Source: Planctomycetaceae bacterium (GTDB lineage: Bacteria; Planctomycetota; Planctomycetia; Pirellulales; UBA1268). Taken from it: a stretch of DNA of 33,173 bases. The translations under genes and the position numbers were made by a program. The notes below the pieces were generated by a model that ran no database searches, was not told the origin of the DNA, and was given only the letters and a program-made list of their open reading frames with translations. Of this stretch, positions 1 to 33,173 are shown in pieces. The stretch's first letter is position 1. Each line of letters opens with the position of its first letter. The stretch spans positions 1-33,173 of the forward strand of contig WTHB01000140.1 in assembly GCA_011523305.1 (NCBI GenBank), written 5' to 3'.

Positions 1-2
1 GT

Positions 3-644
3 GCCGACCGGGGAAGGGTCTACAGCCATCTGCCGACGCCGATCACGGTCGGCCGCGAAGAGGGCAACACCATTCAGCTCAACGACGAGCGGATCAGCCG
101 CTATCACCTCAAACTGCAGGCTGATAACAGCAAGATTGTCCTCACGGATCTTGACAGCACCAACGGCACCAAGGTCAACGGTGAGGAAATCCATGTGCGG
201 ATCCTGCGGGATGGCGACATGATTGCTCTGGGTCGGTCCGTTTTGTTGGTTGGTTCCCACAGCGATATCGACCGCCGAATTGCCGACATGGCCGCCCGGC
301 TTCCGGATGACGAAGGTGATCGGGCTCGAGCAATGCAACGCCGGATGGAGCGAGCCTCGGCCAATCAGTCAGACATCATCGAGGATCTTGGCAAGGCGAA
401 ATTGCCGCTGTTGCCCGGCGGGCCACCTCCCCTTCCCGAACACCTGAGTCCTGCCCAGTCAGCGGAACTGAGTGAACTGCTCGACTACGTGCAGGCGGTA
501 CTGCGTGAGGCGGCCGATGGGGCCGTCATGCGGCCCGGGCACGAAAAAGTTGAAATCGACTTTGCTCCCTGGCAGGGGCTGCTTGACCTGCAGGCCCGCC
601 TGGCGGAACTGTTACGGCAGGTCGCTGAGCCTCCCACTGATTGA
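3..644 (+). CDS. FHA-domain protein, 5' end outside the window
   Basis: The frame is open from the window edge to a TGA at 642-644, so the true start lies upstream. The visible part begins with a forkhead-associated domain, a phosphothreonine-peptide-binding fold. Its hallmarks are seen in order: GRE (about residues 17-19), RISRYH (about 34-39) and STNGT followed by VNG (about 55-64). A hydrophobic strand (LGRSVLLVGS) closes the domain. The remaining roughly 135 residues are charged and Pro/Leu-rich with no domain I recognise; a stretch near PGGPPPLPEH looks like a linker, followed by a helical tail. FHA proteins usually act in Ser/Thr-kinase signalling or as adaptors, but the specific role cannot be read here. 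dnaE follows 62 bp downstream on the same strand; no functional link between the two is evident. Confidence 0.88.
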   Translation, partial: ADRGRVYSHLPTPITVGREEGNTIQLNDERISRYHLKLQADNSKIVLTDLDSTNGTKVNGEEIHVRILRDGDMIALGRSVLLVGSHSDIDRRIADMAARLPDDEGDRARAMQRRMERASANQSDIIEDLGKAKLPLLPGGPPPLPEHLSPAQSAELSELLDYVQAVLREAADGAVMRPGHEKVEIDFAPWQGLLDLQARLAELLRQVAEPPTD

Positions 645-706
645 TCAGCAGCCCAATGCCGGCCTGATATATTCTCCACCTGCGACGCCCACGGACGTGC
701 CCGCCA

Positions 707-3700
707 ATGGAACCGACTGCTGATCGCCCGTTCGCCCACCTCCATTGCCACAGCCATTACAGCCTGCTGGACGGCGCCAGTTCCATCGACAGGCTTGTCG
801 GACGCGCCAGTGAACTGGGCATGTCGGCGCTAGCCATCACCGATCATGGCAATCTGCATGGTGCCTTGGAGTTCTACAACAAGGCGAAGAAGGCGGGGCT
901 GAATCCGATCATCGGCTACGAGGCCTACATCGCGCCGGCGAGCCGCTTTCAGAAGGATGCCGGCAGCCAAAAGGAAGCCAGCTACCACCTCACGCTACTG
1001 GCTCGGGATCGAACCGGGTTTGCCAATCTGCTCCAGTTGGCCACCAAGGCCTACCTTGAGGGTTTCTATTTCAAGCCTCGCATCGACCGGGAGATCCTTG
1101 AAGCTCACTCCGAAGGGCTGATCTGCCTGTCGGGGTGTCTCTCGGGCGAGTTCAGCCGGGCCCTGGTGGGATCGTCCCGTGAACAGCGTGAGTCACTCGA
1201 GCAGGGGCGGCAGGTCGCCAGCTGGTTTCAGAAGGTTTTTGGTGACCGCTACTTCATTGAGGTGCAGGACAACGGCCTCGACATCCAGCGGCAGGTGACC
1301 AATGCCGCCATCGACATTTCTCAGGAACTGGGCATTCCTCCTGTCGCGACCTGCGACTGCCACTACGTGAATCGGGAAGATGCCGAAGCACAAGACATTT
1401 TGCTCTGTGTGAATACCGGTCGCTTTCGCAACGATGCCTCGCGGATGAAGATGGACTCAACGGAGTTCTATCTGAAGAGCCCCGCCGAAATGTACGACGC
1501 CTTCGCGGGCCACGATCGCGACTGGGTGGCTGGGGCCGTTGGTCGAAGTCAGGAAATTGCCGATTCGGTCTCGATCGAACTCGACCTTGGAAAGCGGCAC
1601 TTTCCCGGGTTTGACCTGCCGGAGGGCCGTACGGCTGCGGACGAGTTGCGGGATCTCTGCCTGCAGGGGCTTCGGGCTCGGTATGCCGACCTGCCGAAAC
1701 GCTGGGCAGACCAGCCGGGAGGAGACCTGCATGCGGATGTGATGGAGCGGTTGGACCGAGAGTTAGGGGTGATCAACACCCTCGGTTTTGCCAGCTACTT
1801 TCTGATCGTCTGGGACTTTGTCCGACATGCCCGTGACCGGGGTATTCCCGCGTCTGCTCGCGGGAGCGGTGTTGGTGCGTTGGTGGCCTATGCCCTCTAC
1901 CTGTCTCACGTCTGCCCGCTGGAATACGACCTGTTGTTTGAGCGGTTTCTCGATGTCAGTCGGCTGGAAGCCCCCGATATCGACATCGACTTCTGCAAGG
2001 AGCGACGGGGAGAAGTCATTGACTACGTCAAGCAGAAGTATGGCGAAGCCAACGTCGCACAGATCGGCACCTTTGGAACCCTTGCCGCCCGCGCGGCGAT
2101 TCGGGATGTCGGTCGGGCGCTCGGCATGGCTATCCCGCAGGTCGACAAGATTGTCTCGTTGGTGCCGGATCAGTTGGGCATTTCGCTTGCCGAGGCAACA
2201 GCGCCCGGCAGCCAACTGGCGGAGGCCTGTGAGGCCGATCCGCAGACGCAGGAACTTGTCGATCTGGCCGGACGGATTGAGGGTCTCGCGAGGAATGTCG
2301 GCACCCATGCGGCCGCAGTGGTGATTGCTGATCGACCGCTGGTTGAGTATGTGCCGCTCCAGCGGGTGACCGGCAAGGAGGAAGTCATCACCCAGTGGTC
2401 GATGAATGATGTCGAGCGTGCCGGCTTGATGAAGATGGACTTTCTTGGCCTCCGGTATCTCACGATCGTGTCCAAAACGATTGAGATCATTGAGCGGACA
2501 CGCGGCGAGCAGTTGGATCCGTTGCTGTTTCCCCTTGAGGACGCGGAGACCTTTGCGCTGCTCTGCCGAGGGGAGACCAAAGGGATCTTCCAGCTTGAAA
2601 GCGGTGGTATTCGCGATCTCCTGCAGCGAATGAAGCCCGACCATTTCCGGGACATCGTTGCCGTCAATGCCCTCTATCGGCCGGGGCCGCTCGAAGGAGG
2701 CATGGTTGACGACTATGTCGCGGTCAAGCACGGTCGACAGCGGGCAGAATACCCTCACCCAGTGATGAAAGACGTGCTTGAAGAGACCCATGGGGTGATG
2801 GTCTATCAAGAGCAGGTGATGCGAATCCTCGAGCGGCTTGGGGGCATCGAGCTCTCCAAGGCGTATACCTGTATCAAGGCGATCAGTAAGAAGAAGCACG
2901 AAATCATCGCGGCCTTCCGAGAGCAGTTCTTGGATGGGGCTCAGTCGCAGGGGCTGCCGAAAGGCGAGGCGGCCGCCCTGTTTGGGCTGATTGAAAAATT
3001 CGCCGGATACGGCTTCAACAAAAGCCACTCAACCGCCTACGCCCTGCTGGCTTGGCAGACGGCCTATCTAAAAACTCACTATCCGACCGAATTCATGGCT
3101 GCGTTGCTGACGGGTGATATCCCGGGTCGCAATTTCAAGAAGAAGGATTCGCTGGTCGAGCACATCGAGGATTGCCGGCGGATGAACATTCCGGTCGATC
3201 CGCCGGATGTCAATCGATCTGATGTTGAGTTCACCGCCCGTGACGGCACCATTTTGTTTGGACTGTCGGCAATCAAGGGCTGCGGCAGGCAGGCATCTGA
3301 GGCGATTGTTGCGGAGCGAGTTGCCAATGGCGACTATCGCGATCTGTTCGATCTTTGTGGACGGGTCGATGGATCAGTGGTCAATAAGACAGCGCTGGAG
3401 AATTTGACCAAAGCGGGGGCGCTCGACAGTCTGCTTGGCGAGGGCGATCATCGTGGCGGCTTGTTTGCCGGGATTGAACGGGCCGTTGCGGCTGGGGCGG
3501 CTCGAATGGCCGACCGAAAGAGTGGCCAGAAGAATCTCTTTGCAGCCTTCGAAGAGGCCGAGCCAGAGATCGAAGAACCAGTGGCTACGCTACCCGATGT
3601 GCCGCCGCTGACCGACATGGAGATGCGGTCATTCGAGAAGGAAGTGCTTGGGTATTACGTTCACAGCCATCCTCTGGCGGAATTCCGCGGGTTGCTCCAA

Positions 3701-4339
3701 GCGGTCTGCACGCATGGATCGGCCGACGTTTCCAACGCCGAACCCAAAAGTGAGGTGGTGATGGGAGGGCTTGTCGGTGCGCTCAAGCTCTCCAACACCA
3801 AGCAGCCACGGCCAGGCTCGACCTTCACCCGCTATGGCATGTTCGACCTGGAGGACATGGACGGACTGGTCCGCAGTATCTGCTGGCCGGAAGAGTATGC
3901 CCGGCTGGGGGAGTTGCTCGTGCCGGATGCTGTTGTGGTAGTGGCCGGTTCTGTCGATCGGCGGGCTGGCAGCGAAGAGACCAATTTGATCATCAATGAA
4001 ATTCTTCCCATTGCCGATGTCTGGAACCGGCCAGCTCGGGCGGTGCACATCAAGGTGGTGGAGGCCGATCATGACGTCTCAAGCCTCGACCAGCTCAAGG
4101 AAATTCTTTTGCGGCATGAAGGGCCGACGCCGATTCGGCTGGTCATCGAACTGCGGGACGGTCGCCGAGCTCTGCTCGACGTCGATGGCGTGAAGGTGAC
4201 CTGGTCGGCTGGACTGTTGGCTGAACTGGAAGACCTGCTCAGCCCGGGGGCGGTGCGGGCCCAGGTTGGGATTTCCACAGGGCGTCGCGAAGACCGGCAG
4301 CCCCGCGGCCGCCGGAACGGGTTTCAAACCGCATCCTGA
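707..4339 (+). CDS. dnaE: DNA polymerase III subunit alpha
   Basis: This is the replicative C-family polymerase (1210 aa; family members are usually about 1150-1200). The N-terminal PHP domain starts with HLHCHSHYSLLDG (about residues 11-23), followed by ITDHGNLHG and later ATCDCHYV, so its metal-binding histidines look intact. The palm carries the catalytic PDIDIDF motif with Asp424, Asp426 and Asp428, and the third catalytic aspartate lies in MKMDFLGL (Asp578). A helix-hairpin-helix region and an OB fold (about residues 1025-1090, GGLVGALKLSNTKQ onward) follow, as in DnaE1-type enzymes. There is no embedded exonuclease domain of the PolC type. The ATG at 707 is chosen because the PHP motif begins only a few residues later; no clear ribosome-binding site precedes it. 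A secreted protein gene follows after 134 bp. Confidence 0.97.
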   Translation: MEPTADRPFAHLHCHSHYSLLDGASSIDRLVGRASELGMSALAITDHGNLHGALEFYNKAKKAGLNPIIGYEAYIAPASRFQKDAGSQKEASYHLTLLARDRTGFANLLQLATKAYLEGFYFKPRIDREILEAHSEGLICLSGCLSGEFSRALVGSSREQRESLEQGRQVASWFQKVFGDRYFIEVQDNGLDIQRQVTNAAIDISQELGIPPVATCDCHYVNREDAEAQDILLCVNTGRFRNDASRMKMDSTEFYLKSPAEMYDAFAGHDRDWVAGAVGRSQEIADSVSIELDLGKRHFPGFDLPEGRTAADELRDLCLQGLRARYADLPKRWADQPGGDLHADVMERLDRELGVINTLGFASYFLIVWDFVRHARDRGIPASARGSGVGALVAYALYLSHVCPLEYDLLFERFLDVSRLEAPDIDIDFCKERRGEVIDYVKQKYGEANVAQIGTFGTLAARAAIRDVGRALGMAIPQVDKIVSLVPDQLGISLAEATAPGSQLAEACEADPQTQELVDLAGRIEGLARNVGTHAAAVVIADRPLVEYVPLQRVTGKEEVITQWSMNDVERAGLMKMDFLGLRYLTIVSKTIEIIERTRGEQLDPLLFPLEDAETFALLCRGETKGIFQLESGGIRDLLQRMKPDHFRDIVAVNALYRPGPLEGGMVDDYVAVKHGRQRAEYPHPVMKDVLEETHGVMVYQEQVMRILERLGGIELSKAYTCIKAISKKKHEIIAAFREQFLDGAQSQGLPKGEAAALFGLIEKFAGYGFNKSHSTAYALLAWQTAYLKTHYPTEFMAALLTGDIPGRNFKKKDSLVEHIEDCRRMNIPVDPPDVNRSDVEFTARDGTILFGLSAIKGCGRQASEAIVAERVANGDYRDLFDLCGRVDGSVVNKTALENLTKAGALDSLLGEGDHRGGLFAGIERAVAAGAARMADRKSGQKNLFAAFEEAEPEIEEPVATLPDVPPLTDMEMRSFEKEVLGYYVHSHPLAEFRGLLQAVCTHGSADVSNAEPKSEVVMGGLVGALKLSNTKQPRPGSTFTRYGMFDLEDMDGLVRSICWPEEYARLGELLVPDAVVVVAGSVDRRAGSEETNLIINEILPIADVWNRPARAVHIKVVEADHDVSSLDQLKEILLRHEGPTPIRLVIELRDGRRALLDVDGVKVTWSAGLLAELEDLLSPGAVRAQVGISTGRREDRQPRGRRNGFQTAS

Positions 4340-4378
4340 GCCAAAACCACGGCTGAAAAGGGCTCATTTTTGGTGAAA

Positions 4379-4400
4379 GTCGCATTGCGACGCATTTTTT
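4379..4400 (+). terminator. Possible weak terminator after dnaE
   Basis: A 5-bp stem, GTCGC and GCGAC with a 3-nt ATT loop, lies 39 bp after the dnaE stop. GCA and a run of six T follow. The stem is short, so this is only a candidate Rho-independent terminator separating dnaE from the next gene. Confidence 0.35.
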
Positions 4401-4473
4401 CGCCAACTACCCTTCTGAGCGGTCGGGTTCCCACCAGACTTCGTCGCCCCCAACGCTACCCGAGGGTAAAGCC

Positions 4474-6015
4474 ATGGCTCTCTCGTCCATTCTCACTACG
4501 CGGTTGCTGCGTTGCCTGAGCATCGGTTCTCTGGTCGTTGCTGTGTGTCTCCTGGGGTTTCCCGGCGGTGTACGGGATGCGGCAGCGCAGTTTGGTGGCC
4601 AGGGTGGAGGCCAAGGCGGCCAAGGCGGTCAAGGCGGCCTAGGTGGTGGACAAGGCGGGCTAGGTGGTGGACAAGGCGGGCTAGGTGGTGGACAGGGTGG
4701 TCAGGGCGGACAAGGCGGCACGGGGAGTCAGGCCGGTGGGTCGGGCGTGGTGATCAATCCACAGGGTGTGTTGCGGGTGCTGGCCATGCCCGATGCCAAA
4801 CTCACGCACGCGCAAAAACGGGCAGCCGTCGCCAGCCTTCCAGGTGATCTGCAAAAGCCATCGCCTCTCCGGAAGGTGGCACTCCGTCGGCTCGAAGCCG
4901 CGATGGCCGAGGCCACGGCCAACGGCCAACCGCTTCCGGAGGCCGTGGGAAACCTCGCAGGCCTCACCCGCTTGCAGTACGTCTTCGTTTATCCAGCGTC
5001 TGCTGATCAGCCAGGGGATATCGTGCTGGCTGGTCCTGCCGAACCATGGGTCGCTGATCCATTCGGACGACCGATTGGGATTGAGTCAGGGACACCGATT
5101 GTCCAACTGGAGGATCTCGCAGCTGTAATGCGGGCGTTTCCGCCAGGGCAGCCTGCCGATCTGCTGGTGGGCTGTTCCATTGATCCGACGCAGGAAGGCC
5201 TTGCCCGGATGCAGGCCTTCCTGAAGAACGTCGGCCTGGTGAATCCGCAAGGGACCCAGGGTGAAATTGTCAACGGATTGCAGGAGGCACTTGGGCCCCA
5301 AGTCGTCACGGTCGATGGCATCTCGCCGCACACCCATTACGCCCAGGTGTTGGTCGAAGCCGACTACCGAATGAAACTGATCGGAATTGGCCTGGAAAAG
5401 CCGCCCGTGCGGATGAGCACCTGGATCGACCTGACCTCGGCAAGTGGTGTCGCTGCAAATGCCCTGCAACGCTGGTATTTCACGCCATCCTATGACTGTC
5501 TGAAGATGACAGAAGACGATCTCGGTATCGAACTTGTCGGTGATGGAGTCAAACTGGTCGGAGCCGATGAAATGGTGATGCCAGACGGCAGTCGGAAGAG
5601 CAGTCAGCGGTCAAGCCGAGCCAGCAAACTCTTCACCCAGGCGTTCACCCTGAAGTACCCGCAGATTGCCAGCCGGCATCCGGTCTATGCTCAACTCCGA
5701 ACGCTCGTCGATCTGGCGATCGTCGCGGCCTATCTGCAAGAGCATGACGCCTATGGCCGGGTGGAGTGGGGAGCAGAGATGTTTCGAGATGAGGCTGCGT
5801 ACGCGATCGAACGGTTCCCTGCCCCCCAGCAGATAGACTGCGCCGTCAACGCCGTTCGCAAGGGCAGCCGGCTTTTGACACCAATCGGTGGTGGCGTGGT
5901 GATGACGCCTCGGCGAGCCCTCGATGCAGCCAACCTCCAGGTGGACGAAAATGGCGGTGTTGCGAGCGTTCGTGCTGGCCTACAGGTTCCAGCAGACCGC
6001 TGGTGGTGGGACTGA
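4474..6015 (+). CDS. Secreted Gly/Gln-rich protein, DUF1598-like
   Basis: A 513-aa exported protein. A hydrophobic signal segment (about residues 10-32) ends in AAAQF, a plausible signal-peptidase site. It is followed by a low-complexity stretch (about residues 40-85) made of QGG and LGGGQGG repeats, then a folded region from about residue 90. The segment around GIESGTPIVQLEDL and LVGCSIDPTQEGL (about 200-250) resembles, from memory, the planctomycete-restricted DUF1598 domain; no catalytic motif is recognisable. GAGGG lies 7 nt before the ATG and supports this start. The gene stands alone between dnaE and a convergent porin gene. Function is unknown; an extracellular or envelope-matrix role is only inference from the leader and Gly-rich linker. 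Confidence 0.85.
   Translation: MALSSILTTRLLRCLSIGSLVVAVCLLGFPGGVRDAAAQFGGQGGGQGGQGGQGGLGGGQGGLGGGQGGLGGGQGGQGGQGGTGSQAGGSGVVINPQGVLRVLAMPDAKLTHAQKRAAVASLPGDLQKPSPLRKVALRRLEAAMAEATANGQPLPEAVGNLAGLTRLQYVFVYPASADQPGDIVLAGPAEPWVADPFGRPIGIESGTPIVQLEDLAAVMRAFPPGQPADLLVGCSIDPTQEGLARMQAFLKNVGLVNPQGTQGEIVNGLQEALGPQVVTVDGISPHTHYAQVLVEADYRMKLIGIGLEKPPVRMSTWIDLTSASGVAANALQRWYFTPSYDCLKMTEDDLGIELVGDGVKLVGADEMVMPDGSRKSSQRSSRASKLFTQAFTLKYPQIASRHPVYAQLRTLVDLAIVAAYLQEHDAYGRVEWGAEMFRDEAAYAIERFPAPQQIDCAVNAVRKGSRLLTPIGGGVVMTPRRALDAANLQVDENGGVASVRAGLQVPADRWWWD
4639..4700 (+). repeat. In-frame 21-bp tandem repeat (Gly-rich linker)
   Basis: Three copies of a 21-bp unit (4639-4659, 4660-4680, 4681-4700/1) encode LGGGQGG. 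The first two copies are identical and the third differs at a few bases. Seven codons per unit keep the reading frame, so copy-number change would lengthen or shorten the linker without breaking the gene. Confidence 0.9.
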
Positions 6016-6028
6016 CTTTACGCAAACC

Positions 6029-6048
6029 ACAGCCCTCCAGGCTGTTTT
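6029..6048 (+). terminator. Probable terminator after the Gly-rich gene
   Basis: A perfect 6-bp stem, ACAGCC and GGCTGT around a CTCCA loop, is followed directly by TTT. It lies 14 bp after the stop of the Gly-rich gene and before the convergent porin gene. AAC upstream can pair partly with the T run, which adds to terminator character. Confidence 0.5.
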
Positions 6049-6182
6049 CGCTTGGGCGTCGTTGGGTAAGCCCTTGGTCGGTTTTCCGATGACGCTGCAG
6101 GCCGACATCCCGACATCCCGCCAGCCTGCAGCTATGGCTCAGTTGGCCTTCGCGCTAACCGTGATTGCGGTTCAAGGCGGTG

Positions 6183-7607
6183 TCAGAACTGCCAGATCAC
6201 GTCGCAGCCGCCGTAGAACTGACCGAGTTTGTCGCCGCCGACGTTGATGCCCTGGCCCAAGGGCTTGCCGTACGGTCGGGGCGTGGTGGACGTGTTTGGA
6301 CTGAACCAGTCGTAGCGTAATTCTGGGCGAATGACCCAGTTGTTGTTTGGATACCAATTCAGGCCAAAGGTCAGTTCCCAAAAAGAGCCGGCAAAACCTT
6401 CGGTCCAGTAGCCTGGATTGCCGAGTTGGCCTTCGTTTCGCAGCGGTGCCGAAATGATGTACCCATTGTTGTCTCGGAAATACTCGAGCCTGACACCACC
6501 CTCCCACTTTGGACTGAACTGCCAGAAGAGATAGTTGACAAACGAGTACCACTGGGCGAGACCCGGTTGCTGACCTGTGTTGCCCGGGGAGACGTTGGCA
6601 TTGAACTGCCAGGCATTGTCGTTCTGAAATACGTAGATCAGTTTGTCCGACAGCCGGTTGGTGTAGACCGTGCTGACGAGGGTGCGATTGCCAACGAGTG
6701 AACCGTCGGCAGGGTCGCGGCTGATAGTGGTCACCTCATTGCCCGTGGTTGTCATGATCGACAGGGTTTGGGTCTTGTCGCTGCTTTCGAGGTTGATGCC
6801 TCCGAGAAAACTTGCGGTGCTGCCAGCCCCGGGATAATTCGGGTTGAGGATGGCAAAGTCACCCGTCATCGGCTGACCATCAAAGAAGTTGTTCCATCCG
6901 GTGGTGATGCCACCAAAAAAAGTTGCCTCTTCAGTAGGCTGCCAGGAGCCCAGGAAGCCGGTGAAGGTGAAGGGTGAAAACTGCATGGAGAAGGCGTGCG
7001 AGTAGAAGAAGTTGCCGATTGCAGGAACCTGTTCAAAGCCGAGAATGCTGTAGAAGTGCCCAAACCGGAGGTTCACATTCCGGTAGGCGACGTCGGCGAA
7101 GAGTTGTGGCATCGCCAGACCGTAGTCCTTCGAGAACCCCCAGGAGGCAATGTTCTCAATGCCGAGTGGTTGGAGGGGGTAAGCATCGAAGCCAAGGGCC
7201 GTGGTGTAGAAGTAATCCGTGCCGAAGAGCAGGTCGACTCGACCACCAACATCCCAGCCAGTGGAGCCATCGGCTTCCCGCTCGGTGACAAAGTAAAGTT
7301 GGTTGAGCTGCCCCTGCCAACTCCGGTCACCGAGTGTCACCGGACCATTGAACGGTGCTCCCCAGTTGTTGGCTCCCAGGCCGTACTCAATCCAGCCGTA
7401 GGTGTAGATGTCGCGGTCTTCCAGTCGCGGAAGGTGAATCCGCCGATCTGGCCCGCTGCCATAGTCGATCCGCTGCCAGGCCTCCTTGGTATCTGCAGGT
7501 TGCACATCCGATTCTGGGGGCGTCTGGCCACCAGCGGGTGTGACCACAGACAAGCTCAGCAGGAGCAGCAGCCACGCCAGTCTGCGGCCAGACCAATTCC
7601 GTCGCAT
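6183..7607 (-). CDS. BBP2/OmpL-like outer-membrane beta-barrel porin
   Basis: A 474-aa outer-membrane protein. A signal peptide (MRRNWSGRR then a Leu-rich core ending near TPAGGQT) precedes a long aromatic, Gly-rich region of alternating beta-strand character. The segment GHFYSILGFEQVPAIGNFFYSHAF (about residues 195-220) matches the pattern of the BBP2 family, putative OmpL-like porins common in planctomycetes. The protein ends in ...CDVIWQF, a C-terminal aromatic residue as expected for an outer-membrane barrel. I chose ATG at 7607; a GTG two codons upstream (7613) is also possible, but GGGAG lies only 4 nt from it and about 10 nt from the ATG. The gene lies 155 bp downstream of argF on the same strand, so it is probably a separate unit. 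The substrate is not deducible. Confidence 0.87.
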   Translation of the reverse strand: MRRNWSGRRLAWLLLLLSLSVVTPAGGQTPPESDVQPADTKEAWQRIDYGSGPDRRIHLPRLEDRDIYTYGWIEYGLGANNWGAPFNGPVTLGDRSWQGQLNQLYFVTEREADGSTGWDVGGRVDLLFGTDYFYTTALGFDAYPLQPLGIENIASWGFSKDYGLAMPQLFADVAYRNVNLRFGHFYSILGFEQVPAIGNFFYSHAFSMQFSPFTFTGFLGSWQPTEEATFFGGITTGWNNFFDGQPMTGDFAILNPNYPGAGSTASFLGGINLESSDKTQTLSIMTTTGNEVTTISRDPADGSLVGNRTLVSTVYTNRLSDKLIYVFQNDNAWQFNANVSPGNTGQQPGLAQWYSFVNYLFWQFSPKWEGGVRLEYFRDNNGYIISAPLRNEGQLGNPGYWTEGFAGSFWELTFGLNWYPNNNWVIRPELRYDWFSPNTSTTPRPYGKPLGQGINVGGDKLGQFYGGCDVIWQF

Positions 7608-7762
7608 GCTCACACCGCTCCCACCGCTTTTGCCGGGCTGAACCCATTGTCCCGCGTATCGGTCTGATCGTTACGACCGATCGTGGGCGGCCATGCGGGA
7701 AAAGGCAGGCGATAGAACTTTCCCAGTTTGCCCGGATGGGGAGGCAGATGAGCCCGTGCCGA

Positions 7763-8692
7763 TCAGTCGTGGCCGAGCAACCAGGCCAGGAGCCCCTTCT
7801 GGAGGTGCAGCCGATTGGCTGCCTGGGCGACGACCACGCTTTGCGGGCCATCGATGACCTCATCAGTCACCTCTTCCCCCCGCCGGGCAGGGAGACAGTG
7901 CATAAAGACGGCGTCAGGGCAATGCTCCATGAGCGGTGCATTCACTTGGTAGGGCTGAAACGCAGCCTGGCGAACCTCGCGCTCAGACTCCTGTCCCATG
8001 CTCGCCCAGACATCGGTGTAGACCGCTACTGCTCCCTTCACGGCCGTAACCGGGTCGGTCGTCTGTTGGATCTGGGCGTCTGGCAGGATGGTCTTGAGGT
8101 GTTCCTGGAAAGCCTCGTCAAACTGATAGGCCTCCGGGGCTGCCAGCACAAACCGCATGCCGAGCAGGCTGCAGGTGACCGCGAGTGAGCGGGCCATGTT
8201 GTTGCCATCACCAACAAAGGCAAAGGTGAGATCGCTCAGACGGCCGAAGCGGCTTCGCAGCGTGTAGCAATCGGCGAGCGCCTGACAGGGATGGCTAAAA
8301 TCACTGAGGGCATTGATCACAGGCACGCTCGATACGGCAGCCAGTGCTTCCAAAGTGGTGTGTGACTTTGAGCGGCACGCAATGCAGTCAACATATTCGC
8401 TGAGTACCCGGCCAAAGTCATCCAGGCTCTCCCGGGAACTGGCAAAGCCAGTATCTGCACCGAGAAAAAGACTTGAGCCACCCAGATGCACCATGGCTGT
8501 CTGAAAACTGACTCTGGTTCGCAGGCTCTGCTTTTCAAACACCAAGGCCAAGACGCGGCCCGGGAACAACGCCTCCCGAATTCCAGCATCGTATTTCGTT
8601 TCCAGGTCCTGCGAGATCGCAAAGATCGTCTCAATCTCGTGCGCTGACAGGTCTTCTGGTACCAGTAGATGTCGCATGCTTGCTTCAGTCAT
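7763..8692 (-). CDS. argF: Ornithine carbamoyltransferase
   Basis: Transfers the carbamoyl group from carbamoyl phosphate to ornithine to give citrulline (309 aa, normal length). The carbamoyl-phosphate loop reads SLRTR at residues 56-60, where most family members have STRTR. HPCQALAD and the ornithine-binding HCLPA (residues 265-269, Cys266), followed by RRGEEVTDEVIDG, are typical of true ornithine transcarbamylases and not of aspartate transcarbamylase. A GDGNNMARS segment in the middle is also characteristic. The start MTEASMRHLL has a second in-frame ATG five codons later (MRHLL), which may be the real start. It is the last gene of argB-argD-argF, 65 bp after argD, and is probably cotranscribed with them. 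Confidence 0.95.
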   Translation of the reverse strand: MTEASMRHLLVPEDLSAHEIETIFAISQDLETKYDAGIREALFPGRVLALVFEKQSLRTRVSFQTAMVHLGGSSLFLGADTGFASSRESLDDFGRVLSEYVDCIACRSKSHTTLEALAAVSSVPVINALSDFSHPCQALADCYTLRSRFGRLSDLTFAFVGDGNNMARSLAVTCSLLGMRFVLAAPEAYQFDEAFQEHLKTILPDAQIQQTTDPVTAVKGAVAVYTDVWASMGQESEREVRQAAFQPYQVNAPLMEHCPDAVFMHCLPARRGEEVTDEVIDGPQSVVVAQAANRLHLQKGLLAWLLGHD

Positions 8693-8757
8693 CTCAACAA
8701 GGGTGTCTGGGTATGAGCAGCGTCCTGAGCGGCCATTTGGGAAAGGGCTGCGGCGGT

Positions 8758-9996
8758 TTATTGCCTGCCGGCGACGTCAAGGATTGCCTCGGCAAGAATG
8801 TCGCAGCCTTCTTCGACTTCCGCCGGGGTCAGTGTCATGGCCGGCAGCAGCCGGATGACCTTGCCCTGAGTGCAATTGACCAGCAGGTTGCGGTCAAGAC
8901 AGGCCTGCACAACGTCGGCACCGTCAATGGACAACTCAATGCCAATCATTGTGCCGAGGATGCGAATGTCCTGAATCACATCGCACTGCTGTTTGACTGC
9001 ATGCAGCCGCTCTCGGAAGAGGTCAGCAACGCGTTCGACATTGGCGAGCAGGTTCTGCTCTTCGATCATTTGAATGGCCGCCACGCCAGCAGCAGCTGCC
9101 ACCGGATTGCCACCAAACGTGGCGGCATGCATCCCCGGGCGGAGGTGAGGAGCCAGTTCGGGTGTGGTCAGCATCGCCCCACCGGAGATGCCGGCGCAGA
9201 GGCTTTTGGCCAGCGTGATCACATCAGGCGTGACACCAAAGTGCTGATAGCCGAACCATTTTCCGGTGCGGCCACAGCCGCACTGAACCTCATCAAAAAC
9301 AAGCAGCAGATCGTGGTCATCAGCTAGTTTTCGCAGACCTTGCAGGAAGCCTTCAGGGGCGGGCACCACGCCGCCTTCGCCAAGGATTGGCTCGATCATG
9401 ATGCCACCGGTCTGGTCGTCGATCAGCCTTTCAACTGCGGCCAGGTCGCCATGGGGGGCAAATTGGAAGCCGGCAAGCATCGGCCCTAGGCCCTCGTGGT
9501 ACCTCGGCTGGGCGGTCGCCGACACACTGCCCATGGTCCGGCCATGGAAACCACCCTGGAACGTGATGATCTTGTGCCGCTTCCCCTCGGTCCGGAGGCG
9601 GACGAGTTTGATGGCTGCCTCGTTGGCCTCGGTTCCGGAGTTACAGAAAAAAGCCTGGCCGCCAAAGGAGCGGTCACTGAGCAGGCGGGCCCACTCGCCC
9701 TGGGGTTCGATGTACCAGGTGTTTGGCACGTGAATCAGTTTCGCGATCTGTTGCTGTACGGCTTCAACGACAGGTGCCGGGCAATGGCCCAACAGATTGC
9801 AGCCCCATCCCGGGAACAGATCGAGATAACACCGACCGTCGGCGTCCCAGATTCGTGAACCTTCTCCGCGCACGAGGCAGACATTGAACCGCCGGTAGTT
9901 CGGGACGACATAGCGGCGGAACGTCTCGATGATCGCATGTGTAGCCGGCCCTGGCTGGCTGGGAACGGGGGCGGTGCTGGTGTCAGGGTGAGCCAT
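8758..9996 (-). CDS. argD: Acetylornithine aminotransferase
   Basis: A PLP-dependent class III aminotransferase (412 aa) that converts N-acetylglutamate semialdehyde to N-acetylornithine. Seen in order: the phosphate-binding SGTEAN (residues 120-125), GGFHGRT (148-154), the pyridine-nitrogen aspartate in FDEVQ (Asp235), and the Schiff-base lysine in TLAKSLCAG (Lys264). The frame stays open about 70 codons further upstream, but that stretch lies inside argB, so the ATG at 9996, 31 bp after argB, is the sensible start. The family also includes ornithine and succinylornithine aminotransferases; the placement between argB and argF supports arginine biosynthesis. A dual role in lysine synthesis (DapC activity) is possible, as in other bacteria. 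Confidence 0.95.
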   Translation of the reverse strand: MAHPDTSTAPVPSQPGPATHAIIETFRRYVVPNYRRFNVCLVRGEGSRIWDADGRCYLDLFPGWGCNLLGHCPAPVVEAVQQQIAKLIHVPNTWYIEPQGEWARLLSDRSFGGQAFFCNSGTEANEAAIKLVRLRTEGKRHKIITFQGGFHGRTMGSVSATAQPRYHEGLGPMLAGFQFAPHGDLAAVERLIDDQTGGIMIEPILGEGGVVPAPEGFLQGLRKLADDHDLLLVFDEVQCGCGRTGKWFGYQHFGVTPDVITLAKSLCAGISGGAMLTTPELAPHLRPGMHAATFGGNPVAAAAGVAAIQMIEEQNLLANVERVADLFRERLHAVKQQCDVIQDIRILGTMIGIELSIDGADVVQACLDRNLLVNCTQGKVIRLLPAMTLTPAEVEEGCDILAEAILDVAGRQ

Positions 9997-10027
9997 TCGT
10001 GTTTCGTAAGACGATGGGGGCGGGGGA

Positions 10028-10981
10028 TCAGGCAACTGGTGCCACTGCCGAGGCAGGGCGGTTGGCGGCGGCGACGGAGTCAGCCACGAGTTCGGTGCCA
10101 ACACCACTGGTGGTGTAAATCTCCAACAAGAGTGAGTGCCGCAGTCGGCCATCGATGATGTGAATTTTCTTGACACCTTGATCAAGCGTCTGCAGGCAGC
10201 CCTCAATTTTTGGAATCATGCCGTCGGCAATCGTTCCATCAGCGATCATCCGGCGAGCCTCTGTGGCAGTGAGAGAATGGACAAGGCTTTCATGGTCATC
10301 GAGATCAGTGAGCACACCGGGGATATCACTCAGCACGACCAACTTTTCAGCGTTGATCGCGGCAGCGACTGCGGTTGCAGCCGTGTCGGCATTGACGTTG
10401 AGCTTTTCCCCATCCGAGCCCATCGCCATGGACGGAATGACCGGCACCTGCCCGGCATAGGCCAGATTATCGATGGTCAGTCGGTCAACCCGGGTCACCT
10501 CACCGACGCGGCCGAGATCGACCGCCGTACCATCTGGGCCAGTCAGCGTCAGCGGTTCCCCGAACAGCACGTTCGTCGACAGGAAGTTCAGCGACATTGC
10601 CCGCCCGCCAAACTCCTCGATTTTGGCAGCCAGGTCGTGGTTGAGTTCGGTTGCCAGCACCCGCTCGACGATGTCAAGGGTGGCGGCATCGGTATAGCGG
10701 CGTCCCTGGACGAAACGCGGTTCAATGCCAGCAGTATCCATGGCCCGAGAGATTGCCTTGCCGCCGCCATGAACCACGATGACCCGCATGCCAAGGGTCG
10801 TCATGAAGACGATGTCGAGGAGCAGGTGGCGGAGCGCGTCAGGGTGCTCCAGCACGCTGCCACCGAGTTTGATCACGGTGGTCGTGTCGCGGAACTTGCG
10901 AATCCAGCTAAGCGCTTCAATCAGCGTGTCGGCTTTTTCGATGGCTTGTCGCTGCGTGAGGCAGATGATGGGGTCGGGCAA
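10028..10981 (-). CDS. argB: Acetylglutamate kinase
   Basis: Phosphorylates N-acetylglutamate, the second and often feedback-controlled step of arginine synthesis (317 aa). Amino-acid-kinase motifs are clear: IKLGGSVL (about residues 38-45), [10 protein letters not shown] (about 70-79), the [10 protein letters not shown] substrate segment, LNVNADTAA, and [10 protein letters not shown]. An N-terminal helix of about 30 residues precedes the kinase fold; in arginine-sensitive hexameric enzymes such a helix mediates assembly, so arginine inhibition is plausible but not shown. The start is a TTG at 10981, preceded by AGGAG at a 7-nt spacing; no ATG fits better. It is first in argB-argD-argF. The final Ala/Val-rich tail is unremarkable. 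Confidence 0.95.
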
Positions 10982-11089
10982 ATGCTCGCTCCTCTGCCGG
11001 TAAAACCAACAGGTAAGAGGAAACCCCCAAGTTTAGGCCCTGAGAGGCCGCGAAAAAGGGGGGCGGCCCGATTCTCAGGAGAAAGCGAA

Positions 11090-11117
11090 CCCCCTCTTGC
11101 GGATGGTTTTCAGGGGG
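11090..11117 (-). terminator. Possible stem-loop at the end of msrB
   Basis: CCCCCT and AGGGGG form a 6-bp stem around a 16-nt loop that spans the msrB stop. On the minus strand the stem is followed by TTCGCTTT, a weak T-rich tail. This is a candidate terminator between msrB and the downstream argB. Confidence 0.3.
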
Positions 11118-11793
11118 ATTCTGTCGGTTCTTCCCGTGCTGCGGGGGCCTGGGCTGTAGGCGGTTCCGGCGAGGTGGGGTCGAGCGTGATTGAAGCTGAG
11201 TTGATGCAGTAGCGAAGGAACGTCGGCGGCGGACCGTCATTGAAGACATGCCCCAGGTGGGCTCCACACCGCCGGCAGGTGACCTCGGTGCGGATACCGA
11301 AGCCAGGAATCGCAGCCAACGATCGATCCTCATGCTCGGCGATGACCTGCCCCTTGATGTCGCCCGCAGCTGTGTCGATCGGTGCCGAGAAGCTTGGCCA
11401 GCCACAGCCGCTTTCAAACTTCTCACCGGAACGGAAGAGCGGCTCTCCGCAGCAAATGCAGCGGTAGGTGCCGGGAGTTGTGGTGTTCCAGTACGCACCG
11501 CTGAAGGCGCGTTCAGTACCTTTTTTACGGGCAATCTGAAACTGTTCGGGTGTTAGGCGTTTCCGCCACTCGGCATCCGACTGCGGGATGTCGTCGGTGG
11601 GAATTCGGCCAGCAATGGCGGGATTTTTTCGGGCGGCACGTTCCATGGCAGCATTCTTTCGTGAGGGTGACTGGGGCCGCTGGGCAATTTCCCCTGCATA
11701 GGTCCCGACGGTGACGAGGATCGCAAGCACACCGAAACGTGACGGTGTGGAAGGCCACTGGCGAGCCTGCCGTGTTGTCTGCTTGGCGGTCAT
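11110..11793 (-). CDS. msrB: Exported peptide-methionine (R)-S-oxide reductase
   Basis: Reduces methionine-R-sulfoxide in oxidised proteins (227 aa). The two zinc CxxC pairs are in [11 protein letters not shown] and [12 protein letters not shown]. The catalytic cysteine is in RYCINSAS (Cys196). The substrate segment SGCGWPSFS is also present. An N-terminal hydrophobic stretch, [15 protein letters not shown], marks export or membrane anchoring, so it likely acts in the periplasm or envelope. The frame extends further upstream into the neighbouring gene, but ATG at 11793 has GGAAGGAG a few bases before it and begins the signal sequence. A Pro/Ala/Glu-rich tail follows the domain. It lies 103 bp downstream of a cyclophilin gene on the same strand. 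Confidence 0.95.
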
Positions 11794-11896
11794 GGTGACT
11801 CCTTCCGCTGTTGTTTCAATCTGCTGCGAGACGCCTCGGATTCTTTCTACGTTCCGGCCCACTAGGTGGTGCGAACGGAAGCAGCCAGCAGAGCAG

Positions 11897-13066
11897 TTAC
11901 CGCCGGCTCGGCAGCGTTTCCGGCTCGTAGGCATGGTCTCGCTTGCGGAGCACCTCTGCCTTGATGATTTTATCCGGTGCACCGCCGGCGGGACCCTCGG
12001 TTCGCTGAATCTTTGGGAGGACATCGAACCCCTCGATCACACGGCCGAAGACAGTGTGCTTGCCGTCCAAGTGTTCGGTCGGCCGAAAGGTCAGGAAAAA
12101 CTGCGACCCACCGGTATTTCTGCCAGCGTGCGCCATGGAGAGCGTGCCGAGAAAGTGCTTGCGGGCTCCGGGCAGATCACACTCGCAGGCGATTGCGTAG
12201 TCAGGCCCCCCGCGGCCGGTGCCGGTCGGATCTCCACCCTGCGCCATGAATTGGGGAATTACTCGGTGGAAGATGGTGCCGTCATAGAAATGTTTCTCAA
12301 CTAGGCTGATAAAGTTCGCCACGGTATTTGGGGCTTCGTTTTCGAACAGTTCGACAACAAGCGTTCCCTTCGAGGTTTCGATTCGGACCCGCGGCAGGTC
12401 GTCGTCCTCGGCCTCGGCGGCTCGTTTCGCCATTTCGGCATCGACCTTCGGCCGCTCAGCCGCGAGTGCCGCTTCGAGCGGTTCGACTTTCTCAGGAGGA
12501 ACTCCGGCCGCCGCCGCTGCCTTGAGGAACCGGGCTGCTGCATCGAGGTCTGAAGTCATCATGGCGGCCGTTGCGCCCGTGAGCAGAATCTGCCCGTCGT
12601 CGATGCCAGCATCTGCAACCAGTTCAGCAAGCTCCAGGACACGCAGCGGATCATCGGTTGCCATCGCCATCTGCAGGGCATCAGTCACAATCTGGAGGGC
12701 CGTGGCATTTTCAGGCTCGGCCACCAGAACAACCGTGGCACTGGTCTCCAGGCTAATGGCTGCTGCTCGGGCTTCATCGCGGGCGGCACGAAACTTCGCC
12801 TCAATGGCCACACGGTCAGCGCCGGGCTGTTGGTATTCGGCCTGCAGGGCCGAGAGCTCAGCGATCAGTTGCTTCAGGTCCTGCTGAGCCTGTGCGAACC
12901 TGGCCTTGGCGGCATCGACCTCAGCAGAGCCGCCAGCCTCGTCGGTGACGACCTGCTCTGCGGCAAGCAGCGTTTGAGGGCCACTAGCCGGAGTGAGCAG
13001 TACGGAAAACAGTACGAGTGCCAGGGTTCGGTAGCGGTCAGTCGTCGGCTGCCAGCCCGTGGTCAT
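11897..13066 (-). CDS. Exported cyclophilin-type peptidyl-prolyl isomerase
   Basis: Catalyses cis-trans isomerisation of prolyl bonds (389 aa). A signal peptide (about residues 10-37, [16 protein letters not shown]) is followed by an Ala/Glu-rich helical region (about 45-225; coiled-coil-like at first, then with TPR-like character). The cyclophilin domain runs from about residue 232 ([15 protein letters not shown]) to the end. The catalytic arginine is Arg268 in [14 protein letters not shown]. The usual tryptophan of the active site is replaced by histidine in [11 protein letters not shown], a common state in bacterial members. ATG at 13066 is preceded by AGGAG and begins the signal peptide; the frame is open for 43 further codons upstream without homology. 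It is divergent from rsmD and upstream of exported msrB. Confidence 0.92.
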
Positions 13067-13206
13067 GAGGGCTCTCCTGTGAGGGGCGGGGAATTCCCGA
13101 GAGTAATATCCACGTGTTTCGTACGATACCATGTCGGGACCGCAGGCAACCGTACACGGTGCCACAGCGTGTCCCCCAGTCGCCCGTTTTCGCACGGTTC
13201 TGAGTC

Positions 13207-13893
13207 ATGCCCCGCAAAAGTGCCGTCCGCCCCCGCCCGTCCACCGGCCCTCGGAGTGAGCCAGCGTTGCCGGCTCAGCGAAAGGGGGGCGAGCCGGCTG
13301 AGCCTGTCAGCCCTCCCCGCCTGATCGGTGGCGAACTCAAGGGGCGGCGGCTTGCCTTCCGGCCCGGTGGCCCCACTCGGCCGATGAAGGACCGCGTGAG
13401 AGAGACGCTGTTCGACCTTCTGGGGACGTCAATCAAGGGGGCGATTGCGATCGATCTCTTTGCGGGGACCGGGGCACTCGGCTTTGAGGCGATCAGCCGT
13501 GGGGCGCGACAGGCCATTTTTGCCGAACGACATTTTCCCACCGCAGACTGCCTTCGGCGGAGTGGGCGAGAACTGGGAGTGGCAGAGCAGATCGAGGTCA
13601 TCAGTGGCGATGTGCTGCTCTGGCCCCGCCGCATGCCAGTGATACCGAGCGTTGCCCCGTGGATGATCTTTGTGTCACCTCCCTGGGCATTCTTTCGGTC
13701 GCGGCGTTCCGACCTGAATGCCCTGATGGTAGCACTGGCGACCATCGCTCCAGCCGCCAGTCGGCTGCTGGTCGAGTCAGACGATTCGATTTCGGCTGAG
13801 GACCTGCCGGACCGAATAACCGACCGAGATGGTGAGGAACCCTGGGACAGCCGTACGCTCACGCCGGCGATTTTGCATCAGAAAAGGCTCTAA
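13207..13893 (+). CDS. rsmD: RsmD-family RNA methyltransferase
   Basis: Predicted to methylate 16S rRNA at G966 (N2) using S-adenosylmethionine (228 aa). After a basic, Pro-rich N-terminal extension (residues 1-37), the family opening RLIGGELKGRRL is seen, then PMKDRVRETLFDLL, and SAM motif I DLFAGTGALG (residues 83-92). The catalytic motif, normally DPPY or NPPY, reads SPPW (residues 157-160), so both flanking positions differ. Overall order and length fit RsmD rather than other Rossmann methyltransferases. The start ATG at 13207 is the first in frame. The gene is divergent from the cyclophilin gene, with a 140-bp shared upstream region. Target identity is inferred from family membership. 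Confidence 0.82.
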   Translation: MPRKSAVRPRPSTGPRSEPALPAQRKGGEPAEPVSPPRLIGGELKGRRLAFRPGGPTRPMKDRVRETLFDLLGTSIKGAIAIDLFAGTGALGFEAISRGARQAIFAERHFPTADCLRRSGRELGVAEQIEVISGDVLLWPRRMPVIPSVAPWMIFVSPPWAFFRSRRSDLNALMVALATIAPAASRLLVESDDSISAEDLPDRITDRDGEEPWDSRTLTPAILHQKRL

Positions 13894-13897
13894 AGAG

Positions 13898-13929
13898 GGG
13901 CCGGGCGTCCTGCCCGGTATGCCCGGCCC
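13898..13929 (+). terminator. Stem-loop with two alternative pairings after rsmD
   Basis: GGGCCGGGC (13898-13906) can pair with GCCCGG at 13912-13917 (6 bp, 5-nt loop) or with GCCCGGCCC at 13921-13929 (9 bp, 14-nt loop). It begins 5 bp after the rsmD stop. There is no T run, so it may be a Rho-independent-like end, a processing signal or an RNA-stabilising hairpin. Read on the minus strand, its core resembles the GGA-loop hairpins at 22.4-23.1 kb. Confidence 0.45.
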
Positions 13930-14025
13930 ACCAAGCCGGTAATTCTCAGGTAAACTTTGAGTGGGAGCGTCGCTGCGTGACATACGCACACGCGTCAACT
14001 GGAGCAGGAGCTGGGGCTTAGAAAC

Positions 14026-14397
14026 GTGGACGTCATCAATCAACAGGACGCGGTTCCATTTACAACCGTCGACGGCTCAACGATTCGGGAGTTGCTGGCC
14101 CATCGCAACTCTGGCATTCGAAACCAGTCGTTGGCCGAGGCCCGGCTTGCTGTAGGGCAGGCCACAACGCCTCACCACCATGCCGTTACCGAGGAGATTT
14201 ACTACATCCTCTCCGGGGTTGCAGCAATGACCCTGGGCGATGAGACCAGGTCGGTCGGGCCGGGTGATGCGATTGCCATTCCACCCGGCCTCCGGCATAC
14301 CATTCGAAATACTGGTGCGGAGGAATTGGTGTTTCTCTGCACATGTGCCCCGGGTTATGAGCACGACGACACGTTTCTCGATGCCGCCGCCGACTGA
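14026..14397 (+). CDS. Small single-domain cupin protein
   Basis: A 123-aa beta-barrel protein with both cupin motifs matching the consensus spacing. Motif 1 runs from Gly44 through His50 and His52 to Glu57 and Gly64. Motif 2 runs from Gly80 through Pro86, Gly88 and His91 to Asn95. His50, His52, Glu57 and His91 should bind a metal. Stand-alone small cupins are isomerases, dioxygenases, sugar-binding or regulatory proteins, and the substrate cannot be told here. The start is GTG at 14026, since no upstream ATG is in frame; a purine-rich stretch lies upstream but no strong ribosome-binding site. The GspE/PilB-like gene follows after 37 bp on the same strand, so cotranscription is possible without an obvious shared function. 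Confidence 0.9.
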   Translation: MDVINQQDAVPFTTVDGSTIRELLAHRNSGIRNQSLAEARLAVGQATTPHHHAVTEEIYYILSGVAAMTLGDETRSVGPGDAIAIPPGLRHTIRNTGAEELVFLCTCAPGYEHDDTFLDAAAD

Positions 14398-14434
14398 CTT
14401 TCTTCTTTGCCACCTCTGCTGAACACACTCGCCC

Positions 14435-16144
14435 ATGCCCGAGACTCTCTCCGACATTTTGGTTTCCAAGGGAATCATCAGCCAGGACCAACTTACCGAG
14501 GCAACAAGAATTGCTGGTGAGTCAGGCAAGATGCTGCACGAGGAGGTGCTGCGGCTGGGTTACGCCGATCCCGAGCGGGTGATGAAGGTGGTGGCGAAGG
14601 TCAATCGCATGTCATTCATCAATCTGGATGGCATGATGATTGCAGACGATGTCATCGATCTGGTACCCGAGAGCGTGGCGCGGGAAAATACCGTCATTCC
14701 GCTCGATGCGGAGGGGCCACGACTGCGGGTTGCCACGAGCGACCCGACAGACATCGATACCCAGGAAAAACTCCGGTTCATCCTCAATCGTGAGGTCGAA
14801 ATGACCCTGGTGATGCGGGATCAGATCATTGAGGCCATCAATCGGCACTATGGGTCTGGTGATGGGGAGAGTGCTGACTCCATGCTGACCCAGGAGTTTA
14901 CGGACACCGAGATCGACTTCACTGAAACCACGGTCGAGCAGGAAGCGGCGCTCAAGCAAGACGAGGACGAGTCATCCGCGCCGGTTGTCAAACTGGTCAA
15001 TCTCATCATTACCGAAGCTGTCAATCTCAAGGCGAGCGACATCCACATCGAGCCATTTGAGAATGAGATTCGGGTTCGCTACCGAATCGACGGCCGCCTA
15101 GTGGTTCGGGACAGTGCGCCACGCCGGCTCCTTGGGGCCATTCTCTCGCGAATCAAGATTCTCTCGCGGCTCGACATTGCCGAACGGCGGCGGCCGCAGG
15201 ATGGTCGGATCAAGATTACGACCCAAGATGGCAAGGACTATGACCTTCGCGTTAGCGTGCTGCCGACTAACCACGGCCAGTCGGTGGTGATGCGTCTTCT
15301 CGACAAAGACAACATCAAGGTCGGCATCCGCCAGTTGGGACTGTCAGAGCAGGATTTTCGGCAGTTTAAGAATCTGATCCGACGACCCAATGGCATCATT
15401 CTGGTGACCGGGCCGACTGGCTCCGGCAAGACGACCACGCTCTACGCCTCCCTCAACGAACTCAACCGCCCTGACACCAAGATCATCACGGCGGAAGATC
15501 CTGTCGAGTACTACCTTTCCGGGATCAATCAGGTTGAGGTCAAGCACCAGATCGGGCTCGATTTCGCTCGGGTCATTCGGGCAATGTTGCGGCAGGCGCC
15601 GAATGTGATTCTGGTGGGTGAGATGCGAGACACCGAGACGGCCCAGATGGGCATTCAGGCGTCGCTGACGGGCCACCTTGTCTTCAGTACGCTGCATACC
15701 AACGACGCCCCGAGTGCGGTCACCCGCATGATCGATATGGGTGTGCCCGCGTACCTCGTCGCCTCCAGTGTTGTGGCGGTTCTCGCTCAGCGGCTTGTGC
15801 GTTTGAACTGCACGAACTGCAAGCAACCCCACGAACCGTTGGAAAGTGAGTTGCAGGCCGCCGGGTTCACGCCGGAGCAACTCGCCCGGGCGAACTTCAT
15901 GAAGGGCCGTGGGTGCGTGAAGTGTCAGAAGCGTGGCTACAAGGGTCGGATGGGCATTTTTGAACTGATGGTGCTCAATAATAAAATCCGCGAACTTGCC
16001 TTCCAGGGGGCTGCCACGCAGGACATTCGCCGGGCGGCAGTTGATGGTGGCATGCGAGTGATGTTTGACGATGGGCTGGAGAAAGTGCTGCAAGGCCAGA
16101 CCACGCTGGACGAGATCTTCCGGGTGGCGAAGCGGGACGAATAG
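14435..16144 (+). CDS. GspE/PilB-type secretion or pilus ATPase
   Basis: A 569-aa hexameric motor ATPase of type II secretion or type IV pili. The N-terminal MshEN/T2SSE-N-like domain (about residues 1-140) contains LSDILVSKGIISQDQL. The nucleotide domain shows Walker A GPTGSGKT (326-333), the Asp box ITAEDPVEY, Walker B VILVGEMRD and the His box LTGHLVFSTLHTND. A zinc-binding CxxC...CxxC element (CTNCKQ and CVKCQKRGYKGR, about residues 463-500) is typical of GspE/PilB and absent from the retraction ATPase PilT. No platform, secretin or pilin gene lies next to it, so its partners are elsewhere. The DUF1559-type protein at 30.1 kb has a prepilin leader but is too distant to call a partner. Confidence 0.95.
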   Translation: MPETLSDILVSKGIISQDQLTEATRIAGESGKMLHEEVLRLGYADPERVMKVVAKVNRMSFINLDGMMIADDVIDLVPESVARENTVIPLDAEGPRLRVATSDPTDIDTQEKLRFILNREVEMTLVMRDQIIEAINRHYGSGDGESADSMLTQEFTDTEIDFTETTVEQEAALKQDEDESSAPVVKLVNLIITEAVNLKASDIHIEPFENEIRVRYRIDGRLVVRDSAPRRLLGAILSRIKILSRLDIAERRRPQDGRIKITTQDGKDYDLRVSVLPTNHGQSVVMRLLDKDNIKVGIRQLGLSEQDFRQFKNLIRRPNGIILVTGPTGSGKTTTLYASLNELNRPDTKIITAEDPVEYYLSGINQVEVKHQIGLDFARVIRAMLRQAPNVILVGEMRDTETAQMGIQASLTGHLVFSTLHTNDAPSAVTRMIDMGVPAYLVASSVVAVLAQRLVRLNCTNCKQPHEPLESELQAAGFTPEQLARANFMKGRGCVKCQKRGYKGRMGIFELMVLNNKIRELAFQGAATQDIRRAAVDGGMRVMFDDGLEKVLQGQTTLDEIFRVAKRDE

Positions 16145-16154
16145 AGCGATCTTG

Positions 16155-16170
16155 CCGCAGGCGGCTGCGG
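16155..16170 (+). terminator. Possible stem-loop after the GspE/PilB-like gene
   Basis: CCGCAG and CTGCGG form a perfect 6-bp stem with a GCGG loop, 10 bp after the stop codon. No T run follows, so termination is only a possibility. Confidence 0.25.
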
Positions 16171-16270
16171 TCCGGCGAAAAACTGGGCATAAACTGGCGT
16201 CGACGACGATGGCCGCCTCGGGCTATTTTTGCATCGAGTAGCCCCGCCCCGTTGTCGAAAGGATGCGACC

Positions 16271-17146
16271 ATGGCCTTGTCGTTTTGTTCGTCCCGTTTT
16301 TCGGTTGATCGGCGACTCATGCAATCGCTGGGCTACTGCCTGGCTGTCATGCTGAGCGGCGGACTGGCAGCCCAAACGGTTCCCACGATGGCCGGCCCAG
16401 AGGTCCAGACTGTTGTTGCAGCCCGACAGACGCTTGATCAGTTCTTCAGTCTGCAGATCGAATCGATTCCACCGAGCATGCTGCAGTCATCGGCTGGGGT
16501 GGCTATTTTCCCCAACATGGTCAAGGGCGGGTTTATCCTTGGGGTGAACTATGGGAAGGGTGTCCTCCACGTTCGAAACGCGGATGGCTCGTGGAGCCCG
16601 CCGGTGATGGTCACCATGGGCGGTGGCAGTATTGGTTTTCAGGCTGGGGTTCAGGCAGCTGATATCGTGCTGGTTTTCAAAACTCCGCAGAGTCTGACCA
16701 ATATTCTCAATGGGCAGAAGGTCACGCTGGGTGCCGATGCGTCGGTGGCTGTCGGACCGGTTGGTCGGCAGGCCAATGCCGCGACCGATGCGAGGCTGGG
16801 AGCAGAAATCTACTCATACGCGCGGAGCCGGGGGCTCTTTCTCGGGGTTTCATTGGGTGGCGCTGACCTGTCGGTCGATCACAACGCTGATGGCGTGCTC
16901 TATGGACGCTATGGTGTTACCCCCTCCGATGTCTTTAATGGCCGCGGGATTGCTCTCCGGCCCGAAGTGCAACAGTTGATTGCCGATCTGAATGCCCGGT
17001 CAGGCGTTCAGCCCGCAGCCACCGGCTCGTTGCCGCCACAGCCCGGGGTGATCCCACAGCAGGGGCCGACGACAGCCCCGCCGATTGTGCCGATCCATCC
17101 ACCAGCGGGCAGCCAGCCACTGCCGCCCGCTCCCGTACCGGGCTGA
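16271..17146 (+). CDS. Exported SYLF (Ysc84/DUF500) lipid-binding protein
   Basis: A 291-aa protein with a signal peptide (RRLMQSLGYCLAVMLSGGLAAQ) followed by a SYLF domain, about residues 45-225. Family features include IPPSMLQSSAGVAIFPNMVKGGFILGVNYGKGVL, GGGSIGFQAGVQAADIVLVF, and the closing SRGLFLGVSLGGADLSVD. SYLF domains bind phosphoinositides in eukaryotes; bacterial members are exported proteins of unclear role. A Pro-rich tail (about 240-291) follows. A TTG further upstream at 16229 is in frame, but the ATG at 16271 is preceded by GAAAGG and opens the signal peptide. The gene is convergent with the methyltransferase gene, whose stop is 38 bp away. Confidence 0.9.
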   Translation: MALSFCSSRFSVDRRLMQSLGYCLAVMLSGGLAAQTVPTMAGPEVQTVVAARQTLDQFFSLQIESIPPSMLQSSAGVAIFPNMVKGGFILGVNYGKGVLHVRNADGSWSPPVMVTMGGGSIGFQAGVQAADIVLVFKTPQSLTNILNGQKVTLGADASVAVGPVGRQANAATDARLGAEIYSYARSRGLFLGVSLGGADLSVDHNADGVLYGRYGVTPSDVFNGRGIALRPEVQQLIADLNARSGVQPAATGSLPPQPGVIPQQGPTTAPPIVPIHPPAGSQPLPPAPVPG

Positions 17147-17184
17147 CGGGCTGTGTTCTGAGTGGCCGCAGACGTGGCCCCGGC

Positions 17185-18741
17185 TCAGGTGGCTGAGGCG
17201 ACGATGCCCAGTTGGGTCAACTGCGGCAGGCTGGTGGTGGTGAAGGCATCACAGGCCGATTCAACCAGTTTCTGCCGGGCAGCCGCATCAGTGACCGGCT
17301 TGCCGTCCTGTTGCAGTGACCTTCCGCTGCCAGCCAGACGGGCGTCAACTCGCTGGGGCAGACCGTCAGTTCCGCCGCTGGTCAGCTCGTGCAGGATGGC
17401 CGCATCGAAATCACCCAGCGTGTGGCCGGTGCCAGTGGACACACTGGCTAGGGCCACCGGGCGACCGCCGAGTGAATCACCGGCGAGGACGGCCCGGTTG
17501 AAGGCGGAGGGAATCTCGACTTTTCCAGCTGTGGTAGTCTTTGTCGAGGTGACCGGTCCTGCGGTAACGTCAAACAGCCCCATCGCCACTCCGGCATCGA
17601 CCGCCCGAATCAGATCGGCCGCCGGGTTCCCCTTGACGCTCTTGTCTTTGAGGATTTCCGAAAGACGCAGGCTCTTCGCGGAGAGAATCTTGAGCAGTGT
17701 TTCATAAAGCGGCCCCTGTATCGTCGATGTGACGACGCCCAGGTTGACCTGGTGTGGCAGGGTGATGTTCGGGCGGGCAGCCCGGAAGTAGAGGTCGTCA
17801 ATCTGCTTGAGTCGCTCCTCCGGACTCTGCATGACCCGAGGCTCATTGGCGTAGATGTCCCAGCGGAAGGCAGTGTTGGCGCAGAAGTCTTTGTGAGACT
17901 CGGTCACCAGCCGGTTGCTCGTCGTCCGGAACAGTTCCTGGAACTCAGGGCGAACGCAGAGATCCCAGAAGTTGGTGTGGATTGGCAGGCTGCCGACAAA
18001 GGCCATGCCGGCCGAGCCGAACATGCCGGCCACTTCCGAAAAGTAGAAGCTGGTCCAGTGCTCGTTAAGATATTCGTGCGCGAGGTACCGAAGGTCCTGC
18101 TTCAGAAGCCCGTCAACATAGGCGGCAGCCCGTGGGTTGTCTTCGAAGTAGCGGGCTTTCTTGTCGCGAATGAAGACCAGATAGTTCAGGGCATCACGAA
18201 TGCGTTGAACGGTATCTCCCTGCCGCAAGGCAGCGTACTGCCGCAGAATGCCGCGAATCGGCTGCAGGTGAGCCCAACCCGGCATCGCATTGTAACTGAC
18301 AAGCAGCAGCCCGCCCGGAGCCAGGTGCTCTTTGGCAACAGCCAGGATCTGATCGCGAACCTCTGGTGCGACCCAACTGAAGACGCCATGCAGGGTGAGG
18401 AAGTCAAACTTGCCGAGATCCTTGCTCAGGCTGGCGAAGTCACTGGCGATTGCCTGCACATTCTTCAATTCCCCGGCAGCCACATCTTTTTCAACGGCAG
18501 CAATGTGATTTGAGTTAATGTCGACGCCAACAAACTCGCCTTGCGGGTTGGCCGCTGCCAGCGTGGTGAGCGAACGGCCGAGGCCACACCCAAGTTCGAG
18601 GTAACGAAAGCTTTTACTGGTTGCCGGTGGCACCACCCGATTCAACGAGGCGGCATACCGCATCGCGACAGGCGACATGTGGGGATAAAACCCGGGAATG
18701 TAGTCGACGTCAGTGAGATAGCCGGCTGCAGCGTCAGACAT
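17185..18741 (-). CDS. Class I methyltransferase with regulatory domain
   Basis: A 518-aa SAM-dependent methyltransferase. The Rossmann domain has motif I LELGCGLG (residues 48-55), VGVDINSNHIA for the acidic loop, DFLTLHGVFSWV, and GGLLLVSYNAMPGW. After about residue 215 comes a region resembling the methyltransferase regulatory domain (PF10119 type: RDKKARYFEDNPRA, YLAHEYLNEHW), then a C-terminal region of lower complexity. The opening YLTDVDYIPGFYPHMSP is typical of this architecture, so ATG at 18741 is preferred over an ATG 20 codons upstream (18801), whose extra residues look unrelated. The substrate is unknown; related proteins occur beside surface-polysaccharide and other modification genes, but no such neighbours are present here. 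Confidence 0.85.
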   Translation of the reverse strand: MSDAAAGYLTDVDYIPGFYPHMSPVAMRYAASLNRVVPPATSKSFRYLELGCGLGRSLTTLAAANPQGEFVGVDINSNHIAAVEKDVAAGELKNVQAIASDFASLSKDLGKFDFLTLHGVFSWVAPEVRDQILAVAKEHLAPGGLLLVSYNAMPGWAHLQPIRGILRQYAALRQGDTVQRIRDALNYLVFIRDKKARYFEDNPRAAAYVDGLLKQDLRYLAHEYLNEHWTSFYFSEVAGMFGSAGMAFVGSLPIHTNFWDLCVRPEFQELFRTTSNRLVTESHKDFCANTAFRWDIYANEPRVMQSPEERLKQIDDLYFRAARPNITLPHQVNLGVVTSTIQGPLYETLLKILSAKSLRLSEILKDKSVKGNPAADLIRAVDAGVAMGLFDVTAGPVTSTKTTTAGKVEIPSAFNRAVLAGDSLGGRPVALASVSTGTGHTLGDFDAAILHELTSGGTDGLPQRVDARLAGSGRSLQQDGKPVTDAAARQKLVESACDAFTTTSLPQLTQLGIVASAT

Positions 18742-18985
18742 AGGTGGATGTCTCCAGAAAGGTGCAAAAATTTCCCCGAAGGAATCTGTGAGGATACCCA
18801 CTCAGGCGGGGTGGTCAAAGGAGTGGGTTGGGAAACCGACACCTGGCGGCCACGAGTCGGCCTGCTGCCGCTGGAACGGAGCCCACGGCCGATGGACGAT
18901 TCGTTCACTGAACGGGTAGATTTTGGGTCACGATCAAGTGGGCTGGCTGCTGATCTGGCAGGACATCTCCCCGGGAGAACCGACG

Positions 18986-21226
18986 ATGCCGAAACGCGGC
19001 TTGTTCCCCGAACACTTGCTGGCAGACCTCATGGCCGGGGTCGTCGTCTTCCTGGTGGCCCTGCCGCTCTGCCTCGGGGTTCCGTTGGCTGCCAGGGCAC
19101 CGCTGTTCTCGGGGATCGTGGCCGGAATCGTCGGCGGCATTGTGGTCGGCGGGCTAAGCGGCTCACGGACCAGTGTTTCCGGCGGGTCTCCGGCCTTGAT
19201 CGCAATCGTGTCAGCCCAGACGACGGCACTGGGTGGGTTTGAGGGATTCCTGACGGCGGTTGTTCTCGCCGGGTTCATTCAGGTGGCATTTGGGCTCTTT
19301 CGGGCAGGGTTCATCTCGTCTTTCTTCCCGACCAGTGTCATCAAAGGACTGCTGGCGGCGATCGGCATCATCATTATTCTCAAGCAGCTTCCCCACCTGA
19401 TCGGCTACGACATCGATCCGATCGGTGAAATGTCCTTCAATCAGCCTGACCGTGAAACCACCTTTTCTGATCTGCCCAAGTCGTTCCGCTACTTTCTGCC
19501 AGGGGCAGCGACCATCGGCATCGGATCACTTGTGCTGGTGGTTGCCTGGGATCAGATTAAGTGGCTTCGCAAGACCCGCATTCCCGGGCCACTGGTTGCA
19601 GTCGTCGCTGGCACCGTCGCCAATATCCTGCTGAAGCGGGCTGGCAGCCCGTGGGCGATCGGACCAACCCATCTCGTGTCGGTGCCTCTCGGCGACGGCC
19701 CTGAGGGAATGATGGGACTGATCACCTTTCCGAATTTCGCCAGTCTGGCCGACTCTCGCGTCTATGTGGCGGCAGTCACCATTGGCGTAATTGCCAGCCT
19801 TGAGTCGTTGCTGGCAATCGAGGCTGTCGACAAGATTGATCCACGGCAGCAACGAACACCTCGGGACCGTGAGCTACTTGCCCAAGGTGTGGGGAACGTG
19901 ATCTGCGGCCTGCTGGGGGGGCTGCCGATCAGTGCTGCGGTGATTCGCGGCACCGCCAACGTCAACGCCGGCGCTAGAACCCGGCTGGCAACGGTGTCAC
20001 ACGGGGCATTGCTGCTGACCTGTGTGCTGCTTTTGCCGGCATTGCTCAATGAAATCCCACTGGCCACGCTGGCCGCCATTCTCATCAAGACCGGATATCG
20101 GCTGACCAATCCCAAACGCTATCGACAGTTGTGGCGGGAGGGGTTTTCGCAGTTCATTCCCTTTGCCGCGACGGTTGCTGCGATTGTGCTGACCGACCTG
20201 TTGGTCGGCATTGGGATTGGGCTCGCCTGTAGCGTGGTGTTTATTCTGCACTCCAATTACCGCAGGCCGCTGACCCGAACGCTCGAGCGGCACACCTCCG
20301 GTGACGTGGTCCGGGTCGACCTTGCGAGTCAAGTGACCTTCTTCAACCGGGCAGCCCTGCAAAAGGTGCTCTACGAGGTTCCTCCAGGTGGAACCCTGCT
20401 GATCGATGCCACGAATACTGACTTTATTGATCCGGATGTACTCGACCTGCTGGTCGACTTTCAGAAAACCGGAGCCCCTGCCCGTTTTGTGCAGTTGAGC
20501 CTGGTCGGCTTTCAGGATCGCTATCCGGCCCTACGGGATGAGATCCGGTTCGTGGAGCACTCCAGCCGTGAAGTGCAAAAGGCGGCGAGTCCAGCCCAGG
20601 TGCTGGCGATCCTCCTGGAGGGGAACGACCGGTTTCGGGCCGGCATTCCCCTGAAACGCAGCCTTGAGCGGCAGCGGACGGCAACCGCAGACAGTCAGCA
20701 TCCTCTGGCGGTGATCCTCAGTTGCATTGACTCACGGTCTCCGGCCGAGGCAATTTTTGACCTTGGTCTTGGCGATGTTTTCAGTGTTCGGATTGCGGGC
20801 AACATCACTACCGCCGAAATCATTGGCAGTGTGGAGTTTGCCGCCACAGTGGCGGGCGCGAAACTGGTGGCTGTGGTGGGGCATACCCGCTGCGGTGCCA
20901 TCGAGGCGGCAGTTACAGAGAACTGTAATCCGCGAGATGCGGTTGCCGCTGACTGCAGTGAGGTCCGCCGAATTCTTCACGAAGTGGGGCGGGTGATTCA
21001 CGACGACGATTGCCGCGGACTCACAGTGGCCGGTGCCGGGTCACAGCAGGCAGTGGTCGATGCGGTGGCTCGCCGCAATGTCGTACGAGTGGTGCGAAAA
21101 CTGCTTGAAGGCAGTGAGTCGTTGCCACGACTGATCACCGAGGGCCACCTCGGTGTGGTGGGCATGATGTACGACGTTGTCACCGGCGAGGTTGAGGTGC
21201 TCGCTGAGACGCGTCATGGCGTCTAA
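18986..21226 (+). CDS. SulP anion transporter fused to STAS and beta-carbonic anhydrase
   Basis: A 746-aa three-part protein. Residues 1 to about 430 form the SulP membrane domain with many hydrophobic segments, including MAGVVVFLVALPLCLGVPL and GLSGSRTSVSGGSPALI, typical of the transport core. A STAS-like domain follows (about 445-540, LIDATNTDFIDPDVLDLL). The C-terminus (about 545-746) is a beta-class carbonic anhydrase with zinc ligands Cys580, His633 and Cys636 and the catalytic dyad Asp582/Arg584. SulP-carbonic anhydrase fusions are known and are thought to move bicarbonate or related anions while interconverting CO2 and bicarbonate; the substrate here is inferred. The ATG at 18986 has GGGAG about 9 nt upstream and fits the usual N-terminus; an upstream in-frame TTG (18923) adds unrelated residues. 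Its 3' end overlaps the convergent tsaD. Confidence 0.95.
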   Translation: MPKRGLFPEHLLADLMAGVVVFLVALPLCLGVPLAARAPLFSGIVAGIVGGIVVGGLSGSRTSVSGGSPALIAIVSAQTTALGGFEGFLTAVVLAGFIQVAFGLFRAGFISSFFPTSVIKGLLAAIGIIIILKQLPHLIGYDIDPIGEMSFNQPDRETTFSDLPKSFRYFLPGAATIGIGSLVLVVAWDQIKWLRKTRIPGPLVAVVAGTVANILLKRAGSPWAIGPTHLVSVPLGDGPEGMMGLITFPNFASLADSRVYVAAVTIGVIASLESLLAIEAVDKIDPRQQRTPRDRELLAQGVGNVICGLLGGLPISAAVIRGTANVNAGARTRLATVSHGALLLTCVLLLPALLNEIPLATLAAILIKTGYRLTNPKRYRQLWREGFSQFIPFAATVAAIVLTDLLVGIGIGLACSVVFILHSNYRRPLTRTLERHTSGDVVRVDLASQVTFFNRAALQKVLYEVPPGGTLLIDATNTDFIDPDVLDLLVDFQKTGAPARFVQLSLVGFQDRYPALRDEIRFVEHSSREVQKAASPAQVLAILLEGNDRFRAGIPLKRSLERQRTATADSQHPLAVILSCIDSRSPAEAIFDLGLGDVFSVRIAGNITTAEIIGSVEFAATVAGAKLVAVVGHTRCGAIEAAVTENCNPRDAVAADCSEVRRILHEVGRVIHDDDCRGLTVAGAGSQQAVVDAVARRNVVRVVRKLLEGSESLPRLITEGHLGVVGMMYDVVTGEVEVLAETRHGV

Positions 21227-22259
21227 GGGCTTTGGCGTGCCGTCCCCGATCCGTGCCGGGGAGGACATCCAGAGTGGGGTCTGCCGTGAGACCCTGTTCC
21301 AGGTGTTCCCAGGCTATGGCCCCCATAGCGGCGTTGTCGGTGCAGTACTCAAACGGTGGGATGAGCATGGTCACCCGCCGTTTGCGACCGAGCGTTTCCA
21401 GGGCGGTGCGGAGAGCGGTGTTGGCCGTCACCCCGCCACCGACGGCGACGGTGCGACAGCGAGTGCGGGTCAGGGCCAGATCTACCTTGGCAATGACGGA
21501 ATCGACCGCAGCCTGTTGAAATGACGCCGCGAGGTCGGCTCGTTCCTGCTCGGAGAGTGTTCGGTCGGTAGCTGCAGCGGGCGGGCGAACCTGGTAGCGG
21601 ACGGCGGTCTTCAGGCCACTGAAACTCAGGTCGAGTCGGGACCGGTCATTGGCCAGTGGCCGCGGGAACCGGTGAGCCCGAGGGTTGCCGGTGGTCGCAA
21701 GGCGTTCGATTTCGGGGCCGCCAGGGTAGCCCAGGCCGAGGAGGCTGGCGGCCTTGTCGAAGGCTTCGCCAACGGCGTCATCAATGGTGCCCCCAAGCCG
21801 TACGAGATCGAGTGGTCCGTTCAATTGAAAGAGTGATGTATGCCCGCCACTGGCAACCAGGCCAACTGCTGGGTAGGTGAGTTGGTCTCCAAACGCGAGT
21901 CGGCAGGCATACAGGTGCGCGGCGATATGGTCATAGCCAACGAGTGGTACCTGGAGCACGCCAGCAATCGCCTTGGCGGCGGCGAGACCAACCAGCAGCG
22001 ATCCCACCAACCCAGGACGGACAGCGACGGCGACTGCCTTGAGGTCCTGGCGGTTGATGGCAGCGGCAGAGATGGCCTCATCAATGACTGGAATGATTCG
22101 CTCGACATGAGCCCGTGAGGCGATTTCTGGGACGACGCCTCTCCAGCGGGCGTGGAGGGCATCTTGACTGGCCACCACGCTCGAGAGCACGTCGCGTGAT
22201 GGTCCGATGACGGCAGCAGCCGTTTCGTCGCAGGTGGTTTCAAGGGCGAGCAGAGGCAC
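21180..22259 (-). CDS. tsaD: tRNA N6-threonylcarbamoyladenosine synthase subunit TsaD
   Basis: Transfers threonylcarbamoyl to A37 of tRNAs that read ANN codons, together with TsaB and TsaE (359 aa). The ASKHA-type fold begins with LALETTCDETAAAV. The metal-binding histidines are His111 and His115 in YDHIAAHLYA. Further family segments are PGLVGSLLVG, VASGGHTSLF, LGGTIDDAVGEAFDKAA, YPGGPEIE, LSFSGLKTAV, VAVGGGVTAN and CTDNAAMGA. A charged tail of about 25 residues after LPGTDRG is not typical. The last 47 bp overlap the 3' end of the SulP fusion gene on the other strand. TsaB and TsaE genes are not in this window. Confidence 0.96.
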   Translation of the reverse strand: MPLLALETTCDETAAAVIGPSRDVLSSVVASQDALHARWRGVVPEIASRAHVERIIPVIDEAISAAAINRQDLKAVAVAVRPGLVGSLLVGLAAAKAIAGVLQVPLVGYDHIAAHLYACRLAFGDQLTYPAVGLVASGGHTSLFQLNGPLDLVRLGGTIDDAVGEAFDKAASLLGLGYPGGPEIERLATTGNPRAHRFPRPLANDRSRLDLSFSGLKTAVRYQVRPPAAATDRTLSEQERADLAASFQQAAVDSVIAKVDLALTRTRCRTVAVGGGVTANTALRTALETLGRKRRVTMLIPPFEYCTDNAAMGAIAWEHLEQGLTADPTLDVLPGTDRGRHAKALRRHDASQRAPQPRR

Positions 22260-22404
22260 TGGTGGCGATGTTGTTGGGGGGCGAAGTGGTCTGGAGTTCT
22301 AGCCCCAAGACTACGCCGTCTGCCGGAATGGCGTAAGGTGCTCAGTGGTTGTCCAGAAAAGCGAGGTTTTGTCCAGTTTTCTGTGGGACTCATCCTAGAT
22401 TTGC

Positions 22405-23120
22405 CGCGGCAGGATGCCGCGATTGAGCACGAGCGGAGGGCTGCAAAACCTTGGCTTTGCAGGCCTCTTCCGCTCAGGGAAAGACAGGGAGGATGCCGGG
22501 TTTTCCGTGAAGGGAGCGAGCCAGGCGGCTTGGTTCCGGCGAAAGTCTCGTCGCCGCGAAATCGGCCGCGGTGTGGGGTGGTTTTTCGTTGTCGGGTGTG
22601 GTGGCCGATTCCGAAGGCTCCTCGAGCGTTCGCCGATCACCTTCACCTCGTTGTGTCGTGACGTAGGCAGGATTGTGGCTTTGTGCAGTTACCCCACAGC
22701 ATCCCCCCGCGGCAGGCTGCCGCGAATGCGCACCAGCGGAGGCCTGCAAACCTTGGCTTTGCCGGCCTCTGCCCCCTAAGGGAAAGACAGGCAGGATGCC
22801 TGTCTTTCCGTGAAGCTAGCGAGTCGGGCGGCTCGGTGCCGGCGAAAGTCTCGTCGCCGCGAAATCGGCCGCGGTGTGGGGTGGTTTTTCGTTGTCGGGT
22901 GGTGTGGCCGATTCCGAAGGCTCCTCGAGCGTTCGCCGATCACCGACACCTCGTTGTGTCGTGACGTGGGCAGGAGTGTGGCCTTGTGCAGTTACCCCAC
23001 AGCATCCCCCTACGGCAGGATGCCGAGAATGGGCACCAGCGGAGGTTTGCAAACCTTGGCTTTGCAGGCCTCTGCCCCAAGGAAAGACAGGCAGGATGCC
23101 TGGGCTTTCCGTGAAGCTAG
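22405..23120. repeat. 303-bp tandem repeat array, about 2.4 copies, rich in hairpins
   Basis: Copies span 22405-22707 and 22708-23010, with a partial third copy from 23011 to about 23120. Independent landmarks repeat at exactly 303 bp (for example GAAAGTCTCG at 22541 and 22844). Each unit holds three inverted repeats: CGCGGCA/TGCCGCG around GGA or GGC (22405-22421, 22708-22724); GAGGCCTGCAAA with a 12-nt partner (22739-22769, one mismatch); and a 13-bp GGAAAGACAGGCA stem with a GGA loop (22781-22809). The third copy ends at the stop codon of the DUF1207-like gene. No credible coding frame is seen. This fills most of the 857-bp gap between tsaD and that gene; the rest (22260-22404) shows nothing recognisable. 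Confidence 0.93.
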
Positions 23121-24352
23121 AAGTCGTACCACATGCCGATGCCGGCGCGGTTCTGGTTGACAAACACAAACTCGTACTGTGGGTCGGATCCGTAGAGGTA
23201 TTCGAAGCCGATGCGGAAGAGTTTTTCACTGCTGCGTCCCCGCCAGGCCCAGCCGGTCTGGACGCAGACGTTGCCGCCCCAGTCGAGTTCCTGACGGGAC
23301 ATGCCGTTAATGGCAAGGAAGGGTGCGCCGTGAATGCCGGTGGGCCGAGCCTGAATCAGCTCTGTGCCAAACTGAAAGGCCCACGGTTCGGAGCCGCCGG
23401 AATTGAAGAATGAATAGCCGACTTCGCCGTACAGTCGCAGCCAGTCATACAGGTAAAACGAGTTGCCCCAGACAATCGCATCCCGGACATAGTTGATGCG
23501 CGGATACCGAGGATATTTGATCTGAAATTCATCGCCAAGGTGGGCGCTGATGTGGTAGTAGGCGAGCTTAGTCTGCCAGCGACCAATGCCGTAGACCAAC
23601 GGAATGCCAAAGCGGAAGTCAGATGAGCGAAGATCGCGTTCGTCTTCAGGGTCAAGGCGGACGAAGGCTGCTCCTTCGATCTGAATCTCAAAGCCTTGCG
23701 GATGGAGGACCGGGTCAGATCCGTAGCGAACGATTGAGGCCCGGCCGCCCAGGGTTGAGTCCCAGAGCCAGCCATTCTGCTCGGCCGGATTGATGATTGA
23801 GGGGTCAGTGTCGTCGTACCAGACGGTGGCGAAGCGGGGTTCTTTCGGGCCGGCAAGGTAACTGGTGTAGATCAAGTTGTTGGGCATCAACTGCCACCGC
23901 CAGGGGCGGGCCGCCCAAAGGTCGTCAAAGCATTCAGGGAAGCCACTGATCCCGACGCAGTCGCCTTCGTAGATGCTGGACGCAGGATCGAAGGGCATGT
24001 CGAGCACGATTGGGCCACGTGACTCAATCGGGGGGAGGACGCGAACGTCAGCATCTGGGACCGGTGGTACGAGTTCGTAATCAGTGTTCAGCAGGCCGTG
24101 CTCGTAGGCGTCATTGAGGCTGTCGAGTTGGTGCGGAGACGCTACGGCGTGTGCTACGACATCCCTGAATCGCAGGTCCATGCCTGACGAGTCAGGCCGT
24201 TCGTCGAGTGCCCGAGCATGTGCCAGCGGAGGCATCATGAGTCCACTGGCCATCACCATCAGGCCAGCGACCAGCCAGCATCGCCGCGTGGGCCGCGATG
24301 CTGAGCTCCAGGCCAGGGGGAGGGAGCCAAATGGGTGAACGGTGCGTGTCAT
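23117..24352 (-). CDS. DUF1207-type outer-membrane protein
   Basis: A 411-aa exported protein of the planctomycete DUF1207 type, recognised from segments WQLMPNNLIYTSYLAGPKEPR, LWDSTLGGRASIVRYG, FEIQIEGAAFVRLD, SDFRFGIPLVYG, YYHISAHLGDEF, RINYVRDAIVWG, GAPFLAINGMSRQELDWGGN and the ending GIGMWYDF. Alternating hydrophobic and aromatic residues and a C-terminal Phe suggest a beta-barrel in the outer membrane. The signal segment is WLVAGLMVMASGLMMPPLAHA. The frame continues 37 codons upstream of the chosen ATG (24352), but that part lacks homologous character. No ribosome-binding site is clear. The stop codon falls inside the third copy of the 303-bp repeat. Function is unknown. Confidence 0.88.
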   Translation of the reverse strand: MTRTVHPFGSLPLAWSSASRPTRRCWLVAGLMVMASGLMMPPLAHARALDERPDSSGMDLRFRDVVAHAVASPHQLDSLNDAYEHGLLNTDYELVPPVPDADVRVLPPIESRGPIVLDMPFDPASSIYEGDCVGISGFPECFDDLWAARPWRWQLMPNNLIYTSYLAGPKEPRFATVWYDDTDPSIINPAEQNGWLWDSTLGGRASIVRYGSDPVLHPQGFEIQIEGAAFVRLDPEDERDLRSSDFRFGIPLVYGIGRWQTKLAYYHISAHLGDEFQIKYPRYPRINYVRDAIVWGNSFYLYDWLRLYGEVGYSFFNSGGSEPWAFQFGTELIQARPTGIHGAPFLAINGMSRQELDWGGNVCVQTGWAWRGRSSEKLFRIGFEYLYGSDPQYEFVFVNQNRAGIGMWYDF

Positions 24353-24795
24353 AGAGACTGGTGGGCAGACGGTCGACCGCACAGCTGCCGCCCAGCAGGT
24401 GGGCTGCACCCTTGGTGAGTCCGTTGTGTGGTTTTTCTGTTGAGTGAGTAGAAACGACGGCAACTCTAGAGGGATTGTCGTCCAGGGCCATCACCGGTTT
24501 TTGCGGGCAGATGGCGTGTCAGGTCGGTTTTCGCTGGGGCCCCTCAGTCGCGTTGCTTACCTCACCTGTGCGGACTCCCCGGTTACGAGTGTGGCGGGGG
24601 GCTGCGGAAGGCTCAATTCTTCCTAGAACGCCCCGGCTTCCGAACTTCTCTTCGGTGCAGGGCAGGAGGCTCGGTTGGCTGGTATCATGCGTTAGGCTGC
24701 GTCAGAAGCGTGTGCGGCAAGCAGCGGCTTCCAGGACAACTGGAATGCAGTGGCCTTGTCACCCTGGTTCGAATGGCTGAGGAGGGTTGCGTCAC
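24353..24795. other. 443-bp divergent intergenic region
   Basis: This separates the DUF1207-like gene (-) from the flavin-reductase-like gene (+), so it should hold promoters for both. I see no coding frame with gene-like character. The only clear structure is a short inverted repeat at 24729-24745. GGAGGG at 24781-24786 is the ribosome-binding site of the next gene. Confidence 0.5.
24729..24745. promoter_or_regulatory. 17-bp inverted repeat upstream of the flavin-reductase-like gene
   Basis: TTCCAG and CTGGAA form perfect 6-bp arms around GACAA, ending 50 bp before the GTG start. The size fits a dimeric repressor site or a small leader hairpin; neither is demonstrated and no regulator gene is adjacent. 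Confidence 0.3.
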
Positions 24796-25317
24796 GTGTC
24801 AAATGGTCAGGCGTCTACGAGCGTGGTTGAGTCGATTGGTCCGGTCTTGGGGCGAGTTCCCAGCGGGCTTTTTATCGTGACCTGGCGGGAGGGCTCCGCC
24901 GATCGGGTCATGCTGACCAGTTGGCTGATGCAGGCCGGGTTTGAACCGCCGGCGATCTCACTTGCGGTCGGCCACGGTCGCCAGTTCCTCACGGCGGCTC
25001 GTGCAGCCAGCCTCCGCTTTGTGGTCAATCTGCTGGGCGATACCCAGCGAAATATGCTGGGCCGATTCGGCAAGCCGCCCGCCCCTGGCGACGATCCATT
25101 TGCCGGGTTGGCGATCACCCGTTCACCCTGCGGGGCGGTCATTCTTCCTGAAACAGTCGGCTGGCTGGAATGCTGCAGCCGTTCGTTGGTGGCTTCCACC
25201 CCCGAGTTGGAAGCCGCTGGCGATCATGTGCTTGTTGTTGCTGATGTGGTCGGTGCCGGAGTGGGCCCAGCTGAGACTCCGTTGGTGCACCTGCGGAAAA
25301 GCGGCTTACACTATTGA
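24796..25317 (+). CDS. Flavin-reductase-like (FMN-binding) protein
   Basis: A 173-aa single-domain protein of the flavin reductase-like/DIM6-NTAB split-barrel family, which binds FMN. Family segments are LGRVPSGLFIVTW, VMLTSWLMQAGFEPPAISLAV, SLRFVVNLLG, FAGLAITRSPCGAVILPETVGWLECC and GDHVLVVADVV. Such proteins reduce flavin for a partner oxygenase or act as FMN-binding oxidoreductases; no partner oxygenase is seen nearby. I chose GTG at 24796, which has GGAGGG 9 nt upstream. An in-frame TTG at 24787 directly abuts that site and is less likely. The sugar-binding protein gene starts 188 bp downstream on the same strand; a functional link is unproven. Confidence 0.88.
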   Translation: MSNGQASTSVVESIGPVLGRVPSGLFIVTWREGSADRVMLTSWLMQAGFEPPAISLAVGHGRQFLTAARAASLRFVVNLLGDTQRNMLGRFGKPPAPGDDPFAGLAITRSPCGAVILPETVGWLECCSRSLVASTPELEAAGDHVLVVADVVGAGVGPAETPLVHLRKSGLHY

Positions 25318-25505
25318 GCGTCGGATGCAGGTGTGGGGTGCGTCGGCTTGGTCCCGGAGCGGACAGAGCAACAACGGCCACCCAGCAGCCTTCGGGGTGA
25401 AGAGGTGTTTGGCCAATCGGATGGTCGCGTCACGATGGAGCCGGTCCGCTTCCCAAAGCCAGCGTGTTTTTGGCACGGTCTTTTTTGAAACCAGGTGAGT
25501 CCAGT

Positions 25506-26675
25506 ATGAGAAATCAATCTCGGTGGGTGTTGTTGCTTGTCTCCTTCGCGATGCCAGGCGTATTTGTCTTGCCTGGATGTGGTGGCAGCCAATCGTCAAC
25601 GGATGCAACAACTGTGGGTGCAGATCGCCAGGCTGAATCGGTGCCGCAGCGGTTTGTGTTTCTGACCAATGGCGATGATCCCTTTTTCGATGCCCTCTTT
25701 GCCGGCCTTCAGGAAGGAGCGGAGCGATTCGGGTTGACGGAACACGGCTTCACCGTGGTGATGGAGAAGAACAATGGAACCGCCCAGGGGCAGATTGAAA
25801 AATTGCGGCAATTCGGGAGCCAGTCCGATATTGCTGGCGTTGCGATCTCGGTGATCCAGGCCGAAAATGTCGCCATCGCCGAGGAGATGGAGCGACTCCG
25901 GAAGCGGGGGCTGCCGGTCATCGCGGTTGACGGCGACATCAATCACGAACTCTTTCCCCACGCCCGGCCCTACTACATCGGCACGGACAATGCGATCGCG
26001 GGGAAGCTGCTGGGGACTGCTGGCAAGAAGGTGCTCGAAAGCCGAGGGGTCTCGGACGGCGGCTTCATCCAGTTCACCGGATTCACGGACAACGACAATG
26101 CCCGGGCGCGAATGAACGGCTGTCGCGATGCCTTGGGAAAGAACTACGAGGAAATCGATCGCATGGTCGATGCGTTTGATCATGCGCGGGCCCGCGACAA
26201 TGTCCGCACGGCGTTGGTCAATCATCCCGACGTGAGAGCATTGGTCGGCATCTGGGCGTATAACGCGCCGGCAATCGCTGAGGTGGTGCAGGAGCGGGGG
26301 CGGCGGGAGCAGGTGACGATCCTCACCTTCGATGCGGCGGCCGCTGCCATTGAGCACATGGCGGCCGGCCGCATTGACTGCATGATTGTCCAGAATCCGT
26401 TTGAGATGGGCGTTCAGGCGTCACGACTGCTGCTGGCAATGCGGACCGAGGACGATTCAGTGATCAAGGAGATGTTTCCGGCCCAGGGACAGCCCGGAGG
26501 GGATCGCTACACGACTGGGCTTCGATTGATTTTGCCAGATGCGTGGAGTCAACTTGACTACCCACCTGTGTCACCTGGTGATTTTGGAGCCGCCGAAGAG
26601 GCCGGTATGGTTGAAGTGCTCCCGCTTTCTGTCTTTCGGGAGTGGCTCGCCAAATACGGTCTGCCAAGTTCCTGA
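25506..26675 (+). CDS. Sugar ABC transporter substrate-binding lipoprotein
   Basis: A 389-aa periplasmic binding protein of the RbsB type (Peripla_BP_4 fold). The signal peptide ends in a lipobox LPGC (residues 22-25), so Cys25 should be lipidated and membrane-anchored. The fold is recognised from FVFLTNGDDPFFDALFAGLQEGAERFG, VAISVIQAEN, GLPVIAVDGDI, YYIGTDNAIAGKLLG, FTDNDNARARMNGCRDAL, LVGIWAYNAPAIAEVV, ILTFDAAAAAIEHMAAGRIDCMIVQNPFEMG. This is class B sugar (ribose, xylose or galactose) binding architecture, but the ligand cannot be named. The ATG at 25506 is preceded by AGGTGAG and begins the signal peptide; an ATG-free in-frame extension to 25464 is not needed. It is first in a set with permease and ATPase genes. 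Confidence 0.92.
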   Translation: MRNQSRWVLLLVSFAMPGVFVLPGCGGSQSSTDATTVGADRQAESVPQRFVFLTNGDDPFFDALFAGLQEGAERFGLTEHGFTVVMEKNNGTAQGQIEKLRQFGSQSDIAGVAISVIQAENVAIAEEMERLRKRGLPVIAVDGDINHELFPHARPYYIGTDNAIAGKLLGTAGKKVLESRGVSDGGFIQFTGFTDNDNARARMNGCRDALGKNYEEIDRMVDAFDHARARDNVRTALVNHPDVRALVGIWAYNAPAIAEVVQERGRREQVTILTFDAAAAAIEHMAAGRIDCMIVQNPFEMGVQASRLLLAMRTEDDSVIKEMFPAQGQPGGDRYTTGLRLILPDAWSQLDYPPVSPGDFGAAEEAGMVEVLPLSVFREWLAKYGLPSS

Positions 26676-26719
26676 GCATGAGCGGGGTGTGAAAGCGGGG
26701 CGGGAAGGAGATTCCGGCG

Positions 26720-27988
26720 ATGGCGCAGTCGTTGTGGAGCAAAGGACTCAGTTTTTCAAAACGCTGGTGGCCTCGGCAGAGTGAATGGGCCCTCGTGGTG
26801 GCGATTGGTTTGGCTGTGGTCTTCACCGCGGTCGTCGATTCCAACCACAGTTACTACACGCAGCCGCTGGAAAGCCTGCGGGACATCGCTCGGAACACTG
26901 CTTTGCTTGGCATTTTTGCCCTCGGTGCTGCCGTGGTGATCATCGCCGGAGGCATTGACCTGTCGAGCGGCTCGATGATTGCCTTGTCAGGTACGGTTTG
27001 TGCAACGACCATGCTCGCGCTGGCCCCTGCAGAAGTGATGTCTTTCAAGCCAGTGGGGCCGTTGATTGTCGCAGCTGCCTGCGGAGCGAGCCTCGTTACC
27101 GGCTTTGTCGTCGGAACGTTGCACGCCTGGCTGATTACCGTTGTCCGGCTGCCTCCATTTATTGCCACCCTGGCCACGCTCGTTGGCCTGCGAAGTTTTG
27201 CCCGAGCGATCTGTGAAAGCAGCACCGCTGCCCTGACGCCGACGAAAAGTGCCCTGATCAATGTTGCTGACCCACTCTTCAAGACCGTCCGGGACAATGT
27301 CTGGATCCCCGTGGCGGTCTTTCTTCTTCTGGCAGCCTTCACCTGGCTGCTGCTGGCCCGCACGGTCCTCGGACGGCATCTGCAGGCCCTCGGTGGCAAT
27401 GAGCAGGCGGCGCGGCTTGCCGGCATTCGTACCGACAACGTCAAGTGGTTTGCCTATTGCTTCGGGGCGATGACTGCTGCTCTGGCCGGGCTCTTTTATG
27501 TTGCCAACGAGGCCGTTGCTGCACCGGTGAATCAGGGGCGAGGACATGAACTCAATGCGATTGCGGCAGCGGTTGTCGGTGGGTGCTCGCTGTCTGGTGG
27601 CGTTGGTACCGTCCCCGGCACGGTGTTAGGGGCGGTCTTCCTGCGGGTAGTGATCGACGCGGTCTCCAAACTCATCAAGACCGGTGCTGATGTCTATGAG
27701 GGACTCATCGTCGGGATTGTCGTTGTGCTGGCTGTTACCTTTGCACAGGCAGGGGGCAGCCCCCGGCCGGACCGGCGGCTGCTGCCCGGCAGTCTTGGAC
27801 TCTGTACGATTCCTATCCTCGCGCTTGTCGTTGGCAGCCTCACTGGCATGACGATGGGGGGCCGCGCTGGCATTGTCACTGGGGTGACGACTGGTGTGTT
27901 GTTAAGTGCTCTGCGTATCTGGGAAAGCCGACAGCAGGCGGCTGGGCGGCGCCAGGCCCCGGCCGCTCCAAGCGGGATGCAGCGATGA
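26720..27988 (+). CDS. RbsC-type sugar ABC transporter permease with C-terminal extension
   Basis: A 422-aa integral membrane protein of the branched-chain/ribose permease family. Diagnostic segments are IFALGAAVVIIAGGIDLSSGSMIALSG near the N-terminus, LPPFIATLATLVGLRS, GRHLQALGGNEQAARLAGI (the ATPase coupling loop), and NAIAAAVVGGCSLSGGVGTVPGTVLGA. RbsC proteins are about 320 aa and normally end after a segment like EGLIVGIVVVLAV; here about 75 further residues (345-422) add a basic linker, one or two hydrophobic Gly-rich segments and a charged tail. GGAAGGAG lies 9 nt before the ATG. The gene starts 44 bp after the binding protein and its stop overlaps the ATPase start by 4 bp, indicating translational coupling. 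Confidence 0.93.
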   Translation: MAQSLWSKGLSFSKRWWPRQSEWALVVAIGLAVVFTAVVDSNHSYYTQPLESLRDIARNTALLGIFALGAAVVIIAGGIDLSSGSMIALSGTVCATTMLALAPAEVMSFKPVGPLIVAAACGASLVTGFVVGTLHAWLITVVRLPPFIATLATLVGLRSFARAICESSTAALTPTKSALINVADPLFKTVRDNVWIPVAVFLLLAAFTWLLLARTVLGRHLQALGGNEQAARLAGIRTDNVKWFAYCFGAMTAALAGLFYVANEAVAAPVNQGRGHELNAIAAAVVGGCSLSGGVGTVPGTVLGAVFLRVVIDAVSKLIKTGADVYEGLIVGIVVVLAVTFAQAGGSPRPDRRLLPGSLGLCTIPILALVVGSLTGMTMGGRAGIVTGVTTGVLLSALRIWESRQQAAGRRQAPAAPSGMQR

Positions 27989-29505
27989 GCAGTGGCGCTC
28001 CGATCGCCGTTGCCATGCGGGGCATCACCAAGCGATTTCCCGGGGTCATCGCCCTTGATGGGGTGACGCTTGAGGTTGAGCGTGGGGAACTCCATGCGAT
28101 TTGCGGGGAAAACGGTGCCGGGAAAAGCACCCTGATGAAAATACTCTCAGGGGTCGAGAGTCCTGATGCTGGGCAGTTGGAAGTCGATGGCGTGCCGGTG
28201 CAGTTTTCGGGAACGCGAGCTGCCGAGGCGGCAGGGATCGCGATCATTCATCAGGAGCTTGCCCTGGTGGAGGAACTCTCAGTCGCCGCCAATGTGCTGC
28301 TGGGCCGAGAGCCCCGAACGCGACTCGGCTTACGGGATGAGGCGGCGTCCCGGCGTCGTGCTGCCGACCTGCTCCAATCGCTCGAGTCGACAATCGATCC
28401 GGCTTGCCGAACCGGTAGCCTGCGGGTTGGTGATCAGCAATTGGTTGAAATTGCCAAGGCCCTCTCGCTTGACGCCTCGATCATCGTCATGGACGAGCCA
28501 ACCAGCGCTCTGACAGAAGCCGAGTCAGCCCGGCTTGAGCGGACGATTACACGACTGCGGGAACAGGGCCGTACGATTCTCTACATTTCCCACAAGATGG
28601 ATGAAGTCTTCCGGCTCGCCGATCGGATCACGGTGTTGCGGGACGGCCAGCACGTCAGGACGGTCACCCGCCGGGATACCACGCCCGCACAGGTGACTGG
28701 CTGGATGGTCGGTCGAGAAATTGCTGGCCATGCCTTTCATCAGTCCCGGCAGCCTGGCCCGCCCGTGCTGGAGGTTGAGGGGCTCTGTCTGTCGGCATCC
28801 GAGCCAGGGCGGAGCGATCGGTTGCGGGATGTTTCCTTCACGGTGCACGCCGGGGAAATTCTCGGTATTGCTGGCCTGATGGGTGCTGGCCGAACCGAAA
28901 TTTTGGAGACGATCTTTGGAGCGACCACCGCGAACTGGTCTGGAACGATTCGGCTCGGTGGGCAGATGGTGCGGTTCGGGCACCCACGGGAGGCCTGCCG
29001 AGCGGGGCTGGCGATGGTGACTGAAGACCGCAAACGCTTGGGGTTGTTTGGGAACCTCGATGTTGCCGGGAATGTCAGCCTTTGCCAGCTGTCAGAGGTG
29101 GTGCGGGGTGGGTTGTTGAGTCGTCATGCTGAGGCTGATCTGGTGGCTGGTCCGATCAAGCAGACCGGTGTGAAGACGCCGTCCATCAGGGCAGCGATCA
29201 CTGGGCTTTCGGGAGGCAATCAACAAAAATGCATCATTAGCCGTTGGCTGCTCACCCAGCCCCGGGTGCTGCTGCTTGACGATCCCACCCGGGGAATTGA
29301 TGTGGGCGCGAAGGCTGAGCTCTATGCCCTGATCGACCAACTCTGCCGAGACGGTCTCGCCGTGGTGCTGACATCGAGCGAATTACCGGAGTTGTTGACG
29401 CTCTCTGACCGGGTGCTGGTACTGTCTGAGGGACGTGTCAGCAAGGAACTGTCGCGAGCCGAGGCAACAGAGCAACGCATCATGGCGGCTGCCACCGCAG
29501 GCTGA
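27985..29505 (+). CDS. RbsA-type sugar ABC transporter ATPase (two NBDs)
   Basis: A 506-aa protein with two tandem nucleotide-binding domains that powers the adjacent permease. NBD1 has Walker A GENGAGKST (residues 41-49), a Q-loop IIHQELALV, a signature-like SLRVGDQQLVEIAKAL and Walker B SIIVMDEPTSAL with the switch ISHK. NBD2 has a degenerate Walker A GLMGAGRTE, the signature LSGGNQQKCIISRWL and Walker B LLLDDPTRGID. The degenerate Walker A of NBD2 is the normal pattern for RbsA/XylG/MglA proteins, so it is not a sign of decay. The ATG overlaps the permease stop by 4 bp. No terminator is visible in the first 100 bp after the TGA. Confidence 0.96.
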   Translation: MSSGAPIAVAMRGITKRFPGVIALDGVTLEVERGELHAICGENGAGKSTLMKILSGVESPDAGQLEVDGVPVQFSGTRAAEAAGIAIIHQELALVEELSVAANVLLGREPRTRLGLRDEAASRRRAADLLQSLESTIDPACRTGSLRVGDQQLVEIAKALSLDASIIVMDEPTSALTEAESARLERTITRLREQGRTILYISHKMDEVFRLADRITVLRDGQHVRTVTRRDTTPAQVTGWMVGREIAGHAFHQSRQPGPPVLEVEGLCLSASEPGRSDRLRDVSFTVHAGEILGIAGLMGAGRTEILETIFGATTANWSGTIRLGGQMVRFGHPREACRAGLAMVTEDRKRLGLFGNLDVAGNVSLCQLSEVVRGGLLSRHAEADLVAGPIKQTGVKTPSIRAAITGLSGGNQQKCIISRWLLTQPRVLLLDDPTRGIDVGAKAELYALIDQLCRDGLAVVLTSSELPELLTLSDRVLVLSEGRVSKELSRAEATEQRIMAAATAG

Positions 29506-29954
29506 CGAGGGCGTGCTCTGGGTCCTCGAAAAGGATCAGGCCGATCTGCAGCCCGTCAAGACCCGTTGAAGAGGTGCTGTTAGTAATGAGTCGCAGCGAG
29601 TTCGGTGACGATTGAGCACGGGCCGACTGTCGTAGCAGTAGGCCTCGACACAAACATGAATTGTGGTAAATTGCGACATCAAAAATTGAGGCAGCAAGCA
29701 ACCTCAGGGACTAAGGAAATACGCCCCCCGCGTTCATCGCGTGGTGATTTTCAACAGTGGGTGCTGGTTCCATCCCATCGGGAACGCCATGAACTTTACT
29801 GCGGATACAAGAATGCGTCTTTGCTACCGATAGCAATTATCGCAGCCAACTTGGATCAGCAGGCTACATCGATTCTTTTTAATTAAGGCATCGAAACGCT
29901 GCTTCGCTCCAATAATTTTCCAGTGGCGTTTTGAGTGGCATCGAGCAATTTGCA

Positions 29955-29972
29955 TGCAATCCAGCGATTGCA
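29955..29972. repeat. 18-bp inverted repeat
   Basis: TGCAATC and GATTGCA form perfect 7-bp arms with a CAGC spacer. It lies 90 bp upstream of the predicted -35 element of the DUF1559-type gene, and TGCATGCA partly overlaps its left arm. It could be an operator or a transcript hairpin; there is no T run. Confidence 0.4.
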
Positions 29973-30061
29973 GGCACGGATTCACGGCTTGGTTCGTAGG
30001 TTTTAGAGGGGCTGGTGAGCTTTTTTCCGGGTCAGTTGGTGAGGATGCTGCGTGCCTTGTC

Positions 30062-30090
30062 TTGTGAAGGTGCCAGCTTTGACGTATACT
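30062..30090 (+). promoter_or_regulatory. Predicted sigma-70-like promoter of the DUF1559-type gene
   Basis: TTGTGA (30062-30067) and TATACT (30085-30090) are separated by 17 bp, the optimal spacing. They would give a leader of about 50 nt before the ATG at 30146. The leader is rich in T runs. Confidence 0.45.
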
Positions 30091-30134
30091 GAAAACGGGT
30101 TTTTTCGTTTTTTTCGTTCAAAGCGGGCACTTTT

Positions 30135-30140
30135 AGGAGA
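30135..30140 (+). promoter_or_regulatory. Ribosome-binding site of the DUF1559-type gene
   Basis: AGGAGA sits 5 nt before the ATG at 30146, a stronger signal than at most starts in this window, and fixes the start of the prepilin-type leader. Confidence 0.75.
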
Positions 30141-30145
30141 AAAAT

Positions 30146-31168
30146 ATGAACATTTTGAAAAAGAAACGAGCGGGCTTCACGCTCATCGAACTGCTCGTCG
30201 TAATTGCCATCATTGGTGTTCTTGTCGGATTGCTGCTGCCGGCTGTGCAGCAGGCTCGTGAATCGGCTCGCCGCGCTTCGTGCATCAACAAGATGAAGCA
30301 GTTGGGCCTTGCAATGCACAACTACGCTGATGTCAACAAAGCTGTTTTTCCAGCAGCTTCGGCATGGCGTACCCCGGGTGGCACGTCCAATACCAGCCCA
30401 CCCTCAAGGCCATGGACTATTACCCTCATGCCTTTTCTTGAGAAGAACGACCTCTACAACGGGATCGACCTCACAAAGGAACCGTGGGACGGAGGCTCTG
30501 GGAATTGGACCTTCTTGTCGACTCCGACCGGAAGCGTCCACAAGTATCCGGAGCAGATGTGCCCCTCAAATCCTGAATGCATCACTGGGCAGGTTTTAGA
30601 TGGGTCAGCAAACATCATGGGAAATGGTGTGACAAACCCAAACCGTTCAAATGGTGGTCGCTGCTACGACGTATGTGTCGGCCCGGCGTGTGCTCCAAGT
30701 AGACCTGCAGATTGCCCGGCGGCGAACAGCTACTGCAATACGTTTGGCAACTGGTGGTATCCAAACAGTGCAGGTCGCACTGGGCTCGAGCCACAATCAA
30801 CACCCGGTATCTTTAACCCGCACTACAATGTTGAAATGGGCTTTCAGCGTGTGACCGACGGACTTGCCAACACGTTCCTTCTGCTTGAACGACGTCCTGA
30901 ACTATCCTCCTTTTCCGGCATGTATGCGGCAAACTTTCAGGGTGTTCTGACTTCAATCAAGCCAAACTCTGCCACCATCAACATGACGACCTTTACCGGA
31001 AATGGAATTCGGTCAACAAACAATGGTGCAAGCAGTACCCACGTTGGCGGTCTCATTCAGGTCTGCATGGCTGACGGTGCCGTGGCAAGCATCACCGACA
31101 CGATTAACTTTCAGGTCTATAACAATCTTGGCAATCGCCAAGATGGCGCGGTTGCAAAACTGCCGTAA
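30146..31168 (+). CDS. DUF1559-type protein with prepilin-like leader
   Basis: A 340-aa member of the large planctomycete DUF1559 (SBP_bac_10) group. The N-terminus has a type III signal: basic [10 protein letters not shown], then [20 protein letters not shown] with the conserved Glu at +5 (Glu15), so prepilin peptidase should cut after Gly10. The adjoining [27 protein letters not shown] is the family hallmark. The body is a Gly/Asn-rich, Cys-containing globular region, and the C-terminus ([21 protein letters not shown]) matches the family ending. These pseudopilin-like proteins are exported and anchored by the leader helix; their job is not established and genomes carry many copies. A strong terminator follows immediately, and a lipoprotein gene lies downstream, a pairing frequent in planctomycetes. 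Its base composition is more AT-rich than the genes to its left. Confidence 0.93.
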
Positions 31169-31179
31169 TCGCCTTGCGT

Positions 31180-31221
31180 CCCCCGGCTCTTCAGCTGAGG
31201 AGCCGGGGGGTGCTTTTTTTT
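31180..31221 (+). terminator. Strong Rho-independent terminator
   Basis: CCCCCGGCTC and GAGCCGGGGG form a perfect 10-bp stem around a TTCAGCTGAG loop that can itself pair partly. GTGC and eight T follow. It begins 11 bp after the stop of the DUF1559-type gene. Confidence 0.93.
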
Positions 31222-31360
31222 GGCGTGCTGCATTTTGGGGTTACCACAAGGCACGACTGAAAAGTTCTCCATAACGTTTCAACCTAAATCCAAAGAGCAG
31301 TCCCGCGGGACAACTAGTGCCGACATCACTCACGTTTCCTCTCACCCAAGCATCGCCAGC

Positions 31361-31786
31361 ATGTACCGAATTATCACTGCCGTCCTCATTACAGGTGTAC
31401 TGACCGTCTTCACAGGTTGTGGAGGCTCAGGCCTTCCGGACGGAAAAGTTCGGGTCTCTGGAAAGATTATGTTGGATGGTGTGCCGCTCACCCATGCCGG
31501 TGAAGGCAATTTCCTGATCAATTTGGCAAATGAATCACTGACGGAAACCTCAGCTTGTCGCTTTGATCCAGCCGACGGCACGTTTTCTCTTGTAATTGCG
31601 CCAGGAGATTACACTGCCACAGTTCAGGCAACGGATGGCTTTGATGAAGACGACGAAAGACGCGGTCGTGTCATTCCTGCAAAAAGCCTTGTGCCGAAAA
31701 AGTACGATTCGTTGAAGACATCCGATGCGAAGGTCACAGTTGCAGGAAACGGTGGAGTCATTACCGTCGAACTCACGAGTGAGTGA
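31361..31786 (+). CDS. Small lipoprotein, typical partner of DUF1559-type genes
   Basis: A 141-aa protein. Hydrophobic YRIITAVLITGVLTV leads to a lipobox FTGC with Cys20 as the lipidation site, then GGSG. The mature part reads VRVSGKIMLDGVPLTHAGEGNFLIN and TFSLVIAPGDYTATVQA, the pattern of small planctomycete lipoproteins with a transthyretin/carboxypeptidase-regulatory-like beta-sandwich (G-x-V-x-DG-x-PL and G-x-Y-x-V elements). The frame is open upstream to 31220, but the ATG at 31361 begins the lipoprotein signal. No ribosome-binding site is clear. A strong terminator separates it from the DUF1559-type gene, so it needs its own promoter or readthrough. Role unknown. Confidence 0.85.
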   Translation: MYRIITAVLITGVLTVFTGCGGSGLPDGKVRVSGKIMLDGVPLTHAGEGNFLINLANESLTETSACRFDPADGTFSLVIAPGDYTATVQATDGFDEDDERRGRVIPAKSLVPKKYDSLKTSDAKVTVAGNGGVITVELTSE

Positions 31787-31888
31787 CGTGATTTCGGCTT
31801 TGCTGCTGCCAATGCCCTGGGCTTTTACGCCGTGGCTTGGCCACTTTCATCACCCTGAGAGGGTGCGTTTGAAGAGGTCCGGTAGTAC

Positions 31889-32110
31889 TCACACCTGCAT
31901 GTGTTGGGATGAATAGTTCGTCATCAGCCATGCAGCAATGCTCACTGTCACGACGATAAGCAGCACGAGCCAGCCGAGAATTACCAGCCAGGCGAATGTG
32001 GGCAGCAATGGTGCCTTTGACTTGGCATCATCAGCAGCGAGCCCTTTCGCCACCTGGTGCTCGATCCAGGCTTGCCGCCACTGTCCACGGGTCTTGATGA
32101 GTTGCTCCAT
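31889..32110 (-). CDS. Small single-pass membrane protein
   Basis: A 73-aa frame I do not recognise. An amphipathic, charged N-terminal half (MEQLIKTRGQWRQAWIEHQVAKGLAADDAKSK) precedes one clear transmembrane segment (FAWLVILGWLVLLIVVTVSIAAWLM, about residues 41-65) and a short polar end. The frame stays open upstream to 32299, but that part is low-complexity Ser/Ala/Arg and lacks gene-like character. There is no strong ribosome-binding site before the ATG. The hydrophobic segment and charge pattern favour a real gene, but the case is moderate. Confidence 0.5.
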   Translation of the reverse strand: MEQLIKTRGQWRQAWIEHQVAKGLAADDAKSKAPLLPTFAWLVILGWLVLLIVVTVSIAAWLMTNYSSQHMQV

Positions 32111-32523
32111 CTTTTTGCCGGCCCGACTGGTGGCGGCGTCTGTCGTCACCAATCTTGCCCGGCCTGACCGTGCCGTCGACGACATCGCGACCGACGATGA
32201 AGCAGTCTGCCGGGCAGCCGCCACGGCAGCGGACGGTATTTGGAAAATCATCCAGCAGCTGCTGCGGGAACGTGCTCCGGGGTGAGGTGGTATTCGCACT
32301 GCGAGCCGTTGACGTTCAAGCGAGAAGCTACAAGCGGGAGCAGCCGGCTTTGGAGTGGGTTTGCTCGATCACTATGGGAAAGTGGCTGAAACTTGCTACC
32401 GTTGTTGACGAACCATGCGAAAGTGCACGTCGACGCATTGCCCAAGGGAAAGCCAGACGGAGAAAACGACACCTTCGTCGATCTGGTTATTTTGACTGCG
32501 GGGTTGTCAGACAAGCGAGTAGT
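32111..32523. other. 413-bp region with only fragmentary frames
   Basis: No intact gene is seen. Two short stretches read like protein but lack a start codon or a complete frame: on the minus strand near 32130-32300 (QLLDDFPNTVRCRGGC) and on the plus strand at 32390-32527 (KVHVDALPKGKPDGEND). They may be remnants of decayed genes. Confidence 0.35.
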
Positions 32524-33173
32524 TTAGAAGGTCTCTTTTTCGACTAGGTTGCCGTCCTGATCCCATGTCAATTTCAAAAATGGCTTGCCTTCCTTGAAAC
32601 TAGTTTCTGTTCGCTTCGAACCAGTCCGGAAGTACACCGTGTAAATAATCTGCTTGCCGTTGATATGTTGTTTTTCCCAATTTCGACTGCCCCGAGCCGC
32701 AGAGGACCAACCGATCGACTGACCATGAAGTTTGCCATTCAAGTAAGGTTCTTCTGACAATATTGAACCATCGTTATAAAACAGAATTTTCTTCCCATGT
32801 AGTTTGCCGTTCAAAAAACGAGATTCCCATGCCAGTGATCCTTTGCGTTTTGGTGAAACCCCGACACCTGTAAAAGGCTCATCTTCGCCCTTGGCGTAGG
32901 CAATACGTTCTTTGTTTGCCCCATCGTGATAGGTTAAATCTTGGAATGGATATTTCCGTCGAGGAGCAAAATGCTCGTTGTCAAAGGTTAGGTCAGAATC
33001 AGGATTTTCTTTGCCAAGGTCTATTATCTCGCCAGGCTCATCTACCTCTACGCGCCGAGGTATGTGAGCGGGAAAGGTCTTCTCTTGAGGTGTGTGGACG
33101 GGAAAGGTCTTCTCTTTCGTCAGGTTGCCCGCTTCATCCCATTCCATTCGTAACGTTACACCACCGTATTTGT
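32524..33173 (-). CDS. YwqK/MORN-repeat-like protein, 5' end outside the window
   Basis: About 215 residues are visible. The frame is open through the window edge, so the start lies beyond 33173. Repeated short units such as FLNGKLHGKKILFYNDGS, YLNGKLHGQSIGW and HINGKQIIYTVYF are the G-x-x-x-G-x-x-x-x-Y pattern of MORN-like/YwqK (COG2849) proteins. That family is annotated as an antitoxin in some genomes, but no toxin gene is adjacent and the role is unclear. The ending LTWDQDGNLVEKETF closely resembles a segment at the visible start, MEWDEAGNLTKEKTF, so modules seem to be duplicated. A 10-residue unit (EKTFPVHTPQ, EKTFPAHIPR) is repeated near the left of the protein. The gene is AT-rich compared with the bulk of the window. 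Confidence 0.8.
   Translation of the reverse strand, partial: KYGGVTLRMEWDEAGNLTKEKTFPVHTPQEKTFPAHIPRRVEVDEPGEIIDLGKENPDSDLTFDNEHFAPRRKYPFQDLTYHDGANKERIAYAKGEDEPFTGVGVSPKRKGSLAWESRFLNGKLHGKKILFYNDGSILSEEPYLNGKLHGQSIGWSSAARGSRNWEKQHINGKQIIYTVYFRTGSKRTETSFKEGKPFLKLTWDQDGNLVEKETF
33070..33116 (-). repeat. 30-bp in-frame duplication in the YwqK-like gene
   Basis: GGGAAAGGTCTTCTCTT occurs at 33070 and again at 33100, a 30-bp period that encodes the repeated KTFP segments. Ten codons per unit leave the frame intact. Confidence 0.85.

Follow-up and report, generated by a model that had tools for sequence, protein, structure and literature searches.

Why does a 303-bp tandem array of hairpins end at the stop codon of a protein gene, and what kind of element is it made of? 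The array lies in a 33,173-nt stretch of a Planctomycetaceae genome (contig WTHB01000140.1, assembly GCA_011523305.1), the whole of which is called the window here. The original prediction described two full copies and one partial copy of a single repeat unit with three hairpins, and offered three options for it: a 3'-UTR element, a small-RNA locus or a REP-like repeat. Tandem Repeats Finder places the array at 22404–23120 with a period of 303, 2.4 copies and a score of 1169, which agrees with two complete copies and one partial copy; those starting at 22404 and 22707 are 87–91% identical to each other. The three hairpins are also present and constitute an element, A, folded on the minus strand. 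The relevant strand is thus the sense strand of the DUF1207 gene, a correction to the original prediction. The 303-bp period stands, but the unit itself resolves into two separately dispersed elements, A and B. The features of the locus, ordered from the DUF1207 gene, are as follows.

22404–23120, strand not assigned: tandem array, period 303 (Tandem Repeats Finder)
23117–24463, minus strand: DUF1207 gene (PF06727, Pfam 8e-15; ORF list), stop codon TAG at 23119–23117
23114–23120, minus strand: CTAGCTT, the 5' motif of element A, overlapping the DUF1207 stop codon (sequence, motif statistics)
23007–23113, minus strand: element A copy A3, three hairpins, 3 nt past the DUF1207 stop (model R1, E 1.6e-22; gap; fold)
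22827–22953, minus strand: element B copy B2, a single long hairpin with conserved internal loops (model R3, L001 1621–1747; fold z -3.6)
22704–22812, minus strand: element A copy A2 (model R1, E 1.6e-21)
22524–22650, minus strand: element B copy B1 (model R3, L001 1318–1444; fold z -3.2)
22401–22509, minus strand: element A copy A1, more decayed than A2 and A3 (model R1, E 7.7e-16)
21180–22259, minus strand: tsaD-like gene (PF00814, Pfam 8e-84), next downstream of the array on the same strand

Read along the minus strand, the order is DUF1207 stop, CTT, A3, linker, B2, a linker ending in CTAGCTT, A2, linker, B1, a linker ending in CTCCCTT, A1 and the tsaD-like gene. The CTAGCTT that precedes A2 (22813–22819) stands where no gene ends. 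On the minus strand, every A copy of the array forms three hairpins, with z values of -1.9, -3.5 and -4.4 for A3, A2 and A1; the least clean fold is that of the outermost copy, A3. The partial copy reaches 23120 and covers the DUF1207 stop codon (23117–23119) and one extra base.

A search for the unit elsewhere, as the original prediction had proposed, found copies in the rest of the genome and in relatives. The 303-bp unit has 21 matches in the 3.49-Mb genome, and these fall into two blocks, at unit positions 3–113 (A) and 123–248 (B). Element A, about 105 nt long and comprising three hairpins, has some 30 copies in this genome. Its covariance model (R1) gave 33 matches here at E up to 1, a few of them weak or on the opposite strand of an array, and 35 came from a broader model (R2) at E up to 0.1. 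Contigs often end inside A copies (L015, L017 and L018, on contigs C47, C79 and C114 of genome G000), which means that the repeats break assemblies and that the copy numbers are minimum values. In an evenly drawn sample of the order, element A was found in 30 of 36 genomes of the window's family and in none of the 160 genomes outside it; in a phylum sample of 294, the window's own genome alone scored. Within the window's genus, A was detected in G000, G004 and G007 and not in G002, G005, G006 and G009. The enolase flanks of the latter four look more A+T-rich, and loss of A within the genus may accompany a drift in base composition.

Element B accounts for most of what remains of the array unit. 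It is about 85–128 nt long and forms one long hairpin, with the layout GGUCGGCGAACGCUCGAGGAGC-hairpin-GCGACGAGACUUUUGCCG. Matches to its model (R3) are confined to the same family as A and often number at least 30 per genome; B is even more abundant than A, occurs family-wide and often stands alone. It is commonly located 40–70 nt behind a gene or between convergent genes. Copies of B were noted in the window (22524–22650 and 22827–22953) and at L055, L112, L143, L185 and other loci.

Folding and covariation analysis, also proposed originally, revealed strong covariation in element A. Across 77 copies, pairing holds in 93.5% of cells, and both partners vary at 34 of 35 pairs. Covariation scored 0.664 in these copies, against 0.155 for shuffles and no more than 0.137 for slid partners; the 77-copy alignment was fitted to the model and is thus biased toward the structure, and the first alignment and a plain reading agree with it. 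At the ends of orthologous TOP6A/Spo11-like genes, 33 of 35 pairs were changed on both sides (19 matches, site and surroundings). The loops, by contrast with the stems, hardly vary: UCC, GCCAAGG and UCC are nearly invariant, and loop columns are 94–100% conserved with the exception of two positions, compared with 40–80% in most stem columns. In a variant of A, the middle hairpin is swapped for a short one with a CUCC-type loop. A pseudoknot between a CUUGG connector and the GCCAAGG loop was convincing by eye, but its covariation (3.92) equalled that of shuffles (3.93), and the loop stays conserved even where the connector diverges. No Rfam family matched above its gathering score, and sub-threshold matches to Phage_DGR and radC were taken as chance. 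We also considered a coding repeat, given that 303 is a multiple of three and long frames span the array. This was ruled out because copies elsewhere carry indels that are not multiples of three and because the conserved features are arm pairing and loops.

The end of the array at a stop codon had been read as a sign that it grew into, or was copied from, that boundary. The coincidence is real, but it is no peculiarity of the array: the 5' motif of A, CTNGYTTCACG, overlaps stop codons at dozens of other loci. The proposed growth from the gene boundary was close to what we find, in that the gene-adjacent copy occupies the usual position of A and the remaining ones are tandem duplicates with a comparable 5' motif. 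According to an ad hoc codon-based gene caller, the upstream gene is in sense with element A for 113 of 127 copies, a count that includes tandem members, so that not all copies are independent; the downstream neighbour points either way with roughly equal frequency. Between stop codon and A there are 3 nt in 38 cases and 4 nt in 11; C precedes the stop in 47 of these 49, compared with 311 of 614 (51%) for genes in the loci at large. Copies distant from genes retain the flank CTNG(C/T)TT, which ties the motif to the element or to its target, not to translation. Two copies lie in sense 7–17 nt past tRNA-Asn and tRNA-Ala genes (L156 on contig C37 and L029 on contig C131 of G000), so the address is gene ends in general and not stop codons alone. 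Both observations weaken a translation-coupled model.

In genomes G020 and G031, copies of A that are 94–100% identical mostly sit in flanks of about 50% identity, that is, unrelated ones; a few near-identical pairs in G031 share their flanks and represent block duplications. Occupancy at orthologous genes is patchy. Among 30 enolase orthologs read, A follows the gene in G031 alone; seen from the element side, it does so in G000 and G004 as well. Behind TOP6A, many genomes carry it, some copies being complete and others truncated, and the protein finishes with WLD and stop either way; the C-terminus is the same with or without A. Near-identical copies in unrelated flanks, together with this patchy occupancy, argue that A spreads. 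We infer insertion from presence and absence, because no empty site alignable base by base was found among the orthologs read.

Some junctions are suggestive of how copies arise. At L076, L078, L027, L098, L193, L195 and L216, a lone 5' hairpin arm ends at the loop and is followed directly by a new element start. This suggests template switching, slippage or insertion at hairpin loops, the first two being the likely origin of the arrays. Behind TOP6A at L198, L204 and L214, in different genera, A breaks off at the first loop, and a common sequence starting CGCCACGAC(A/G)GGC comes next; it may represent another repeat family or a junction that recurs. As for a mobiliser, the IS200/RAYT transposase (Y1, PF01797) is absent from the A-bearing genomes G000, G004, G007 and G020, and seven PF01797 regions of relatives (31 kb around the genes) contained one weak A match and no clear link to A. 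A RAYT or IS200 mobiliser, being absent or unlinked, was rejected.

Asking whether the pairing is maintained in RNA or in DNA, we counted the two mismatches that distinguish them. RNA stems tolerate G.U but not A.C. In the acceptor and T stems of 31 tRNAs from the window's genome, which served as a control, there were 24 G.U and 0 A.C. The stems of element A contained 41 G.U and 68 A.C, and thus do not show the wobble tolerance expected of a cis-regulatory RNA on the transcribed strand. The corresponding counts were 16 and 13 for element B and 6 and 8 at the TOP6A site. The difference between A and the tRNAs has a Fisher p of 2e-9, which is only a guide as the cells are non-independent. Mismatches from decaying copies dilute this test, and the 20 best-preserved A copies show the same trend (9 G.U and 12 A.C). 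With G.U no commoner than A.C in A, against 24 to 0 in tRNAs, the pairing looks DNA-level. Arms that are complementary without wobble preference, on either strand, fit DNA hairpins or cruciforms, or the template-switch correction of quasi-palindromes, better than selection on a transcript, although the argument is indirect. The same count may serve as a simple general means to separate RNA-level from DNA-level palindromes.

REPs are high-copy palindromes that lie chiefly 3' of genes, in gaps whose neighbouring genes are co-directional or convergent (PMC3733652). Like REPs, REPINs and BIMEs, element A is a short palindrome with many extragenic copies, predominantly downstream of genes; unlike them, it has three hairpins in fixed order with specific loops, a fixed distance of 3–4 nt behind stops and a strict orientation. 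The feet of its hairpins carry no GTAG/CGTC tag: the 5' foot is CACG after CTNGYTT, and the 3' end is GGGT-like. ERIC, Correia/NEMIS, RUP and CIR are small mobile repeats or MITEs of bacteria described in a review (PMC2229807) as about 100 bp long and strongly folded. A resembles them as a dispersed, strongly folded non-coding repeat of that size, and CIR in particular also has separate arms and a conserved exposed loop; the passages of the review consulted describe no stop-codon address for such repeats. A differs from them in lacking TA ends and terminal inverted repeats, its consensus ends CACGG... and ...CCGGGU not being complementary. Literature on planctomycete repeats yielded only general REP surveys. 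Element A is most like a REP or another small non-autonomous DNA repeat, without the REP tag, the RAYT of REPs or the terminal inverted repeats of MITEs. Single-strand transposition of the IS200/IS605 type, which leaves no visible target duplication, sets hairpins a short and constant number of bases 3' of a brief target motif. A shares this spacing; it differs in its target, C-TRR, in having no coding part and in the absence of a Y1 transposase from the genome.

Among the three options of the original prediction, the evidence leans towards the REP-like one, because of dispersal as a unit, patchy occupancy and the missing wobble signature, though the canonical tag and RAYT are missing too; the 3'-UTR option stays open because of the sense orientation after stop codons. 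We judge it marginally probable that local tandem amplification produced the array from a composite unit, made of two dispersed palindromic repeats specific to this family, and that A is a non-autonomous mobile DNA palindrome. Element A would settle with a fixed orientation immediately 3' of C-TRR, a site that in practice is a stop codon after C, leaving the protein unchanged, and would then persist for long while both arms of its hairpins change together. Of this reading, the structure of A, its spread as one unit, its address, its range across the family and its missing wobble preference are established. The hairpins may work as cruciforms or single-stranded DNA whose loops a trans-acting enzyme recognises, and tandem arrays such as this one would come from slippage or template switching at them. 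Being downstream of genes, A copies are probably transcribed, and any effect on transcript ends would be secondary. Counted against this reading are the lack of a PF01797 mobiliser in the four A-bearing genomes, the missing base-exact empty site and the fact that the sense bias and the gene ends shared across genera also fit a selected RNA. A narrower form, which we regard as doubtful, holds that A is a lineage-specific palindrome whose insertion machinery, of a novel type, addresses the C-TRR stop context in one orientation, the hairpins being kept as DNA with recognition loops; insertions would then be nearly harmless.

The leading rival, a possible transcript-level role, also as an exaptation, would make A a cis-acting functional RNA of the 3'-UTR, one whose spread was favoured because it sets or shields transcript 3' ends, either as a stem-loop roadblock to 3'-5' exonucleases or through loops bound by an RNA-binding protein. 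It is a tentative reading with a real chance of being right: the sense bias behind upstream genes with unbiased downstream neighbours, the constant placement at the ends of genes, two tRNA genes among them, the presence of A at the same gene ends in different genera, the compensatory change at the TOP6A site and the conserved loops all speak for it. G.U is not preferred in A, however, enolase occupancy is patchy, near-identical copies dispersed recently, and 3'-end protection does not need a tight 3-nt distance from the stop codon. Transcription terminators, with A acting after stop codons and B between convergent genes, would account for GC-rich hairpins behind genes; we consider them unlikely, since no hairpin is followed by a U-tract in the consensus, the array region has about as many terminator-like sites as expected by chance (3, against 1.8 in shuffles) and three hairpins with conserved loops exceed the needs of an intrinsic terminator. 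High copy number downstream of genes would suit a canonical REP mobilised by a RAYT transposase (PMC3733652), and CGTC REPs are reported without a dedicated transposase of their own (PMC3733652), yet the missing tag and the PF01797 results described above make this very improbable. We give next to no credence to a local duplication or assembly artefact without wider meaning, which the tandem copies and exact period might suggest: a local duplication of no function is refuted by the copies in the genome and the family and by the covariation, and 9–13% divergence between array copies and unique flanks on both sides speak against an artefact.

Dispersed palindromes are already known; A differs in docking a fixed few bases behind stops with a single orientation throughout a bacterial family. 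Its loops are untouched, its stem pairs almost all rewritten from copy to copy, and it offers a clean system for separating DNA-level from RNA-level maintenance, and it can also show what mobilises such repeats where RAYT is absent. Two other repeats in the window are unrelated to the array: a 21-bp tandem repeat of 5.9 copies at 4603–4719, inside a long reading frame (4474–6015), and a 30-bp duplication at 33057–33116, close to the contig end.
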